Below, in pieces: positions 1 to 64,000 of a stretch of 64,000 nt of DNA. The notes below the pieces were generated by a model that saw only the letters and a program-made list of their open reading frames with translations, had not been told where the DNA came from and did not search any database. Source of the stretch: Acidimicrobiia bacterium (lineage in GTDB: Bacteria > Actinomycetota > Acidimicrobiia > Spongiisociales > ZC4RG35); the NCBI GenBank assembly GCA_028284765.1, contig JANQRA010000011.1, positions 62,001 to 126,000 of the forward strand. Reading direction: 5' to 3'. Made by a program: the position numbers and the translations under genes. Each line of letters starts with the position of its first letter. The stretch's first letter is position 1.

Positions 1-575
1 GGGCCGATCACACCGACCGGGTTGATGACGACGAGGTCGAAGTGTCTGTTCTCTTCCTCCATGAAATCCCAGGCTGACCTTTCAGCCATCGTCTTGGAGT
101 AGGCATATGGACCGTTCGTGAGGGATGACTCCTCATTCCAGTCGGCTTCGCTGTAGGGCTCGTCCCGCCCTCCGTTTGAGACAGCAGCGAATGAGGAGGT
201 GAGCACGATTCTCTTGACCGAGGGAGTCTCAGCAGCGGAGTGGAGAACCGACATGGTGCCATTGACTGCCGGATCAACGAGGTCACGTTGCGGGTCGTCG
301 ACCTGGAGGATGTACGGCGACGCCGTGTGGAGGACATATTCGACGTCGGTCATATGTGGGGTGAACGCCCCAGGCTCGTTGAGGTCGGCGGCCACCAGCT
401 CGAGACGCTCTGATGCCCCGGGAAGAGAGGTCAGCTCGCCTTGCTCCACTGCCTTCTCGACGTTTCGAGTGGTTCCGCGAACTCGATAGCCCGCAGCAAG
501 GAGTTGTTTGACGAGTTCAGCAGCTACGAATCCGGTCGCCCCGGTGACCAGGACAGGAGATTGGGAGATAGGCAT
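1..575 (-). CDS. NAD(P)-dependent epimerase/reductase, partial at left edge
   Basis: Short-chain dehydrogenase of the extended (epimerase/dihydroflavonol reductase) type. The frame opens at an ATG at 575 and runs off the left edge, so about 191 N-terminal residues are seen. The Rossmann motif VLVTGATGFVAAELV begins about residue 8, and the catalytic Tyr-Lys pair appears as YAYSK, followed by a typical VVINPVGVIGP stretch near the edge. The family reduces or epimerises NAD(P)-bound sugar or carbonyl substrates in the cytosol. The substrate cannot be told from this part. The gene runs in the same direction as the two secreted-protein genes upstream of it, 34 bases away. Confidence 0.85.
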   Translation of the reverse strand, partial: MPISQSPVLVTGATGFVAAELVKQLLAAGYRVRGTTRNVEKAVEQGELTSLPGASERLELVAADLNEPGAFTPHMTDVEYVLHTASPYILQVDDPQRDLVDPAVNGTMSVLHSAAETPSVKRIVLTSSFAAVSNGGRDEPYSEADWNEESSLTNGPYAYSKTMAERSAWDFMEEENRHFDLVVINPVGVIG

Positions 576-609
576 GGGCCTGAACATACGACATGTCGAG
601 GGTATTGGA

Positions 610-1440
610 TCAACCGTCGAGCCTGGAGACGACCTCAGCGACTGGATACGCAAGTGACGTTGTCGTGTTCGGGACGGGTAAGAACTCCCAGGAACCGCCG
701 GAGACTCGCCACCGTGCGGTCCAGTCGTATTCGACAGTGATGTCGTGCTCGGCCTTGTGTTCGTAGACGTGTGTGGCCGAGCCGTCGGGGTATCCGATGA
801 GTACCTCATCGGTCGGGGGGTAGGTCGAGTCGGTCCCGTCGCCCCACCTGACGATGACCGCCGAGACGTCGATCTCGACATCGAGGCTGGTGGCACCTGA
901 GCTGAGTGTGGCGTCGTGGTCAGCCGGGACCTCAACGCCGACGTAGGTCTCCATTCCGGTAACACCGTGACCCGGGGCCGGGCTGAGATCGGGTGCGGGT
1001 GGATCGTGGATGTAGGCCATGACGTACTCCCAAGCATCTGCCCTGGGGTCGGCCGCCGGCACAGGCTCGGAGGTGCAGCGGGGGAGCGTCGGGCCGATGG
1101 CGATGATGCCTCCCGGCACCCCTGGGTCGGTGTCGAATCCGATCTCGGCGCTGCCGTCACCGAACTGGACGAGGATCACGTAGTCGGTGGGTGCGGAGGT
1201 GTAGTACCAGCACTGACCGGTGAGGTCGGTCCCGAGGTTGGGGTAGAGAGTCGAAGGGACCGAGGAGTCGTCGGCGTATTCGACGACGTCGCCGCCGGCG
1301 ATCCGACAGACGGTGACCTGGGTTTCTACAAGACGGACTGGATCGAAAACCCGCTCTGTCCAACAGGCGGAGAATGTCTCAGCCGATGCCGATATCGGGA
1401 TTGCGGCGATGAGAACTACGAGCGCAGTGAGCTTTCGCAA
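610..1440 (-). CDS. Secreted hypothetical protein with PKD-like region
   Basis: About 276 residues. The N-terminus (MRKLTALVVLIAAIPISASA) is a clear Sec signal peptide, cleaved near SASA-ET. I chose the TTG at 1440 because GGGAGG lies just upstream; a TTG at 1452 is the alternative. The mature protein is acidic with several cysteines. Two stretches (VQFGDGSAEIGF and VRWGDGTDSTYPP, followed by ATHVYEH) resemble the W/F-G-D-G...H-x-Y pattern of PKD-type beta-sandwich domains. No catalytic motif is seen. It overlaps the 3' end of the upstream gene by 25 bases, so the two are probably co-transcribed. The function is unknown; an extracytoplasmic adhesive or structural role is only a guess. Confidence 0.7.
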   Translation of the reverse strand: MRKLTALVVLIAAIPISASAETFSACWTERVFDPVRLVETQVTVCRIAGGDVVEYADDSSVPSTLYPNLGTDLTGQCWYYTSAPTDYVILVQFGDGSAEIGFDTDPGVPGGIIAIGPTLPRCTSEPVPAADPRADAWEYVMAYIHDPPAPDLSPAPGHGVTGMETYVGVEVPADHDATLSSGATSLDVEIDVSAVIVRWGDGTDSTYPPTDEVLIGYPDGSATHVYEHKAEHDITVEYDWTARWRVSGGSWEFLPVPNTTTSLAYPVAEVVSRLDG

Positions 1441-1991
1441 TCCGCCTCCCAAAGGTCATCTTTGAATGCCCAGGTCGAGAGTCTCTTCCACCCGTCTTGA
1501 GTCCACCGCAAGACTTCGACGGCAGACGATTCGCCTTCTCTGAAGCTTGTTAGAACGAGCGTGGTCCAGACAGCCACGCATTCGACATCGGACCGGAGAA
1601 CCTCAGTCGCGCGAAACGAGATGTCCGCCGGCTTTGGCGCCGCCTGAAACTCGACGCCAAAACTCTCCTTGGCCGTTTCAACCGATTCGTCGAGGATCAC
1701 CACCTCCCGAATCCGTTCCTCGTCTTCGTTGTAGATCCCTTCGAACCAGCCAAACCACAGCTCTCGCAGGATCTCTTCCGCCTCCTCGACGGTCGTCACC
1801 ACTAGAGATTCGACAGTCGACGTCGTGGTCTCCGAGGCCCCCGTCGAGGTCGTCGAGGCCGGGTCCTCCGTTGTGGTCGTCGTCGTCACAGCTTGAGTGG
1901 GAGTCGGGTCGCCTTGGTCGGGATCGGGCCACAGAAAGAAGACCCCTAAGGCGAGGCCAGCGGCGACCAGGACGAGGATCGCGTACCTCAT
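1416..1991 (-). CDS. Membrane-anchored hypothetical protein with Thr-rich linker
   Basis: 191 residues. One N-terminal hydrophobic segment (residues 3-20) is followed by a low-complexity Thr/Ser-rich linker (about residues 30-65), then an acidic globular domain with a conserved-looking EILRELWFGWFEGIYNEDEERIREVV helix region (two cysteines further on). The layout matches a signal-anchored extracytoplasmic protein with an NTF2-like or similar small alpha+beta domain, but I do not recognise the family. It overlaps the downstream secreted-protein gene by 25 bases, which suggests translational coupling. Confidence 0.7.
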   Translation of the reverse strand: MRYAILVLVAAGLALGVFFLWPDPDQGDPTPTQAVTTTTTTEDPASTTSTGASETTTSTVESLVVTTVEEAEEILRELWFGWFEGIYNEDEERIREVVILDESVETAKESFGVEFQAAPKPADISFRATEVLRSDVECVAVWTTLVLTSFREGESSAVEVLRWTQDGWKRLSTWAFKDDLWEADCESSLRS

Positions 1992-2100
1992 TCACCCGAA
2001 CCTACGGGAACGATCACTCCCCGTGAAGGGCTACGAGCCAGGCTGCGAAATCCAATTCCCAGCGTTGGGTAAAGTCCAGGCTCTCAGGAGGTATTTGTAC

Positions 2101-2469
2101 ATGGAAGAAGTCATGGAGAACGAGAGAAACATCCTTCGTTTCATGATCCGGTTCGCAATCTTTGCGGGCATCCTTTTTGTCATCGGCCGCATGCTCGACG
2201 CCAAGCGTCGTGAGCTTTCCAACATGACCGAGACCGAGGCCCGAGCGATGTTCGTGGACAAGGCTTCACCGAAGATGGGTGAAGAGCAGGCACGAGAGAT
2301 CGCTGACCAGGTGATCCCCGTTCTCATCGAAAAGGGGCTGCTCAAGCCGGATCCGGCCGACGAGGCTGCAGAAAAGGTTGAAGACGCCGTTGACGGAGTC
2401 GCTGATGCTGCGGAGGATGTCAAAGACGAGGTCGCTGACGCAGTCGACTCAGTAGTCAACGACGACTGA
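2101..2469 (+). CDS. Small membrane-anchored acidic coiled-coil protein
   Basis: 122 residues. An upstream in-frame ATG-like extension exists from 1897, but a strong AGGAGG at 2086-2091, nine bases before the ATG at 2101, fixes the start. A single transmembrane segment (about residues 14-31, MIRFAIFAGILFVIG) is followed by a polar region and a C-terminal acidic Ala/Asp/Val-rich heptad tail (DAVDGVADAAEDVKDEVADA), which should form an amphipathic helix or coiled coil. The family is not recognised. It is followed after one base by a tiny membrane-protein ORF, so the two may act together at the membrane. Confidence 0.7.
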   Translation: MEEVMENERNILRFMIRFAIFAGILFVIGRMLDAKRRELSNMTETEARAMFVDKASPKMGEEQAREIADQVIPVLIEKGLLKPDPADEAAEKVEDAVDGVADAAEDVKDEVADAVDSVVNDD

Positions 2470-2470
2470 C

Positions 2471-2599
2471 TTGGCGTTCAACAGCGACCCACAGGGTCGC
2501 TCATCGCGGATCCTCACCACACTGGTGATTCTGACCATCGCAGCCGTCGCCTACTGGGCGGTGAACGGTGGTCTCGACCAGATCGGCGCGGGCGGATAA
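2471..2599 (+). CDS. 42-residue single-pass membrane peptide
   Basis: Small ORF starting TTG at 2471, one base after the TGA of the upstream gene, and ending TAA at 2597-2599. The product is a polar N-terminus (MAFNSDPQGRSSR), one hydrophobic helix (ILTTLVILTIAAVAYWAV) and a short glycine-rich tail. The spacing fits translational re-initiation from the upstream membrane protein. Evidence is positional and compositional only; no homology can be claimed. Confidence 0.45.
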   Translation: MAFNSDPQGRSSRILTTLVILTIAAVAYWAVNGGLDQIGAGG

Positions 2600-2641
2600 T
2601 TCCAAGGCATCGGTTGGGAATCCTCAATATGGTTTCCGGCC

Positions 2642-3667
2642 GTGCCTGAAGTAGTCCACCTCGACATGGAGTCGGTCTCCGACGAGTTTCTCACCAGGAT
2701 GTGGGAGACCTACTGCTTGCTGGAAGAGGAAACCTATCCAGACAAGCCGCTGACCCCTGTCGATCAGCAAATCGCCACGTGGCGCTCCGAGAGCACGGAC
2801 CACTTCCGTCTCTACCGGTGGGCCGCAGTCGAAGGCGATGAGGTGGTCGGCGTCGCCGTGATCTATCTCGACATGGCTCAAAACCTCGACAACGGGTTCG
2901 GTCGTGTTGCCGTTCATCCTGACCATCGCGGCAAAGGCATCGCCAGACTTCTCGCCAAGCCGGTCCTTGAAACCCTCGAGAAGGAGAACCGCCCCCGCAT
3001 GGATACGTGGGTAATCGAAGGCTCCGAACACGCCGGTCTGCCGGAGCGTCTTGGGCTCAAGGCGGTCTACATCTCCCGTGACAGTGGGCTGAAGATCTCA
3101 GATCTCGACGTGGACCTCATGGACAGTTGGATCGCGAAGGCTTCGGAACGTGCCAGCGACTACGAACTGAGGTACGTCGACTCGCCGTTGCCCGACGACA
3201 TCATCGAAGACTTCTGCAAGCTGGCCGAGGTGATGAACACCGCTCCCCGAGAGGACTACGAGGCAGAGGACGAGGAGATCACTCCAGAGCTCATGCGGGA
3301 GTATGAGCAGATGGTTCACGACGGGAAGGGCGTCCTTCACCACTGCTACGCGGTCCACGTTCCCACAGGTGAGTTCGCCGGATACACGACCATCCGCACA
3401 AAGGACCTAGAGCCGAAGCTTGGAGAGCAGTGGGACACCGGAGTGAATCCGGACCACCGAAACAAAGGCCTTGGACGTTGGTTGAAGGCAGCCAACATCA
3501 AGTCGGTTCTCGCGAGCCATCCAGAGATCGAATTGATCACGACCGATAACGCCGGCTCCAACGCTCCAATGCTGGGCATCAACATCGAGATGGGTTTCAA
3601 GACTCTGGGCTCGACCGAGGCATGGCAGGGGTCTCTGGCGATTGCCCGAGAGAAGTTCGGTGCTTAA
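2642..3667 (+). CDS. Tandem GNAT-domain acetyltransferase
   Basis: 341 residues starting at GTG 2642. It has two GNAT domains in tandem. The first carries the acetyl-CoA binding loop as VHPDHRGKGIARLLA around residue 95, the second as VNPDHRNKGLGRWL around residue 270. The second domain also has the late N-x-x-x-x-x-x-N-x-x-M-G-F motif (NAGSNAPMLGINIEMGF) typical of the fold's beta6-beta7. Double-GNAT proteins of this size in actinobacteria include mycothiol-synthase-like enzymes, but the usual MshD signature was not confirmed, so the acceptor is unknown. Its stop codon overlaps that of the convergent PEBP gene. Confidence 0.85.
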   Translation: MPEVVHLDMESVSDEFLTRMWETYCLLEEETYPDKPLTPVDQQIATWRSESTDHFRLYRWAAVEGDEVVGVAVIYLDMAQNLDNGFGRVAVHPDHRGKGIARLLAKPVLETLEKENRPRMDTWVIEGSEHAGLPERLGLKAVYISRDSGLKISDLDVDLMDSWIAKASERASDYELRYVDSPLPDDIIEDFCKLAEVMNTAPREDYEAEDEEITPELMREYEQMVHDGKGVLHHCYAVHVPTGEFAGYTTIRTKDLEPKLGEQWDTGVNPDHRNKGLGRWLKAANIKSVLASHPEIELITTDNAGSNAPMLGINIEMGFKTLGSTEAWQGSLAIAREKFGA

Positions 3668-4254
3668 CGCCCGTATGTGCCTCTGAGTTCGGTCTGACCG
3701 ACCGTCTCGTCCGTCATCGCCTGGCGGACCATTTCAACCTCGACACCGCCTGGCAGGCCAAGTGCTTCGCTTAGGACGTAGACCGTGAAGATGTACTCGT
3801 GGGTCTCGCCCTCGGGTGGGCAGGGCCCGCCGTAACCAGGCAGGTTCCAGCTGTTGACGCCTTGGACGCCGATCGGCCCGGCAGCCTCTTCGATGGTGAG
3901 GGTGCCGCCTTCAACAGGGATGTCGTATTCGACCCAATGAATCCACGTTCCGAGAGGAGCGTCGGGGTCTTCGACGATCAGCACGGCAAAGTCGACGTTG
4001 GTCGGAATGTCGGTTACGTCAAGGCGTGGATTGATGTCGGATCCGTCGCAGGTGAATTCGACAGGGATCGGCTCTCCGTCCTGAAAACTCGGCGACCTGA
4101 CCACCATCGGGCCTGGAGCCTGGGTGGTGTTCGAGCTCTCGGTCGTGGTGGTGGTCGAAGCCGGTGCGTTCGATTCGGCGGAATCGTCCGACGAACACGC
4201 CGCCACCAGGATGAGCAGTGCGATCACCATCGCTAGCCGTCGCATCGCGTCCAA
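3664..4254 (-). CDS. PEBP-family (YbhB/YbcL) lipoprotein
   Basis: 196 residues. The N-terminus is a lipoprotein signal with lipobox LVAAC at residues 16-20, then a Ser/Thr-rich linker. The rest is a phosphatidylethanolamine-binding-protein-like domain of the bacterial YbhB/YbcL kind: SPSFQDGEPIPVEFTC at the start, DPDAPLGTWIHWVEYDIP for the ligand-site strand, and NSWNLPGYGGPCPPEGETHEYIFTVY. Bacterial members have no well-established substrate. It is probably attached to the outer face of the membrane. The stop overlaps the convergent GNAT gene by four bases. Confidence 0.9.
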   Translation of the reverse strand: MDAMRRLAMVIALLILVAACSSDDSAESNAPASTTTTTESSNTTQAPGPMVVRSPSFQDGEPIPVEFTCDGSDINPRLDVTDIPTNVDFAVLIVEDPDAPLGTWIHWVEYDIPVEGGTLTIEEAAGPIGVQGVNSWNLPGYGGPCPPEGETHEYIFTVYVLSEALGLPGGVEVEMVRQAMTDETVGQTELRGTYGR

Positions 4255-4337
4255 GGTAAACCCGCTGTCGATCTAGTGGTGGCTCTTTCGTCATAGGTGT
4301 AGAAAACGGGAAGACGCCCGTGCGAAAGGAGAGCAAG

Positions 4338-4694
4338 ATGTCAGCCAATCCGATTGTCCATTGGGAGCTCATGGGAGCCGACGGCGCCAAGCAGAAAGAG
4401 TTCTATGGGGCCATCTTCGACTGGAAGTTCGAAACACCGCCGGGCTTCGACGGCTACTACATGACTGCCGGAGATGACATGGGAGTCGCCGGTGCGATAG
4501 GCCAAGGCAGCGAAGAGATGCCTTCCTATCAAACGATCTACGTGCAGGTCGCGGATATCGACGCCAAGTTGGCCGAGATCGAAGCCAACGGAGGGTCGAC
4601 GGTGGTGCCCAAGACCGAGATTCCCGACATGGTCACCTTTGCGCTCTTCTACGACCCGTTCGGCAACCTCGTTGGGATCGTCGAAGGCGAGTAG
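4338..4694 (+). CDS. VOC-family (glyoxalase/bleomycin resistance-like) protein
   Basis: 118 residues. I chose the ATG at 4338 because GGAGAG lies just upstream; the longer frame from GTG 4320 contains that ribosome site. It is a single vicinal-oxygen-chelate domain pair: HWELMGADGAKQKEFYGAIFDW at the N-terminus, a central TIYVQVADIDAKLAEIEANGG, and a terminal FYDPFGNLVGIVE. His at the start and Glu near the end fit the metal-ligand positions of the fold. The substrate is unknown. A strong hairpin follows the stop codon. Confidence 0.85.
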   Translation: MSANPIVHWELMGADGAKQKEFYGAIFDWKFETPPGFDGYYMTAGDDMGVAGAIGQGSEEMPSYQTIYVQVADIDAKLAEIEANGGSTVVPKTEIPDMVTFALFYDPFGNLVGIVEGE

Positions 4695-4702
4695 CTGTCC
4701 TA

Positions 4703-4747
4703 AGCGTGTGCAGCTCTGTGTGCCAGACGCGCACAACTGCACACGCT
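4703..4747. terminator. Long hairpin between the VOC and RibD-type genes
   Basis: Perfect 11-base inverted repeat AGCGTGTGCAG (4703-4713) and CTGCACACGCT (4737-4747). A second inner pairing (TGTGTGC with GCGCACA, one G-U) extends the stem, leaving a small loop around CAGAC. It begins nine bases after the upstream stop and ends 17 bases before the next start. There is no U-run, so it may be a factor-independent-like terminator, a processing site, or a DNA operator for the downstream gene. Confidence 0.5.
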
Positions 4748-4763
4748 CACTAGGTTTCGGTGA

Positions 4764-5456
4764 GTGATTCGGTACTCACCAGACGGGCCTGAGGTCGACC
4801 CGTTCGAATATCAGTCGTCGCTCGAAAGGCACGCTGATGGGCGGCCCTGGATCATGTCGAACTTCGTGACGAGTATCGACGGGGCGGCAGTCATCGAAGG
4901 CGGTTCCTCCGCCCTCAACGACGATGACGACAAGGCGATGTTCCTCGCGATGAGGTCAATGGCCGACTTCGTGGTGGTGGGCTCGGGCACCGTGAAGGCT
5001 GAGGACTACGGCCCGATGCGGTCGTATCACGGTCGACCTGCCCCACACCTGGTCATCGTCACTGGGAGGTTGAGTGTCGATCCCGGAGCTCGAGTCTTCA
5101 GCGACCCCGACAAACGTGTCACTCTTCTCACCGGCTCCGACTCCGATCCGGATAGAGCCGAGGAACTGGGAGAGGTGGCTGACGTGATCGTGCTCCGGGA
5201 CCTTTCCGCTTCCGGTATCGCTCACTATCTGCGGATGGCCGGCACCGTCCTGGTCGAAGGCGGACCAAGTCTCATGGGTCAGTTCGTCGCAGCAGGCCTG
5301 ATCGATGAGATGGCGTGGACCATCGCCCCCTTGGCCGCCGCCGGCGACTCGCCGCGCATGGCGCACGGACCGGCTGCCGAGCCTCCTGTTGAGATGAAGC
5401 TGGATCGGATGCTCCACGGAGACCGATCGCTGTTCGTGCGCTACGTGCGTAGCTGA
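4764..5456 (+). CDS. RibD C-terminal-type pyrimidine reductase / DHFR-like reductase
   Basis: 230 residues from GTG 4764. It matches the RibD C-terminal (bifunctional deaminase-reductase) fold: PWIMSNFVTSIDGAAV near the N-terminus, VVGSGTVKAEDYGP, RPAPHLVIVTGRLSVDP, and the NADPH-site loop VLVEGGPSLMGQFVAAGLIDEM. The family reduces 5-amino-6-ribosylaminouracil phosphate in riboflavin and F420/FO-related pathways, but stand-alone members often have other substrates. The deaminase domain is absent. A hairpin precedes it, so expression may be regulated separately from the VOC gene. Confidence 0.85.
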   Translation: MIRYSPDGPEVDPFEYQSSLERHADGRPWIMSNFVTSIDGAAVIEGGSSALNDDDDKAMFLAMRSMADFVVVGSGTVKAEDYGPMRSYHGRPAPHLVIVTGRLSVDPGARVFSDPDKRVTLLTGSDSDPDRAEELGEVADVIVLRDLSASGIAHYLRMAGTVLVEGGPSLMGQFVAAGLIDEMAWTIAPLAAAGDSPRMAHGPAAEPPVEMKLDRMLHGDRSLFVRYVRS

Positions 5457-5496
5457 TCCGATTTCAGCCGGATACGGCGATATCAACCCCGGGTTG
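5456..5496. terminator. Inverted repeats between convergent genes
   Basis: Between the RibD-type gene and the sigma-factor gene there are two short inverted repeats: ATCCG (5456-5460) with CGGAT (5469-5473), loop of eight, and CAACCC (5484-5489) with GGGTTG (5491-5496). They could serve as a weak bidirectional terminator. The stems are short and no U-run is present. Confidence 0.25.
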
Positions 5497-5501
5497 CGGG
5501 C

Positions 5502-6452
5502 TTAGACGAGGTCTTTGAGGTCGATCTCGCAGGAGGGGTGGCGAAGCTTGGCAAGGCCACGAGCTTCGATCTGACGAACCCGCTCCCTGGTTGCGTTGAC
5601 CACTTTGCCCACGTCGGAGAGAGTCCAGGGCTCCTCACCATCTAGACCGAAACGGAGCCACAACACCTGTTGTTCTTCGTGGTCGAGAACAGTGAGGGCC
5701 TTGATCAGGCGGTCCCGGCGCCAGGCCGACGCCGCGTTGTCCTCGGGGTCGGTGGCATCTCGATCCTGGACGAAGTCTTGTAGCGAGGCATCCCCGTCTT
5801 CTCCGACGGGACGGTCGAGGGAGACGGTCTCGGCTGGAGCCTCGAGAGCGGCGAGCACCCGTTCCTGGTCAAGGCCCGATGCGTCTGAAATCTCTTCGAG
5901 AGTGGGAGTGCGGTGGAACTGGTCGTGAAGCGCCTGCTTGGTGTCATGGACGGTCCTAACGACATCGACCATGTGCACGGGAAGTCGAATGGTTCGACCG
6001 TTGTTGCCAAGCCCTCTGGTTATCGCTTGGCGTATCCACCAGGTCGCATAGGTCGAGAACTTGAAGCCCTTGCGCCAGTCGAACTTCTCGACTGCCCTGA
6101 TCAAACCGAGGTTGCCTTCCTGGATCAGGTCGAGGAGATCGAGGCCCCGGCCTGTGTATCGCTTCGCAATGGAGATGACCAGCCGGAGGTTGCAGCGGAT
6201 GAAAGTCATCTTGGCTTCTTCGCCGGCGGCGATGGCTCGCATCAGCTTGGCTCGCTCCGACTTCTTGAAATCACCGGAGTCGAGGACCGCTGCTGCCTTC
6301 TTCCCCTGCTCCATGGCACGGGCGAGGTGGACTTCGTCTTCCGCGGTCAGGAGTTCGTGCTCGGAGACCTCGTCGAGATAGAGCCCGACGGTGTCCGAAG
6401 GGCTGGCAGCCCGTTCGATTTTTGATTGTTTGACCTGTATGGCTTTGGCCAA
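5502..6452 (-). CDS. RpoD/SigB-type RNA polymerase sigma factor
   Basis: 316 residues, a primary-like (group 1/2) sigma-70 factor without region 1.1. Region 1.2 is DTVGLYLDEVSEHELLTAEDEV (about residues 20-42). Region 2 follows from about 80, with CNLRLVISIAKRYTGRG, LLDLIQEGNLGLIRAVEKFD and the DNA-melting FSTYATWWIRQAI. Region 3 starts RTIRLPVHMVD. Region 4 has LRFGLDGEEPWTLSDVG and the helix-turn-helix ATRERVRQIEARGLAKLRHP. It directs polymerase to promoters. The segment before region 3 reads GNNGRTIRLP rather than the near-universal ADQARTIRIP, which suggests an alternative group 2 factor rather than the housekeeping one. Confidence 0.93.
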   Translation of the reverse strand: MAKAIQVKQSKIERAASPSDTVGLYLDEVSEHELLTAEDEVHLARAMEQGKKAAAVLDSGDFKKSERAKLMRAIAAGEEAKMTFIRCNLRLVISIAKRYTGRGLDLLDLIQEGNLGLIRAVEKFDWRKGFKFSTYATWWIRQAITRGLGNNGRTIRLPVHMVDVVRTVHDTKQALHDQFHRTPTLEEISDASGLDQERVLAALEAPAETVSLDRPVGEDGDASLQDFVQDRDATDPEDNAASAWRRDRLIKALTVLDHEEQQVLWLRFGLDGEEPWTLSDVGKVVNATRERVRQIEARGLAKLRHPSCEIDLKDLV

Positions 6453-6554
6453 AATTGGGCTCCGATCACCCCTGTGGAAAACCTAACCAGCCTGGATGAA
6501 TCTGGCAACCAGATTGATTGATAGGCATCTGCCATCGGTATTCTTTCTGGCTCA

Positions 6555-8015
6555 GTGACACGCCGAACCCAGTTTCGACTGTTGGTGGCGTTCACCATTG
6601 TCTGGGTGGCCTGGGCCGGATGGTCGTTCTTGGGCCGCTCCCATCCATACGAGCTGCGTGTTCTCGATGACCTTGGCTCACCTTTGGCGTCAGCTGTGAT
6701 CGACGTCGACGGGACGCAGGTGGCGACCAGCGGTTCCGATGGACTGGCAGACATGGTGTGGACTCGATCCTCGAAGGAGCTCGAGATCAGCGCACCAGGC
6801 CATGTAAGACAAGTGGTGACCCTCAGCGACCGGCCCGAAGAGCGCTTTGATGTGGTGCTCAAGGCTCGGGTGCTCCGTGGGCGGGTCGTTGATGCCGATG
6901 GGGTTGGGATTGAAGGTGCCCTGGTTGACGCTGACGCTGCGGCGGCGATGTCGGACGCGGAGGGCTACTTCCAAATCAGGGGAGCAGAGGAAGGTCGCGT
7001 CGAAGTCGAGCGGCCAGCCTGGGTTCCGACCTCGTTCACCTGGGCTGGAGGCACGGGGGAGACCATCGTGGAGATGTCACCGTTTGTCGCGAGGGCGGTC
7101 CACATTCAGGGCGAGAGTGTCCGAGATGAGCTGAGTCGTTTCGTCAACATGGCAACAAGCACAGAGTTGAACTCGCTCATGATCGACCTGAAGGACGAAA
7201 CCGGTCAGGTCTGGTTCAACACGACCAACCCGACCGCGGTCGAGGTGGGTGCCGACACCAATGCGTTTGACCTCAGCTCGGTGGTGACGACGGCCCACGG
7301 ACAGGGTCTCTATGTGATCGGTCGGATAGTGCTGTTCAACGATCCGATTGCTGCTGTCGGCAAGCCTGAGATGGCAGTTCTGGATTCTTCGACAGGATCT
7401 CCCTACGAGGCCAACGGACAGCTGTTCTTAGACCCCACTGATCCCGATGCTCAGGAGTACGGCATTGAGATTGCGGTCGAAGCCTGCCGCTCGGGCATCG
7501 ACGAGATCCAGTTCGACTACATCCGCTTCCCGGATTCGCGGAGCGAATCGTCGACCTTCGACGGAGGTGTGACTCCCGATGTCAGAGTTGCTGCTGTAAC
7601 CGGGTTTCTGAACCGCGCGGTCGGCGAGCTGAGGCCGATGGGGTGTGCGGTGGCCGCAGACATCTTCGGCTACCTAACGACTGCAAAGGATGACGGCGGC
7701 ATCGGACAACAGTGGGAAGACGTGGCAGCAATCGTCGATGTCATCTCGCCGATGCTCTATCCGTCGCACTATGCCGACGGCTTCTTTGGGTTCACACCGG
7801 ATGACGATCCAGGACGGATGGTCGAGTTGGCCCTCGCCGACGGTCTGGAGAGAACGCAGGGTCAGGTGATCGTCAGGCCTTGGCTCCAAGACTTCGCTTA
7901 CAACGAAGAGCAGGTTCGAGCGGGCATCGACGCGGTAGAAGCGGCGGGTCTCGGTTGGATGCTGTGGAACGCCAAGTCCGAAGTGACTGTTGAAGCCCTA
8001 AATCCCGCTCAGTAA
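6555..8015 (+). CDS. Membrane-anchored putative glycoside hydrolase (DUF4015-like)
   Basis: 486 residues from GTG 6555. An N-terminal hydrophobic segment (residues 8-26) acts as signal anchor. Residues about 30-175 hold two carboxypeptidase-regulatory-like beta-sandwich units (YELRVLDDLGSPLASAVIDVDG and LRGRVVDADGVGIEGALVDAD). From about 185 follows a TIM-barrel-like putative glycosyl hydrolase domain: LNSLMIDLKDETGQVWF, GLYVIGRIVLFNDP, IDEIQFDYIRFPDS and VISPMLYPSHYADG. The Asp/Glu-rich strand ends fit a glycosidase but no substrate can be named. It is divergent from the sigma-factor gene with about 100 bases between them. Confidence 0.8.
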   Translation: MTRRTQFRLLVAFTIVWVAWAGWSFLGRSHPYELRVLDDLGSPLASAVIDVDGTQVATSGSDGLADMVWTRSSKELEISAPGHVRQVVTLSDRPEERFDVVLKARVLRGRVVDADGVGIEGALVDADAAAAMSDAEGYFQIRGAEEGRVEVERPAWVPTSFTWAGGTGETIVEMSPFVARAVHIQGESVRDELSRFVNMATSTELNSLMIDLKDETGQVWFNTTNPTAVEVGADTNAFDLSSVVTTAHGQGLYVIGRIVLFNDPIAAVGKPEMAVLDSSTGSPYEANGQLFLDPTDPDAQEYGIEIAVEACRSGIDEIQFDYIRFPDSRSESSTFDGGVTPDVRVAAVTGFLNRAVGELRPMGCAVAADIFGYLTTAKDDGGIGQQWEDVAAIVDVISPMLYPSHYADGFFGFTPDDDPGRMVELALADGLERTQGQVIVRPWLQDFAYNEEQVRAGIDAVEAAGLGWMLWNAKSEVTVEALNPAQ

Positions 8016-8070
8016 TTCGCACTACGGCCATAGGTGAAATACGATCGGCGGGTCCCCAACTGGAGCCGAA

Positions 8071-9324
8071 TTGGCCGCGTTTGACCAACAATCTCTGAAC
8101 GAATTGGCGCAGCGAGTCCCCGAATGGCGAGCCTCGCAGATGAGCGCTTCTTTCGAAGTGTTTGACTCACTATCCGAGCCCACCGGGGCTGAAGAAGACT
8201 GGCGATACGTCGACTACGACTTGCCTTTCGACTCACTCGAAGTCGCAATGGAGGCAGGGCCCGCTTTGCCGAAGGGCCCATATGTCGACGGCCTTGGCCA
8301 GAGCTCAGGACATGTCCTAGTAGTTGACGGTCATGTCCTCGATGCCGAGTCGGATCAGCTCGAGGTCCGGAAGATGACAGATGTTTCTGGTTTCTCATCG
8401 CCAGTATCTCCAGACCACAACAAGCTGGCGGCAGCACACTCGGCGTACGCCCACGATGGGGTATTCGTCAAGGTGCCCGACGGCGTTGCCGTCACCGACC
8501 CCCTTGTGGTCGAGGTTCAGGGTGCGACCGAGGGCACAGCTTCGTTTCCGAAGGTCAGTGTCGAAGTCGGTGCGAATGCCGAGGCCTCCGTGCTTGTTGT
8601 CTATCGGAGTGCTGACGGGAAACGTCTGCTGATGGTTCCGGAGATCTCTCTTGATGTCGCCGATGGGGGCAATCTGCGATTTGTCTCTCTGCAGGCGGTC
8701 GACGCCGCCGCATCCAATGTCGTCCATCAGCGTGTCAAGCTCGGACGTGACGCGACTTCCAGAATGGGTGAGGTCGGCCTTGGTGCTGATCTTGGACGTC
8801 TCGACCTTGCCGTGAACCTCGAAGGAAACGGCTCGTCTTCGGAGGTTGTCGGCCTGTACTTCGGCGAAGGATCACAGACACTCGACTATCGGATGGTCAT
8901 CAATCACATCGGACGCTCGACCTCCTCCGATGTTTTTCTCAAAGGCGCGCTGGAAGACGACGCCGAGTCCGTCTTCACCGGCCTGCTCAGGATCGAGAAG
9001 GATGCACAGAAGACGTCCACTTTCGAGACCAACCGGAACCTCGTCCTGTCGGAAAACGCCAAGGCGCATTCAGTACCGAACCTCGAGATCCTTTGCGACG
9101 ACGTTGTTTGCGGTCATGGGTCCTCCGTCGGCCCTCTCGAAGAGGAGCACATGTACTACCTCCAGAGCCGCGGTCTCTCCAAGGAGCGCGCTGAGCGGCT
9201 GCTGATTCGAGGCTTCTTCACCGAAGTAATCGATCGTCTTCCGATCGACGGTCTCTCCGGCCAGGTCTCGAACGCCGTCTTTGACCGCTTCACCAGGGCT
9301 CAGGCCGAGGGGAGGCTGTCATGA
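8071..9324 (+). CDS. sufD: SufD, Fe-S cluster assembly scaffold subunit
   Basis: 417 residues from TTG 8071. SufB/SufD-family beta-helix protein. The short N-terminal WRYVDYDLPFDSL and the C-terminal CDDVVCGHGSSVGPLEEEHMYYLQSRGLSKERAERLLIRGFF are diagnostic, with the conserved His of the SufB-SufD interface in CGHGSSVG. The length and the lack of the SufB core cysteine block point to SufD. It partners with SufB and SufC in the cytosolic Fe-S assembly complex. No sufB is in this window. It overlaps the ferredoxin gene by four bases (ATGA). Confidence 0.9.
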   Translation: MAAFDQQSLNELAQRVPEWRASQMSASFEVFDSLSEPTGAEEDWRYVDYDLPFDSLEVAMEAGPALPKGPYVDGLGQSSGHVLVVDGHVLDAESDQLEVRKMTDVSGFSSPVSPDHNKLAAAHSAYAHDGVFVKVPDGVAVTDPLVVEVQGATEGTASFPKVSVEVGANAEASVLVVYRSADGKRLLMVPEISLDVADGGNLRFVSLQAVDAAASNVVHQRVKLGRDATSRMGEVGLGADLGRLDLAVNLEGNGSSSEVVGLYFGEGSQTLDYRMVINHIGRSTSSDVFLKGALEDDAESVFTGLLRIEKDAQKTSTFETNRNLVLSENAKAHSVPNLEILCDDVVCGHGSSVGPLEEEHMYYLQSRGLSKERAERLLIRGFFTEVIDRLPIDGLSGQVSNAVFDRFTRAQAEGRLS

Positions 9325-9632
9325 GAATTGAGATTGCGGGTCTGGACACTTTCCCTCGAGGAAAAGGTGTGCGGGTCACAGTGGGCGAGCGGAGAATCGC
9401 CATGTTCCGCATCGAAGACGATGTCTACGCCATCGGCGATCGTTGCTCACACGCCGAGGCCTCACTTGCCGAAGGGGAGCTGTTCGACGGAGCGGTGGAA
9501 TGCCCTCGACACGGCTCCGAGTTCGACCTCGAAACCGGCAAGCCTGGAGCCCTCCCAGCAACGGCTCCAGTTCCCACCTACGAAGTCGTCGTTGACGACG
9601 GAATTGTGTATCTCGAAATGGAGAACGAATGA
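9321..9632 (+). CDS. Rieske-type [2Fe-2S] ferredoxin
   Basis: 103 residues. Rieske fold with both ligand motifs: C-x-H in CSHAEASL and C-x-x-H in CPRHGSEFDLETGKP, giving two Cys and two His ligands. Soluble, no membrane anchor. It lies inside the SUF operon between sufD and sufC with ATGA overlaps at both ends, a placement seen in other actinobacterial suf operons, so it is probably an electron carrier for, or an early recipient of, assembled clusters. Confidence 0.92.
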   Translation: MRIEIAGLDTFPRGKGVRVTVGERRIAMFRIEDDVYAIGDRCSHAEASLAEGELFDGAVECPRHGSEFDLETGKPGALPATAPVPTYEVVVDDGIVYLEMENE

Positions 9633-10429
9633 CAACGGCTCTGAAGGTCTCTGACCTTTCCGCTCAGATCGACGGCAAAAAGATCCTCAACGGTCTCTCG
9701 CTCGAGGTTCCTCTGGGTGAGGTCCACGCGATCATGGGACCCAACGGCAGCGGCAAGTCGACCCTTTGTCACGTGCTGACGGGCAAGGCCGGTTACGAGG
9801 TCTCAGGAACCGCCCACATAAAGGGCGATGAGCTGCTCGGACTCCCTGTCGACCAACGTGCCCGGCTCGGGCTGCTGCAGAGTTTCCAGTACCCGACGGA
9901 AGTGCCGGGGGTTCGCCTCCGTGAGTTCATGGTCGAAGCCGGTGAGGAGCGAGGCATGGACGTCGCCGAACTCAACACACGCATCGACGAAGAGGCTGAT
10001 CGTTTTGGTATGACGAGGTTCCTCGATCGTTCCCTGAACGACGACCTATCCGGCGGAGAGAAGAAGAAGTCCGAAATCCTCCAGATGGCAGTTCTCCAGC
10101 CCAAGGTTGCACTGCTGGACGAAGTGGATTCAGGGCTCGACATCGATGCCGTGAGACAAGTCGCAGAGGCCGTCGAATCGATGCGGTCTCCTGAGCTCGG
10201 TGTGGTGATGATCACTCACTACTCGCGCATTCTTCGCTACATGACGCCGGATCGGATCCACGTGATGATCGACGGCAAGATCGTCGACAGTGGGGGACGG
10301 GAGCTTGCCGAAGAGCTCGAAGCAGGGGGCTATGAGGCTGTCCGGAATCGTCTGGGGATAGAACGTCCCTCGTTGGAGCCTGAGCGAAAGCCCTCCGACT
10401 ACTTCACCGAAACGCCTTTCGACGTCTGA
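9629..10429 (+). CDS. sufC: SufC, Fe-S assembly ABC ATPase (first copy)
   Basis: 266 residues. ABC ATPase of the SufC type: Walker A GPNGSGKST near residue 37, Q-loop QSFQYPTEVPGV, signature LSGGEKKKSEILQMAVL, Walker B ALLDEVDSGLDID and the H-loop MITHYSRIL. SufC powers the SufB-SufD scaffold. Unlike the second copy at 18950-19726, it has a C-terminal extension of about 20 residues (RPSLEPERKPSDYFTETPFDV region). It overlaps the ferredoxin gene by four bases and touches the peptidase gene downstream (TGATG). Confidence 0.93.
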   Translation: MTTALKVSDLSAQIDGKKILNGLSLEVPLGEVHAIMGPNGSGKSTLCHVLTGKAGYEVSGTAHIKGDELLGLPVDQRARLGLLQSFQYPTEVPGVRLREFMVEAGEERGMDVAELNTRIDEEADRFGMTRFLDRSLNDDLSGGEKKKSEILQMAVLQPKVALLDEVDSGLDIDAVRQVAEAVESMRSPELGVVMITHYSRILRYMTPDRIHVMIDGKIVDSGGRELAEELEAGGYEAVRNRLGIERPSLEPERKPSDYFTETPFDV

Positions 10430-11499
10430 TGGCGAGCCGTGCAGTCGCCGAGAAGTGGCTGGCGGACCTCACCAATCTTCCCACGGCATCGGGCCACGAA
10501 GACCGTGTTGTCGAATGGGTTCAAGGCTGGGCTGACCGCCGGCCGGATCTGACAACGACGCTCGATAGCGGCGGAAACCTCTACGTCACCCAGAAGGGCC
10601 GGAAGTCGAAGAAGCCGGTTTTGGCTGTTGCACACATGGACCATCCGGCTTTTGTCATCGAAGATGAGGAAGGCGGGTTTGAGTTCCGGGGTGGGGTCGA
10701 CGAGCCCTACTTCCGCGAGGCGAGGGTCGAAGTGGTCTCACGCCCCAACGGCCCCACAGGCACGGTCGTGGAATACGACCCGCAGAGTTATCACGGGAAG
10801 ATCCGGTTTACAGGGGATGTCGCCGCGGGTGACATCGCAATGTGGAGGTTCGGGTCCACGGCCCAGAAGCGGGGACTATTCCGAGCACCAGCATGTGATG
10901 ACTTGGCCGGGGCCGCTGCCGCTCTAGCCGCACTCGACAAGGCGCGGGGCGATGCGGACCTTCGTCACTTCGGGGTTCTTCTGACCCGGTGTGAAGAGGT
11001 CGGGCTGATCGGGGCCATTCACGCCGCCAAACACCAGACGATTCCGAGCGGAGCACGCCTCCTCTCGATCGAAACCTCGCGCGAGCTACCGAACGCGCGC
11101 ATCGGCGACGGACCGATCATCCGGATTGGCGACCGGTCCACGATTTTTGATCGCGATCTCTCCAACCTCATCAGCCGAGCTGCGGCTGCGGACGGCCTGA
11201 AGCACCAGCGGCGGCTCATGGATGGCGGTGGCTGTGAGGCTACGGCGTTTGGCGTGTACGGCTATCAGGCCACCGGTCTCTGCTTGGCGCTCGGCAACTG
11301 GCACAACAGAGGCAATCTGAGTGAGGTGGAAGACGGCGACACATCTGCCGCAATCCCAAAGCTCGAGGAGATCTCGATTGACGACTACCACGGGCTGATT
11401 GATCTCTTGCTGTTGGCAGCCCGATCCGTCGACTCAGAAGACCCACTCGTTCGACGACTCGACGCTCTGTACGAAACAAACTCCAAGTACCTGAGTTAG
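10429..11499 (+). CDS. M42-family (glutamyl aminopeptidase-like) metallopeptidase
   Basis: 356 residues. Co-catalytic zinc aminopeptidase of clan MH, family M42-like. Metal ligands can be placed at AHMDHPAF (His, Asp), [12 protein letters not shown] (Asp), [10 protein letters not shown] (Glu-Glu, general base and ligand), SIETSRE and the late His in NWHNRGN. The family trims short peptides in the cytosol. The ATG overlaps the sufC stop, so it is co-transcribed with the suf genes although a role in Fe-S assembly is not implied. Confidence 0.88.
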
Positions 11500-11509
11500 C
11501 GTTCGCCAA

Positions 11510-12889
11510 ATGGAATATCGCACCGAGAGAGACTCGATGGGTGAGGTGAAGGTTCCTGCCGATGCTCTGTATGGAGCTTCCACTCAGCGGGCCGTCGACA
11601 ACTTCCCCATTTCCGGCATTCGATTCAGCCAGCGTTTCATTTGGGCTCTTGGCCTCCAAAAGGGTTCGTCAGCCACGGTTGCCGCTGAGGGCGGGCATCT
11701 CGACTCAGGTCTGGCAGCGGCGATCAGGAGTGCGGCCGACGAAGTGATGGCCGGCGATCTTGACGATCAGTTCGTTCTCGACGTCTTCCAGACCGGTTCC
11801 GGCACATCGACGAACACCAACGCCAATGAGGTGATCGCCACCCGCGCCAATCAAACCCGTGACGAGGGAGATGTGCACCCAAACGACCACGTGAACTTTG
11901 GCCAGTCCTCAAATGACGTGATTCCAACGGCTATCCACGTATCCGCCGTGGCAGCGCTGAGAGAAGACCTGCTGCCAGCCTTGGAGACGTTGGCGAGCTC
12001 GCTGGAAGCCAAAGCCTCAGAATTCGAGAACGTCGTCAAGTCAGGCCGCACCCACTTGATGGACGCGACTCCAGTGACTCTCGGCCAGGAGTTCGGTGGT
12101 TTCGCGGCGCAGGTGCGCAAGGGAATCGAGCGAGTGGAGAAGGTGCTCCCCGAGTTGGAGGAGCTGGCTCTCGGCGGTACTGCCGTCGGCACCGGAATCA
12201 ATGCTCCGGACGGATATGCCGCCGCGGTGATTGCATTGATGGCGGAGAGGACTGGCTATCCCTATCGCGAGGCTGACGACCACTTCGAAGCCCAGGGCGG
12301 GAAAGATGCTGCGGTCATGGCATCGGGAGTGTTGAAGACAATCGCCAACTCATTCTTCAAGATCGCCAACGACATCAGGTTCCTAGGTTCGGGGCCGACG
12401 AGCGGGATCTCCGAGATCCGCATCAAGGCTCTTCAGCCCGGCTCATCGATCATGCCCGGCAAGGTCAATCCGGTGATGTCGGAGATGATGATGATGGTTG
12501 CGGCTCAGGTCATGGGCAACGACGAGACCATCACCTGGAGCGGCGCCAACGGCAACTTCGAGCTGAACGTGATGATGCCGGTCATGGCCCACAACCTGCT
12601 TCAGTCGATTGAACTACTGGCTAGTGCTGCAACCGTGTTCGCTGAGCGATGCGTCGACGGCATCGAGGCCAACGACCAAAGGGCTCGTGAGCTCGTCGAG
12701 AAGAACGCGATAATCGTCACCGCGCTCAACCCTTATATCGGGTACGACAACGGGGCCAAGATCGCCAAGGAAGCTGTGGCCTCCGGACGGTCGGTTAGGG
12801 AGCTTGTGCTCGAAGCCGGTCTGATGTCGGAAGATGAGCTCGACGAAGCTCTAGACATCAAAGGGATGACGGAGGGCGGCCTCCGTTAG
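11510..12889 (+). CDS. fumC: Class II fumarate hydratase
   Basis: 459 residues. Fumarase/aspartase superfamily: N-terminal [26 protein letters not shown], the [10 protein letters not shown] and [14 protein letters not shown] motifs of the active site, [17 protein letters not shown], and the signature [13 protein letters not shown] near residue 315. It interconverts fumarate and malate in the TCA cycle. The ATG start at 11510 lies ten bases after the peptidase stop. The 3' end overlaps the convergent sufU gene by four bases. The oxygen-stable class fits an aerobic actinobacterium. Confidence 0.95.
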
Positions 12890-13329
12890 GAGCCCAAAGC
12901 CTCCATCAGGGTCGTCCACGCCAGGTTGGCGCACTTGATTCGAACGGGGTACTGCCGGACCCCCTGAAGGGCTTCGATATCGCCAAGCACAGACCCAGGA
13001 CGCTCAGAGTCGAGCCCGGGGTCGTCCCCTGCCTCGATGGACATCATCCGACGGAACTTGGATACGAGTTCATCGATCTCTTCCCGGCTTTTACCTTTGA
13101 TGGCCTCGGTCATCATCGAAGCCGAGGACTGGCTGATCGAGCAGCCCTGACCCTCGACAGCCACGCCTGTGACAACACCGTCTTCGATCGAAAGGTCGAT
13201 CGTGATCTCGTCCCCACATAGGGGGTTCACTCCTTGTGCGGTGGCGTCGGGCGCGTCGATGTGGCCCTGGTTTCGAGGGTTCCGGTAGTGGTCGAGGATG
13301 ACCTCTCTGTACAGCTCTTCCAACGCCAT
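12886..13329 (-). CDS. sufU: SufU-type Fe-S / sulfur-transfer scaffold
   Basis: 147 residues if it starts at the ATG at 13329 ([20 protein letters not shown]); a longer frame to 13377 adds an unconvincing N-terminus. NifU-like N-terminal domain with three conserved cysteines in [21 protein letters not shown] and KCANLAW, plus the Asp in the first motif. The insertion between the second and third cysteines fits the SufU subgroup, a Zn-dependent partner that accepts sulfur from SufS. SufS is on the same strand but is separated from it by the 4.3 kb gene on the opposite strand. Confidence 0.9.
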
Positions 13330-13462
13330 GCCACCACCGTAACGCCCTCTCAGATGACCGCTATTCCCGATGGACAAACGACTCTCCGTGGGGGAGAATC
13401 ACCGCCGGGAGTCAAGGGCGTTCGCAGATGGTGGCGACGCCGGCTGGTAGCCGTTGGGAGGC

Positions 13463-16400
13463 ATGTTGAGGGGGTCGAGGCGTAATCGCCGGGGAGTGTG
13501 GCTTGCTGCTGCAGTGGGTTCGATTGTCCTCGGTGTTTCCTTCATCGCCGGCGCTGCAACACCACCCGACTTCGTCGACGAAGCCGTATTCACCGGCCTC
13601 AGCAACCCGACCAACATCGAGTTCGCTGCCAACGGCAAGGTGTTCATCGCCGAGAAGTCGGGGATCGTCAAGGTCTATGACTCAGTAACCGACGCCACAC
13701 CGGACACGTTTGCCGACCTGCGCAGCAACGTCCACGACTACTGGGATCGCGGGTTGCTCGGCCTGGCCGTTCATCCCGACTTCCCCGCTCAGCCGTACGT
13801 CTATGTCCTTTACACGTATGGAGTTCCTCTCTTTCCAGGTACTCAGACCTGGGGTGACACCTGTCCCGACCCCACCGGTGAAGGCTGCGTTGTCTCCGGT
13901 CGCCTGAGCCGACTCACAGCAAGCGGCAACCAGATGACTGGCTCCGAAGCCGTGCTGATCGAGGACTGGTGTCAGCAGTACCCCTCGCACTCGATTGGCG
14001 ATCTCGAGTTCGGCCCTGACGGTGCCCTCTACGCCTCTGCTGGTGACGGGGCCTCGTTCACGTTCGCGGATTGGGGCCAGGGTGGGAACGACGACCTGGC
14101 GCCTCCGAACCCGTGTGGTGACCCACCGGTGCCGATTGGTGGCACTCAGGTATCGCCGCAGGCAGAAGGTGGGGCTCTTCGATCCCAGGATCTCGAGACG
14201 TCAGGCGACCCGGTCACCCTCGACGGCACCCTCATCAGAATCGACCCGCTGACCGGTGCCGCCGCTGCAGGTAATCCGGCCATTGGGGCTTCTGACCCCA
14301 ACGAGCAGCGAATCGTTGCCTACGGGCTGAGGAACCCCTTCCGTATCGCAATCGATGAGAACTCCGGTGCTGTGTACGCAGGTGACGTCGGGTGGGGAAC
14401 GTGGGAGGAAGTCAACGAGCACCCCAATCCCCAATCCACAGTGATGAACTTCGGCTGGCCTTGTTACGAGGGCGGTAGTGGCGTTTCGAACGTGTTCGGC
14501 TCATACAGCGCCCTCGACATATGCACCAATCTCTACTCAGCCGGTACAGCTGACGCTTCGCTTTTTGCATACCGGCACAACCAGGACATCACAGGTGACG
14601 ATCTGTGCCGACCCGCCAATCCTCCGCAGGGGACCAGCTCGTCAATTTCGGGTCTCGATTTCTATCCAGGTGGCGACTACCCGGGCACCTACATCGGAGC
14701 CTTGTTCGGGTCGGACTACTCCCGTGATTGCATCTGGGTGATGTTCCGGGACGGCAATGGTGATCTCGATCCCAGCTCAATCGAGATCTTCCAGACCACT
14801 GCGCTCAACCCCGTGGACGTGGAGGCCGGGCCCAACGGTGACATCTACTACGCCAATCTGAACGGCGGTGAGGTTCGGCGATTCCGATTCGTCGGGACCA
14901 ACACACCACCGGTGGCCGTGATGCAGGCGAGCCCTCTCTCGGGTCCAGCACCTTTGGCGGTCGACTTCGACGGAACGCAGAGCAGTGACCCAGACGAGGA
15001 CCCGATCGTGCTCTATGAATGGGACCTGGACGGAGACGGCCAATACGACGACGCAGTCGGTGCCCAGGTCTCCTACGAGTACTCAAATCCCGGCTCTTAC
15101 ACAGCGAGACTCCGGGTCACCGATTCCCGTGGCGAGACGGACACCGATTCGACGTCGATTCAGGCCTCAAACACAGCACCCACCGCGACGATCAACCTGC
15201 CCGCCCCTTCGCTGCAGTGGCATGTCGGCGAGACAATCTCATTCTCTGGCGGAGCAACAGACCCTGAGGAAGGGAGCCTTCCGCCGTCAGCTCTCAGTTG
15301 GGCGCTCATACTTCACCACTGTGAGCTGGATGGGTCCTGTCATACCCACGGGATAGAGACTTTCGATGGTGTCAGCTCGGGTTCGTTTGTCGCACCCGAC
15401 CACGAGTATCCGTCGTGGCTAGAACTCCGATTGACAGCCAAGGACCAGTTCGACGTCACAGACGTGGCCACCGTTGAAATCCAGCCGGAGACCGTCGATG
15501 TCACATTCGATACGGATCCAGCCGGGCTGGACGTGTCGTTCTTCGGGGAGTCGGAAACGGCCCCCATCGTTCGGACGTCGATCGTGGGCGCGACGATCGA
15601 GTTCTCGACGTCGGCGAACCAGGGCAGCTGGGTGTACCAGGGATGGTCGAACGGCGGTCCCCGTTCTCAGTCGATCCCGACACCCGGCGTAGACACCACG
15701 TACACAGCGACATTCGACGAACCACCCAGCGTGATCTCGAACACCTCGGTGAGTGTCCCCGAGAACCAAACCTCGGTCACCGACGTCCAGTCTTCCGACA
15801 ACAAGGACTCAGAAGGGTCCGGTCTCAGTTATGGGATCACCGGAGGTCCGGACTCATCTCTCTTCGACATCAACTCTTCGTCGGGAGTCCTCACTTTCAA
15901 CTCACCACCCGATCACGAGGACCCGGACGACGCCGGGTCAAACAACGTCTACGTGTTCGACGTGACCGTGACCGACTCGGCGGGTCTCTCGGACACAGAA
16001 CAGATGTCCGTCACCGTGACCAACGTCAACGAGATGCCGACCGCCTCGAATGATGGGTACTCGGGCGACGAGGACCAGGTGATAGCTAGCGGTGCACCCG
16101 GCGTCTTGGACAACGACTCCGACATCGAAGGCAGTCAGCTCATCGCAGGTCTCGTTTCCGGCCCCAGCGTGGGCTCTCTGGATCTGGATAGCGACGGCAG
16201 CTTTGACTTCACACCACCCAACGATTGGTTCGGTCAGACGAGTTTCGTATATGAGGCCTGTGATCCCGGGAGTCTCTGTGACCAGGCGACGGTCACTCTC
16301 ACTGTGGGAGCCGTGAATGACCCGCCGACAGCAGGCGACGACACCAGCACGTCCGATGAGGACCAAATAGTGGTGATAGACGTGACGGCCAATGATTCAG

Positions 16401-17734
16401 ACCTTGATGGAACGATCGACCTGTCGACGGTCCAGATTGTCAGCCAGCCATCCACCGGAACAGCTTCGGAGATGACTGACGGAACGATTGTCTTCACTCC
16501 CGACGCGGATTGGAGTGGCTCGGACCAGCTCACCTACACCGTGAAGGACAACTCGGGTGCTGTGTCCAACGCCGCAGTTGTTTCGATTGATGTGAACCCG
16601 GTGAATGACCCGCCGGTTGCCGTTGACGATTCGAAGGCGATCGATGAGGACTTGTCGACGACCGTGTCGGTACTGGCGAACGACACCGATATCGACAACG
16701 CGCTAGATGAGGGGTCGGTGGAGCTTGTGGCCGCTCCCATGCACGGGTCGGCCGTCGTCGACGCCTTCGGGGTCTTTTCCTATACGCCTGATCCCAACTG
16801 GAACGGCGTTGACTCGTTCACCTACCGGGTGGCCGACGAGTCCGGTGCGCTGTCCAACGCGGCCACAGTGACCGTGACAGTGAACCCGGTCAACGATCCC
16901 CCTGTCGCGGACGCCGGACCCGACCGGGAGGTCGAAGTGGGTCAAACGGCGCAACTCGATGGGTCGGGATCGGCTGATCCGTTGGATGGCGATCCCATCA
17001 CCTACCAATGGCAGATCGTCTCAGCTCCGGCCGGTTCTTCAGTCGGGATTGCTGATGGCGACCAGGCTCTTGCCAGCCTCACGCCAGACGAGCCCGGGAC
17101 CTACACGATCGAGCTCGAAGTGAGTGACGGTTCGGACACAGCGACCGACACCGTTGTGGTTGAGGCGAGCGAGGTGCTTTCCGAACCGGTCGATACCTTC
17201 CTCGACGACGATGATTCGATCTTCGAATTCGAGATCGAGTGGCTGGCCTCGACGGGTATCACAAAGGGCTGCAACCCTCCGGACAACGACCTGTTCTGTC
17301 CCGATGACTACGTCACGCGGGGTCAGTTCGCTGCGTTCTCCGCTCGGGCCTTTGGCTGGACCGATGTTGGCGAAGGGGATCTATTCATCGACGACGATGG
17401 GCACTTGTTCGAGCACGAGATTGATTTGATGGGTACTGCGGGCGTGACCAAGGGATGTAATCCGCCGCTCAATAGCCTGTTCTGCCCCAACGACATCGTC
17501 ACCCGTGGGCAGATGGCGGCGTTCTTTGCGCGAGCCTTTGGTTGGACAGACGTTGGTGCGGGTGATCTTTTCATCGATGACGACGGGCATCTGTTCGAGC
17601 ACGAGATTGATTTGATGGGTACTGCTGGTGTCACCAAGGGATGCAATCCGCCACTCAACAACCGGTTCTGCCCCGACGACTACGTGACCAGGGGCCAGAT
17701 CGCTGCGTTCTTCTACCGGGCGTTCAACAAGTAA
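13463..17734 (+). CDS. Giant secreted PQQ-sugar-dehydrogenase-like protein with PKD, cadherin-like and SLH-like repeats
   Basis: About 1423 residues (a TTG at 13454 is an alternative start). Signal peptide RNRRGVWLAAAVGSIVLGVSF. Residues 40-475: soluble glucose/sorbosone dehydrogenase-type beta-propeller (GLSNPTNIEFAANGKVFIAE, GLLGLAVHPDFP, IGDLEFGPDGALYASAGDGA, AYGLRNPFRIAID). About 483-570: PKD domain. About 680-755: InlB-type repeat. About 757-858: cadherin-like. About 860-1152: three tandem-95/cadherin-like repeats joined by VNDPP linkers. About 1153-1240: second PKD-like unit. C-terminus: three cysteine-type SLH repeats (GCNPP...FCP). Probably a wall-bound, calcium-rich surface protein. 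Enzyme activity is uncertain. It sits between sufU and sufS on the other strand. Confidence 0.9.
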   Translation: MLRGSRRNRRGVWLAAAVGSIVLGVSFIAGAATPPDFVDEAVFTGLSNPTNIEFAANGKVFIAEKSGIVKVYDSVTDATPDTFADLRSNVHDYWDRGLLGLAVHPDFPAQPYVYVLYTYGVPLFPGTQTWGDTCPDPTGEGCVVSGRLSRLTASGNQMTGSEAVLIEDWCQQYPSHSIGDLEFGPDGALYASAGDGASFTFADWGQGGNDDLAPPNPCGDPPVPIGGTQVSPQAEGGALRSQDLETSGDPVTLDGTLIRIDPLTGAAAAGNPAIGASDPNEQRIVAYGLRNPFRIAIDENSGAVYAGDVGWGTWEEVNEHPNPQSTVMNFGWPCYEGGSGVSNVFGSYSALDICTNLYSAGTADASLFAYRHNQDITGDDLCRPANPPQGTSSSISGLDFYPGGDYPGTYIGALFGSDYSRDCIWVMFRDGNGDLDPSSIEIFQTTALNPVDVEAGPNGDIYYANLNGGEVRRFRFVGTNTPPVAVMQASPLSGPAPLAVDFDGTQSSDPDEDPIVLYEWDLDGDGQYDDAVGAQVSYEYSNPGSYTARLRVTDSRGETDTDSTSIQASNTAPTATINLPAPSLQWHVGETISFSGGATDPEEGSLPPSALSWALILHHCELDGSCHTHGIETFDGVSSGSFVAPDHEYPSWLELRLTAKDQFDVTDVATVEIQPETVDVTFDTDPAGLDVSFFGESETAPIVRTSIVGATIEFSTSANQGSWVYQGWSNGGPRSQSIPTPGVDTTYTATFDEPPSVISNTSVSVPENQTSVTDVQSSDNKDSEGSGLSYGITGGPDSSLFDINSSSGVLTFNSPPDHEDPDDAGSNNVYVFDVTVTDSAGLSDTEQMSVTVTNVNEMPTASNDGYSGDEDQVIASGAPGVLDNDSDIEGSQLIAGLVSGPSVGSLDLDSDGSFDFTPPNDWFGQTSFVYEACDPGSLCDQATVTLTVGAVNDPPTAGDDTSTSDEDQIVVIDVTANDSDLDGTIDLSTVQIVSQPSTGTASEMTDGTIVFTPDADWSGSDQLTYTVKDNSGAVSNAAVVSIDVNPVNDPPVAVDDSKAIDEDLSTTVSVLANDTDIDNALDEGSVELVAAPMHGSAVVDAFGVFSYTPDPNWNGVDSFTYRVADESGALSNAATVTVTVNPVNDPPVADAGPDREVEVGQTAQLDGSGSADPLDGDPITYQWQIVSAPAGSSVGIADGDQALASLTPDEPGTYTIELEVSDGSDTATDTVVVEASEVLSEPVDTFLDDDDSIFEFEIEWLASTGITKGCNPPDNDLFCPDDYVTRGQFAAFSARAFGWTDVGEGDLFIDDDGHLFEHEIDLMGTAGVTKGCNPPLNSLFCPNDIVTRGQMAAFFARAFGWTDVGAGDLFIDDDGHLFEHEIDLMGTAGVTKGCNPPLNNRFCPDDYVTRGQIAAFFYRAFNK

Positions 17735-17735
17735 C

Positions 17736-18950
17736 TCAGGAGACGCCGAACAACTCGCCGGCGTGGCGTAGCCCCTTCTCGAGGGCGTCGATGTCAGACT
17801 CTTCGCTGTAGACGTAGAAGCTGGCTCTGGCGGTCGCTGCGACTCCCAGGCACTTCATGAGCGGTTTTGCGCAGTGATGTCCGGCACGGACTGACACACC
17901 GTTTTCGTCGAGGATCGTCGCCAGATCGTGGGCGTGGACACCTTCCATTGTCATCGAGATGACTCCGCCGCGGTCGGTGAGATCTTTGGGACCCTGGATT
18001 GAGAGTCCCGGCACATCCCCGAGCCGTTCCAGGGCGATGGCTGTCAGCTTCTTGTCGTGTTCGAGAACGGCTTCCATGCCAATGGAGTCCAAGTAGTCGA
18101 TTGCGGCATGCAGGCCCACGGCCTCGATGATCGATGGAGTTCCCGCTTCGAATCGATGAGGGATCGCAGCCCACGTTGATTCGTGGAGCGTCACGTTGGC
18201 AATCATCTCGCCGCCGCCCTCGAAGGGTTCGGTCTCTTCCAGGGCGTCCATACGTCCCCACAGCACACCGATACCGGTTGGCCCAAGCATCTTGTGGGCC
18301 GAGAAAGCCACAAAGTCGGCACCGAGATCTTGGACGTCGACTCCGGCATGGGGGACGAGTTGGGCTGCATCGACGACAACTCGTGCCCCGAATTCGTGGG
18401 ATCGTCGGGCGATGGTCTTTACGTCGGGCATGGTGCCCAGGACGTTGGACATGCCGGTTACTGCGACGATCTTGACCTCAGGGCCAATCTTGTCCTCGAA
18501 GCTCGCCATGTCGAGCCGGCCTTCGTCGTCAATGGCGACGTGGTCGAGGGTGGCGCCGGTCCGCTTGGCGACCATCTGCCATGGAACGAGGTTGGCGTGG
18601 TGCTCCATCTCGGTCGTCAGAATGACGTCGCCTTCCTGCAGGTGTTCGAGACCCCAGCCAAAAGCAACGGTGTTGATGGCTGTGGTCGTGCCTCGGGTGA
18701 ACACCACCTCGTCGTCGGATGCAGCGTTGATGAAAGTGGCGACTCGATGGCGCGCTGCTTCGAAGGCGTCCGTGGCGGCTACGGAGAGCTTGTAGGCGCC
18801 GCGGTGGACGTTGGCATATGAGGTCCTGGCAAACTGATCCATCGCCTCCAGGACCGGAATGGGTTTCTGTGACGACGCACCTGAATCGAGGAAATGGACA
18901 CCCGAGCCGAGAATCGGGAAGTCTTGCTTCAGGTGGGAGAGGTCGGTCAC
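17736..18950 (-). CDS. sufS: SufS, group II cysteine desulfurase
   Basis: 404 residues from GTG 18950. PLP-dependent class V aminotransferase fold. Motifs: FLDSGASSQKPIPVLEAMD at the N-terminus, FTRGTTTAINTVA, TEMEHHANLVPWQ, VDAAQLVPH, the PLP lysine in FSAHKMLGPTGIGVLWG, and the short SufS-type active-site loop VRAGHHCAKPLMKCLG with the persulfide cysteine. It takes sulfur from cysteine for Fe-S assembly. The start overlaps the stop of the second sufC by one base, so the two form one transcription unit. Confidence 0.95.
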   Translation of the reverse strand: MTDLSHLKQDFPILGSGVHFLDSGASSQKPIPVLEAMDQFARTSYANVHRGAYKLSVAATDAFEAARHRVATFINAASDDEVVFTRGTTTAINTVAFGWGLEHLQEGDVILTTEMEHHANLVPWQMVAKRTGATLDHVAIDDEGRLDMASFEDKIGPEVKIVAVTGMSNVLGTMPDVKTIARRSHEFGARVVVDAAQLVPHAGVDVQDLGADFVAFSAHKMLGPTGIGVLWGRMDALEETEPFEGGGEMIANVTLHESTWAAIPHRFEAGTPSIIEAVGLHAAIDYLDSIGMEAVLEHDKKLTAIALERLGDVPGLSIQGPKDLTDRGGVISMTMEGVHAHDLATILDENGVSVRAGHHCAKPLMKCLGVAATARASFYVYSEESDIDALEKGLRHAGELFGVS

Positions 18951-19726
18951 TACTGGTTCAACACCGCCCGGAAGGAATCGTATCCCTCTTCTTCGAGTTT
19001 CTTGGCGAGCTCAGGACCGCCGGACTCGATGATTCGACCGTCCATGAAGATGTGGACGTGGTCGGGGGTGAGGTAGTCGAGGAGTCGCTGGTAGTGGGTG
19101 ATGATCAGGAACCCACGCTCTGGGTTGGTCAGCTTGTTGACGCCGTCGGCGACCGTTCGGAGGGCGTCGATGTCGAGACCAGAGTCGGTCTCGTCCATGA
19201 TCGCCAGCTCCGGCTGAAGGACAGCCATCTGCAGCACCTCGTTGCGCTTCCGCTCGCCGCCGGAAAAGCCTTCGTTCAGGTATCGGTCAGCGAATGATGA
19301 CTCCATGCCGAGTTCCTTCATGGCATCCATGACCTTGAGCCGAAGTTCGAGGACAGTCAGGTCGGTCCCAGTCCGGTTGGAGAGAGCTTGGCGGAGGAAC
19401 TGGATCACGGAGACGCCTGGAATTGCTTCCGGGTGTTGGAAGGCGAGGAACATCCCGGCTGCACCACGATCGGTTGGTGGATCCTCCGTCACGTCTTCAC
19501 CGTTGAAGTGAACTGAGCCCTCTGTTACTTCGAAGACGGGGTTGCCCATGAGGACGCTGGCAAGGGTTGATTTGCCGGAGCCGTTGGGGCCCATAAGGGC
19601 GTGGATTTCTCCACGGTTCACGCTTAGTGAGACACCTTTGAGTATCTCTGTGTCTCCTGCTGAGGCGTGGAGGTTGTCGATTTGAAGAAGAGGTGAGTCG
19701 GTCACGGGTTCAATCGTAATTTCCAC
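18950..19726 (-). CDS. sufC: SufC paralogue (second copy)
   Basis: 258 residues from GTG 19726. SufC-type ABC ATPase with Walker A GPNGSGKSTLASVL, Q-loop LAFQHPEAIPGVSVIQFLRQAL, signature FSGGERKRNEVLQMAVL, Walker B AIMDETDSGLDID and IITHYQRLLDYLTPDHVHIF. It is as good a SufC as the copy at 9629-10429 but clearly diverged, so this is an old duplication or separate acquisition rather than a recent repeat. It is directly upstream of sufS. SufB is not in the window; each SufC may serve a different scaffold or growth condition. Confidence 0.93.
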   Translation of the reverse strand: MEITIEPVTDSPLLQIDNLHASAGDTEILKGVSLSVNRGEIHALMGPNGSGKSTLASVLMGNPVFEVTEGSVHFNGEDVTEDPPTDRGAAGMFLAFQHPEAIPGVSVIQFLRQALSNRTGTDLTVLELRLKVMDAMKELGMESSFADRYLNEGFSGGERKRNEVLQMAVLQPELAIMDETDSGLDIDALRTVADGVNKLTNPERGFLIITHYQRLLDYLTPDHVHIFMDGRIIESGGPELAKKLEEEGYDSFRAVLNQ

Positions 19727-19763
19727 TACGCCGGTAGGGAAAACTGATTACTCAGTTGGGCAA

Positions 19764-20337
19764 CTATGGACAAGACACTTTGGTGCCTCGAGGAAAAGAC
19801 ATCCAGATCGACAGCTGGATTCCTACCTGATCATTTGGATTCGATCCTTCTCTCAACTCGACGCGCATCGAGGCATCTCCTGGCTCGAGGCTCTTGCACA
19901 GTGAACCGTCTCCCTTGTGTGTCCACCCGTCCCCTACAGCCTCGGCGATAACTATCGCAACGAGTTCCTGGGAGTTGTCTTGGTCCAGGATCCGAAACTG
20001 ACGGGAAATGGAGGCGGTACCGCCAGTGATAAAGCCTGCTCCCTCCGCTCTATAGGTGACTTCGATTGTCTCCGTTCCTGGCGGTACGTAGCTCGCCATG
20101 GTTTCTGCACGAAGGGTTGGGAGGTATGTGGCGTCATAAGGGCAGCCGTAGCCAGCCAGGCAGCTCCCGACGGTCAACCAGGCGCCCGCGAGCAGGGCCG
20201 CAAGCAAGAGTGCAGCGACGAGCGCGCCCGACAGCTTGCGACTCCTGAAGCGCCTCGGATTTGGGCGAGTTTCCCCAGCCTTAGGAATCGTCCGTCTCGT
20301 CCGGTAGTGGACCGCGGCCTGCCAGGTGCTTGATCAC
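19764..20337 (-). CDS. Single-pass exported protein, reading frame disrupted near its N-terminus
   Basis: The open frame from TTG 20207 gives 147 residues, but the real gene probably starts at GTG 20337, which overlaps the YbaK stop as GTGA. That frame reads 18 codons (MIKHLAGRGPLPDETDDS) to a TAA at 20281-20283. Dropping one T joins it to KAGETRPNPRRFRSRK, a basic run before a hydrophobic helix (LSGALVAALLAALLAGAWLTV), giving about 190 residues. The C-terminal part has several cysteines and beta-rich character. The family is not recognised. The break may be a natural mutation, an assembly error, or a +1 frameshift at TCC-TAA-G. Confidence 0.6.
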
Positions 20338-20801
20338 GTGACCTCAGCCCAGATGGGTTTGGCCAGCCGGTCGAGGTCGGAGATCGAGATCGGGAACACG
20401 GTGGTCGGCGTCCCCGCCGCAGCCCAGACCGGATCGTTGCGTCTCAAGGCCGGGTCAGCGAATACCCGCACCGACGTTGCATGGCCAAATGGGGGAGTGC
20501 CGCCAGCCGCAAACCCGGTCGCATCCCTGACCTGATCCAAGCTGGCTCGGCCAGCCTTGGTTCCCCCGGCCGCCTCAGCTAGCGCGTTCGTGTCGAGTCT
20601 CAGGTCTCCTGGAACGAGTGCCACAACAGGCTCGCCATCGACGTCGAACACCAAAGACTTAACGATTGCTGCGACTTCACATCCGATGGCTCGGGCCGCG
20701 TCCTCAGCTGTCTTCGTTCCTTCAGGGAAGACGTGGACATCCGGCTCGAAGTCGACGTCTTCGAAGAGCCGTCGACTGGCGTCTGGGATGTCAGCCACCA
20801 C
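20334..20801 (-). CDS. ybaK: YbaK/EbsC-type aminoacyl-tRNA deacylase
   Basis: 155 residues. YbaK/ProX-like editing domain: VHVFPEGTKTAEDAARAIGCEVAAIVKSLVFDVDGEPVVALVPGD, with the conserved Lys in IVKSL that is essential in the family, and AGGTKAGRASLDQV and GFAAGGTPPFGHA with the G-x-x-P-F-G motif. It hydrolyses mischarged tRNAs such as Cys-tRNA(Pro) in trans in the cytosol. It overlaps the upstream oxidoreductase gene by 11 bases and the downstream gene by four, so it is in the middle of a minus-strand operon. Confidence 0.9.
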   Translation of the reverse strand: MVADIPDASRRLFEDVDFEPDVHVFPEGTKTAEDAARAIGCEVAAIVKSLVFDVDGEPVVALVPGDLRLDTNALAEAAGGTKAGRASLDQVRDATGFAAGGTPPFGHATSVRVFADPALRRNDPVWAAAGTPTTVFPISISDLDRLAKPIWAEVT

Positions 20802-21702
20802 GCACCAGGTTGACCGTTTCCTTCATTCCATCGAGGTCGTCGAGGTCGATCCACTGCACGTAGATGCGCTCAACGCCGGCTTCTTCCAAGCCAGCGACTT
20901 GATCGGCAACCTCTTCTTTGGTCCCGATCAGGAATCCTCTTTCGCGCCAGGCGGATTCCATCTCGTCGGGGGATTGGTCCCGGCTCGAAGCAGCGGCTCC
21001 CAGTTTCGCCTTGAAGTCGGACTCGTCGTCGCCGACAAGAGCTGGACCCATGACGGTTGCCTCCACCTGACGATCACCAGCCGCTTCGCGCATGACATTG
21101 ATTCGCCGCGATGCCGCATCAGGGGTGGTGGTGAAGAAGTTGTACTCATCGGCCCGGGTCCCGGCCAACGTCGGAGTTCGCTTCTCGCCTGAGCCACCAA
21201 TCACCAGGCGAATGTCGATCGGTTTCGGTTTCACGTCTGCGTTGAGCGAGTAGTGCTCACCTTCGAACTGTCCGTGCCCGTCGCCGAAAGCAGCGTCCAG
21301 GTAGTCGAGGGACTCCTCGAAACGAGACCACCTCTCGGGCCAGTCAGGGAAGGGAAGTCCTAGCTTCTCGTGTTCCAGCTCCATCCACCCAGTCCCGACA
21401 CCCAGGTCCAGCCGTCCTCCGGACATCTGGTCGATGGTTGTTGCGTTCTTTGCGATGACGGCTGGATGCCTGAAGGTGATAGGTGAGACCAGTACGCAGA
21501 GTCTGATGTCTGAGGTGTCTCTAGCCAGACCTGCCAACACTGCGAAGGCATCGGTGGCGTCGGGTGTCGGGTCACCGCCTGAGAGGAAGTGGTCGCAGCG
21601 GGCAAACGAGTACAAACCCTCGGCCTCGCTCCAAAGTGCAGCTTCGAGTTGTTGGTCGTACGTGCCACCGAGGTGGGGTTCGGTCATGAGAGAGAACTTC
21701 AT
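20791..21702 (-). CDS. F420-dependent LLM-class oxidoreductase (first)
   Basis: 303 residues. Luciferase-like TIM-barrel flavin/F420 oxidoreductase. Signs are LYSFARCDHFLSGGDPTPDATDAFAVLAGLA, CVLVSPITFRHPAVIAKNATTIDQMSGGRLDLGVGTGWMELEHEKLGLPFP, and IRLVIGGSGEKRTPTLAGTRADEYNFF. The pattern matches the TIGR03560-like F420-dependent subgroup. The substrate is unknown. It is 14 bases from a paralogue upstream, about 40% alike by eye, and overlaps ybaK by 11 bases. Confidence 0.85.
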   Translation of the reverse strand: MKFSLMTEPHLGGTYDQQLEAALWSEAEGLYSFARCDHFLSGGDPTPDATDAFAVLAGLARDTSDIRLCVLVSPITFRHPAVIAKNATTIDQMSGGRLDLGVGTGWMELEHEKLGLPFPDWPERWSRFEESLDYLDAAFGDGHGQFEGEHYSLNADVKPKPIDIRLVIGGSGEKRTPTLAGTRADEYNFFTTTPDAASRRINVMREAAGDRQVEATVMGPALVGDDESDFKAKLGAAASSRDQSPDEMESAWRERGFLIGTKEEVADQVAGLEEAGVERIYVQWIDLDDLDGMKETVNLVRGG

Positions 21703-21716
21703 GACCGTGACCCTAA

Positions 21717-22628
21717 CTACCCGCGGTACGCCCCCAGGATTGACTCGAAGGCGTCAGGTCCTGCAGCGAAGATCTGCATGTAGAAGAGCTCACAACCCGC
21801 ATCTTCCAACGCTCCCATCATCTCCGCGGGCTTGTCGCCGTATCCGTGGGGATAACCCCGCTCCTCAAACGTCTTCTCGACCTGCTCCGGCTCTTGGTCA
21901 ACCATCCCTGCGAATTCCTGCAGTAGGTCTTGATAATCCTCTTTGGATTGGGCAGCCAGCGCCGGTGATGCCGAGGTCCACATGATCTCGTCGGGGTCGC
22001 GTCCGGCTGCTTCGGCCTCATCGCGCGTCAACTGGCGAATCTCTGAATACTCAGCGGGCGGGCGGGCATAGAGGTTGTACTCGTCGCCGTACAGCGCCAC
22101 TATCCGACGTGCCTTGGGCTTGCCGGCACCGCCTCCCATCAGACGAAGGTTCTTGGGATGGGGGTGGGGATCGAAGTCGGCCAGCTTGTAGTGCTTGCCG
22201 TCGAAGGGATGCGCGCCCGGTGTGATCGCTGCCCGAAGGTAGGCCATCGCTTCCTCGTACATCTCCATGCGTGTCTTGAGGTTGGGGTACGGGATCCCGA
22301 AATTCTCGAACTCCTCGTCCATCCACCCAGCCCCGAGCCCGAGGATCATCCGGCCGTTGGACATCTCGTCGATCGTCACGCCCATCTTGTAGAGGACAGC
22401 CGGGTGGCGAAAGGTCACCGGCGACACAAGCGAAGCGAGTGTCAGGCTGTCCGTCTCACGGGCGAGACCGGCAAGTTGGGCGAGGTTGTCCCAGGCCGGA
22501 GTGGTGCCGTCACCGCGTGCCATGTAGTGGTCGGGGAGGGCGAAAGCATCGATGCCGGCGGACTCGGCCCACTTGGCCGCCGCCAACACTTCGTCATACG
22601 TTCCTCTGGTCTGCAGGCCGAACTTCAT
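21717..22628 (-). CDS. F420-dependent LLM-class oxidoreductase (second)
   Basis: 303 residues, paralogue of the next gene downstream. Same signs: ALPDHYMARGDGTTPAWDNLAQLAGLARETDSLTLASLVSPVTFRHPAVLYKMGVTIDEMSNGRMILGLGAGWMDEEFENFGIPYP and LRLMGGGAGKPKARRIVALYGDEYNLY. Cytosolic, expected to use reduced F420 or flavin. It overlaps the upstream TetR gene by four bases, so the regulator, both oxidoreductases and ybaK form one transcription unit, and the TetR protein may control it. Confidence 0.85.
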   Translation of the reverse strand: MKFGLQTRGTYDEVLAAAKWAESAGIDAFALPDHYMARGDGTTPAWDNLAQLAGLARETDSLTLASLVSPVTFRHPAVLYKMGVTIDEMSNGRMILGLGAGWMDEEFENFGIPYPNLKTRMEMYEEAMAYLRAAITPGAHPFDGKHYKLADFDPHPHPKNLRLMGGGAGKPKARRIVALYGDEYNLYARPPAEYSEIRQLTRDEAEAAGRDPDEIMWTSASPALAAQSKEDYQDLLQEFAGMVDQEPEQVEKTFEERGYPHGYGDKPAEMMGALEDAGCELFYMQIFAAGPDAFESILGAYRG

Positions 22629-23188
22629 GACACACCCGTCAGTGCGTCAGTGAGAAGACCTCGGGCATGAACTGCCACATCGAAGTCAGGGTCCATCACC
22701 CTGTGTAGGGCTATTCCGTTCAGGGCGCTGACCAAAGTCTCGGCCCTCCTTTGCGTCTCGGCTTCGGCCATTTCGGGATGCTCTCTTCCAATTGCTGACG
22801 AGAAACGGCTGACACGACCCTGGTGGTGTCGCATCACCCGTCCCTTGAATTCTGCGTTGTCCCCGACACCGGACAGCGCAAGTCTTATGTAGACCCTTGC
22901 CAGATCGCCTTGGGTGGTGATGAACGCGATGTAGGCCTCGACCAATTCGGCAAGGGTGTCGGTGCCCTGATGATCCGGGTCGGGGTCGACTGCGTCGATC
23001 GCCTGACGAACGACTGCGAGCACCGCTTCCTCTTTGGAGTCGAAGAGGTTGTAGAAGCTGCCTGGGAGGATTCCCGCCTCGTCGCAGATGGCCTTGATGG
23101 TGGTTCCGTCGAGCCCGGCCGCCGCCACTCGTGATCGTGTGGCTTCGAGAATCTTGTCTCTTGTCTCAAGCCCGGCTTTGTAGCGCAT
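22625..23188 (-). CDS. TetR-family transcriptional regulator
   Basis: 187 residues if it starts at ATG 23188 (MRYKAGLETRDKILEATRS); the longer frame to 23248 runs through a palindromic operator-like site and is rejected. The N-terminal helix-turn-helix has GLDGTTIKAICDEAGILPGSFYNLFDSKEEAVLAV, the TetR signature at residues about 25-60. The C-terminal ligand domain is all-helical. It is divergent from the acyl-CoA dehydrogenase gene with two inverted-repeat sites in between, as expected of an autoregulated fatty-acid or acyl-CoA-responsive repressor; the ligand is an inference. Confidence 0.88.
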   Translation of the reverse strand: MRYKAGLETRDKILEATRSRVAAAGLDGTTIKAICDEAGILPGSFYNLFDSKEEAVLAVVRQAIDAVDPDPDHQGTDTLAELVEAYIAFITTQGDLARVYIRLALSGVGDNAEFKGRVMRHHQGRVSRFSSAIGREHPEMAEAETQRRAETLVSALNGIALHRVMDPDFDVAVHARGLLTDALTGVS

Positions 23189-23223
23189 TGGCGGGCACGG
23201 TAGCCGCGCGCCTTTCTTTCGGC

Positions 23224-23249
23224 TGTGAGTCTCAAATACGAGACTCACA
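23224..23249. promoter_or_regulatory. Palindromic operator upstream of the TetR gene
   Basis: Perfect 10-base inverted repeat TGTGAGTCTC (23224-23233) and GAGACTCACA (23240-23249) with the spacer AAATAC. It lies 36 bases upstream of the TetR start at 23188, the usual position of an autorepression site. The length and spacing fit a TetR dimer. Confidence 0.65.
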
Positions 23250-23272
23250 ACCTGAGGAATGGTCTCGGCGTT

Positions 23273-23315
23273 GATATTGAGTGATGATTCAAATTAGAGT
23301 CAATACTCAAATATC
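23273..23315. promoter_or_regulatory. Second operator-like site and promoter of the acyl-CoA dehydrogenase
   Basis: Nested inverted repeats: outer GATATTGAGT (23273-23282) with ACTCAAATATC (23305-23315, one extra A), inner GATTC (23286-23290) with GAGTC (23297-23301) and spacer AAATTA, which resembles the TC-AAATAC-GAG core of the first operator. A possible promoter, TTGATA (23271-23276) and TTAGAG (23294-23299) 17 bases apart, lies in the same stretch. The likely reading is that the TetR protein covers the promoter of 23331-25121. Confidence 0.5.
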
Positions 23316-23330
23316 AGAGGTCAGGGCGAA

Positions 23331-25121
23331 ATGAGTCATTACAAGTCGAATCTCCGGGACATCGAATTCAATCTGTTCGAGTTCCACAAAGTGCAGGACT
23401 ACTCAACCAAGGCATACGAAGGCATGGATGAGAACACCATGCGAGACATCCTCTCCGAGATCGAAAGGCTCGCTAGGGAGGAATACTCAGCGGCCTACGA
23501 GGACCAGGACCGGATCCCACTGAAGCTCGTCGACGGAGAAGTGGAACTTCCGGAGTCGGTCAAAGCCGCCGGACGTGCCTTCATGGAAGGGGGATGGGAC
23601 CGGCTCGGTCTCCCAGCGGAGCTCGGTGGCATCGAGGCTCCGCCGTCGCTGGTTTGGGGTGTGTCAGAGATGCTTCTCGCCGCCAACACCACCGTTCAGT
23701 TCTATACCGGAGGCTCGCTCTTCGCTCGCGTGCTGTTCGAAGAAGGAACCGAAGAGCAGCAAGAGTTGGCCAAGACGTGGGTCGAGGCTGGTTGGGGAGG
23801 GACGATGGTCCTCACCGAGCCCGACGCAGGCTCCGACGTCGGCGCTGGCACCACCAAGGCCTACGACCAGGGTGATGGAAGCTGGCACATCGAAGGTGTC
23901 AAGAGGTTCATCACCAGCGGTGAGCACGACATGACGGAGAACATCGTTCACCTCGTTCTCGCACGTCCCGAGGGTGCCGGACCCGGCACCAAGGGTCTGT
24001 CTCTCTTCGTCGTCCCCAAGTACATGGTGAATGACGATGGGAGTCTCGGTCCACGGAATGGTGTGTTTGCCACCAACGTCGAGAAGAAGATGGGTCTGAA
24101 GGGCTCGACTACATGTGAGTTGACGTTCGGGGCCGATGAGCCCGCAGTTGGCTATCTGGTGGGCGACAAACACGATGGCATCCGCCAGATGTTCCGGGTG
24201 ATCGAATACGCCCGCATGCTCATCGGCACCAAAGCAATGGGAACTCTGTCGACCGGCTATCTGAATGCCCTCGAGTACGCCCAGGAGCGCAAGCAAGGGG
24301 CTGACCTCACCCAGGCGACCGACAAGACGGCGCCCAGAGTCGAGATCATCAGGCATCCGGACGTTCGTCGAATGCTCATGACCCAGAAGGCGCACGCCGA
24401 AGGGATGAGGGCACTCGTGCTCTACACCGCCTGGGTTCAAGACCAGGCCAGGATGCACCCCGAGGATGACAACTGGGAGCGCCTGAACGATCTCCTGCTC
24501 CCATTGGTCAAGGGCTATTCATCAGAGAAGGCGTTTGAGCTGCTGTCAATGTCGCTGCAGGTCTTTGGAGGTGCCGGCTACACCCAGGACTTCCCGATGG
24601 AGCAGTACATGCGGGATGCTCGGATCGACACGATCTATGAGGGAACCACGGGGATCCAGGCGTTGGATCTCTTCTTCAGGAAGATCTCTCGTGACCAGGG
24701 GGCGACCCTCGCCAGCCTGGCCGCTCAGATCGTCGAGTTCATCAAAGGTGGCGAAGACGCCGATGTGCTGGCTGATGAACGGGTTCTCCTCGGTGAGATG
24801 TTGGACGACACCCAGGCACACCTCGGATCGATGGTGGAGCATCTGCTGGCCTCAATTGGCGGTCAACCGGACGAGATCTACAAGGTGGGTCTGCAGACCA
24901 GCCATCTCCTGGAGTCGATGGCCGAAACGGTGATTGCATGGTTGATGCTCCGTCAGGCAGAGATCGTTGCCCCCAAGGTCGACGAAGACCCCTTCTATCT
25001 CGGGAAGCTCGAGTCTGCTCGGTGGTTCGTGCGTCATGCGGCACCCAAGGCGGCTCTTCGTCGAGCAACAGCCGAGGCTGAAGACGGGCGCCTCATGGAG
25101 ATGCCGGTCGGAGCCTTCTAG
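23331..25121 (+). CDS. Long-chain-type acyl-CoA dehydrogenase
   Basis: 596 residues from ATG 23331. Four acyl-CoA dehydrogenase parts in order: N-terminal extension (MSHYKSNLRDIEFNLFE), N-terminal helical domain, middle FAD domain with MVLTEPDAGSDVGAGTTKA and FITSGEHDMTENIVHLVLARPEG, C-terminal domain with FGGAGYTQDFPMEQYMRDARIDTIYEGTTGIQALDL where the Glu of YEGTT is the expected base (about residue 436), and a further helical C-terminal extension. It oxidises acyl-CoA to enoyl-CoA in beta-oxidation, passing electrons to ETF. The extended size fits the FadE5-like group. Likely controlled by the divergent TetR gene. Confidence 0.93.
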   Translation: MSHYKSNLRDIEFNLFEFHKVQDYSTKAYEGMDENTMRDILSEIERLAREEYSAAYEDQDRIPLKLVDGEVELPESVKAAGRAFMEGGWDRLGLPAELGGIEAPPSLVWGVSEMLLAANTTVQFYTGGSLFARVLFEEGTEEQQELAKTWVEAGWGGTMVLTEPDAGSDVGAGTTKAYDQGDGSWHIEGVKRFITSGEHDMTENIVHLVLARPEGAGPGTKGLSLFVVPKYMVNDDGSLGPRNGVFATNVEKKMGLKGSTTCELTFGADEPAVGYLVGDKHDGIRQMFRVIEYARMLIGTKAMGTLSTGYLNALEYAQERKQGADLTQATDKTAPRVEIIRHPDVRRMLMTQKAHAEGMRALVLYTAWVQDQARMHPEDDNWERLNDLLLPLVKGYSSEKAFELLSMSLQVFGGAGYTQDFPMEQYMRDARIDTIYEGTTGIQALDLFFRKISRDQGATLASLAAQIVEFIKGGEDADVLADERVLLGEMLDDTQAHLGSMVEHLLASIGGQPDEIYKVGLQTSHLLESMAETVIAWLMLRQAEIVAPKVDEDPFYLGKLESARWFVRHAAPKAALRRATAEAEDGRLMEMPVGAF

Positions 25122-27698
25122 CTACCCGGTGGCGAAGGTCACCTCGATACGACGAATCGCTTCTACTTCAACACCCTGGTTGTCGACCGCGGTCGCCTTG
25201 ACCGACCAGACAGTGCGACCCACTGCGCCCGGGGCCAGACCGAAGTCCGCTTCGGTTTCTTTGCAGTCGGTCAGGATTCCGAACCCTCCACCGCCACCAC
25301 CGGAGCCAGGGAAGTTGGTCCCGGTGCAGATGTCGAACGAGTAGCCGTTGTCCGCCGTCGCAGTCCATTTGATCCGTGTGCCGGCGATGTTGTTTCCGTC
25401 CACACCTTTGGCGATGACTCTCAAGTCCACGGTCACGCTGTTGCCACCAACCCCGAGATCGAGGTCATTTGGCGGTTCGACGATCGTGGCAGTCGGTGGC
25501 ACCCACCCGGGTTCCAGGGGAAGCACGCTGATGTTCACGCTGTCGCCAACTGACGTTCCGTGGATGTCTGTCCCTTCGACGGTGATGAGGTAGGTCCCCG
25601 GATTGACGGCCGTAGTGAGGTCGTGCCCGTCGGCCTCCCACACCACCGTGTCGTTTGCGGTGTTGATGATCTTCCAGATGACGTTTTCGTCCGGTAGCGC
25701 CTCGTTGACAAAGATGTCGGGGTCGTGGGTGTAGGCAACGAGATGCAGTGCTGATCCCTCGTAGATCGATGCACCGTCGACCGGGTTGAGGATGGTCACG
25801 ATCGGAGGTTCGTTGTCGATTGTGATGTTGATGGCGGCAACGCTCGCTAGGCCTCGCCTATCGACAGATGTCGCTTGGATCAGATGGTCGCCGGGGGAGA
25901 GGCTCGCTCCAATAGGCGTAAGCGACGGCACCGAATTCAGTTCTCCATCGATGTTTGACCACCACGTGAGCGGAAGCGGCTCACCAACGTAAGACTCGGC
26001 ACTCCCCGATAGCGAGAACACTTCCTCAACCGGGAAGTTGCCGCTCTCGGTTTCGATGGAGACCGTTGGTGGAGTCCAGACAACACCAAGCGCTCTTGCG
26101 ACTGCCATGTGCGCGTCGACTCTTCGGAGATGTCCGCTAGCCGGAGATCCGAGCCCGCCCAGATGTGCAGTCTCGAACAGTGTCTCCTCTATGTCCTCTG
26201 GTGAGATGGATGGGTCGGCGACCCTGAGTAGCGCAGCTACTCCGGCCACGAACGGACTTGAGTAGCTGGTGCCACATCCCTGCTGGACATCGGGATTGGG
26301 GCCTCCGGGATCTACGAAGACATACGTGCAGAAGGGTCCGTAGATCTCGACCGAGTTCTGATTGGCTTCAGTCCCGTAGTTCGAGCTGCCGTGCACTTCC
26401 GTGGTGTCGACACCCATGCCTCCAACGCAGATCACTTCTTTGCTGGCGCAGGGAAAGTAGGGACCGCTTGTCGAATCAACGTCGATGCCCTCGTTCCCCG
26501 CTGAAGCGAAAGCGACGACATCGTGACGGTTGCGTGCCCAACGGAAGGTCTTGTCGTAGCGACGTCTCGTGGCAGAGACGGATGTGGTCGTCTCCATGCC
26601 GAAACTCATGTTGACGATGTCGATGTTCTCTTCCCGAATGACCTCTTTGGCCTTGCGCATCGTCGACCAGGTGCCACCTTGAGTGGGCATGACAACCAGC
26701 TGAACCCATGGTCCCGCCACACCGGCTGTACCCCAAAGGTTGTCATGCATTCCGGCCACGGTCAGGGCCACCTGTGTGCCGTGGTAGGGGCACGGAGTGT
26801 CGTTGGTGCAGAGCCAATCGTTGTCCGGACCCCACTCGCCCTTGCGGATCTTGGCGTTCTCGGGGAACTCACCGTTCTTGATGAAGCCGTTGTCGATTAC
26901 GAGCACTCTCACCCGGTTCGGTGACTTTCCGTGGAAGTCGAGCATCTGCCATGCGGTGTCAAGCCCAATGCCTTGCGGGGCCGTTGACTTGATGTACGGC
27001 CATTCGAATGCGTTGAGCTGGCTTTGGAGAGCCTCGAGCAGCTTGCCTTCATCGACGTCGTGCCCGATCGGCACGTGGTTGAAGCTGACGGGATATCCGG
27101 TGTCGTTCCAAAGGCGTCCGAGGATGACTCCGGTGGCGGCCGTCTGTTCGCTATCGACCTTGTATTCGCCGGACAGTGCGGGTTCCACCACATCGATCAG
27201 CCATGACGCTTCTTTCAGGTTCACGGATGTCAGGTCAATTGCACGCACCAATACATCGATTCCTTCATCGGGCTCTCGGTCCTCCGGTGGCTCAAAGTCG
27301 ACGACTTCGATATCCGTTCGCTCTCGTAGGGCCCCTAGAGCCGCCTCGTCAGGGACCTCGACCACCACTTCGCCGATTATGAAGTCCGAAGCAACGCCGT
27401 CCGAGGTCACCGATCTGCCGACGCTTCTTCGTTCGTCAGAGCCGTCAAGTCCGACAACGGTCTCGACTGCGGGCTCGATCGATTCGTCAATCACCACCTC
27501 AACATCGACGCCGGGGATGGTTGTCGAGGTATCCAGGTCGCCAGTAGTCGTCGTTGTTGGCTCCGTTGTGCTTGGAGTCGCCTCAGCCGAACTGTCTTGA
27601 CTCGTCACGACTGCAAAAACTATGGCTCCAGCCAGAATCACCAAGCCCGCAAACATCAGCCAGTACTTGGCTTCAATGCTCGCTAGGCGCTCTCTCAT
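25122..27698 (-). CDS. Membrane-anchored subtilisin-family (S8) serine protease
   Basis: 858 residues. N-terminal membrane anchor (YWLMFAGLVILAGAIVFAVV, residues 12-31), Thr-rich linker, a propeptide-like region, then the S8 catalytic domain: Asp in VLVIDNGF (about 265), His in CPYHGTQVALTV (about 305), the oxyanion Asn in ASAGNEG, and Ser in GTSYSSPFVAGVAALL (about 480). About 350 further residues form Ig-like beta-sandwich domains (PPTVSIETESGNFPVEEVFSLSGSA, PPIVTILNPVDGASI, PPTATIVEPPNDLDLG). The active protease is outside the cell. It overlaps the HxlR gene upstream by four bases, so the two are co-translated. Confidence 0.92.
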   Translation of the reverse strand: MRERLASIEAKYWLMFAGLVILAGAIVFAVVTSQDSSAEATPSTTEPTTTTTGDLDTSTTIPGVDVEVVIDESIEPAVETVVGLDGSDERRSVGRSVTSDGVASDFIIGEVVVEVPDEAALGALRERTDIEVVDFEPPEDREPDEGIDVLVRAIDLTSVNLKEASWLIDVVEPALSGEYKVDSEQTAATGVILGRLWNDTGYPVSFNHVPIGHDVDEGKLLEALQSQLNAFEWPYIKSTAPQGIGLDTAWQMLDFHGKSPNRVRVLVIDNGFIKNGEFPENAKIRKGEWGPDNDWLCTNDTPCPYHGTQVALTVAGMHDNLWGTAGVAGPWVQLVVMPTQGGTWSTMRKAKEVIREENIDIVNMSFGMETTTSVSATRRRYDKTFRWARNRHDVVAFASAGNEGIDVDSTSGPYFPCASKEVICVGGMGVDTTEVHGSSNYGTEANQNSVEIYGPFCTYVFVDPGGPNPDVQQGCGTSYSSPFVAGVAALLRVADPSISPEDIEETLFETAHLGGLGSPASGHLRRVDAHMAVARALGVVWTPPTVSIETESGNFPVEEVFSLSGSAESYVGEPLPLTWWSNIDGELNSVPSLTPIGASLSPGDHLIQATSVDRRGLASVAAINITIDNEPPIVTILNPVDGASIYEGSALHLVAYTHDPDIFVNEALPDENVIWKIINTANDTVVWEADGHDLTTAVNPGTYLITVEGTDIHGTSVGDSVNISVLPLEPGWVPPTATIVEPPNDLDLGVGGNSVTVDLRVIAKGVDGNNIAGTRIKWTATADNGYSFDICTGTNFPGSGGGGGGFGILTDCKETEADFGLAPGAVGRTVWSVKATAVDNQGVEVEAIRRIEVTFATG

Positions 27699-28270
27699 GC
27701 CGGCTGCAGCGCTCTTAGATGGCTCGCGGGAAGGCCGGGGAGTGTTGATGCCTCGCCTGCGATGAGTGCGGAGAATTCTTGGGCGTCGAGAGATATCGAC
27801 GGCTGTGACTCTCCCTCGGAGAATTCGACTGTCCCATCGCCCACTCCGAGATCAACCACCATGTTGCCGATTTCCAGTGTGACCGTCATGCGATCGAGTG
27901 CTTCCAAACGCCGGAGGTGGTCGGCTGTCCGCCGTCTGGCTATGTATGTAAGCCGCTGCATTGTGATCTGAGCCTGAGGAACGTGTTCCATGCCGAAGCT
28001 CGCAATTGAGTCGATCACAGCTCTCACTTTGCCGGAGGAGTCCACGAGTCGATATAGGTCGCCTTCCTTAGAAACGACTCCATTGGCCCGCATCTGCTTG
28101 AGACGGGCGGAAAGCAGTGCGGTCGACATGCCAGGATTGTGGTACTCGAAGTCTTTGAATCTGGCCGGTCCGTACCAAGCAAGGTCTCGGAGGATCAACA
28201 GCGTCCATCGATCACCAAGGACATCTAACCCCAACGCGACCGGGCAAAACTCGTCGTATGACTTCGTCAT
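27695..28270 (-). CDS. HxlR-family regulator with SCP2-like C-terminus
   Basis: 191 residues. The HxlR winged-helix domain fills residues 1-95 (CPVALGLDVLGDRWTLLILRDLAWYGPARFKDFEYHNPGMSTALLSARLKQMRANGVV). The remainder (DRMTVTLEIGNMVVDLGVGDGTVEFSEG) resembles the small sterol-carrier-like domain found in some HxlR proteins. HxlR regulators sense redox or small ligands. It is first in the operon with the subtilase, overlapping it by ATGA. The plus-strand neighbour starts 85 bases away, so it may also control that operon. Confidence 0.85.
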   Translation of the reverse strand: MTKSYDEFCPVALGLDVLGDRWTLLILRDLAWYGPARFKDFEYHNPGMSTALLSARLKQMRANGVVSKEGDLYRLVDSSGKVRAVIDSIASFGMEHVPQAQITMQRLTYIARRRTADHLRRLEALDRMTVTLEIGNMVVDLGVGDGTVEFSEGESQPSISLDAQEFSALIAGEASTLPGLPASHLRALQPA

Positions 28271-28354
28271 CAGTCACTTCAGTTTCTGAAGCGTTGCTCG
28301 ATTGTCAAGGATTCATTTACCAAAGCGAGCGTTCTGGATTTACCTTTGGGGTTG

Positions 28355-28783
28355 ATGTCCTCGATTCAGGTCTTCACATTCATCGCGCTGCTTGTCGGCG
28401 TTCTGCTGGTGATCATTGCCCTGATGGTGTGGCAGGAGGCCAAGCGGCGGCCGTCGTATGAGCCGCTGGAGTACATCGTCAATGACGCCGTGAAACACAT
28501 CTCTGAGCGGTTGCCTGAAGACGCCGAGGTCAATCGAGCGGATATTCGGCGGATTCTCGAGTGGGAGGTGTTCTACCTGCAGGGTCTTGCCCAGGACGAT
28601 CGGAAGAACCCAGTTGAGACCGTGGCGGGTGGGCACGAAGCATCCATCGAGTACATCGCAAATCAGATTCACACCAAACACGGCGTGTCCTACCCTCAGT
28701 CCGACATTGAAGAAGTGTTGCGTCTCGAGGCGGACTACCTGATGGCTATCGGGGCGATTGGCGACCCAGTGGGAGAAGAATGA
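28355..28783 (+). CDS. Membrane-anchored helical protein, first gene of a small operon
   Basis: 142 residues from ATG 28355 (TTG codons at 28346 and 28352 are alternatives). One N-terminal transmembrane helix (VFTFIALLVGVLLVIIALMVW) with a large cytosolic part that contains two similar helical segments, NRADIRRILEWEVFYLQGLA and PQSDIEEVLRLEADYLMAIG, suggesting an internal duplication. I do not recognise the family. It overlaps the zinc-ribbon gene by four bases. Confidence 0.75.
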   Translation: MSSIQVFTFIALLVGVLLVIIALMVWQEAKRRPSYEPLEYIVNDAVKHISERLPEDAEVNRADIRRILEWEVFYLQGLAQDDRKNPVETVAGGHEASIEYIANQIHTKHGVSYPQSDIEEVLRLEADYLMAIGAIGDPVGEE

Positions 28784-29118
28784 GAGTTCGTTGCGGATCA
28801 TGTCGCACCGAGTTCGAGGTTGCGGGGTCGGGTCGGTTTGCCTGCCCGGTTTGCGGATCGGTGAATGTCGTTCGAAACGGTGCGGCAGCCCCGCCGCCAC
28901 CCCAGGGTCAGATGGGCGGATATCAGACCGCCCCTGGAGTCGGAGGCGCTCCACCTCCGCAAGCGCCGCCACCTCCACCTCAGCCTGAGCAACCGATGCC
29001 GAAGATCAACTGCCCGGAGTGTGGGTTCAGCTTCATCGTCGGAATGGTCGAAACGGTCACATGTCCGATGTGCTCGGCCGAGGTTCAGACCGGCATCGAG
29101 CCGGAAGATGCCGAATGA
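28780..29118 (+). CDS. Double zinc-ribbon protein with proline-rich linker
   Basis: 112 residues. Two zinc-ribbon knuckle pairs, CGSCRTEFE...CPVCGSV at the N-terminus and CPECGFSF...CPMCSAE at the C-terminus, linked by a Pro/Gly-rich stretch (about residues 38-80). The ribbons resemble those at the start of MJ0042-type proteins. Cytosolic; possible protein-binding or nucleic-acid-binding adaptor. It is second in a three-gene operon with ATGA overlaps on both sides. Confidence 0.8.
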   Translation: MRVRCGSCRTEFEVAGSGRFACPVCGSVNVVRNGAAAPPPPQGQMGGYQTAPGVGGAPPPQAPPPPPQPEQPMPKINCPECGFSFIVGMVETVTCPMCSAEVQTGIEPEDAE

Positions 29119-29321
29119 GCCGACTCAAGCGATTCGAGGAGTATCGGTTTGTCGGGGTCAGGGACACCATGGAGGTCTATGACTGCGACGACTCGGAACA
29201 ATTGGCTGAGCTCGAGGAGCGAGTAGAGGAGCAAGACCTCCTGAATCGAAAGCTACTTCAGGCGTTTGCGCCTGATTCGCTGGACGAGGCCGCCAACCGA
29301 GGATTCGCCCCACTTACGTAG
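29115..29321 (+). CDS. Small acidic coiled-coil protein, third gene of the operon
   Basis: 68 residues from ATG 29115, which overlaps the TGA of the zinc-ribbon gene; the longer frame from 29019 lies inside that gene and is rejected. Sequence: RFVGVRDTMEVYDCDDSEQLAELEERVEEQDLLNRKLLQ, an acidic helix that could pair as a coiled coil. No known family. The conserved arrangement of membrane anchor, zinc ribbon and small acidic partner suggests a complex. Confidence 0.65.
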   Translation: MSRLKRFEEYRFVGVRDTMEVYDCDDSEQLAELEERVEEQDLLNRKLLQAFAPDSLDEAANRGFAPLT

Positions 29322-29420
29322 CCCCGCTTCTGGGCGTGTCCGTTAACGGTTTCCGTGAAGAAACCCGCCCAGAACGGTGGTTCAACTTCGAGTTCGATTG
29401 CATCGAAATCGAAGCCAATC

Positions 29421-30020
29421 TCATTGGCCGTCTTCCAGCCCTTGTCCGACCAGATCACCGATTCTTTTGCCGCGTCCGTGGAAGAAGTGGTCGCCGGGCG
29501 TGAGGACTAGGTCGATTCCCTTCTCGACGGCATATACAGACAGGGCCTCTGGATCGATCACCTGATCCCGGTTCCCTACCACGAAGCGCTTGGGCCCGGG
29601 TCCAGGTTCGTCAGGCATATCTCTGGCCGGAGGTGCAATCCCGACAAAGGGCACTTCCGAACGATGGATCGCATGCCAGCGAAAGGCTGTCCAGGCTCCG
29701 AACGACCAACCGGCCAGACCGACCGGCAGGTGTTGGCCAGTCGCATAGAGCATCGCCGCGCTGATGTCCTCCACCTCGAGCGTGCCGTAGTCATGGGAGC
29801 CAGTGGAGGCTCCGGTCCCGCGAAAGTTGAATCGGAGGACGGCATGACCCCTTTCAACGAGCTGGCCAGCCACAGAGATCATTAGAGGAGCATTCATGGA
29901 GCCGCCGTGCTCGGGGTGAGGATGACAGAAGACGGTGAAGCGTTTCGGGTCGGCTGGGGAATCGATTCGAGCCTCGAGCGTTATCCCATCTGAGGTGTCG
30001 AGTGTCAGGCGCTCCGTCAT
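29421..30020 (-). CDS. Alpha/beta hydrolase
   Basis: 199 residues from ATG 30020. Alpha/beta hydrolase core: oxyanion region CHPHPEHGGSMNAP, GHAVLRFNFRGTGASTGSHDYG, nucleophile elbow GWSFGAW (Ser), Asp in VVGNRDQVIDPE, and His in LTPGDHFFHGRG. The small size and the HPHP motif fit the bacterial group often called YfhR-like or serine aminopeptidase-like hydrolases. Substrate unknown; cytosolic. Its start overlaps the stop of a 30-residue membrane peptide. The 99 bases between its stop and the convergent operon hold only a doubtful ORF (29258-29458, minus). Confidence 0.85.
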   Translation of the reverse strand: MTERLTLDTSDGITLEARIDSPADPKRFTVFCHPHPEHGGSMNAPLMISVAGQLVERGHAVLRFNFRGTGASTGSHDYGTLEVEDISAAMLYATGQHLPVGLAGWSFGAWTAFRWHAIHRSEVPFVGIAPPARDMPDEPGPGPKRFVVGNRDQVIDPEALSVYAVEKGIDLVLTPGDHFFHGRGKRIGDLVGQGLEDGQ

Positions 30021-30109
30021 GAAAGAAGTCGGAGCAACCAGACGGCACCCGCCACCAAGATGACAATTGCCAGTACCGCTGAGGCGATCAAGAGAAGACG
30101 GGTCTGCAT
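30017..30109 (-). CDS. 30-residue membrane peptide coupled to the hydrolase gene
   Basis: ATG at 30109, TGA at 30017-30019, overlapping the hydrolase ATG (30018-30020) as ATGA. The product is almost all hydrophobic (MQTRLLLIASAVLAIVILVA, ending VWLLRLLS), one transmembrane helix with basic residues at each end. No ribosome site is seen upstream. It may be a leader peptide or a real membrane micro-protein. Confidence 0.45.
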   Translation of the reverse strand: MQTRLLLIASAVLAIVILVAGAVWLLRLLS

Positions 30110-30171
30110 CGGGGTAGGAGGCTAATTGGGTGGCTGGCTAGGCTCGGCCGTTGGAACAGGAAAGGTCAGAT

Positions 30172-31539
30172 TTGGCAGATATCGTCATTGTGGGAGGGGG
30201 CCCCGGTGGGTACGCAGCGGCCCTCTACGCACACAACTTCGGCCTCGACGTCGCCCTCGTGGAGAAGGAGCGACCAGGTGGCACATGCCTGATTCGAGGC
30301 TGTATTCCGGCCAAGCAGTGGCTCCACGTTGCAGAGGTGTTCTCAACCGTCAGCCACGCGGCCGATTTTGGTGTGGTCAGCAGTCAGCCTGAGCTCGATT
30401 GGCAGGCTGCTCTCGCCCGCAAGAATCAAACAGTTGAAGGGTTGGTTCGTGGCCTCGGTGGCCTGCTCAAGAAGCGAAGAGTCGAGGTCGTCACCGGTTT
30501 CGGCAAGCTCAATGGGCATGGCCGTGTAGAAGTTTCAGGAGACGAAGGGAATCGGACCCTGGAAGCCGAGAATGTCATCCTCGCCACGGGTTCTCACGCA
30601 CGATCCATCCCGGGATACGACATCGATGGGCACAAGATCGTCACCTCCGACCATGCGCTCGATTGGGAATCGCAGCCGCGTCGGGTCGGGATCGTCGGTG
30701 GCGGTGTCATCGGCTGTGAGTTCGCATCTTTCCTCGCCGACGTCGGATCCGAGGTCCACGTCTTCGAGATGCTCGATCAGATCGTTCCAGGCACCGACCC
30801 GGAATCGGCGAAGATGCTGCAGCGACAGCTCCAGAAACGAGGGGTCAAGTTCCACATCGGAGTCGGAGTTGGACCAGCCCAGATAGGCGAATCGGTTGTC
30901 ATTCCCTTCGGAGATGATTCAGTCGAAGTGGATGTTGCTCTGGTCTCAGTTGGCCGTGGCCCCAACACGGACGGAGTTGGACTCGAGACCACCAAAGCCG
31001 AGGTCGACAGAGGGTTCGTCAAGGTCGATGCATCGACCATGCAGACGGCTCAGCCTGGTTTGTACGCAGTTGGAGACATCGTCGCCGGAACCCCACAGCT
31101 CGCACATGTTGGCTTCGCCGAAGGCATTGCTGCAGTCACCCACATAGCCACTGGCAACGCCCAGCCGGTCGACTACCGCGCGATCCCTCGCGTCACCTAC
31201 ACCCACCCGGAAGTGGCCGAAGTAGGTCTCACGGTCGAGGAGGCAGAAGCCCAGGGCCTCGAGATCGAGACCACAAAGCATGCTTTCAACGGCGTCGGCC
31301 GAGCGATCATCATTGGTCAGAACCAGGGCCATGCCAAGGTCATCTCAGTCAAGGACGGGCCGATTGTGGGTGCCAGCGTGGTTGGCCCACAGGCAGGCGA
31401 GTTGATCCACGAGCTCATGTACTCGGTTGGTTGGGAAGCCCTGCCTTCAGAGGCCGCTGCGTTCATTCACGCTCATCCCACGCTTTCCGAAGCAATCGGT
31501 GAGACACTGATGTCAGCCGCAGGCAAGAGCCTGCATTAG
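30172..31539 (+). CDS. lpdA: Dihydrolipoyl dehydrogenase (E3)
   Basis: 455 residues from TTG 30172, chosen because AGGAAAGG lies six bases upstream and the product then begins MADIVIVGGGPGGYAAALYA. Class I flavoprotein disulfide reductase: FAD motif GGGPGGYAA, redox disulfide GGTCLIRGCIPAK, NAD motif GIVGGGVIGCEFASFLADVGSEV, GDIVAGTPQLAHVGFAEG, and the C-terminal His-Glu HAHPTLSEAIGE. It reoxidises dihydrolipoyl groups of 2-oxoacid dehydrogenase complexes. It starts an operon with the E2 and lipoate-synthesis genes. Confidence 0.93.
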   Translation: MADIVIVGGGPGGYAAALYAHNFGLDVALVEKERPGGTCLIRGCIPAKQWLHVAEVFSTVSHAADFGVVSSQPELDWQAALARKNQTVEGLVRGLGGLLKKRRVEVVTGFGKLNGHGRVEVSGDEGNRTLEAENVILATGSHARSIPGYDIDGHKIVTSDHALDWESQPRRVGIVGGGVIGCEFASFLADVGSEVHVFEMLDQIVPGTDPESAKMLQRQLQKRGVKFHIGVGVGPAQIGESVVIPFGDDSVEVDVALVSVGRGPNTDGVGLETTKAEVDRGFVKVDASTMQTAQPGLYAVGDIVAGTPQLAHVGFAEGIAAVTHIATGNAQPVDYRAIPRVTYTHPEVAEVGLTVEEAEAQGLEIETTKHAFNGVGRAIIIGQNQGHAKVISVKDGPIVGASVVGPQAGELIHELMYSVGWEALPSEAAAFIHAHPTLSEAIGETLMSAAGKSLH

Positions 31540-31548
31540 GAGGAAGTT

Positions 31549-32985
31549 TTGGCCACAACAGTTTCTATGCCCCAACTCGGTGAGACCGTCACTGAGGGAA
31601 CGATCCTCCAGTGGGCAAAGAGCGTCGGAGACACGATCGCCGAGGACGAGGTCCTCGTTGAGATCTCGACCGACAAGGTTGACACCGAGGTTCCATCTCC
31701 GGTCGGAGGAACCATCCTCGAGATACTGGTTCCAGAGGGTGAGACGGTCGAAGTCGGCGTAGATCTCGTGGTCATTGGAGAGGCTGGAGAGTCAGCGGGA
31801 TCCGAAGACAGTTCGCCACCGGCTGAGGCTGAGCCGGCGGTCGAGGAGGCACCTGCTGAGATTTCCCAGGAGGTAGCTGAGGAGCTTCATCCGGCTTCCG
31901 AGACACCTGCAGGGGCCGACACCGGATTCGAAGCGGGTCAGGGAAGCGAGATGTCAGATGAGGAAGTCGATGCCTTCTTCGAAGAGCCATCTCCGGCAGC
32001 CGAGCCACAGTTGCTATCGCCAGTAGTCCGCAAGCTGATTCGTGAGAACGATGTCGACGTCAGCCGGATTTCGGGCACTGGTCAGGGTGGTCGAATCACC
32101 CGCAAAGATGTCGAAGCCCACATCGAGGGTGGCGGAGCCGTCACAGCGCCTGCACCCGCACCGGCTGCAGCCGCGCCAGAGACGCCTGCCGCAACCCCGG
32201 CACCGCCTCCGCCTCCTGTTGTCGAGGAGAAGCCCAAGCAGGCTCCCGCCCCGGCAGCAGCGTCGGGCGCAGAGACGGTCGAACTGGACCGCCTTCGAGT
32301 TCGGATCGCCGAGAACAACATCAAGGCGAAGCGGACCGCTGCACACGTTTGGACCTCAGTCGAGGTCGACTTCGAGCGTGTCGAACGGGTCCGTCAGGCC
32401 CACAAGGCAGAGTTCAAGTCGGACGAAGGATTCTCTCTCACGTACCTGCCGTTCATCTCCCGTGCTGTGATCGATGCGCTCAAGGCGTATCCGGTGGTGA
32501 ACAGTGCCTTCGACCTCGAGAACAAGACAGCGACGTTCTACAAGAAGATCGACCTGGGCATCGCCATCGACCTCAATCAAGAGGGCCTCGTCGTAGCCAG
32601 GGTCCGGAACGCCGATGGGCTTCGCATGGTTGGTATTGCCCGTGAGATTGCCGACCTTGCCAGCCGCGGCAGAAGTGGCGATCTGGGTATCGACGATCTG
32701 AGTGGGTCGACGTTCACCATCACGAATCCTGGCCCGTTCGGGTCGTTCATGTCAGCGCCGATCATCAACGTGCCCAACGTTGCGATCCTGTCGACTGACA
32801 CCATCACAAAGAGGCCGACCGTGGTGACAACCCCGGATGGTCAGGACATGATTGCCATCCGTCACATTGGCTACCTCGGTCTCTCGTGGGACCACCGTGC
32901 TTTCGATGGATCGACGGCAGTGCTGTTCCTCCGTCGGATCAAAGAGAACATCGAGACCTGGGACTGGGAGCAAGAGCTGGCGTGA
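31549..32985 (+). CDS. 2-Oxoacid dehydrogenase E2 (lipoyl acyltransferase)
   Basis: 478 residues from TTG 31549 with AGGAGGAAG seven bases upstream. One N-terminal lipoyl domain (lipoyl Lys in EISTDKVDTEVPSP), an Ala/Pro-rich linker, a peripheral-subunit-binding domain (LSPVVRKLIRENDVDVSRISGTGQGGRITRKDVEAH), a second linker and the catalytic domain ending GLSWDHRAFDGSTAVLFLRRIKENIE with the active His-Arg-x-Phe-Asp-Gly motif. It could be PDH, OGDH or BCKDH E2; no E1 gene is here to decide. A single lipoyl domain is short of the two in many actinobacterial SucB proteins. Confidence 0.9.
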   Translation: MATTVSMPQLGETVTEGTILQWAKSVGDTIAEDEVLVEISTDKVDTEVPSPVGGTILEILVPEGETVEVGVDLVVIGEAGESAGSEDSSPPAEAEPAVEEAPAEISQEVAEELHPASETPAGADTGFEAGQGSEMSDEEVDAFFEEPSPAAEPQLLSPVVRKLIRENDVDVSRISGTGQGGRITRKDVEAHIEGGGAVTAPAPAPAAAAPETPAATPAPPPPPVVEEKPKQAPAPAAASGAETVELDRLRVRIAENNIKAKRTAAHVWTSVEVDFERVERVRQAHKAEFKSDEGFSLTYLPFISRAVIDALKAYPVVNSAFDLENKTATFYKKIDLGIAIDLNQEGLVVARVRNADGLRMVGIAREIADLASRGRSGDLGIDDLSGSTFTITNPGPFGSFMSAPIINVPNVAILSTDTITKRPTVVTTPDGQDMIAIRHIGYLGLSWDHRAFDGSTAVLFLRRIKENIETWDWEQELA

Positions 32986-34640
32986 CACAGCTCCGAACCC
33001 GCTGGTTAGGGCGTCTCCCGTACACGGAGGCGTGGGACCTGCAGCGTGCATTCCACGAAGGAAAGGTCCGCGGACGCACCGATGACGACTACCTCCTGCT
33101 TCTGGAGCATCCGCCGGTGTTCACCATCGGTCGTAACGGCGACGTCAGCAATCTCCTTGTCGGCATGGCAGCGGCTCACGAGAAGGGGGCCGAGGTCCAC
33201 CACATCGACCGGGGTGGCGACATCACTTTCCACGGACCGGGACAGCTCGTCGGCTATCCGATCATCAAGCTCGACGATCCCAAGCAGATCGTTCCCTTCG
33301 TCCGGAAGTTGGAAGAGGTGCTCATTCGGACCATCGCCGAGTTTGGTGTCGAGGGCTGGCGTGAGGACGGATACACGGGTGTATGGACGGAGAAGGGAAA
33401 GGTTGCCGCCATCGGGATCCGGGTCAGCCGCAAGGTCTCGATGCACGGCTTTGCTCTGAACCTCCACCCCGACATGGACTACTTCGGGATGATGAACCCA
33501 TGTGGCATCACCGACCGTGAGGTGACGAACCTCTCCGAAATGGTTGGGCGAAAGATCTCACTCGAAGAAGCCGTCGATGCGCTGGCCCCCCACTTCGAAG
33601 ACGTGTTTGGCTTTGACTCCGCCGAGATTCAGAAGTCGGCATTCGTTAGAGGGCAAGGCAAAGAGTCTTCGTTTGAAGTCGATCGTCTGCTCGAAGCCGG
33701 CACTTTTGATGCAGTTAAACGGACCGAAGAGCCGTTGATGATCAACGGACGACTACCGGGCGAGCCCGTCCGCCCCGAGTGGATGAAGGTGACTGCCCGC
33801 ATGGACTCCGACTATCTGGAGCTCAAGAAGATGATGCGTGGCCTCGAGCTCAACACCGTCTGCGAAGAGGCCAACTGCCCCAACATCTATGAGTGCTGGG
33901 GAATGGGAACCGCGACCTTGATGATCCTCGGGGACAAGTGCACCAGGGCGTGTTCGTTCTGCAATGTGACCACCGGGAAGCCGACCGAGTTCGATGTGTT
34001 TGAGCCGTTCCGCGCAGCAGAAGCCATTGAAGCCATGAACCTCAAACACGCTGTCATCACTTCCGTCAACCGTGATGATCTCGATGATGGGGGAGCGGGC
34101 ATCTTCGCCCAGACCATCACCGAGTCCCGCCGACGATCACCGGGAACGGAGATAGAGGTCTTGATTCCTGACTTCAAAGGTGAGAGAGAGCCGCTTCAGA
34201 CGGTGATGGATGCCCGTCCTGAAGTACTCAATCACAACACGGAGACAGTGATGCGTCTGCAGCGAGACATCCGTACTTCTGCCAACTACGGGCGGTCGCT
34301 TGCCCTTCTATGGCGGGCCAAGCAGATGTATCCGGAGGGTCTTTCCAAGTCGGGGCTGATCGTTGGGATGGGTGAGACCAAAGAGGAAGTCCTGGCGACG
34401 CTGGCGGACATGCGTGCCGTGGGCATCGACATCATTACGATCGGCCAGTATCTGCGCCCGACGTCGAGGCACCGACCAATCCACCGGTACGTCCATCCAG
34501 ACGAGTTCGCCGAGTACAAGGCGTTCGGAGAGGGAATGGGGATCCCGCATGTCGAATCCGGTCCACTTGTCCGTTCGAGCTATCACGCAAAAGAGTCTCG
34601 AGAGGCGGTCCCAGTGACCATCGGAGCGGGACCGGCTTGA
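32982..34640 (+). CDS. lipB-lipA: LipB-LipA fusion: octanoyltransferase plus lipoyl synthase
   Basis: 552 residues from GTG 32982, which overlaps the E2 stop as GTGA. Residues about 1-215 are octanoyl-ACP transferase LipB: RGGDITFHGPGQLVGYPI, Lys in GKVAAIGIRV (about 141) and acyl Cys in NPCGITDR (about 174). Residues about 265-552 are radical-SAM lipoyl synthase LipA: auxiliary cluster C294-x4-C299-x5-C305 (CEEANCPNIYEC), SAM cluster C320-x3-C324-x2-C327 (CTRACSFC), and the C-terminal RSSYHA. No stop or frame change separates them. The two steps (octanoyl transfer, then sulfur insertion) act in sequence on lipoyl domains, including that of the E2 upstream. Confidence 0.95.
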   Translation: MTQLRTRWLGRLPYTEAWDLQRAFHEGKVRGRTDDDYLLLLEHPPVFTIGRNGDVSNLLVGMAAAHEKGAEVHHIDRGGDITFHGPGQLVGYPIIKLDDPKQIVPFVRKLEEVLIRTIAEFGVEGWREDGYTGVWTEKGKVAAIGIRVSRKVSMHGFALNLHPDMDYFGMMNPCGITDREVTNLSEMVGRKISLEEAVDALAPHFEDVFGFDSAEIQKSAFVRGQGKESSFEVDRLLEAGTFDAVKRTEEPLMINGRLPGEPVRPEWMKVTARMDSDYLELKKMMRGLELNTVCEEANCPNIYECWGMGTATLMILGDKCTRACSFCNVTTGKPTEFDVFEPFRAAEAIEAMNLKHAVITSVNRDDLDDGGAGIFAQTITESRRRSPGTEIEVLIPDFKGEREPLQTVMDARPEVLNHNTETVMRLQRDIRTSANYGRSLALLWRAKQMYPEGLSKSGLIVGMGETKEEVLATLADMRAVGIDIITIGQYLRPTSRHRPIHRYVHPDEFAEYKAFGEGMGIPHVESGPLVRSSYHAKESREAVPVTIGAGPA

Positions 34641-35710
34641 GTTTCGACTACCGGGGGAGAGTCAATCGGCTCCAGGAGTTGATGGGCGAACGAGGGGTAG
34701 ACGTAGTCCTGCTGTCGGTAGGGGCTGACCTTCCCTACTTCACTGGCTATGAAGCCATGGCGTCAGAGAGGCTGACCGTCCTCGTAGTCACAGTCGCCGG
34801 TACCCCGCAGTTGTTTGTCCCCCAACTCGAAGCACCTCGGGTGAAGCCAGACGGATTCGAAGTCAACGCCTGGTCGGAAACCGAAGATCCGGTAAGGGCC
34901 GCAGCGGCGGTAGCCAGCCCGCAGCGGGTAGCGGTAGGGGACCACATGTGGTCTGTGTTCATGACCAGATTCCAGAAGCACTGGTCCGCTGAATGGATCC
35001 CTGCATCCGAGATGACGACTGAGCTGCGGATGCGCAAAGACCCCGAAGAGGTCGACCGACTCCGCAAAGCAGCCGAAGGCGTCGATCGGGTGATGGCGCG
35101 AATCCCTGCTGAGGTGAAGTTCTCCGGCCGCACCGAATTGGAAGTCTCTCGTGACCTGCAATCGCTGACCATCGAGGAAGGTCACGATGCGGCCGAGCAT
35201 GCGATCGTGGGCTCGGGGCCGAATGGCGCCTCTCCTCATCATCACGCCTCCGACCGGGTCATCCAGTACGGAGACATGGTCGTTTGCGATTTCGGAGGTC
35301 GATGGGGCGGGTATTGGTCAGACTCCACTCGCACCTTCGTGGTTGGTGAGCCAACGGCGAAGCAAACAGAAGCACATGAGGTCGTCGAAGCATCTAACGA
35401 GGCTGGACGACGGGCCGCCGTTGTCGGAGCTACCTGCCAGGACGTCGATCGAGCATCCCGTGCTGTGATCGATGACGCAGGGCTGGGGGAATACTTCATC
35501 CATCGGACCGGTCATGGCATCGGGCTCGAAGTGCACGAGCACCCCTACATGGTCGAGGGCAACGAAGAAGTGCTGGAAGAAGGAATGGCCTTCTCGGTTG
35601 AACCCGGTGTCTATTTGCCAGGGGAGTTCGGAATCCGCGTCGAAGACATCTGCGTTGCAGGTGTTGGCAGCTTGAACCAGTCAGAGCGGCGTTTGACTAC
35701 GGTTGCATAG
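34637..35710 (+). CDS. M24-family Xaa-Pro peptidase
   Basis: 357 residues from TTG 34637, overlapping the lipB-lipA stop by four bases. N-terminal creatinase-like domain, then the pita-bread peptidase: Asp ligands in VVCDFGGRWGGYWSDSTRTF, His in HRTGHGIGLEVHEHPYMVEGN, Glu in FSVEPGVYLPGEFGIRVEDICV. A co-catalytic dimetal aminopeptidase removing residues before proline. It closes the lipoate operon. About 130 bases follow before cysD, with no gene in them. Confidence 0.9.
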   Translation: MSFDYRGRVNRLQELMGERGVDVVLLSVGADLPYFTGYEAMASERLTVLVVTVAGTPQLFVPQLEAPRVKPDGFEVNAWSETEDPVRAAAAVASPQRVAVGDHMWSVFMTRFQKHWSAEWIPASEMTTELRMRKDPEEVDRLRKAAEGVDRVMARIPAEVKFSGRTELEVSRDLQSLTIEEGHDAAEHAIVGSGPNGASPHHHASDRVIQYGDMVVCDFGGRWGGYWSDSTRTFVVGEPTAKQTEAHEVVEASNEAGRRAAVVGATCQDVDRASRAVIDDAGLGEYFIHRTGHGIGLEVHEHPYMVEGNEEVLEEGMAFSVEPGVYLPGEFGIRVEDICVAGVGSLNQSERRLTTVA

Positions 35711-35840
35711 GCGCCGCTGATCCAACGCCGTCCGGCGAGATTGGGCTCGGCCACATTTTGGGGGTATCCGTTGCGTTTGAGGGCGAATAGCTTGTGTTCG
35801 ATATGAAATCTGCCTTTTCGAGGCTTGGGGGTGGTGGAAG

Positions 35841-36740
35841 TTGTCTTACGACCACCTGACCGCGCTCGAATCAGAAGCTATCCATATCATCCGCGAGGCC
35901 GTTGCGGAGTCAGAACGCCCTGTCCTTCTGTTCTCAGGGGGCAAAGACTCTGCGGTGGTTCTTCGCTTGGCAGTCAAGGCGTTTTGGCCCGCTCGTCTCC
36001 CTTTCCCGGTCATGCACGTCGACACCGGACACAATTTCGATGAGGTCATCTCGTTTCGGGACCGCACTATTGAGCAACTTGAAGCCCAGCTGATCGTCGC
36101 CTCGGTGCAAGAAGCAATCGATCAGGGTCGAGTGGTTGAAGAAACGGGACCAAGAGCTTCGAGAAACCGGCTTCAAACCGAGTCCCTCCTAACCGCTATC
36201 GACAAGCACCGGTTCGACATGGTCTTTGGTGGTGCCCGTCGCGACGAGGAGAAGGCGAGGGCCAAAGAGAGAGTCTTCAGCTTCAGGGACGAATTCGGGC
36301 AATGGGATCCGAAGAACCAGAGGCCGGAGGTTTGGAGTGCCTACAACGCCAGGATTCGGGTCGGCGAGCACATCAGATGTTTCCCAATCTCGAACTGGAC
36401 CGAGATGGACATATGGCAGTACATCGAGGTTGAGAACATCGAGCTGCCGTCTGTCTACTTCTCACATACCCGTCGAGTCTTCGAGCGTGATGGGATGCTC
36501 ATGGCTGAGTCGCCATATCTTCAGGCCACGAATGAAGAGGAGGTCGCCGAGGCTGTGGTTCGTTTCCGGACGGTAGGAGACATGACCTGCACTGGTGCCT
36601 TCGAATCGAGAGCGTCCAGCGTGTCGGAGATAATCGCCGAGGTTGCAGCCACGAGGATCACCGAGCGAGGAGCTAGTCGGGCGGACGATCGCACCGCCGA
36701 GGCGGCTATGGAGGATCGTAAGAAGGAGGGCTACTTCTAA
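35841..36740 (+). CDS. cysD: Sulfate adenylyltransferase small subunit CysD
   Basis: 299 residues from TTG 35841. PAPS-reductase-like PP-loop fold: PP-motif LFSGGKDSAVVLRLAVKAF, then PFPVMHVDTGHNFDEVI, the adenylyl-site GGARRDEEKARAKERVFSFRDEFGQWDPKNQRPEVW and ISNWTEMDIWQYIE, all typical of CysD. With CysN it makes adenosine phosphosulfate from sulfate and ATP. The stop overlaps the cysN start (TAATG). No PAPS reductase or sulfite reductase gene is near, so the PAPS may go to sulfation. Confidence 0.94.
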   Translation: MSYDHLTALESEAIHIIREAVAESERPVLLFSGGKDSAVVLRLAVKAFWPARLPFPVMHVDTGHNFDEVISFRDRTIEQLEAQLIVASVQEAIDQGRVVEETGPRASRNRLQTESLLTAIDKHRFDMVFGGARRDEEKARAKERVFSFRDEFGQWDPKNQRPEVWSAYNARIRVGEHIRCFPISNWTEMDIWQYIEVENIELPSVYFSHTRRVFERDGMLMAESPYLQATNEEEVAEAVVRFRTVGDMTCTGAFESRASSVSEIIAEVAATRITERGASRADDRTAEAAMEDRKKEGYF

Positions 36741-37996
36741 TGGAGCTCGTGAGGATTGCGACCACTGGCTCCGTGGATGACGGCAAGAGCACTCTCATCG
36801 GACGACTCCTGTACGACACCAAGCAGATCTTCGAAGACCAGCTCGAAGCTGTCGAAGACGCAAGCAAGCGACGGGGCACCGACTATGTGGATCTTGCCCT
36901 TTTGACCGATGGTCTTCGAGCGGAGCGAGAGCAGGGCATCACCATCGACGTTGCCTATCGGTACTTCGCGACCCCTCGTCGGAAGTTCATCCTGGCTGAC
37001 ACCCCAGGTCACATCCAGTACACGCGCAACATGGTGACCGGGTCTTCGACGGCCAACATTGCTCTAATCCTGGTCGACGCCCGTAACGGGGTTCTCGAGC
37101 AAACCAGACGTCACTCATTTCTCGCCTCGTTGTTGGGTGTTCCTCATCTCGTCCTGTGCGTCAACAAGATGGACCTAGTTGATTGGTCTCAGGAGCAGTA
37201 CGAGAGCGTCGTCGAGGACTTTCGGGATTTCGCACGTCGCCTTGACATTCACGATCTGCGGTTTGTCCCGGTGTCTGCTCTCGAAGGAGACAACATCGTT
37301 GATCGCTCCACGAACATGGATTGGTATCACGGTCCGACCGTGCTCGATCTACTTGAAGACATCCACATTGGCTCCGATCACAACATGATCGACGTCCGCT
37401 TCCCGGTTCAATATGTGGTGCGTCCCCACCGTCGCGACTTCCCGGACTACAGGGGATACGCAGGCAAAGTCGCCGGTGGCCTCATGAAACCAGGGGATGA
37501 GGTGATGGTCCTTCCGAGTGGATTCACGTCGTCGATCAAGAGCATCGACACCTTCGATGGCGAGTTGACCGAGGCGGGGCCACCGACCTCCGTGGTCCTC
37601 ACTCTCGAAGATGACATCGACGTCTCACGAGGAGACATGATCTGTCGTCCTCACAACCAACCTCGGTCGTCTCAGGACATCGACGCAATGATCTGTTGGA
37701 TGTCTGACCAATCTGCCCTCCAGCCGGGTCGCAAGTACTCGATCAAACACACGACCAGGTGGGGGCGAGCGATGATCAAAGATCTGCAGTATCGACTGGA
37801 TATCAACACGCTTCACCGCGATAGCTCTGCAAGTCAACTCAGCCTGAACGAAATCGGTCGTGTCACGCTTCGGACAACCACCCCGTTCTTTTTCGATTCG
37901 TATCGGCGCAATCGGGAAACGGGCTCTTTCGTGCTTGTTGACGAGGCGAACAACAACACTCTCGCCGCCGGATTGATCACAGGCGAGGCAGCGTGA
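36740..37996 (+). CDS. cysN: Sulfate adenylyltransferase large subunit CysN (GTPase)
   Basis: 418 residues. EF-Tu-like GTPase: G1 GSVDDGKSTLIGRLLYDTK, switch I region, G3 ADTPGHIQYTRNM, G4 NKMD, G5 SAL, then beta-barrel domains 2 and 3. No fused APS kinase, which is separate downstream. GTP hydrolysis drives APS formation by CysD. It is coupled to cysD upstream and overlaps cysC by four bases (GTGA). Confidence 0.94.
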   Translation: MELVRIATTGSVDDGKSTLIGRLLYDTKQIFEDQLEAVEDASKRRGTDYVDLALLTDGLRAEREQGITIDVAYRYFATPRRKFILADTPGHIQYTRNMVTGSSTANIALILVDARNGVLEQTRRHSFLASLLGVPHLVLCVNKMDLVDWSQEQYESVVEDFRDFARRLDIHDLRFVPVSALEGDNIVDRSTNMDWYHGPTVLDLLEDIHIGSDHNMIDVRFPVQYVVRPHRRDFPDYRGYAGKVAGGLMKPGDEVMVLPSGFTSSIKSIDTFDGELTEAGPPTSVVLTLEDDIDVSRGDMICRPHNQPRSSQDIDAMICWMSDQSALQPGRKYSIKHTTRWGRAMIKDLQYRLDINTLHRDSSASQLSLNEIGRVTLRTTTPFFFDSYRRNRETGSFVLVDEANNNTLAAGLITGEAA

Positions 37997-38583
37997 ACGA
38001 CAACGTCACCTGGCACGCTTCTACAACTAGTCGACGAGATCGCTCATTGATCACCGGTGGCAAGGGGCTGACAGTTTGGCTAACTGGGCTCTCCGGCAGC
38101 GGGAAATCGACCATCGCCATGGAACTCGAGAGCAAGTTGATCGATCGAGGGCGTGCGGCATACGTGCTCGACGGAGACAATCTCAGACACGGAATCAACT
38201 CCGACCTTGGCTTCAGCCCGGCCGACCGTGGCGAGAACGTTCGCCGGGTCTCGGAGATAGCGCGGCTCATGGCGGACGCCGGTCTCGTGGTCCTTGTGCC
38301 CATCATCTCCCCATACGCCAACGGCCGTGGGCAGGCCCGAGCAGCTCACGAAGCAGCCGGCATTGGGTTCATCGAGGTCTTCGTTGATACCCCGCTGGAG
38401 GTATGTGAGGAGCGAGATCCCAAAGGGCTCTACGCAAGAGCTCGTGCCGGCGAGATCAAAGACATGACCGGGATCGATGCGCCCTACGAGGCGCCAGAGA
38501 ATCCCGTTCTCGTCATCGATGGCGCCGCGACGGCAGCCGAGGCCGCCGCCTCTCTCGTGTTGAGCCAGATAGAGAAGTCTTGA
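37993..38583 (+). CDS. cysC: Adenylylsulfate kinase CysC
   Basis: 196 residues from GTG 37993. P-loop kinase: Walker A GLSGSGKSTIAMELE, DGDNLRHGINSDLGFSPADRGENVRR, PIISPYANGRGQARA, FVDTPLEVCEERDPKGLYARARAGEIKDMTGIDAPYE and the terminal ENPVLVIDG. It phosphorylates APS to PAPS, the donor for sulfotransferases. It ends the cysDNC operon 21 bases before the convergent VanW gene. The sulfotransferase-like region at 53724-55490 is a possible user. Confidence 0.94.
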   Translation: MNDNVTWHASTTSRRDRSLITGGKGLTVWLTGLSGSGKSTIAMELESKLIDRGRAAYVLDGDNLRHGINSDLGFSPADRGENVRRVSEIARLMADAGLVVLVPIISPYANGRGQARAAHEAAGIGFIEVFVDTPLEVCEERDPKGLYARARAGEIKDMTGIDAPYEAPENPVLVIDGAATAAEAAASLVLSQIEKS

Positions 38584-38604
38584 CTGGTCGGCCGCCGCTT
38601 TTGG

Positions 38605-39966
38605 CTAGCTGACGTAAGTCCACCACCAGGTCTCGGTCGTTGTCACTCCGGCCGTGGTGAGTTTGCGGACCACCTTCACTTGCCCCGGCGCATTTCCGGT
38701 GACGGTCGCACTCACTCGTTTGGCCTCAGACCACGAGCCCGCATCGATGACGCTGATGACCGAGGATCTGTTTCCTCTTGGGTGATGTCCGACTACCTGC
38801 CAGTCGCCTTGGTTCCCCCAGAGTTCAACGGTGACCGATGTCGAGGTACTCGATGTCTCGATATAGATGGGAGTTGTGGTGTCGTTGGTGAACCTGAAGT
38901 CGATGGAGTTGTAGATAAGGGTGTGTTCGATACCGAGTGGGTATCGAGATAGCCAGCCGGTGTGGGGTCTGAACGTGCCGACGTCGTAGCCTGCCCAGAA
39001 GACAGCGTTGAAGATGGTCGTTCCGAACTGACTCACGCCGCCGCCAGGAACGCAGCACGCTCCCTCGCCATTGATCAGGTACCCGGCAGGAAGGTACCCC
39101 TTGGCCTCGGTCGTGGGTCCGACCACGGAATCGAGTGAGAACTCCTCGCCGGGCATGACGACATACCCATCGATGGTTCTTGCCATGAGGCGGATGTTGG
39201 TGACGCGGTCTTCACAGCAGTTGAAGAACGTGGTGAACCTCGACACTCGCTCGATCGGTTTTTGAGGAGGAGGAACGTTGGGTTCGAGACCGAGGGCGCG
39301 TGTAAAAAACGAAGCGATCTGATCTCGGGTCACCAGGTCTCGGGGGCAATACCAATCGTTGGCAGGTGGGTTGCAGCCTTTGGTTATCCCCGCCTCGGCG
39401 ATCTTGTTGATGTTCAGTTCGTGGATGTTGGTTTCGTCGTCGATGAACTGGTCCGGTGGGTTGTCCGTCATGAGCCACGGGAAAGCTCTCGCCATCATTG
39501 AAGCCATCTCGTCTCGGTGGACCAAGCCGTTGGGGCAATAGCGATCGTTGTCTGGTGGGTTGCAGCCGTTCGTGATCCCTGCCTCAGCGATGGCGTTGAT
39601 GTCGTTCTCGAAAATCGAGTTGTTGTCGTCTGTGAAGTAGTCGACTTCGGTGGAAGGCAGGTCCAGTGCGCGACGAATGAATGCAGCGATCTGGCCTCGA
39701 TCCACGACTCCGCGTGGACAGAACCGTATGCCTCGGCTGTCGCACCCAGTGGTGATTCCCTCTGCCGCGATCGCTTCGATGTCGCCTTCGTGGACGCTTC
39801 CGTCATCGTCGATGAAGGTTCCTCCCGGTGGGAGCTCTTCAGCCTGGGCTACTGAAGCGAGCCCGAGCACAACGAGGGCAACAATCGTGCCGAGGAGTGT
39901 GCGTCGTAACACACTGGTCAGTCTGCCAGGTGGCAAGTCGCTATTGAGCGACTGGACCCAAGTCAT
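38605..39966 (-). CDS. VanW-domain protein with three cysteine-type SLH repeats
   Basis: 453 residues from ATG 39966, which overlaps the upstream stop as ATGA; the longer frame to 40074 is rejected. Basic N-terminus then a signal peptide (VLRRTLLGTIVALVVLGLASVAQA). Three SLH-like repeats (about residues 45-235) with the cysteine pattern GC(N/D)...(F/Y)CP. The rest is a VanW domain: FNCCEDRVTNIRLMARTIDG, MPGEEFSLDSVVGPTTEAKGY, GACCVPGGGVSQFGTTIFNAVFWAGYDVG, YPLGIEHTLIYNSIDFRFTN. VanW function is unknown; it is found in peptidoglycan- and sporulation-related surface proteins. Here it is probably anchored to the wall by the SLH-like part. Confidence 0.88.
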   Translation of the reverse strand: MTWVQSLNSDLPPGRLTSVLRRTLLGTIVALVVLGLASVAQAEELPPGGTFIDDDGSVHEGDIEAIAAEGITTGCDSRGIRFCPRGVVDRGQIAAFIRRALDLPSTEVDYFTDDNNSIFENDINAIAEAGITNGCNPPDNDRYCPNGLVHRDEMASMMARAFPWLMTDNPPDQFIDDETNIHELNINKIAEAGITKGCNPPANDWYCPRDLVTRDQIASFFTRALGLEPNVPPPQKPIERVSRFTTFFNCCEDRVTNIRLMARTIDGYVVMPGEEFSLDSVVGPTTEAKGYLPAGYLINGEGACCVPGGGVSQFGTTIFNAVFWAGYDVGTFRPHTGWLSRYPLGIEHTLIYNSIDFRFTNDTTTPIYIETSSTSTSVTVELWGNQGDWQVVGHHPRGNRSSVISVIDAGSWSEAKRVSATVTGNAPGQVKVVRKLTTAGVTTTETWWWTYVS

Positions 39967-40967
39967 CCTGATGCCCTCACGGTCACGATCGTTGTCAACA
40001 CCGTGTCTCCATCCCATCGCCACTCGCCTTCCAGAGAGTGGGTCCCCGATGTGAAGCTGAGCGTTCGAGTCCATGTTCTGAAGGAAATGCCGCCGGTCGT
40101 GTAGGTCGGTTCTTCGGTGACCGATATCTCAGGACCGTCGAGGTAAAGCCGAAACTCAGTGTTGCCGGCCTCGAACTCCGCCATTTCTGAACCCGTGGCG
40201 GGAAGATCCTGGAACCACCCTTCTTCGACCTTGTAGCTCGCGCCCGCCGACAGATCGACTGTGATCCGGCAGGTCTCGCCGTCCTTCGAGCAAACGAGGT
40301 CAGCATGCTCACCCATCGGGATCTGTTGAACGATGTCAGGGAGATCCAGTGCTCGCCTCAAGAAGGCTGCCATAGCGCCACGATCCACGGTGTTGTTGGG
40401 GCAGTACTGCGTATTCGCCGGCGGGTTGCAGCCTTTGGTGATTCCGGCTTCGGCGATGGCGTTGATGTCGGCTTCGAATATCGAGTTGTTGTCGTCGGTG
40501 AAGTAGTCGGCCCCAGCCAACGGGAGGTTCAGCGCTCGCCGGATGAAGGCGGCCATCGCACCGCGATCGACGTCTGTGTTCGGGCAATACCTTGTGTTTG
40601 CCGGTGGGTTGCAGCCTTTGGTGATTCCGGCTTCGGCGATGGCGTTGATGTCGTTCTCGAATATCGAGTTGTTGTCGTCTGTGAAGTAGTCCGTTGCGCT
40701 GTCGGGGAGGTTGAGGGCTCGCCGGATGAAGGCGGCCATGGCACCGCGATCGACGTCCAGGCCAGGGCAAAACTCGGTGTTTGCCGGTGGGTTGCAGCCT
40801 TTGGTGATTCCGGCTTCGGCGATGGCGTTGATGTCGTTCTCGAAGATGTTGCCGTCGTCGTCATCGAAGTACCCGTTCAGTACCAGGCCATCGGCGTCCG
40901 GGCTGACTGCAACGAGCACCACCAGCCCGAGGAAGCCCGCCACCCCAAGCGCAATCCAGCGCCTCAC
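39963..40967 (-). CDS. Exported protein with three cysteine-type SLH repeats and a C-terminal beta domain
   Basis: 334 residues. Signal peptide (MRRWIALGVAGFLGLVVLVAVS), then three near-identical 61-residue repeats (about 30-210): YFTDDNNSIFE, AGITKGCNPPANT, YCPN and RGAMAAFIRRALNL. They match SLH domains in order but with an added Cys pair. The last 120 residues (DLVCSKDGETCRITVDLSAGASYKVEEGWFQDLP and later) form an unrecognised beta-rich domain. The DNA repeats are in register at 183 bases. Coupled by ATGA to the VanW gene. Likely a wall-bound surface protein. Confidence 0.85.
   Translation of the reverse strand: MRRWIALGVAGFLGLVVLVAVSPDADGLVLNGYFDDDDGNIFENDINAIAEAGITKGCNPPANTEFCPGLDVDRGAMAAFIRRALNLPDSATDYFTDDNNSIFENDINAIAEAGITKGCNPPANTRYCPNTDVDRGAMAAFIRRALNLPLAGADYFTDDNNSIFEADINAIAEAGITKGCNPPANTQYCPNNTVDRGAMAAFLRRALDLPDIVQQIPMGEHADLVCSKDGETCRITVDLSAGASYKVEEGWFQDLPATGSEMAEFEAGNTEFRLYLDGPEISVTEEPTYTTGGISFRTWTRTLSFTSGTHSLEGEWRWDGDTVLTTIVTVRASG
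40411..40867 (-). repeat. In-frame 183-bp tandem repeats coding SLH-like units
   Basis: The segment coding the GITKGCNPP motif recurs at 40428, 40611 and 40794, exactly 183 bases apart, with very high identity on both DNA and protein level. The high conservation points to recent duplication or gene conversion among the repeat units. Confidence 0.8.
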
Positions 40968-41422
40968 CGTATCTCCACTGTCGCCAGTACTTCATTGACC
41001 CTGGGCACCAGCTCCGAACGATCGATATGGGACCCGATGACCACGTATAGACAGAAGGCGCGTCCCCTTTGTGTGAAGAACCGTTGGACACCGCTCTGGC
41101 CGGTGATTCCCCGCTGCAGTGCATCTCTGTTGAAGTCGTCAGGATCGAGGTCGTTGGGAACACCTTGAGCTTGGAACAGAGGGGTGCCGACGGACTCAGG
41201 CCCGTACTCGAAGAGCACGATCAAGATGTCGTCCGAGTTCATGATTTCGGTGGCGCCGGCGCCAAAGGAACCACGTTCCGCCGGGAGTGGGAAGCTTGCT
41301 GCGTGCACCACCGTTGGTCTCGTCGTCCCCTTTGCCAGGAGCGGAAAGCCGCCGCCGTCGATTGCACCTTCCCAGTCGGTCGGCAGGTCGACGCTGATGC
41401 GAGCACCTTCGAGCCTGCTCAT
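40964..41422 (-). CDS. Small soluble hypothetical protein of the mau-like operon
   Basis: 152 residues from ATG 41422, which overlaps the stop of the membrane-protein gene as ATGA; the longer frame to 41728 is in that gene and rejected. Begins MSRLEGARISVDLPTDWEGAI, with a single cysteine near the end (GRAFCLYVVIG) and a mixed alpha/beta pattern ending in RVNEVLATVEI. The opening resembles PsbP/DUF1795-like proteins that start with an amphipathic strand and a Pro-x-x-W, but the family is not certain. No signal peptide is seen. Confidence 0.65.
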   Translation of the reverse strand: MSRLEGARISVDLPTDWEGAIDGGGFPLLAKGTTRPTVVHAASFPLPAERGSFGAGATEIMNSDDILIVLFEYGPESVGTPLFQAQGVPNDLDPDDFNRDALQRGITGQSGVQRFFTQRGRAFCLYVVIGSHIDRSELVPRVNEVLATVEIR

Positions 41423-42006
41423 ATGATCCCGACCGTCATTGCCGCTACGCCGATCAGAGCAACCGAGGTGACTGTGGCTGTTCGGAACGGGGGTCCGAGC
41501 TGTGCCAGTTTCCGGTTGAAGGCGGTCAGTCGTGAAGGCCTGTCGATGTACCCGGCGGCAATGACCGAGACAGAGCGCCCGAGCCCGAACACCAGCCCGA
41601 CCAGTGCAGCCTGTGTTACTGAAGCCAACAGGAGGTAGCTCAGGAACGTTGCGTATACGCTCCAGGTCACGACATAAGTCGCGATTCCGGACCCGAGCTG
41701 CAAGCCGAAGGCTCCTCCGTAGACCCAACCTCGAAACGCCCCGATCCAGCTTTCGTTCACCTGACGCTCAGGTCCCGGCGGATCGACTCTGAACGCGTCG
41801 AGCAGGGCTGAAGCCCCGAAGCTGATTCCGAGGAGCAATATGGCGGTTTCGGTGGAGAGACCAGCGACAGTCCTGGTGCCTATCCACCCGAACGCGGCGG
41901 CGATCGCCAACGCCGAGAGAATCGATCCAATCGTGAAGGCGGCTGCCGTGAGAACCCACCTGTTTTGTCTTGACCGCTCGCCGAGCGGGTGGATGCTGGA
42001 GAGCAT
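41419..42006 (-). CDS. Polytopic membrane protein of the mau-like operon
   Basis: 195 residues from ATG 42006 with GAGGAG six bases upstream. Five or six hydrophobic segments (WVLTAAAFTIGSILSALAIAAAFGW, ETAILLLGISFGASALL, GWVYGGAFGLQLGSGIATYVVTWSVYATFLSYLLLASVTQAALVGLVFGLG, ATVTSVALIGVAAM). It has no cysteines, so it cannot itself carry disulfides as CcdA or DsbD do, although its place next to a MauD-like gene recalls CcdA-type partners. Family not recognised. It follows the MauD-like gene by 77 bases. Confidence 0.7.
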   Translation of the reverse strand: MLSSIHPLGERSRQNRWVLTAAAFTIGSILSALAIAAAFGWIGTRTVAGLSTETAILLLGISFGASALLDAFRVDPPGPERQVNESWIGAFRGWVYGGAFGLQLGSGIATYVVTWSVYATFLSYLLLASVTQAALVGLVFGLGRSVSVIAAGYIDRPSRLTAFNRKLAQLGPPFRTATVTSVALIGVAAMTVGII

Positions 42007-42083
42007 CGATTCTCCTCAGGGAGACCATGTCGACCGGATGGCGGCTATCAGGGCAACCATCAGGGACAAGATGAGCTGGACCG

Positions 42084-42764
42084 TCATCTTCGGAGTGGAT
42101 CGTCGTACAAGGAGCCGTCGCCCGGTTCTATGCCAGATCGACGCATTTCATCGTCGACCCTGGCTGCTCGGCGTTTGGTATCGAGAGTCAATGGCTGAGA
42201 GTCGGCGATCGACTGCGAAAACAGGTCAGAGAGGTGGTCGAAATTCGTTGCGGACCCTTCACCGTGGATCTCCCCATCCGGAGAGAGCAGCACGAAGTAC
42301 GGAGTGAGGGGGACCCTGAACTCGTCCCAAGCGGTGTCCGACATGACGACTGAGACGCCGCTTGGCGCCAGGTTTGCGATCTTGCGCGGTGATTCGCCCT
42401 CGGGCCCTTTGGTCACCACAACGGTTCGAGCCCCAAGTCGATCTAGCTGACGCCTATCTGCCAGCTCTTCCCAAAAGACAAGGCAGCTCGCACAACCAGA
42501 CGAGAGAAAAGCGAGGAGGGTGTCGGTTCGTCCGCTGTCCAGAGACAAAGACACCGTGGAACCAGCGGGGTCGATACCAGTCAGGTCGGACAGCGGGGTT
42601 TTCCCCAAACCGGTCCCGGCCGGTCGCGGCGCCGGAGCAGATCCGAGGTTGCGATTGATCGCATCGAGCTGCCGGAGAATCTCTGCGTGAGACTTGAGCA
42701 GGCCTGCAACGAGGATGAGCAGCAAAACGATTACTACGCCTTCGATGGCAACAATGAGGCTCAT
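42084..42764 (-). CDS. MauD-like thioredoxin-fold protein
   Basis: 226 residues from ATG 42764, overlapping the upstream stop as ATGA. An N-terminal transmembrane helix (LIVAIEGVVIVLLLILVAGLL) is followed by a thioredoxin-fold domain with the redox pair CASC in LLAFLSSGCASCLVFWEEL. The order of anchor, linker and late TlpA/peroxiredoxin-type domain matches MauD, the protein thought to form disulfides in the methylamine dehydrogenase light chain. Its partner here should be the cysteine-rich protein encoded just upstream. Confidence 0.8.
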   Translation of the reverse strand: MSLIVAIEGVVIVLLLILVAGLLKSHAEILRQLDAINRNLGSAPAPRPAGTGLGKTPLSDLTGIDPAGSTVSLSLDSGRTDTLLAFLSSGCASCLVFWEELADRRQLDRLGARTVVVTKGPEGESPRKIANLAPSGVSVVMSDTAWDEFRVPLTPYFVLLSPDGEIHGEGSATNFDHLSDLFSQSIADSQPLTLDTKRRAARVDDEMRRSGIEPGDGSLYDDPLRR

Positions 42765-44086
42765 GCGTTGCGCCCCCAAGTCAACGGGAGACCATTTGGA
42801 TCTCCGAAATCGAACGTTCCCTCGGGGCCACCGGACGTGTGGGCGTTACGGAACGTCCAAGTTCCCGAATCGAACCAGCCGACCCCGGTTGAACCGTCGC
42901 CATCCCAGTCACCGGTCACCGGATGACCCGATCCGGCGAAGGTGAAGTCATAGTTCGGGGCTCCTGACGACAGCGCAAGCCTGAGCAGCCATTGGTTGCC
43001 GCGTACGACACCGATGCGAGAGCGTCCGCTCCCGTCCCAGTCTCCAACGATCGGGATGTCGTCGGGTTCACCGAACGTGAAGTCGTAGTCCGCGGGTCCT
43101 GGCGAGTTCTCATTCTTCAGAAGCCATCGGTTGCCTCGTCTCACGCCGATTGTGTGCACCCCGTTCCCGTTCCAGTCACCGATGAGAGGGATGTCCCCTG
43201 GGCGGCCGTATTCGACGACGAGATCTGGGTCTCCTGGGCCTTCCACCTGGCGGAGGTACCAGGTGAGTCGATCCTCTCGGCCAGCGATTCCGTGGCGGGT
43301 GCCACGCACCATTCCAACAGTCCTCACGCCTGAGTTGGAGAAGTCGCCGATCAGTGGGACGTCATCTTCCAAGCCGAAGTCGAAAGTCGATTCGGCGCTT
43401 CCTGTGCTCAGACTGTTGCGTAGCTGCCAGGTGGCCCCGGTCAATACTGCAGGTCGGGCGACGTATGGACCCTTGGGGGTTGTGTCAGGATGAAGGCCCG
43501 GGGCATCGTGCGTATACGTGGTCTGGGATACCGCATCGGTCTTGTTGCATGATGAGTCCCATTCCCACGGTGGAATACAGGTGACCACCCGGCAGATGAT
43601 CGGTCCGATACAGGGCTCCTGGTTGTTGCATTGCCCGTACCTGAACCTGGTGCACCCGGTCTTGCGGTTGTCGCAGCTGTCTTCGTGGCAGTGGCATGCG
43701 AACTCGGTGCAGGTCGGGGAGCATGTTCCGCTCGCCCCACAGCCGCAACTGCAGGTGGAGGAGTGACAGTCCATGTAGTAGCGGCTCTCGCCATCACAGA
43801 AGGTGTTGCCTTCTGCGCGCCACCACCCGCCGACAAGCGCACCAGGGGGACACGTGTTGACACCATGGATGTTCGAACAGAACTCCGTCCATCCATCGTT
43901 GCAGCGGGTGCTCGGTCCGCAGTCTCCCGGTATGACCGCAGCCTCTGCAGTGACGGGTCGCAGGATGAAGGTGGCCGGCGCGGCGACCAATGCGGTGCCA
44001 ACCATGGCCGTCCGTCTCAGGAAGCCACGGCGTGATGTCCTCGAGTCGAGGAAACCGGCAGCGGCATTGACGAGTTTGGTGCTCAT
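42761..44086 (-). CDS. Tat-exported MauA-like cysteine-rich protein fused to propeller-type repeats
   Basis: 441 residues. Tat signal SRRGFLRRTAMVG near the N-terminus. Residues about 50-185 form a domain with about 20 cysteines. Its segment NTCPPGALVGGWWRAEGNTFC aligns by eye with the light chain of methylamine dehydrogenase (MauA) around the first tryptophan of the TTQ cofactor. The second TTQ tryptophan position, before a Cys near the domain end, reads GQC here. Residues about 205-441 are about five 48-residue repeats (DIPLIGDWNGNGVHTIGVRRGNRWLLKN), of the FG-GAP/VCBS-like propeller type. Exported folded; the partner MauE- and MauD-like proteins probably form its disulfides. Confidence 0.8.
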   Translation of the reverse strand: MSTKLVNAAAGFLDSRTSRRGFLRRTAMVGTALVAAPATFILRPVTAEAAVIPGDCGPSTRCNDGWTEFCSNIHGVNTCPPGALVGGWWRAEGNTFCDGESRYYMDCHSSTCSCGCGASGTCSPTCTEFACHCHEDSCDNRKTGCTRFRYGQCNNQEPCIGPIICRVVTCIPPWEWDSSCNKTDAVSQTTYTHDAPGLHPDTTPKGPYVARPAVLTGATWQLRNSLSTGSAESTFDFGLEDDVPLIGDFSNSGVRTVGMVRGTRHGIAGREDRLTWYLRQVEGPGDPDLVVEYGRPGDIPLIGDWNGNGVHTIGVRRGNRWLLKNENSPGPADYDFTFGEPDDIPIVGDWDGSGRSRIGVVRGNQWLLRLALSSGAPNYDFTFAGSGHPVTGDWDGDGSTGVGWFDSGTWTFRNAHTSGGPEGTFDFGDPNGLPLTWGRNA

Positions 44087-44580
44087 CTGTGTCTCAACCG
44101 GGGTAGTTCCGCAAGCAGCAGGTAGGCGGCGTAGGCACCAGCCCCCAGGAACGATGCCACAAGCAGCAGTTCCACCGGTCCCACAGACCAGTCGATCAAT
44201 CCTGAGCTACCACGTGCGGCGACGAAGAGGCTGATCATGGCAACCGTGTTGAAGACGACGTGTGTCACGGTGGGTGGCGTGTCGTCTTTGCCGAAGCAAC
44301 CACATGATTGGATTGGCAGATCGCGGACCATTGCCACCAGCAAGAAGATCGTAAAGGCGCCAAACATCAGACCTGCGAGCCCCACCCAGATACCTCCGAT
44401 CCCCAAGGCGAGTATCGAAATCGCTATCTCGGTGCCACCTAGCAATCGGGCGATGGATGGTGACGAAGGTAATGAGGCCTGCCGGAGGGCTCCGGCGGAG
44501 GGGAGAGGGTCAATGATCTTGGTAACACCGCTTGCGCCGAGAAGTGCGACAGCAACCGCAGCAAAGGCCTGCGCGAACAC
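44083..44580 (-). CDS. MauE/DoxX-like redox membrane protein
   Basis: 165 residues from GTG 44580. Four predicted membrane helices and the MauE motif SCGCFG in the loop (RDLPIQSCGCFGKDDTPPTVTH). MauE is needed with MauD for the disulfide-rich MauA to fold. It overlaps the fusion gene by ATGA and opens the seven-gene operon that ends at 38605. A glycosyltransferase gene on the same strand ends 39 bases upstream. Confidence 0.85.
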   Translation of the reverse strand: MFAQAFAAVAVALLGASGVTKIIDPLPSAGALRQASLPSSPSIARLLGGTEIAISILALGIGGIWVGLAGLMFGAFTIFLLVAMVRDLPIQSCGCFGKDDTPPTVTHVVFNTVAMISLFVAARGSSGLIDWSVGPVELLLVASFLGAGAYAAYLLLAELPRLRHR

Positions 44581-44619
44581 CTGCCGAGCGTAACCAGGGT
44601 CTCAGGTTGCGCCAACGAC

Positions 44620-45657
44620 CTAGCGAGCTTGCGATATGGCGGTGAGGATGTCGATGTAGCTCTGCGCACAAGCTGTCATGTCAAAGGTCTCACGAGCTCG
44701 TTGGCTGATTTCGGTCCTATTCCAATGCATGGAGCGCACCTCTTCGATGGCGCCAACGACTGTCTCGGTGGAGGCATCACCTGCAACCCCGACTCCGACG
44801 GTGATGCCCAAAGCCATCGATATCTCGTCCACGGCCGGTTTGTATCCCACGACCGGGGTGCCTGCGCTCGCCGCTTCCATGTAGACCGACGCCAGCCCCT
44901 CAGACGCGCTGGGCATACAGAGCAACTCGGAGCTCAACATGTGTGTCATCACATCATCAGGACCAAGTTGTCCAGCGAATTCCGTGCCAGGTATCGCGGC
45001 CGCTTGCGACTCCCTGGATCCGGCGCCCACGAACGTGATGCCGACTCCAGATCGGTGGCACGCTTCAGCCGCCACTAGCGGCCGCTTGATGCTCTCGATC
45101 GATCCCACGAACAGAGCCCCCGAACGGGGATGATGAGGACTTGGCGCCGCGGCTGAGAATGGTTGGCCAAGACCGTTGTACACAACATGGACTGGGCTTC
45201 GGTACTCGAACCCGAGTTCCTCTCCCTGGCGGATAGTGGCATGGCTGGGAAAGCGCAGTGCGTCCATTGAGCCCAAAGCCCGTGTGATGCGAGATTTGCT
45301 CGCCTCTTGGTCCTCTGACTGGAGGTGGGGAGTCCATGAGTTGATAGATCCGAGGCATGGGGTCGACGCGTCGTTGGCCTGGTACTGCCCGAACGTGTGG
45401 GCGATATGGAACATGAGAATCACGTCGGCGTGGTCTGCGTTTTCTCGATAGGAAGCTTCGCTTTGGTCCGAGACGATCGGAACATGACTGGGTGGTTTGA
45501 CCGGGTTCCTTGCGAGCCGGGCGGGGATTGTTGCGGTCACTGTGACGTCGGGCATCGAGGTGAACGCATCAACGAGGTTCCTGTGGGCGTTGGCTACGCC
45601 ACCGACAGTTGGCCCACCCCACTCAGGAGGGATCGAGCCGACAGTCATGATCTTCAT
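44620..45657 (-). CDS. GT4-like glycosyltransferase
   Basis: 345 residues from ATG 45657, which overlaps the stop of the upstream gene as ATGA; a longer frame to 45825 lies in that gene. GT-B fold: N-terminal MTVGSIPPEWGGPTVGGVANAHRNLV, the central sugar-nucleotide strand GALFVGSIESIKRPLVAAEA, and C-terminal LLCMPSASEGLASVYMEAASAGTPVVGY with the GT4 E-x7-E motif. It transfers an activated sugar in glycan synthesis, probably at the cytosolic membrane face. Last gene of the 51615-44620 unit. Confidence 0.85.
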   Translation of the reverse strand: MKIMTVGSIPPEWGGPTVGGVANAHRNLVDAFTSMPDVTVTATIPARLARNPVKPPSHVPIVSDQSEASYRENADHADVILMFHIAHTFGQYQANDASTPCLGSINSWTPHLQSEDQEASKSRITRALGSMDALRFPSHATIRQGEELGFEYRSPVHVVYNGLGQPFSAAAPSPHHPRSGALFVGSIESIKRPLVAAEACHRSGVGITFVGAGSRESQAAAIPGTEFAGQLGPDDVMTHMLSSELLCMPSASEGLASVYMEAASAGTPVVGYKPAVDEISMALGITVGVGVAGDASTETVVGAIEEVRSMHWNRTEISQRARETFDMTACAQSYIDILTAISQAR

Positions 45658-48600
45658 TGGAAGAAGGAGATCTGCGTGGTCAGGTCCGGTCCGTCGACGG
45701 TGACTATCACGACGGTCGACTCCTCCAGCTGGCCGTAGTCGGGGGAGTAGAACGAGACGAGTCGGCCGTTGTCTTCTCCTGTGAGTATCTGGACACTCCT
45801 GTGACCTTCGAAGCGCATCCGGCATGCCACACCATCCCTGGACTCGAGGTGAACCTCGTTGCTTGAGACTCTGACGACCTTTAGGTCAGGATGAGCGTGG
45901 AATAGGTGGGTCGTCTCAGCGGCTATCGCTCCAACTCGGTCAACGACTTTCACTACCTGGTCGTCGTAGGAAACCGCTATTCGGCGGAGGATCGTGCCCT
46001 CGACGAGCGAATGGCTGGCCTCAACGCTGTCGGTACTCGCCGTCCTGCTTACGGCCGTTACATCAACTCGATTCAGCTCGAAGTCCTGATTACCAACGAG
46101 CACGGTGTTGTGAGCCTTCGCCGACCGCATGTACTTTCGGATGGGTGTCTGCTCTTCCATGCTGTAGTAGCCAGAGTCCACGATCCAGTCCCGGCCATGG
46201 GCGTAGAGCACGAAGGACAGGGCGTCGTAGTGGTAGTGGGGAGACTTGAAAGCTGCGACTTTGAACACAAGATTGAGGTCCCAATCACCTGCATGATTCT
46301 GGGGGTCAACTCCGGTGAACACCGCATATCCGGCAACGTCGTCGACGACGAGGTGTGAGGAGGTCGGTTCAGGTGCTTCGTGTGTCGACTCCGCTGGAGG
46401 AGGAATCTCCCGGGCGGTGAGGCTCGTAACAAAGCCTCTCCAGTCGGCGGGCTTGACGTTGAGCGCCGTGTCGCCAATCGTCGGTGACGTTCCATCGGGT
46501 CGGACGAGGAAGGGCCAAACCCGAAGGGCCCGGTCGACAGTGGCACTCAGGTCACCCACCGTGTCGTACCCATTCACACGGAGAAAGCCGTCCAGTCCGG
46601 CGAGACGTTGCATCACGAATGAGTGGTATCCGGGGGACTGCTCCAGATGGAATCCCAGGGGTGAGAAGTTGTCGAGCAGATACCTGTCGAGGCGGCCGTA
46701 TCCGACTCGTCGCCAGACATCGGCACGCGGGAACTGGGGAAGCATTTCCGCGAGAGCTATCAGCGAGGCATCCATCTCGAGGCCATGGTTGGAGCCTTCT
46801 GGATAATTGGCGTCATCAGCGAGAAAGTCACCGTGTTGGCCCAGGAGTCCGGCGACCGCTCGAGCGTCTTCCGGTTCCAACAAACCGGCTTCAGCGAGCC
46901 TGAACCACCCGAAGAGGAGGACTCGCGTCCGGATGGCGGCCGCGTGGTCATTCCAGGCGTAGCGAGAGGCGCCAACCTTGGAGTTGTGCAAGGCCCAATC
47001 GTCGAGCACATCGAGGAACAGTTGTCTCGCCGATGCGTCCTCGACGGCGTGTTGAACGACCGGCTCCAGCCACTCGAGCGAATGGCGATGGAAATCCCAC
47101 GAGCGATTGTCAAGCGGGTTCTCGGTCCAGTCGGGAGGACACGCCATTTCAATTGGCTCGAAGATCTTCGCCGGAGTGAAGAGGCCGCTCACGAGTCGGC
47201 CGAAGCTTTCGATGTCGGCCTCTGTAGGCGTTCGCGCCTTGTATCTGTAGGTGGCGGCCGGCTTGGGTGCCTTTAGCCATCTCTCGACCCAGCCATCGCC
47301 GAGAGCCGCGTCGAGGCCCTGAGCAACCTCGCCTGCCGTACGGCGACCCCTCGCTTTCGGGACCGACTTCTCGGCTGATGGCCGCATCAGTTCAGCTCTC
47401 CAAGCGTCCCACGTGCTCGATCTCGAGTAGCGACTGGCCATCTCCGCCTTCGCACGGTGCGAGGCGGCGGGCCACTCAACGGCCGATCTTGATGTCACGT
47501 CGTTCGCTGCAGATCTGATGTCTGAGGAAACCCAATGGTCTCCGACGATGGCGCCCAAGCCCTCACGTTCGAGAGCAACGGGCACGGCACCGGAGCACAT
47601 ACCTTCGATCAGGGCGAGGTGAAAGCTTTCAACGTCGCTTGGTGAGAGGATGTGTCCGATCTTCTGGAACCAGGAGGGAACGGCACTGTCGGCAGGTTCG
47701 AACGTCACGGCCTCTCGGAGTCGGGGGTCGTTGTTGACGCGGTCGAACTGGGTTTCGAAGAATGCCCTCTCAAGTGGGTCTTGCCACACCCACTTGAAGT
47801 CCGTAGGAGGACGGCCCTTGACGATCAGTCGATAGCGTGGATCTATCGCACGGATCTCGGCTATCAGATCCAGAGCCAGGTCGAGCCGTTTCAATTGCGG
47901 CACGTACCCGAGGAGCCCGATGTTGAAGCGAGCTGCTTCGGTCTTGGGTCGATCAAGCGCTAGTTCGTCGACGAAGTTCGGGATGGTGACTTTGCGCTCA
48001 GCTTGCCAGCCGAACTCTTCTATTGCGGCGCTTCGGATGTGATCGCCGACGAATACCAACGCGTCGACCGCAGCTTCGTTGAGTCGATGTGGCCATGGGC
48101 TCGTCAACTCGGTCCGATGGAATCGAACCAACAACCTGTCCGGGAGACTCTCATGCTCGGAATATGTGACCGCGTTGGCGAGACACCACTCGGCAATCGC
48201 AGTGTCGGCCCACGTCAGCAACTCTTCGGTCGCATCGGGGTCGTTTTCTGCACCGTTCCACTGGTCTAGTCGGACTTCAGCGCCGGCTCGGTTCATCAGA
48301 TCGATCAGCGGTGCGGCAAATCGCATGTCGTGACCGCCGACAACGATTCTCCTCCCATCCAACACTTCGCCAGGGCGCTCGGAGCGAAGGCGTTCCAGCA
48401 GTGGCGTCAAGCGTCGGCGAGCACTGCTGAATGTGAACTGATTAGCCACGTCCGCCAATCCGTCACGGGCAGAATCGAGATTGACGGTCCGAGCCGACAC
48501 CGATGTGATGACTGGAGTGAGCTCATCGGCGGAGGTCACCAAAAGTGGATAGTTGGCTCCAAACAGCTCTTCGTGCATCAGCGTGCGGTTGATGATCGGC

Positions 48601-49517
48601 GGGACACCCAAGGCCGCATACTCGAGAACCTTGGTCGAGAGTTCTCTGCTGGCGTTCATCCACTCGGCTCTCGCTGAAAGGGCCAGATCGCAGCTCCCGA
48701 CGACGTCCAGCGTTTGTCTGCGGCTCAGCCCTCCATGCCAGAAGACGCCGTCGGCCGAAAGGCCAGCCGTGACTCTTGTTTTGAAGTCAGGGTCTGATGG
48801 TGGGTCGTGAATCTTGTCGCCGATCACGTGCAACTCCACGGCATGCCCGCTCGCTCGCACCGTGGCGACCGCGTTGAACATCTCTTCGATGCCCCATCCG
48901 GGCGCAAACTTCCCCGCGTAGACGAGCTTCAAGGTGTCGCCGAAGGCCTTGGTCCGCGGTTCGAGCTCGTCGGGGATCATCGGGTGGAGCAAATGGAGTT
49001 TGGGATCTGCTTCGGGCAACACTTGGGCCAGGAGGGCCCTGGACTGCTCGGTTTGGGTGAAGAACACGTCTGACCCCGAGGCAATCTCTCCCAGCTCATC
49101 GCGTATCGCGTCGTCCATCTCTCGTGGGGATTCGGGCATGTCGGTCACATAGCTCCAGAGGCGACCGGTCCAGTGCTTTGATCGCGCCGTCATAAGGCAC
49201 GCTTCTCTGCCGCGAATGATCAACGCATCGAATCCGACCTCGGAGTCGACCTCGAGAAGTCGATCGACGATGTCTGTCCCGGCCAGTCGTGCCTTTTCAT
49301 GGCCGCTCGAAGGGTCCCAAAGAGTCAGAGGCTCGATGTCGTTCAAATCCTCAATCAATTGGCCACGGCGGGGAGGAGTCTTCCTAACGAGATGCACCTC
49401 GACTCCTGGGATTCCCGTAAGAACTTGAGTCATCGAAGTGAGCCACACCGAGGATCCGTCGATGATGTTCAGGTCTACGTCTCCGTAGAGACCGATCCTG
49501 AGCGGGCGCTCTTGCAT
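45654..49517 (-). CDS. Triple-domain GT-GT-heparinase II/III fusion
   Basis: 1287 residues. Residues about 1-390: first GT-B glycosyltransferase (LRIGLYGDVDLNIIDGSSVWL, LVYAGKFAPGWGIEEMFNAV, STKVLEYAALGVPPIIN). About 395-715: second (RRIVVGGHDMRFAAPLIDL, FNIGLLGYVPQLKRLDLALDLI, LSPSDVESFHLALIEGMCSGAVPVA). About 755-1287: heparinase II/III-like domain (YPEGSNHGLEMDASLIALAE, SPHYHYDALSFVLYAHGRDWIVDSG). No signal peptide, so the lyase part seems cytosolic unless exported oddly. One gene joins building and cutting of a uronic-acid-like polysaccharide. It starts one base after the stop of the CgeB-type gene and is in its operon. Confidence 0.88.
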   Translation of the reverse strand: MQERPLRIGLYGDVDLNIIDGSSVWLTSMTQVLTGIPGVEVHLVRKTPPRRGQLIEDLNDIEPLTLWDPSSGHEKARLAGTDIVDRLLEVDSEVGFDALIIRGREACLMTARSKHWTGRLWSYVTDMPESPREMDDAIRDELGEIASGSDVFFTQTEQSRALLAQVLPEADPKLHLLHPMIPDELEPRTKAFGDTLKLVYAGKFAPGWGIEEMFNAVATVRASGHAVELHVIGDKIHDPPSDPDFKTRVTAGLSADGVFWHGGLSRRQTLDVVGSCDLALSARAEWMNASRELSTKVLEYAALGVPPIINRTLMHEELFGANYPLLVTSADELTPVITSVSARTVNLDSARDGLADVANQFTFSSARRRLTPLLERLRSERPGEVLDGRRIVVGGHDMRFAAPLIDLMNRAGAEVRLDQWNGAENDPDATEELLTWADTAIAEWCLANAVTYSEHESLPDRLLVRFHRTELTSPWPHRLNEAAVDALVFVGDHIRSAAIEEFGWQAERKVTIPNFVDELALDRPKTEAARFNIGLLGYVPQLKRLDLALDLIAEIRAIDPRYRLIVKGRPPTDFKWVWQDPLERAFFETQFDRVNNDPRLREAVTFEPADSAVPSWFQKIGHILSPSDVESFHLALIEGMCSGAVPVALEREGLGAIVGDHWVSSDIRSAANDVTSRSAVEWPAASHRAKAEMASRYSRSSTWDAWRAELMRPSAEKSVPKARGRRTAGEVAQGLDAALGDGWVERWLKAPKPAATYRYKARTPTEADIESFGRLVSGLFTPAKIFEPIEMACPPDWTENPLDNRSWDFHRHSLEWLEPVVQHAVEDASARQLFLDVLDDWALHNSKVGASRYAWNDHAAAIRTRVLLFGWFRLAEAGLLEPEDARAVAGLLGQHGDFLADDANYPEGSNHGLEMDASLIALAEMLPQFPRADVWRRVGYGRLDRYLLDNFSPLGFHLEQSPGYHSFVMQRLAGLDGFLRVNGYDTVGDLSATVDRALRVWPFLVRPDGTSPTIGDTALNVKPADWRGFVTSLTAREIPPPAESTHEAPEPTSSHLVVDDVAGYAVFTGVDPQNHAGDWDLNLVFKVAAFKSPHYHYDALSFVLYAHGRDWIVDSGYYSMEEQTPIRKYMRSAKAHNTVLVGNQDFELNRVDVTAVSRTASTDSVEASHSLVEGTILRRIAVSYDDQVVKVVDRVGAIAAETTHLFHAHPDLKVVRVSSNEVHLESRDGVACRMRFEGHRSVQILTGEDNGRLVSFYSPDYGQLEESTVVIVTVDGPDLTTQISFFQ

Positions 49518-49518
49518 C

Positions 49519-51615
49519 TCAGTTCTCGCCGAGTATCGGCCTGTATGTGGAGATTCCCTGTGATGAAAGCTGGAGTCGGCCGTCGACGGTGTCCCACCTT
49601 CCTTGAGCGGCCACTTGGGGACTCAGGAGGAGCGGACCATCCATGACCTCCGGGCCGAAGGTGTGCTCCTCGTCTTCACTCCGCCCGAGTCCGTAGATGT
49701 CGGCCCTCACAAGCTTGGAGATCGAGGACATCTTCTCGACTTCGGGGATTTGGTGCGATCCGTCAACGATGGCCCACCAGCTCTCAGGATCCTGTCTTGC
49801 GACCGCCTTCAACTCCGTGGCCACGCCCTCATTCCCCGGAAGATCGATCGGGTTCAGCGCACTCGATTCCGTCAGCCGCTCTTGGCCTGATCTGCCGATC
49901 AGGTTCACACGTCCGGCGTCTTCGTCGATGTCCACGGCTGCCAGACGGAGGATCTTTCGGAGTCGATGTTCGTAGAGATGCTGTGCTGCCACATTGTTGA
50001 TGCCATTCCGAACCCTTCGGGTGCGATCCGATCCGCTCTCGAGGAGCGATCCGATGGCCTCGCCGGCCTCCTCGTCAGTGCGAACAGTCTCGACGATTCC
50101 GGCGAACGCGTCCTCCATCCCGACAGACGGTGTGCTCACCACCGGCGTGCCACATGCGAGCAATTCGAAGACCCGTCTCGAGAACATCGTGGGCGAGTCG
50201 ACCACAGAGTTGGTGTTGAGGAAGGCCATATGCTGCTTGTAGATCTCGATCATCGACTCGTAGGGAACTCCTCCCCGCACGCTGGCCTGAAACCTCTCGG
50301 GAAACCCGAAGTCGTCGTTCACGACACCGTCCATCCGGTCGTAGATGATCAATCCATGAGGTAGTGCCGCGTCCAGCAGCATCTCCAGTTGAACTCGACG
50401 ATCGGAGTGTCGATTTCGATAGAACGTGCCGGCGAACACGGGACGAGGGTCCCTGCCTCGGAGCGTTCCGGCGGGGTTGTGGATCTTGGGTTGGGCCGCG
50501 AATTGAAGCGACTCGAGGGTTGGCTCCGAGCCGAGCCGCTGTCGGTACCTCTCGATTGAGTCCGAATCTGTGGTCAGGACCACGTCGAACAACCCAGCGG
50601 CCTCGATGAATTTCTCGAAGTGGACGGGGTCTTCCTTGTTCCAGAACACCGTGGGTATGGAACGTTTCTTGCACCAGTCCACCAGTGCAGTCAGATGAGG
50701 GAGTCCGACCGACTCGGGATAGGCATAGGTTCCCACCTTGTACTCCCAGGAGCCAGAGTTGCCGCGCCATGCACTTTCGACGAGGAGCACATGCGGCACC
50801 TCCCGCTCGAGAGTGTCGCGCCACGTTTGCGGAGTGAATGTGATCAACCGACATTCTGGGCCGAAGCTCTGTTCGGACATCGTGTCGAGCACAGCGGCGA
50901 CACGCACATCGTCGAGTTTGGGTCTTGGCGGAGCCCCAACGACGACTGTGGGCTGCCCCGGTTGTGTATTGCTCTTCGATCCGACCGGCTCCGAACGTTT
51001 CGGAGTCGATCGTGCCAGCTGGCGTGGCTCGGGCCGGGGAAGGACTTCCGTTGTTCGCATGGCATCCCCGAGACCAGAGATCCAGGTTGAAACCTTGGCC
51101 GGGTTGTTCTTGGCGAACCCGAGTGCCTGTCCGAGACGCCACCACCGGCGGTTGCGCAACGAAGCAGTTTTCCACTCTGCAATTGCCAGGCGATCCTGAA
51201 GCTTCTGCCGATCGCCTTCCAGCTTGGAGATTCGCTCCACGCGATTCACCTCGGATTGGGCGAGCCGGGCGACCTGGGACTTCAGAAGCGAGATCTCTCG
51301 CTGCGATTGTCGTCTTTCCTGGTCCACGGTCGATCGCAGATCACGGAGCTCGTTCGTTGACCTCTGTAGCTCGTGCAGGAGGCTCTCATCGAAGTCTGTG
51401 TTGCCTTCGGCGACCTTGGCCGCCAACTCGGCTTTTTCAACTTGCCGGGCATATTCGGTCGCGAGCCGATTGAGCTCAGCAGAGTCCTCCATTGAGGGCT
51501 GGCTGCCGTTGTTGGTCGTTGATTCGCCTGTCAACTCACTGTCTCCTGGAATCACGATGGGTGACGGTAATGCCCAACCGAGGATTGTCACGGCGGCGCT
51601 TGGGATTCGTTTCAT
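49519..51615 (-). CDS. CgeB-family glycosyltransferase with coiled-coil N-terminus
   Basis: 698 residues from ATG 51615 (MKRIPSAAVTILGWALPSP); a frame reaching 51687 overlaps the divergent gene and is less likely. Residues about 60-165 are a long coiled coil (ERRQSQREISLLKSQVARLAQ and neighbours). Then DUF3880/CgeB-like and Glyco_trans_1 parts: PHVLLVESAWRGNSGSWEYKVG, SIPTVFWNKEDPVHFEKFIEAAGLFDVVLTTD, PVFAGTFYRNRHSDRR, VVDSPTMFSRRVFELLACGTPVVSTPS. A paralogue lies at 57512-58711. The C-terminal 140 residues are unrecognised. Role in surface glycan assembly is inferred from context. Confidence 0.8.
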   Translation of the reverse strand: MKRIPSAAVTILGWALPSPIVIPGDSELTGESTTNNGSQPSMEDSAELNRLATEYARQVEKAELAAKVAEGNTDFDESLLHELQRSTNELRDLRSTVDQERRQSQREISLLKSQVARLAQSEVNRVERISKLEGDRQKLQDRLAIAEWKTASLRNRRWWRLGQALGFAKNNPAKVSTWISGLGDAMRTTEVLPRPEPRQLARSTPKRSEPVGSKSNTQPGQPTVVVGAPPRPKLDDVRVAAVLDTMSEQSFGPECRLITFTPQTWRDTLEREVPHVLLVESAWRGNSGSWEYKVGTYAYPESVGLPHLTALVDWCKKRSIPTVFWNKEDPVHFEKFIEAAGLFDVVLTTDSDSIERYRQRLGSEPTLESLQFAAQPKIHNPAGTLRGRDPRPVFAGTFYRNRHSDRRVQLEMLLDAALPHGLIIYDRMDGVVNDDFGFPERFQASVRGGVPYESMIEIYKQHMAFLNTNSVVDSPTMFSRRVFELLACGTPVVSTPSVGMEDAFAGIVETVRTDEEAGEAIGSLLESGSDRTRRVRNGINNVAAQHLYEHRLRKILRLAAVDIDEDAGRVNLIGRSGQERLTESSALNPIDLPGNEGVATELKAVARQDPESWWAIVDGSHQIPEVEKMSSISKLVRADIYGLGRSEDEEHTFGPEVMDGPLLLSPQVAAQGRWDTVDGRLQLSSQGISTYRPILGEN

Positions 51616-51632
51616 ACATGTAGATTCGCCAT

Positions 51633-53720
51633 GTGGAACAGGGAGGAGCGACCCAGCGCATCGTTGATGTCTCGGTGTTGTGGGCACCTCTTCTCCTCAG
51701 GTTGGGAGACAGTTCCACGTCGTCAACTCTGGACGCATTGGCGGTGCTGGCCGCTGAGCGGCATGTCCACAAGTTCTCCGCGAATCACGCCTTTGTCGAA
51801 TTCGAGATACCGGAAGACGACCAAGCTCGGCTGTCGGTGAAGATGGCTGGCAACGGCTTCGAGACCGTTGGATTCGGTCTGGACCCAGGTTCGACCTGGG
51901 ATGTAACCGCCACGGCAGGCGACGTCACCGGCGATGTTCTGTTCGAGCTCCTGCTGGGAGGAAGTCCCACCGGGCGACAGACCATTTCTACCCCGCTCAG
52001 ACCCGGCCAGACGACCCTGACCATCAGGGGCAGCGACGCATCGAACGTGGCATTGAGTATCCGGGTAGCGGGGAAGGGACGCTTCTCTCTCGATTCGATT
52101 CAGCTCTCGGAGACCAGGCCGCTGCCACCGTACGGCGGTCTGTTTGGTGACCGCCTGATGGATCTTGTGGCCGGAGGGGTGGGACCTGCCAACGAGATGC
52201 TGTGGCCGGGGGAGAGGCCTCCATCGACCCATGTCGTCGAGGCGGTGGGTTCGGATCTCAATGATCTGAACTGGGATGTCGTCACAGAACTCGATCGGGT
52301 TGATCAGCTCGTTGCTCATAGTTTCGCATTCGTCTCGGATCTCGACCGAAGAGACGAACTCGATGCGCTGGTTGATGCGCTGACGACATGGTCAGAGCTC
52401 TTCCCACCTCAAAGACACTCGACGACGCTGATGTCGTGGAACGACATGGCGGTGGCTGCACGAACCGTGCTCCTTTCAAACCTGCTCATCAAGTCGCGGG
52501 ACCGGCACCGAGGTGATCTGCTCGACCTCGTAGCTCCGATGCTCGTCATTCATGCAGATTGGTTGGCGGACAGCAGCAATTATGCGGAGGGCAACAACCA
52601 CGGGATGTTCAGTGACTACGCCTTGCACGTTGCAGCGCGTTCGTTTCCAGGACACGCGCGCTCCTCGGGTTGGTCGGCCCAGGCGAACGCTCGCTTTGCT
52701 CGCACGAGCTCGGCTGTGCTTATTGCTGAGGAGGGCACGGTGCGTGAGCACTCCCCAGCGTATATCTCGGTACTCGAATCCTTGGTTCGGCGAGCTGAGG
52801 CTGAGGGACTCCCTTGTCCAGACGGGTCGACGTTCTTGTCTCGGGCCCCCGAAGCATTGGAGTGGATGACCGGCCCCGATGGGAAGTTGCTCCCGGTTGG
52901 AGACACCAACCCAATTCCATCAGGAGCTCCAGTCAGTTCGGAGCCAGGAGTCAGAGACTTCCGGGCGACTGGTTGGTCTGTGGTGCGAGCCACATCCCAG
53001 ACCGCAGTAATTGTTTGTGGGTATCACTCCGACGCTCACAAACACGCGGATGAGCTTTCCCTCTTGTGGTTCGTCGAGGATCGGCCGGTTCTGATCGATC
53101 CGGGCTTCCCGGGGTACCAGTACAAGGCCGCTGATCGCTTGCGTGCCGTTTCTTCCCCTGCCCATTCGACTGTGTCATTACGGGGTAGGCCGTTTACCTG
53201 GCGTGGTCATGCACCGTACGGGTCAGCCTTGTTCGCCTCGACTTCGATCGACGGTTGGCACGTGTTCGGGGGGAAGAACCCGCTTGGTGAGGGGCACATA
53301 CGCATCGCAGCACTCAGCGATCGGTTCGGACTCGTGGCCATCGATCATCTCCCCGAGACAAGCCAGCCCCATGTAGCCAACTGGCAGATCCATTCTGACC
53401 TGTCGGTCGCACAGGACGGCTCGATCGAGGTTGGAAGTCGTCGAGTGAACCTTTCTGCGTTCGAGATCGACTCTCCCGGAGAGCGGGTTCCACATTCAAT
53501 TGACACCGGAACCATGTTTCTCGATCTCAGGGAATCGGTGGACCACACTTCGGTCCACATCCAGACCAAAGGATCAATGGCAACGGTCTTTGCCATTGGT
53601 GATGGGGAAGAGCTCATGCCGCAGTTGGATATCAGCGGGGGGAGCTACACGTTCGAGGTCGGCGCAGACGCCTTCGCTGTCCGGATAGTCGACGGTGCCC
53701 TCCTCGCCGAACCGGTCTGA
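51633..53720 (+). CDS. Heparinase II/III-family protein
   Basis: 695 residues from GTG 51633. N-terminal beta-sandwich of carbohydrate-binding type (about 50-160), then an alpha/alpha toroid with YAEGNNHGMFSDYALHVAARSFP (about 316) and the heparinase II/III-like beta domain with SDAHKHADELSLLWFVEDRPVLIDPGFPGYQYKAADRLRAVSSPAHSTVSL (about 468). Polysaccharide lyases of this group cleave uronate-containing glycans. No clear signal peptide. Related to the lyase part of the 1287-residue fusion on the other strand. Divergent from the CgeB gene with starts only about 18 bases apart. Confidence 0.88.
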   Translation: MEQGGATQRIVDVSVLWAPLLLRLGDSSTSSTLDALAVLAAERHVHKFSANHAFVEFEIPEDDQARLSVKMAGNGFETVGFGLDPGSTWDVTATAGDVTGDVLFELLLGGSPTGRQTISTPLRPGQTTLTIRGSDASNVALSIRVAGKGRFSLDSIQLSETRPLPPYGGLFGDRLMDLVAGGVGPANEMLWPGERPPSTHVVEAVGSDLNDLNWDVVTELDRVDQLVAHSFAFVSDLDRRDELDALVDALTTWSELFPPQRHSTTLMSWNDMAVAARTVLLSNLLIKSRDRHRGDLLDLVAPMLVIHADWLADSSNYAEGNNHGMFSDYALHVAARSFPGHARSSGWSAQANARFARTSSAVLIAEEGTVREHSPAYISVLESLVRRAEAEGLPCPDGSTFLSRAPEALEWMTGPDGKLLPVGDTNPIPSGAPVSSEPGVRDFRATGWSVVRATSQTAVIVCGYHSDAHKHADELSLLWFVEDRPVLIDPGFPGYQYKAADRLRAVSSPAHSTVSLRGRPFTWRGHAPYGSALFASTSIDGWHVFGGKNPLGEGHIRIAALSDRFGLVAIDHLPETSQPHVANWQIHSDLSVAQDGSIEVGSRRVNLSAFEIDSPGERVPHSIDTGTMFLDLRESVDHTSVHIQTKGSMATVFAIGDGEELMPQLDISGGSYTFEVGADAFAVRIVDGALLAEPV

Positions 53721-53723
53721 CTA

Positions 53724-55490
53724 TCAGTTTGTTCGAAGGGCCTTCAGGTCGTCCTCGGCCTCGGTGCTGTCACGACGGGTCGCCTCACTCAGCCAAAAGG
53801 CGGCTCGGTCTGCGTCGTGCTCCACGAGGACGCCGTCCCGATACATGAGACCAAGGGCATGCATTGCCGGCACATGGCCTTGGATAGCGGCACGGTACAT
53901 GCGCAAGCCTCCCTCTCGGTCACCTGTCCGCGCTAGTGAGCTGCCGGTCTCGAACAGCATCTCAGGGTCCCCATCAAGGGCTTGCTCCAAAGCAGAGCGG
54001 TCGTCTTCGAGTATCTCTTCGATCGATCCCGAGTGGTCGCCGTGTGGTGCCCGTATCGACCCGGGGCTCAGATCACCGATCACAGCAAGGTCTTTGTCGG
54101 TTGCCCAATGCGGCCAGTAGACGGACTGCGTTGCGACCTTGGGCAAAGCCACCTCCAGGTAAGTCGTGAGGGAATCCGTCGTCGCTCCATCGGCCGGGAA
54201 GAAGTCGCCGGCCGCCGTCAGTCCCTCGGACGCGCTCGCCTGCTCCTTCCATTTGTCGAGGAGCTGTCCTCGATCGGCATCGGAAAGGCGGCTGAGCAAA
54301 CTCTCGATGGTGTGTGATTCAGGCTCGATCAGCTTCTGCCTGATCGCTGCGATGGCATCGTCGTCTTTCCTGGCGGTGAAGTGGCGGACCAGGGTCTCCA
54401 TGAGGGTGTCGCGAGGGTCGCCGACGAACACCAGTCTCTTAGTGAAGCGCGTGGGATCGATCCTGAGGCTTCGCATGGTCAGAGCGTCGGTGAAGACGAG
54501 TAGACGTTGCTCTGGCGCGAGTCGAAGTGCCGTTTCGATCTGCCCTTGATCCATGGGCCTGCAAATCGAAAGATAGTCGGATGGCTCCTCAGCCAGTGCA
54601 GCCTGAATCTGACGGTAGAGGCGAGTAGAACCCGGCGATGGCGGGGCAACCACCAGCACATTCCCGCGCTCGCTCCTCTGCTCAGTGCGAGGGCGCCCCC
54701 GTTGAAGGCGTCGTTTCTTGAGGTCTTCGTCCTCCACCTTGTCTCTCTCGGCCTGTCGCTCGCCCTCATAGGCCGCGACCACGGCGTCCACAGCCCCTAT
54801 CTCCTGGATCTGACCGTCTTTGAGCCACATCGCCCGGTCGCAAAGCTCGCGAACCGACGACATCGAGTGAGAGACGAAGACGATGGTGCCAGCATCAGAG
54901 ATCATTGAGCGCATGGCTCGCATGCTCTTCTCACGAAAGGTCTGGTCTCCGACGGAGAGCACCTCGTCCAGAAGCAGGATTTCGGGGTTCAGGCGGACAG
55001 CCACCGAGAAGGCGAGGCGGGAGTACATCCCGGATGAGTAGGTGGATACCGGCCGATCAATGGCAGCGCCCAGACCGGCGAATTCGACTATCGCATCGGT
55101 CAGCGGTTCGACCTCAGCACGAGTGAGGCCGTTGGCGAGACCGCCGAGCAGGATGTTCTCACGGCCCGAAAGAGCGGCATTGAAGCCCGACCCCAGAGAG
55201 AGCAGGGGGGAGAGTCGGCCGTATCGGATAACTCGCCCTTCGTCAGGCTGAAGCGTTCCGGCCATCACCTTGAGCAGGGTCGATTTGCCAGCTCCGTTCC
55301 CGCCGATGATGCCAAATGCCTCGCCTTTTTCTATCGAGAACGAGACATCGTCGAGAGCGATGACCTCGACTCGTTTTCGATGCCTGCGAAGCGACAGTGC
55401 AGATTGGCGGAGAGTCGGTCGCGACTCCGTGAATGGGCGGAACCGCACCGAGACTCCGTCGACGAGGACTGCCTGTTGTCGATCGCTCAT
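53724..55490 (-). CDS. Polysaccharide ABC exporter ATPase fused to sulfotransferase-like and Sel1 parts
   Basis: 588 residues. Residues about 1-245: ABC ATPase of the Wzt/TagH class (Walker A GGNGAGKSTLLKVM, YSSGMYSRLAFSVAVRL signature region, Walker B ILLLDEVLSVGD, VSHSMSSVREL). About 275-500: region recalling a P-loop sulfotransferase, with a modified 5'-phosphosulfate loop APPSPGSTRLYRQIQ and a 3'-phosphate motif FVGDPRDTLMETLVRHF. About 510-588: Sel1/TPR repeats (GSSLARTGDREGGLRMYRAAIQG, ALGLMYRDGVLVEHDADRAAFWL). The ATPase call is firm, the sulfotransferase call tentative. It exports, and may also tag, a surface glycan. Coupled to the permease gene by four bases. Confidence 0.85.
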   Translation of the reverse strand: MSDRQQAVLVDGVSVRFRPFTESRPTLRQSALSLRRHRKRVEVIALDDVSFSIEKGEAFGIIGGNGAGKSTLLKVMAGTLQPDEGRVIRYGRLSPLLSLGSGFNAALSGRENILLGGLANGLTRAEVEPLTDAIVEFAGLGAAIDRPVSTYSSGMYSRLAFSVAVRLNPEILLLDEVLSVGDQTFREKSMRAMRSMISDAGTIVFVSHSMSSVRELCDRAMWLKDGQIQEIGAVDAVVAAYEGERQAERDKVEDEDLKKRRLQRGRPRTEQRSERGNVLVVAPPSPGSTRLYRQIQAALAEEPSDYLSICRPMDQGQIETALRLAPEQRLLVFTDALTMRSLRIDPTRFTKRLVFVGDPRDTLMETLVRHFTARKDDDAIAAIRQKLIEPESHTIESLLSRLSDADRGQLLDKWKEQASASEGLTAAGDFFPADGATTDSLTTYLEVALPKVATQSVYWPHWATDKDLAVIGDLSPGSIRAPHGDHSGSIEEILEDDRSALEQALDGDPEMLFETGSSLARTGDREGGLRMYRAAIQGHVPAMHALGLMYRDGVLVEHDADRAAFWLSEATRRDSTEAEDDLKALRTN

Positions 55491-56308
55491 AGGTACCTCG
55501 TCAACCGGCTCTCACCCTTGATGAAGTAGAAGCACCCGACTCCGGCCAGCAGCACGGCCCATCCGGTTGCAAGCCACAGCATTGTCGGGTCGAAGGGCGC
55601 ATCTGTGAGTGCCGTGCGATAGACGCTGAGCAATGAAAACATGGGGTTCAGCTCTGCCAGAGTCAAGAGCGTCGGACTCAGTCCTTCCACGAGGTCGACG
55701 GTCCAGATGATTGGTGAGAGGTACAGCCAGAGTCTCAGTAGGTACGGGAGGAAGTTGCCGATATCGCGGAAGGTGACGGCCAGACGGCCAACCATTGCAG
55801 CCAACCCGAGGTTCATCGTGAGATGGATCAAGAGGGCCGGGACCAACCAGACGAGCTCGGAACCCGGTAGAGAACCCGATAGCGGTACCACGATCAGGAA
55901 AAAGGCAAAGAGCGACGCGAGGAACCCGATCAATGCCTCGATCAGGACGGAAGCCGGGAGAATGATCCTCGGGAATCGCAGGTTGGTGATGAGACGTGCG
56001 TTTGCTGTCACCGCCGATGAGCCGCCGAGTACGCATCGGTTGGTGAAATGGAACGGGAAGATGCCTGACAGCAGGTAGCCCAGGTATTCGGCCCCGCTGC
56101 GGTCTTCGTCCACTGCCCCAAACATCACTCCGAAGACGAGGAAGTAGATACCAGCGAGCAGCAAGGGGTTGAGCACCCACCACAGCATCCCGAGGGTCGT
56201 CGCAGCGTTAGTGGCCTTGATCTTTCCGAGTGCCAGGTAGAAGGCGAGGTCTCGATGTCCCCAGATGCGTCTTGCATAGTCACCTGCGGCTTGCATGCTC
56301 GATTTCAC
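55487..56308 (-). CDS. ABC-2-type polysaccharide export permease
   Basis: 273 residues from GTG 56308 (ATG at 56296 also possible). Six predicted membrane helices with LGMLWWVLNPLLLAGIYFLVFGVMFG, YLGYLLSGIFPFHFTNRCVLGGSSAVTANARLITNLRFPRIILPASVLIEALIGFL and the late LNPMFSLLSVYRTALTDAPFD, typical of Wzm/TagG/RfbA-type permeases. With the ATPase downstream it moves an undecaprenyl-linked glycan across the membrane. Divergent from wecB, with 133 bases holding the promoters. Confidence 0.9.
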   Translation of the reverse strand: MKSSMQAAGDYARRIWGHRDLAFYLALGKIKATNAATTLGMLWWVLNPLLLAGIYFLVFGVMFGAVDEDRSGAEYLGYLLSGIFPFHFTNRCVLGGSSAVTANARLITNLRFPRIILPASVLIEALIGFLASLFAFFLIVVPLSGSLPGSELVWLVPALLIHLTMNLGLAAMVGRLAVTFRDIGNFLPYLLRLWLYLSPIIWTVDLVEGLSPTLLTLAELNPMFSLLSVYRTALTDAPFDPTMLWLATGWAVLLAGVGCFYFIKGESRLTRYL

Positions 56309-56441
56309 GGAATGGTCTCTGGTCCTTGGGCCATGTCGCCGGGGCAGTATCCCAGGTGTGTCCCGCGTAAGTTGGGTTCACGCTACGAGTGGCGATCCCC
56401 CTTAAGCTCCAGGCCGTCTGCAAACCACCCAGGAGAGAGAC

Positions 56442-57515
56442 TTGCATCTGCACATCGTTGGAGCGCGGCCCAACTTCATGAAGGCCGCCCCGGTGGTTGA
56501 CCAGTTGGACAAGATCGGCTCGCGCCCGAAACTCGTCCACACAGGGCAACACTACGACGAGAAGATGTCAGGGGTCTTCTTCGAAGAGCTTGGAATGCCG
56601 GAACCCGACTTGAATCTGGGTGTCGGTTCGGGGAGTCATGCGCAGCAAACAGCCGCATTGATGGTCGCCTTGGAAGAAGTGTTTGTCGACCTCGGCCCTG
56701 AGCGTGTCGTTGTCTATGGGGATATCAACTCGACGCTTGCCGCGACCGTGACCGCATCCAAGATGCACATTCCTGTGGCTCATGTCGAAGCAGGGCTTAG
56801 GAGCTTCGATCGAAGGATGCCCGAAGAAGTGAACCGGGTCGTGACCGACTCTCTGTCCGACCTCCACTTCACGACGAGCCCAGAAGCTAAGGATCATCTG
56901 CTGGCCGAGGGAGTGTCAGAAGACGGTATCCATTTCGTGGGAAATCCGATGATCGACACCCTCCTTCGTTTCCGGGACACGGTTGATCCAGCGCCGGTCC
57001 GCAAGGAATATGGCGTCGAAAAGGACTTTGCACTTGTGACCGTCCATAGGCCATCGAACGTCGACGATCCGGCCGCAGCTGGAGCACTCGTCGAGGGTTT
57101 GAGGCGTGTGAGTCAAAGGTTGCCGGTTCTAGTCCCGTTGCACCCGCGAGGGAGGGCCATGCTGGAGGAGCAAGGGCTTGGCTCCATCGAGGGCCTCAAG
57201 GTTGTCGACCCTGTGGGGTATCTCGAGTTTCTTGCGCTGCTGGCGTCGGCCAGGGTGGTTCTGACCGACTCAGGTGGAATTCAGGAGGAGACGACGGTGC
57301 TCGGGGTGCCGTGCCTCACCCTCAGAGAAAACACTGAGAGGCCTATCACTGTGACAATGGGTTCCAATCGTCTTGTCGGAAACAAGCCAGCCGTTGTCGA
57401 GTCGGCGCTCGATGAGGTCCTATCCGGCGCAAAGGGTGGCAAGGTCCCTCCGTTGTGGGACGGCCAGGCCGGGAAGAGGATTGCGGACACCCTTGTGTCC
57501 TTGGAGAGCAGCTAG
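56442..57515 (+). CDS. wecB: UDP-N-acetylglucosamine 2-epimerase
   Basis: 357 residues from TTG 56442 with AGGAGAG upstream. GT-B-like non-hydrolysing epimerase: VGARPNFMKAAPVVDQL, TGQHYDEKMSGVFFEELG, VVYGDINSTLAATVTASK, HVEAGLRSFDRRMPEEVNRVVTDSLSDLHF and LTDSGGIQEETTVLGVPCLTLRENTERPITVTMGSNRLVG. It makes UDP-ManNAc for surface polysaccharide. The stop overlaps the convergent CgeB paralogue gene by four bases. Confidence 0.95.
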   Translation: MHLHIVGARPNFMKAAPVVDQLDKIGSRPKLVHTGQHYDEKMSGVFFEELGMPEPDLNLGVGSGSHAQQTAALMVALEEVFVDLGPERVVVYGDINSTLAATVTASKMHIPVAHVEAGLRSFDRRMPEEVNRVVTDSLSDLHFTTSPEAKDHLLAEGVSEDGIHFVGNPMIDTLLRFRDTVDPAPVRKEYGVEKDFALVTVHRPSNVDDPAAAGALVEGLRRVSQRLPVLVPLHPRGRAMLEEQGLGSIEGLKVVDPVGYLEFLALLASARVVLTDSGGIQEETTVLGVPCLTLRENTERPITVTMGSNRLVGNKPAVVESALDEVLSGAKGGKVPPLWDGQAGKRIADTLVSLESS

Positions 57516-58711
57516 ATCACACTCAGGATCGTGTTGACCCGGTCGATGACACGATTCCCGGCGTGAATCCAATCGAATCCCGATGAGGGGTCTGGCGGTT
57601 TTGCCATCGCCTTCCGGAAGTCGTCTTCTCCATTCACAACCGTCACCGGGACATCAACCAAGGAAGCTGCCGGTGTGGAGATAACCGTGGTGCCCGACGC
57701 GAGCAGCTCGTAGACCCGCCTGGCGATCATCGTCGGCGAATCCGTGACAGTGTTGACATTTATGAACCGGTGATAGCGACGGTACGCCTCGGTCGTCTGT
57801 TCGTATGTCAGCGAGCCAACAACGGCCTCGGCCAACTCTGACGGCCATTGAAACCGCACGTCGGATGAGTTAGCCATACGGTCGAAAATCTGAAGACCCT
57901 CGGGGAGCGCCATCCGAAGAATTGTCTCCATGTGATGCCGCCGGTCCGGGTGCTTCTGCGCGTAATACGTGCCGGCAAAGGCGATCTCACCGACACGATC
58001 TGCAGAGTCGATTGGCGGCCTGTGGATCTTCGGCTGAGCGGCGAACTGGAGGAGGTGAACTCTGGAGTGACCAAGACGTTTTCGGTACGCAGGGATCACT
58101 TCGGCGTCGACAGTGAAAACGTGGTCGAACAGACCAGCAGTAGTACTGAACCAGTCGAAGTTGATCGGGTCTTCCTTGCACCAGAAGACTGTTGGTTTGC
58201 CGGCGTCCCTGAAGGACTCGACGAGCGCAAGGAGTCGGCTGTCCGGCCCACCGAATCGAGCAATGCGTCCCGCCCAGCGCCGCCCCTGGCCGTTGTAAGC
58301 GCTTTCGACGAAGAGGAGGTCGGGTTCAATGTGTTCGAGCGTTTGCCAACTGTCGGAAGGATCCACCGGGTGGAGATTCATCTCGTACTGGAAGCCCGCA
58401 TGCGAGAAGTCGTCGAGAATGGAGGCGGCGACGACATGGTTTTGGTCAAGCTCTGGCGTTGGGAACGGTCGATGTTCCATGGTCCCCACACCGGGAACCT
58501 CTAAGGCCTTGATAGTGGCCGGCGTGTTGGGTTCCGTGACGGCTGGCCTTTGTCTCTTTGGGAGTTTCTGACGAAGAGACTCACGTTCTGATGTCAGCCG
58601 AGCGACCCTTGCATTCAGCTTCTCATTCCGCTCGCGGAGGGCGTCGATCTGAGCCTGAAGCGACTCAAGGTATTCCGGAATGAGTTCCGGGTTCTCGAAT
58701 TCATCGATCAT
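57512..58711 (-). CDS. CgeB-family glycosyltransferase (short paralogue)
   Basis: 399 residues. N-terminal coiled coil (about 10-50), then the CgeB-like domain: PDLLFVESAYNGQGRRWAGRI, GKPTVFWCKEDPINFDWFSTTAGLFDHVFTVD, LLQFAAQPKIHRPP, IAFAGTYYAQKHPDRRHHMETIL, NTVTDSPTMIARRVYELLASGTTVISTP. It shares order and motifs with the enzyme at 49519-51615 but lacks the C-terminal extra domain. Cytosolic; sugar and acceptor unknown. Divergent from the GT-C-like gene with about 160 bases between, which hold no other gene that I can see. Confidence 0.82.
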   Translation of the reverse strand: MIDEFENPELIPEYLESLQAQIDALRERNEKLNARVARLTSERESLRQKLPKRQRPAVTEPNTPATIKALEVPGVGTMEHRPFPTPELDQNHVVAASILDDFSHAGFQYEMNLHPVDPSDSWQTLEHIEPDLLFVESAYNGQGRRWAGRIARFGGPDSRLLALVESFRDAGKPTVFWCKEDPINFDWFSTTAGLFDHVFTVDAEVIPAYRKRLGHSRVHLLQFAAQPKIHRPPIDSADRVGEIAFAGTYYAQKHPDRRHHMETILRMALPEGLQIFDRMANSSDVRFQWPSELAEAVVGSLTYEQTTEAYRRYHRFINVNTVTDSPTMIARRVYELLASGTTVISTPAASLVDVPVTVVNGEDDFRKAMAKPPDPSSGFDWIHAGNRVIDRVNTILSVI

Positions 58712-58870
58712 CGTGTGAGCACGAACGTACTACCGTCGAATGGCCGGGGACCAGGCATGTTGTTAGTGGAGTGATAGGAGCGGTCGATCGAAACTCCCGC
58801 ACAACCACTCAGAGAAACATCACCTGCCTCCCATGATCGGTCGAGACTTCAGCCTCTCCTCATCGCGGGG

Positions 58871-60796
58871 ATGTTCGCGTTCGGTGCGTTGGCCACCTTT
58901 GTCTTCCTCGCCGAGCCCCTGCCTGTAGATCCCTTCATTTACCTAGAAGCCGCCCAGGCGCCGTCGCTTGCAGACCCCAATCACTGGACGACGCGGCTTG
59001 GGATCGTGTTGCCAACGTGGTTCGTTTCGCTTGCCTTCGGCTTCTCTGAAGTCTCCTACTACCTATATCCGATCGCGATGACTGGCTTGTTTGGGGTGGC
59101 CACAATGAGTCTCGCTCGGCACTTCATGGGACGCCCGGCTGCCTTCGTGGCAGGTGCGCTGGCCGTGGTGAGTCCTTTTGTTCTTCCTTATGGCTCGCAG
59201 TTGTTGCCCGACATTGGTGCAGCGGCACTTCTGACTCTGGCGAGCTCCTTCGTGTTCAAGGCTGCGTTTGACGATGAGGGCAACTCGAGTCGGACACTTC
59301 TATTCGCCGGCGTGTTGTTCGGCATCGCATATCTGACCAGGGAGACATCCTTGCTCTGGCTGCCTGCTGGGGCCCTCATGTGTTTGGTATTGGGTTTGGG
59401 TTGGAAGAAGCTGGTGTGGATGGCGCTCGGCGCGGTCACAGCCCCCGTCGCTGAGTCCGCTTTGGGTGCCCTCTTATGGTCCGATCCGCTCGCTCGGGTC
59501 AACTCTGTGGTTGCTCGCAGCGCCAGTGACGAATCCATAACCGCCGGCGCCGAGTTGTTAGCTCGCGCCGCTCAGTCAAATCCGATCAAGAGCTTCTACG
59601 TGTTGATCGATTTGCTGAGACGTTCGGCATACGGCTGGATATCCCTGGTCGGCGGGGCGGGGCTGGTCGCCTTGACCCTTCGGAACCGACGACGCGATCA
59701 CGTCGCCTTGGTGGTTTGGTTGCTTGTCCCGTGGACCGCGCTGGCGCTATTCGGAACGATCTACAGCGAAGAATCAAGGGTGTCGATCCGGCTTGTTCTC
59801 GATCGGTACTGGGCGCCGTTCGCGCCGGTGCTGGCAATCGCGATGGTTCTCACCGGCATATGGGTGGCCCGAGCCGCTCGACGTATCGATCGGCGTGTGT
59901 TGGTAGCGGCGGGGTTGGGTGTCGCAGGCGCGATCCTGGCTGCGGGCCTGCTGGCCAGCTACGAGCGCCGATCGGATTGGTACATGTGGTTCGGCAATGA
60001 CGGCTACTGGCAACTGCGGGACACGTTGGAGCAGGTCGAGGGGAGTTCGGTCGTCTACGTCCCACCTCGGGTTGACTCGCTGGTCCGGCTGTACACATCT
60101 GATCCATGGGGGAGGTCGGTGTCGGGCGCCGAGATCAGAGGGGTCCCTGGATCGGGTGCTTCGGACGACGCCTGGCTCCTCTTCAACAGCGACGTTCAGG
60201 GGGCGGAACCATCACCTTCGGTTGTGATTGTTGCCACACCCGACCCCGCCACGCGACTCCACGGAGCTGAGGCACCATCGCCACGCTGGGTCCTCCGAGC
60301 ACCACCAGAATCAGGAGGCTGGGCAGCGGTTCAGTTGTTGGTTGTCGGTGAGTCTGGCGATGCTCCATGGAATACCCGGAGTGTGATCGACGGTGAGTGG
60401 ACCGAGGTTCTTCCGTTGGAAAACCCGAAGGTACTTGCCGAAGGAGAGCAGGCATTGTTCTTTGATTCCTCCGCCGGATATGGCGAGGAATCAGACTTGA
60501 TCTTCGTTGGGCAAGGTGTTGTGGAAGTCCGGCACACTCTCCAGGTCGATTCTGGGCCAATTGCTGTTACATGCCAGTTCTTTGATGTCGAATCCGACGA
60601 GCGGACTGACGTTGCGGCGCAGACCATGGTGGTCAGAGCCCCGAGTGAAGGCGACCACGTTTCCTACTGTCGTACGCCCGGGTTTGGAGTTTGGAGTCTG
60701 AGGAGTGTTCTGAGACTCTGGGGGCCAGCGACCGTAAACGTCACCAACGCAGTGCTGACCTTTCACCCCGAGCCCACATCCGAAGAGGTGCCCTGA
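58871..60796 (+). CDS. Polytopic membrane protein, GT-C-like (GT39 group)
   Basis: 641 residues from ATG 58871. About ten N-terminal membrane helices with PLPVDPFIYLEAAQAP early in the first loop (an Asp where GT-C enzymes hold catalytic acid), then a soluble C-terminal part of about 270 residues. The layout resembles dolichol/polyprenyl-phosphate sugar-dependent GT-C enzymes. The first helix seems to begin before the ATG (frame reads QPLLIAG before MFAFGAL) but no ATG, GTG or TTG is found upstream before a stop, so the true start may be odd or an indel may exist. It overlaps the next start by one base. Confidence 0.7.
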   Translation: MFAFGALATFVFLAEPLPVDPFIYLEAAQAPSLADPNHWTTRLGIVLPTWFVSLAFGFSEVSYYLYPIAMTGLFGVATMSLARHFMGRPAAFVAGALAVVSPFVLPYGSQLLPDIGAAALLTLASSFVFKAAFDDEGNSSRTLLFAGVLFGIAYLTRETSLLWLPAGALMCLVLGLGWKKLVWMALGAVTAPVAESALGALLWSDPLARVNSVVARSASDESITAGAELLARAAQSNPIKSFYVLIDLLRRSAYGWISLVGGAGLVALTLRNRRRDHVALVVWLLVPWTALALFGTIYSEESRVSIRLVLDRYWAPFAPVLAIAMVLTGIWVARAARRIDRRVLVAAGLGVAGAILAAGLLASYERRSDWYMWFGNDGYWQLRDTLEQVEGSSVVYVPPRVDSLVRLYTSDPWGRSVSGAEIRGVPGSGASDDAWLLFNSDVQGAEPSPSVVIVATPDPATRLHGAEAPSPRWVLRAPPESGGWAAVQLLVVGESGDAPWNTRSVIDGEWTEVLPLENPKVLAEGEQALFFDSSAGYGEESDLIFVGQGVVEVRHTLQVDSGPIAVTCQFFDVESDERTDVAAQTMVVRAPSEGDHVSYCRTPGFGVWSLRSVLRLWGPATVNVTNAVLTFHPEPTSEEVP

Positions 60797-61869
60797 TGGA
60801 ATGGCTGAGAGAGAACCCATGGCGGACTGCTTCGCTTGCATTGGGCGTGGCTCTCCTACTCTCCTTGGGAACTCTGGTGTGGAGCTCTGGCGGGGACGAT
60901 GAGGCCCCCGAATCTGCCGACACCACAACCACTTCAATCGAGACCGGTTCTTCGACGACGACCACCACTCTCGACTCCGGCACGACAACCACCCTCGGAC
61001 CAGGGACCACGTCCACGACGACGGAAAGCCCCAACCCAGGACAGCCACCCTCGGTCCTAGGGGTTCGTATCGACAACAGTCCTCAGGCTCGACCTCAGTG
61101 GGGTCTCAACCAGGCAGGTTTGCTCATCGAGTATCCGGTCGAAGGCGGCATCACCCGTTTCACGGCAGTTTTCGAGAGCGGCAACGCCGGTCTGGCCGGA
61201 CCGGTCAGGTCACTAAGACCTGTAGATGCCGATTTAGTCAGTCCGTTCACCACTGTGCTTGCGACATCCGGAGGTCAAGACTTCGTTGTTCGAGAGACTG
61301 CTGCCACCGGAATCGAGTTGGTGGTAGCCCAACTGTCATCGCTATTCCCGTCAGTCGGCAATCCGGACCCCTACGACACGTTCGTGGATCTCGAGCTGCT
61401 TAGGGACTTTGCGTCGAACGTCGAAGACGGCCCACAAGGTTTGCCCATCGGGGCGCTCCCGGCTGGGGATCAAGCCAACACTGTGACGTTGCCGTTCGAT
61501 GGCGTCAGCTTCGTCTTCGAGTCGGGGGAGTACACCCGGTTGGAGGGCTCCAACGCATTCTCCGTGCTCGATCTGAACGGCCAGAATCTCGCTCCTTTGA
61601 CTCACGAGACGCTTGTTGTTCTGTTCGCCGCCGAGCGTCCGGCTGGATATGCCGACGTCAACGGAATACCTGTTGTCACCTATGACGTGATCGGATCGGG
61701 CCGACTCCTCGTCTTCAATGGAGGCGAGGTGGTCGAGGGGACCTGGAGCCGGGCGGCGCAAGAAGATCCATATGTGTTCGAAGACATCAACGGTGTGGAG
61801 TTCGGTCTGCCGGGGGGCTCGACCTACATGGCAATCGTGCCCCGAGATCTCGAAGTGGAGATCTCTTAG
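60796..61869 (+). CDS. DUF3048-family surface protein
   Basis: 357 residues from ATG 60796, which overlaps the upstream TGA; a longer frame from 60691 lies in the previous gene. Signal anchor (TASLALGVALLLSLGTLVW), Thr-rich linker (about 35-75), then the DUF3048 (YerB-like) domain: VLGVRIDNSPQARPQWGLNQAGLLIEYPVEGGITRFTAVFES, AGPVRSLRPVDADLVSPF and the C-terminal strand block. Function of the family is unknown; it is usually found with cell-envelope genes. Same operon as the GT-C-like gene. Confidence 0.88.
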   Translation: MEWLRENPWRTASLALGVALLLSLGTLVWSSGGDDEAPESADTTTTSIETGSSTTTTTLDSGTTTTLGPGTTSTTTESPNPGQPPSVLGVRIDNSPQARPQWGLNQAGLLIEYPVEGGITRFTAVFESGNAGLAGPVRSLRPVDADLVSPFTTVLATSGGQDFVVRETAATGIELVVAQLSSLFPSVGNPDPYDTFVDLELLRDFASNVEDGPQGLPIGALPAGDQANTVTLPFDGVSFVFESGEYTRLEGSNAFSVLDLNGQNLAPLTHETLVVLFAAERPAGYADVNGIPVVTYDVIGSGRLLVFNGGEVVEGTWSRAAQEDPYVFEDINGVEFGLPGGSTYMAIVPRDLEVEIS

Positions 61870-61890
61870 TTACTCAAGAAACTCTGCAAA

Positions 61891-63036
61891 ATGACCGATG
61901 AATCCAATGCACGTTCAACAGTTGGATATTCGATCTTGCGTCGACCGTTCTTAACGACCCTCGCGATCACCGCCTTCCTCATGATTGGCGGTGCTGTCCT
62001 CGCGTCTGGATTTGATCCAGAAGACATGGCTTTTCCGGTAGGTGGGGACGATTACCGAATCACAGATTCCTTTGGCGACTGTCGAGACGGATGTTCCCGA
62101 CTCCACGAGGGTGTCGACATCATGGCTCCGGAGGGTGCGCCTGTTTACGCGGTGGCCGATGGAGTCGCTGAATGGGTCAGCCCGAACCAAGACCTGTGCT
62201 GCCGTCTTCAGATCGACCATGGCGATGGGTGGATCACTCGGTACATCCATCTCTTGGACGATCGGACTGACTCGAACGGCAACTTCATCTGGAACGACGA
62301 TCAGTTCTGGGGGATCGCACCCGGAATAGAGGACGGGACACCCATCTCCAAGGGTCAGCTGATCGGATGGGTCGGAGACTCTGGGAATGCTCCCGAGGGA
62401 GTGACCCACCTCCACTTTGAGTTGAGGCGCAAGACAGGCGATTCATGGAAGTCGACTCCTCTGGATTCATATCAGTATCTGCTGTTGGCGGAGATGTCCT
62501 ACAACGGCCAGTTCTATGACGACGACGGCAACACTCATGAGAACGACATCGAGAAGATCTTCGCTGCTGACATCACCCGTGGATGTAACCCGCCTACCAA
62601 CAATCGCTACTGCCCCGACGCCCCGGTGAGCAGGGGAGCGATGGCAGCGTTCATCAATCGGACGCTCGGCCTGCCGGCTGCCACTCAGGACTACTTCTCG
62701 GATGACAACGGCAACATCTTCGAAGGTGACATCAACGCCATCACTGAGGCCGGCATCGGATTCGGTTGCGGCAACGACTCGTACTGCCCGGATGACGACC
62801 TGCTCAGGGAAGAGTTCGCCGAGATGTTCACACGAGCGTTCGGGTACACGAATCCCGGTGGCGACGACTTCTTCACCGACGACAACGACAGCGCCTATGA
62901 AGAGTCGATAAACGCCCTGAAGGTTGCCGATGTCACCAAAGGTTGCAACCCGCCCGACAACGATCGGTTCTGCCCGTATCTACCCGTCGACCGCGCTGCG
63001 ATGGCCTCGTTCTTTGTGAGGGCACTCGATCTCTGA
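61891..63036 (+). CDS. M23 peptidase-like protein with three cysteine-type SLH repeats
   Basis: 381 residues. Signal anchor (LTTLAITAFLMIGGAVLASG), an M23 (LytM/lysostaphin-type) domain with zinc ligands in RLHEGVDIMAP (His about 71 and Asp) and GVTHLHFELRR (His about 172), then three SLH-like repeats with GCNPP...YCP motifs and one variant repeat (GFGCGNDSYCPDDD). It probably cuts peptidoglycan cross-links at the wall, held there by the repeats. The start is 21 bases after the DUF3048 stop, so they are likely co-transcribed. Confidence 0.9.
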   Translation: MTDESNARSTVGYSILRRPFLTTLAITAFLMIGGAVLASGFDPEDMAFPVGGDDYRITDSFGDCRDGCSRLHEGVDIMAPEGAPVYAVADGVAEWVSPNQDLCCRLQIDHGDGWITRYIHLLDDRTDSNGNFIWNDDQFWGIAPGIEDGTPISKGQLIGWVGDSGNAPEGVTHLHFELRRKTGDSWKSTPLDSYQYLLLAEMSYNGQFYDDDGNTHENDIEKIFAADITRGCNPPTNNRYCPDAPVSRGAMAAFINRTLGLPAATQDYFSDDNGNIFEGDINAITEAGIGFGCGNDSYCPDDDLLREEFAEMFTRAFGYTNPGGDDFFTDDNDSAYEESINALKVADVTKGCNPPDNDRFCPYLPVDRAAMASFFVRALDL

Positions 63037-63074
63037 CCTCTGCTGAGCCTTAGGGGCTTTCTAAGCTTCTGTGC

Positions 63075-63677
63075 GTGGAGAGCTACGAGAGGCTGTATAG
63101 CGAAGGCGGTTTCGGGTACGAGGCCGATCGGGCCAAGTGGGTCGAGTTCGTCGCCGAGCACTACGTCGCCGAGTTTGATCTTCTGCCGCCTAGGCAACGT
63201 ATGAAGAGAGCGCCCCGTCCCACCCTCCTCGACCTTCCTTGTGGCAATGGCTTCTGGACCGCAGTGTTGTCTGAATTGGGCTTTGACGCTCGGGGCGTAG
63301 ATCTCTCAGAAGCCGGGGTCGAGGCGGCGAGAACGAGCTACCCCGATCTCCAATTCGACGTTGGCAATGCTGAGGAGCCGCTACCTGTTGGTGATGCGAA
63401 GTTCGACGTGGTGTTTTCTCGCGCAATCACCCACCTCCACCGGGAGACCCTCGACCGACCCGGCACATACGCGATGGTTGCGAACCTGATGAGCTACGTT
63501 GCTCCCAAGGGCCAGTTGCTCGTCTCGTACTACAGCAAGCGGGACGGTGGCAGCACTGCTCACCACCACTATCACCCGGTCTCCGATCTTGTCGCTCTCT
63601 ATGAGCGCGTCGGTGATGTCTGGCATGTCGACGTTGTGAACAACTTCGTGCAGCTCTCCGTGCGTCACCGGGCCTAG
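63075..63677 (+). CDS. Class I SAM-dependent methyltransferase
   Basis: 200 residues from GTG 63075. Rossmann methyltransferase: motif I LLDLPCGNGFWTAVLSELGF, motif II acidic end ARGVDLSEAGVEAART, then NAEEPLPVGDAKFDVVFSRAITH as motif IV. The acceptor is unknown. Last stop overlaps the next gene start by one base. The 38 bases before it hold a weak inverted repeat (CTTAG...CTAAG, 63049-63065). Confidence 0.85.
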   Translation: MESYERLYSEGGFGYEADRAKWVEFVAEHYVAEFDLLPPRQRMKRAPRPTLLDLPCGNGFWTAVLSELGFDARGVDLSEAGVEAARTSYPDLQFDVGNAEEPLPVGDAKFDVVFSRAITHLHRETLDRPGTYAMVANLMSYVAPKGQLLVSYYSKRDGGSTAHHHYHPVSDLVALYERVGDVWHVDVVNNFVQLSVRHRA

Positions 63678-64000
63678 TGGTCGGAGCCGCGGCCGAACGC
63701 TGGAGTTGGTGGTCCCAACTCACCGGGTTCGTTTCAGCTGTCGCCGTGGTATCCGGGGTTGTCTACCTCTTCATCATTGTTTGGGCCACGACTGGTAGCG
63801 CTTCGACACCAGGTCCGATCCGAACCCTGTTTGTGCTCGTGGCGGCGGTACTTGCCGTCCTCTTGGGGCGACCGTCTGGAGCCTGGAGACGCGGAGCGAT
63901 CATTGGCGTCGGGCTCATATTGATCGCCGTGGTCGGTGTCGAATTCGTCGGCCAGAATCCCAGCTTGGGTGTCGGTCAGCTTGGCGCCCTGGTTGGAGCG
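63677..64000 (+). CDS. Multi-pass membrane protein, partial at right edge
   Basis: Starts at GTG 63677, overlapping the methyltransferase TAG by one base, and runs open to the window end (108 codons). Three hydrophobic helices are visible (FVSAVAVVSGVVYLFIIVWA, TLFVLVAAVLAVLLG, AIIGVGLILIAVVGVEFVG). The family cannot be named from this fragment. Confidence 0.65.
   Translation, partial: MVGAAAERWSWWSQLTGFVSAVAVVSGVVYLFIIVWATTGSASTPGPIRTLFVLVAAVLAVLLGRPSGAWRRGAIIGVGLILIAVVGVEFVGQNPSLGVGQLGALVGA

Follow-up and report, generated by a model that had tools for sequence, protein, structure and literature searches.

LipB transfers acyl groups by means of a Cys/Lys dyad, Cys176/Lys142 in the Mtb enzyme and Cys169/Lys135 in that of E. 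coli, with an RGG loop placed over the active site (PMC9307952). LipA carries a radical-SAM cluster bound by a Cx3Cx2C motif together with an auxiliary cluster held by Cx4Cx5C and RSSY motifs; the auxiliary cluster supplies the sulfur and is spent in doing so, and in E. coli NfuA renews it (PMC12246082). The two activities reside in two separate proteins whose genes are often neighbours, both in other Actinomycetota and in other phyla, with lipA preceding lipB in Thermomicrobia. A related single-chain arrangement is the bifunctional lipoate--protein ligase/lipoyl synthase of NCBIfam model NF053790, where an acyl-transfer domain of the same superfamily as LipB also lies N-terminal to LipA. For LipB joined to LipA we found neither a model in NCBIfam nor a paper, the latter being weak evidence as most subscription journals lie outside the coverage of the search.

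Here we describe a gene, lipBA, in which LipB and LipA are joined in one reading frame. It lies in a stretch of 64,000 nucleotides of an Acidimicrobiia genome (contig JANQRA010000011.1, positions 62,001 to 126,000), referred to below as the window, whose relevant features are as follows.

8071–9324: SufBD-core protein
17736–19726: ABC ATPase and class-V aminotransferase (SufS-like)
30151..31539, + strand: lpdA, dihydrolipoyl dehydrogenase (E3), TIGR01350 above cut-off
31549..32985, + strand: E2 dihydrolipoyl acyltransferase with one N-terminal lipoyl domain, best model SucB_Actino at 406.9 bits, just under its cut-off of 423
32982..34640, + strand: lipBA, fusion of an octanoyltransferase (LipB) with a lipoyl synthase (LipA), 552 aa, GTG start
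32982..33626, + strand: LipB half, residues 1–215
33210..33260, + strand: LipB RGG loop (77–79) and FHGPGQLVGYP (83–93), core residues invariant in 30 fused homologues
33399..33401, + strand: LipB catalytic Lys140, invariant in the same 30
33501..33503, + strand: LipB catalytic Cys174, likewise invariant
33627..33767, + strand: interdomain linker, residues 216–262, FEVDRLLxxGTF conserved in near relatives
33768..34604, + strand: LipA half, residues 263–541
33861..33896, + strand: auxiliary [4Fe-4S] motif C294-x4-C299-x5-C305, invariant in 30 fused homologues
33939..33962, + strand: radical-SAM cluster motif C320-x3-C324-x2-C327, invariant in the same 30
34572..34583, + strand: RSSY, residues 531–534 (Ser = auxiliary-cluster ligand), Arg-Ser-Ser invariant and Tyr nearly so
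34637..35710, + strand: pepP/pepQ-like Xaa-Pro peptidase, its start overlapping the lipBA stop

Translation of the + strand from 32982 to 34640 gives 552 codons with no internal stop, and Pfam places LplA-B_cat at residues 14–205, LIAS_N at 265–299 and Radical_SAM at 314–475 of the product. A first-pass annotation of this DNA had proposed a LipB-LipA fusion in a single frame, overlapping the E2 stop by GTGA and located downstream of lpdA; translation and the Pfam and NCBIfam models bear this out in full, and a GGAG sits 11 nt 5' of the GTG start. The complete set of LipA cluster motifs that it listed is present, as are FHGPGQLVGYP and Cys174 of the LipB active site, with a single correction: the catalytic Lys is residue 140, not 141.

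Both halves are recognized by the models for their respective families and both are intact at their catalytic sites. The protein passes the LipB models TIGR00214 (155.7 against a cut-off of 83.55) and NF010925 (214.4 against 155), and the predicted structure of the LipB half superimposes on LipB structures 2qhs (Z 31.9, rmsd 1.5, 210 aligned residues) and 1w66 (Z 30.6, rmsd 1.6, 203 aligned). Lys140 corresponds to Lys142 of Mtb and Lys135 of E. coli, Cys174 to Cys176 and Cys169, respectively, and R77-G78-G79, K140 and C174 do not vary in an alignment of 30 fused homologues that reaches down to 49% identity. The whole catalytic domain, dyad and RGG loop are shared with LipB as represented by these models and structures, from which the Acidimicrobiia protein differs in bearing a C-terminal LipA domain. 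TIGR00510 (350.3 against 310.25) and NF004019 are likewise passed, and the model of the LipA half matches LIAS/LipA chains with Z scores of 35–39.5 and rmsd values of 1.3–2.6 over 266–299 residues. It has the Fe-S motifs and RSSY in common with LipA/LIAS (TIGR00510; 5exk, 8tsk, 9c19), the last RSSY residue being His in a few of the 30 homologues, but carries an N-terminal LipB domain where LipA/LIAS has a short N-terminal extension. Judged from sequence, neither half looks degenerate. The protein is also distinct from the NF053790 fusion, which has an LplA ligase rather than LipB at its N terminus; its score with that model is 375.7, the cut-off being 800, with the LipA part, residues 253–538, alone aligning.

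The source genome is a 23-contig assembly and neighbouring, separate lipB and lipA genes are common in other bacteria, so that one might ask whether two such genes had been joined by a chimeric assembly or a frameshift artefact, a worry attached to the fusion from the outset. The distribution of the protein leaves next to no room for this reading. A search of sampled genomes of the class matched the lipBA protein in 276 of 296, and nearly every match listed for the class crosses the LipB–LipA junction in one piece. Open reading frames were recomputed from stop to stop for all fetched loci, with both halves found in one frame at 132 of them, which derive from 90-odd distinct sampled genomes and from 37 named database contigs, some of the latter belonging to one and the same species. 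Among them are single-cell genomes of Actinomarina (L054–L057), MAGs of Acidimicrobiales (L063, L064, L068) and assemblies of one or very few contigs (e.g. G018, G110, G190). Genomes of the class with two matches mostly contain one frame with a longer linker, as established by inspection of the open reading frames. In the matches that cross the junction, the occasional lone internal stop lay, in the cases checked (L138, L142, L147), in the C-terminal overshoot. In the window itself the GC content by codon position shows an unchanged coding pattern throughout the junction, 33600–33860. Its recurrence in independent assemblies excludes both chance and a chimeric contig as the source of the fusion.

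Exceptions in the class are very few. One genome (G052) contains a second, separate lipB/lipA pair (L175, G052:C83) that was considered as a fission of the fused gene and rejected, its LipA being closest to a Gemmatimonadota sequence; as far as sequence similarity can tell, the pair probably stems from a foreign contig or from transfer, and G052 carries the fusion as well. A lone LipB in another genome (L201, G092:C15:4500-12500) is closest to the fused LipBs, with neither LipA nor E2 nearby, and a loss, a relict or a split subsequent to fusion is possible.

Outside the class the fusion was absent from the genomes of the Actinomycetota sample, where LipA and LipB are separate; the nearest out-of-class LipA, with 58% identity (family code f66), is encoded by a separate gene. 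Nor was the fusion found in a sample of the phylum that contains Thermomicrobiota (71 of 81 genomes with a match) or in a Pseudomonadota sample (60). In two apparent fusions in Actinomycetota, G469 and G444, the halves are separated by stops, and an apparent Pseudomonadota fusion (G630), to which the matches gave a 575-aa open frame, turns out on translation to have two of them in that position. The lipB–lipA gap in this last genome (L176:3119-3300) is occupied by palindromic-type repeats that read IPAFAGMT/DSRLRGNDD.

Trees were calculated for each half. In that for LipA (67 rows) a branch supported at 99 sets the 37 fused rows apart from the rest, and in that for LipB (64 rows) the fused rows are likewise set apart, with support of 78, so that support for monophyly of the LipB sequences is moderate. 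Since the fused sequences form one clade in each tree, a single fusion event in the ancestor of the class is likely and would explain the pattern most simply. Plausibly lipB lay immediately 5' of lipA in the precursor, given that this order is common in Actinomycetes.

The gene order lpdA–E2–lipBA is kept from the family of the source genome to Actinomarina and Acidimicrobiales, and an Xaa-Pro peptidase gene is often found 3' of lipBA in the class. The E2 encoded in the operon is the probable main substrate. Other likely lipoyl targets of the source genome are a second E2 accompanied by an E1-beta-like gene (C5:82920) and GcvH (C12:195406). When the 23 contigs of this genome were searched with the lipBA protein one match was obtained, and hence the fusion carries the sole LipA. 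A second LplA-B_cat protein (L167:1396-2202; C5:123681-124142 of the same genome) resembles LipM/LipL-like GcvH-dependent transferases weakly, far below the cut-offs of their models, and could share the acyl-transfer work. Next to it (L167:2203-3279) is a 358-aa frame that by eye resembles a type II 3-dehydroquinate dehydratase (AroQ) joined in one chain with an alpha/beta-hydrolase domain (VLVHGGFW...GHSAGA).

The first-pass annotation had also drawn attention to suf genes in the same window. Genes of suf type are present, but lie ~13–25 kb from lipBA and outside the operon, and the point is a weak one. Sulfate assimilation genes occur 3' of the lipoyl operon (35841-38583), CysD being assigned by family search and CysN-like and CysC-like proteins by eye. 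Beyond these, at 38605-40967, are two adjoining proteins on the minus strand with repeats such as FxDDDNSIFENDINAIAEAGITKGCNPPAN, one of them with a VanW domain.

What the covalent link between the halves might accomplish was considered from the properties of the linker and from structure prediction. The spacer between the LipB Cys and the first LipA Cys ranges from 89 to 237 residues across the class; most near relatives, and Actinomarina too, have 118–120. AlphaFold2 gave a pLDDT of 86.7 and a pTM of 0.88 for the lipBA protein of the window, and in a second prediction led by the distant member L064 the pTM was 0.86 with a disordered linker (227–269, pLDDT under 50). Two floating domains of this size (~215 and ~285 residues) are estimated to give a pTM near 0.5–0.6, and since both values exceed this range the two models appear docked. 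In both, moreover, alignments with LplA-type structures span the LipB half and for the most part stop in one and the same LipA helix, residues 436–449 of the window protein and 463–474 of L064, which lies where the LplA core has its end in the alignment. This suggests, as a hint only, that the LipB and LipA halves dock, and with a similar placement in the two models, docking being judged here from pTM values and fold-search ranges for two predictions whose alignments have members in common.

It had been proposed at the outset that the covalent link suggests substrate channelling. The link by itself does not show this: what would be channelled is a protein domain, and linkers differ widely, although the two models suggest docking. 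True channelling, in which the lipoyl domain would move from the site of LipB to that of a docked LipA and not be released on the way, draws some strength from the recurrence of the same helix placement in models built from different first sequences and linkers, and from the substrate E2 being encoded adjacent to lipBA. A mobile protein-domain substrate can, however, reach separate enzymes, many bacteria do without a fusion, and the overlap in membership between the two alignments weakens the structural argument, so that we consider channelling unlikely. At the other extreme the halves might be fused for the sake of co-expression only and work independently and uncoupled, possibly after proteolysis or internal initiation. 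The wide variation in linker length and sequence in the class and the disorder of the L064 linker speak for this, and the halves may be separated by internal translation or proteolysis. Yet there is no conserved internal Met in the linker among the fused homologues of the class, and for the start codons of lipBA around the point where the LipA half begins, Shine-Dalgarno matches are poor or out of place; from the single reasonable one, a GGAG lying 9 nt ahead of the ATG at 33831, a truncated LipA domain would result. Most near relatives keep both the length and the motif of the linker, the pTM values lie above the expectation for independently floating domains, and separate genes are very scarce in the class. 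Fusion for co-expression only, while by no means far-fetched, seems doubtful to us. A further proposal is that of a fixed docked unit by which one lipoyl domain would be octanoylated and sulfurated in one encounter, octanoylation being coupled to a charged LipA auxiliary cluster, and which would have been fixed since the origin of Acidimicrobiia; we regard it as quite improbable.

The reading that we prefer, and hold to be very probable, is that lipBA encodes one bifunctional enzyme carrying out the LipB step followed by the LipA step, which was fused once in the ancestor of the class and kept beside lpdA–E2. It draws on the uninterrupted frame, the intact catalytic residues of the two halves, the spread of the fusion through the class, the conserved gene order and the lack of a further LipA in the source genome. 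The LipB half would take the octanoyl group from octanoyl-ACP onto Cys174 and transfer it to the lysine of the E2 lipoyl domain, with the second E2 and GcvH as probable further acceptors. The LipA half would then insert two sulfurs into the octanoyl chain by radical SAM chemistry, at the expense of its sacrificial auxiliary cluster. The tether would provide both activities in equal amounts and join them on the same lipoyl domain. It is from the established biochemistry of LipB and LipA that we infer activity of the two halves, their order of action and any kinetic benefit. The fusion itself would have arisen a single time from adjacent lipB and lipA genes.

By sequence each half is an ordinary member of a known family, and it is the joining of LipB to LipA that appears to be the new part; that the fusion is class-wide and ancient is a weightier fact than its presence in one genome. 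Such proteins are very likely already in sequence databases under one-sided names, a caution for automatic annotation, which may name one half only. The fusion supplies a protein marker for the whole of Acidimicrobiia, including the abundant marine Actinomarina. As a natural single-chain and class-wide form of the two-step route of lipoyl assembly, it makes the interaction of LipB with LipA and the handover of the lipoyl domain testable, which is hard with separate enzymes.
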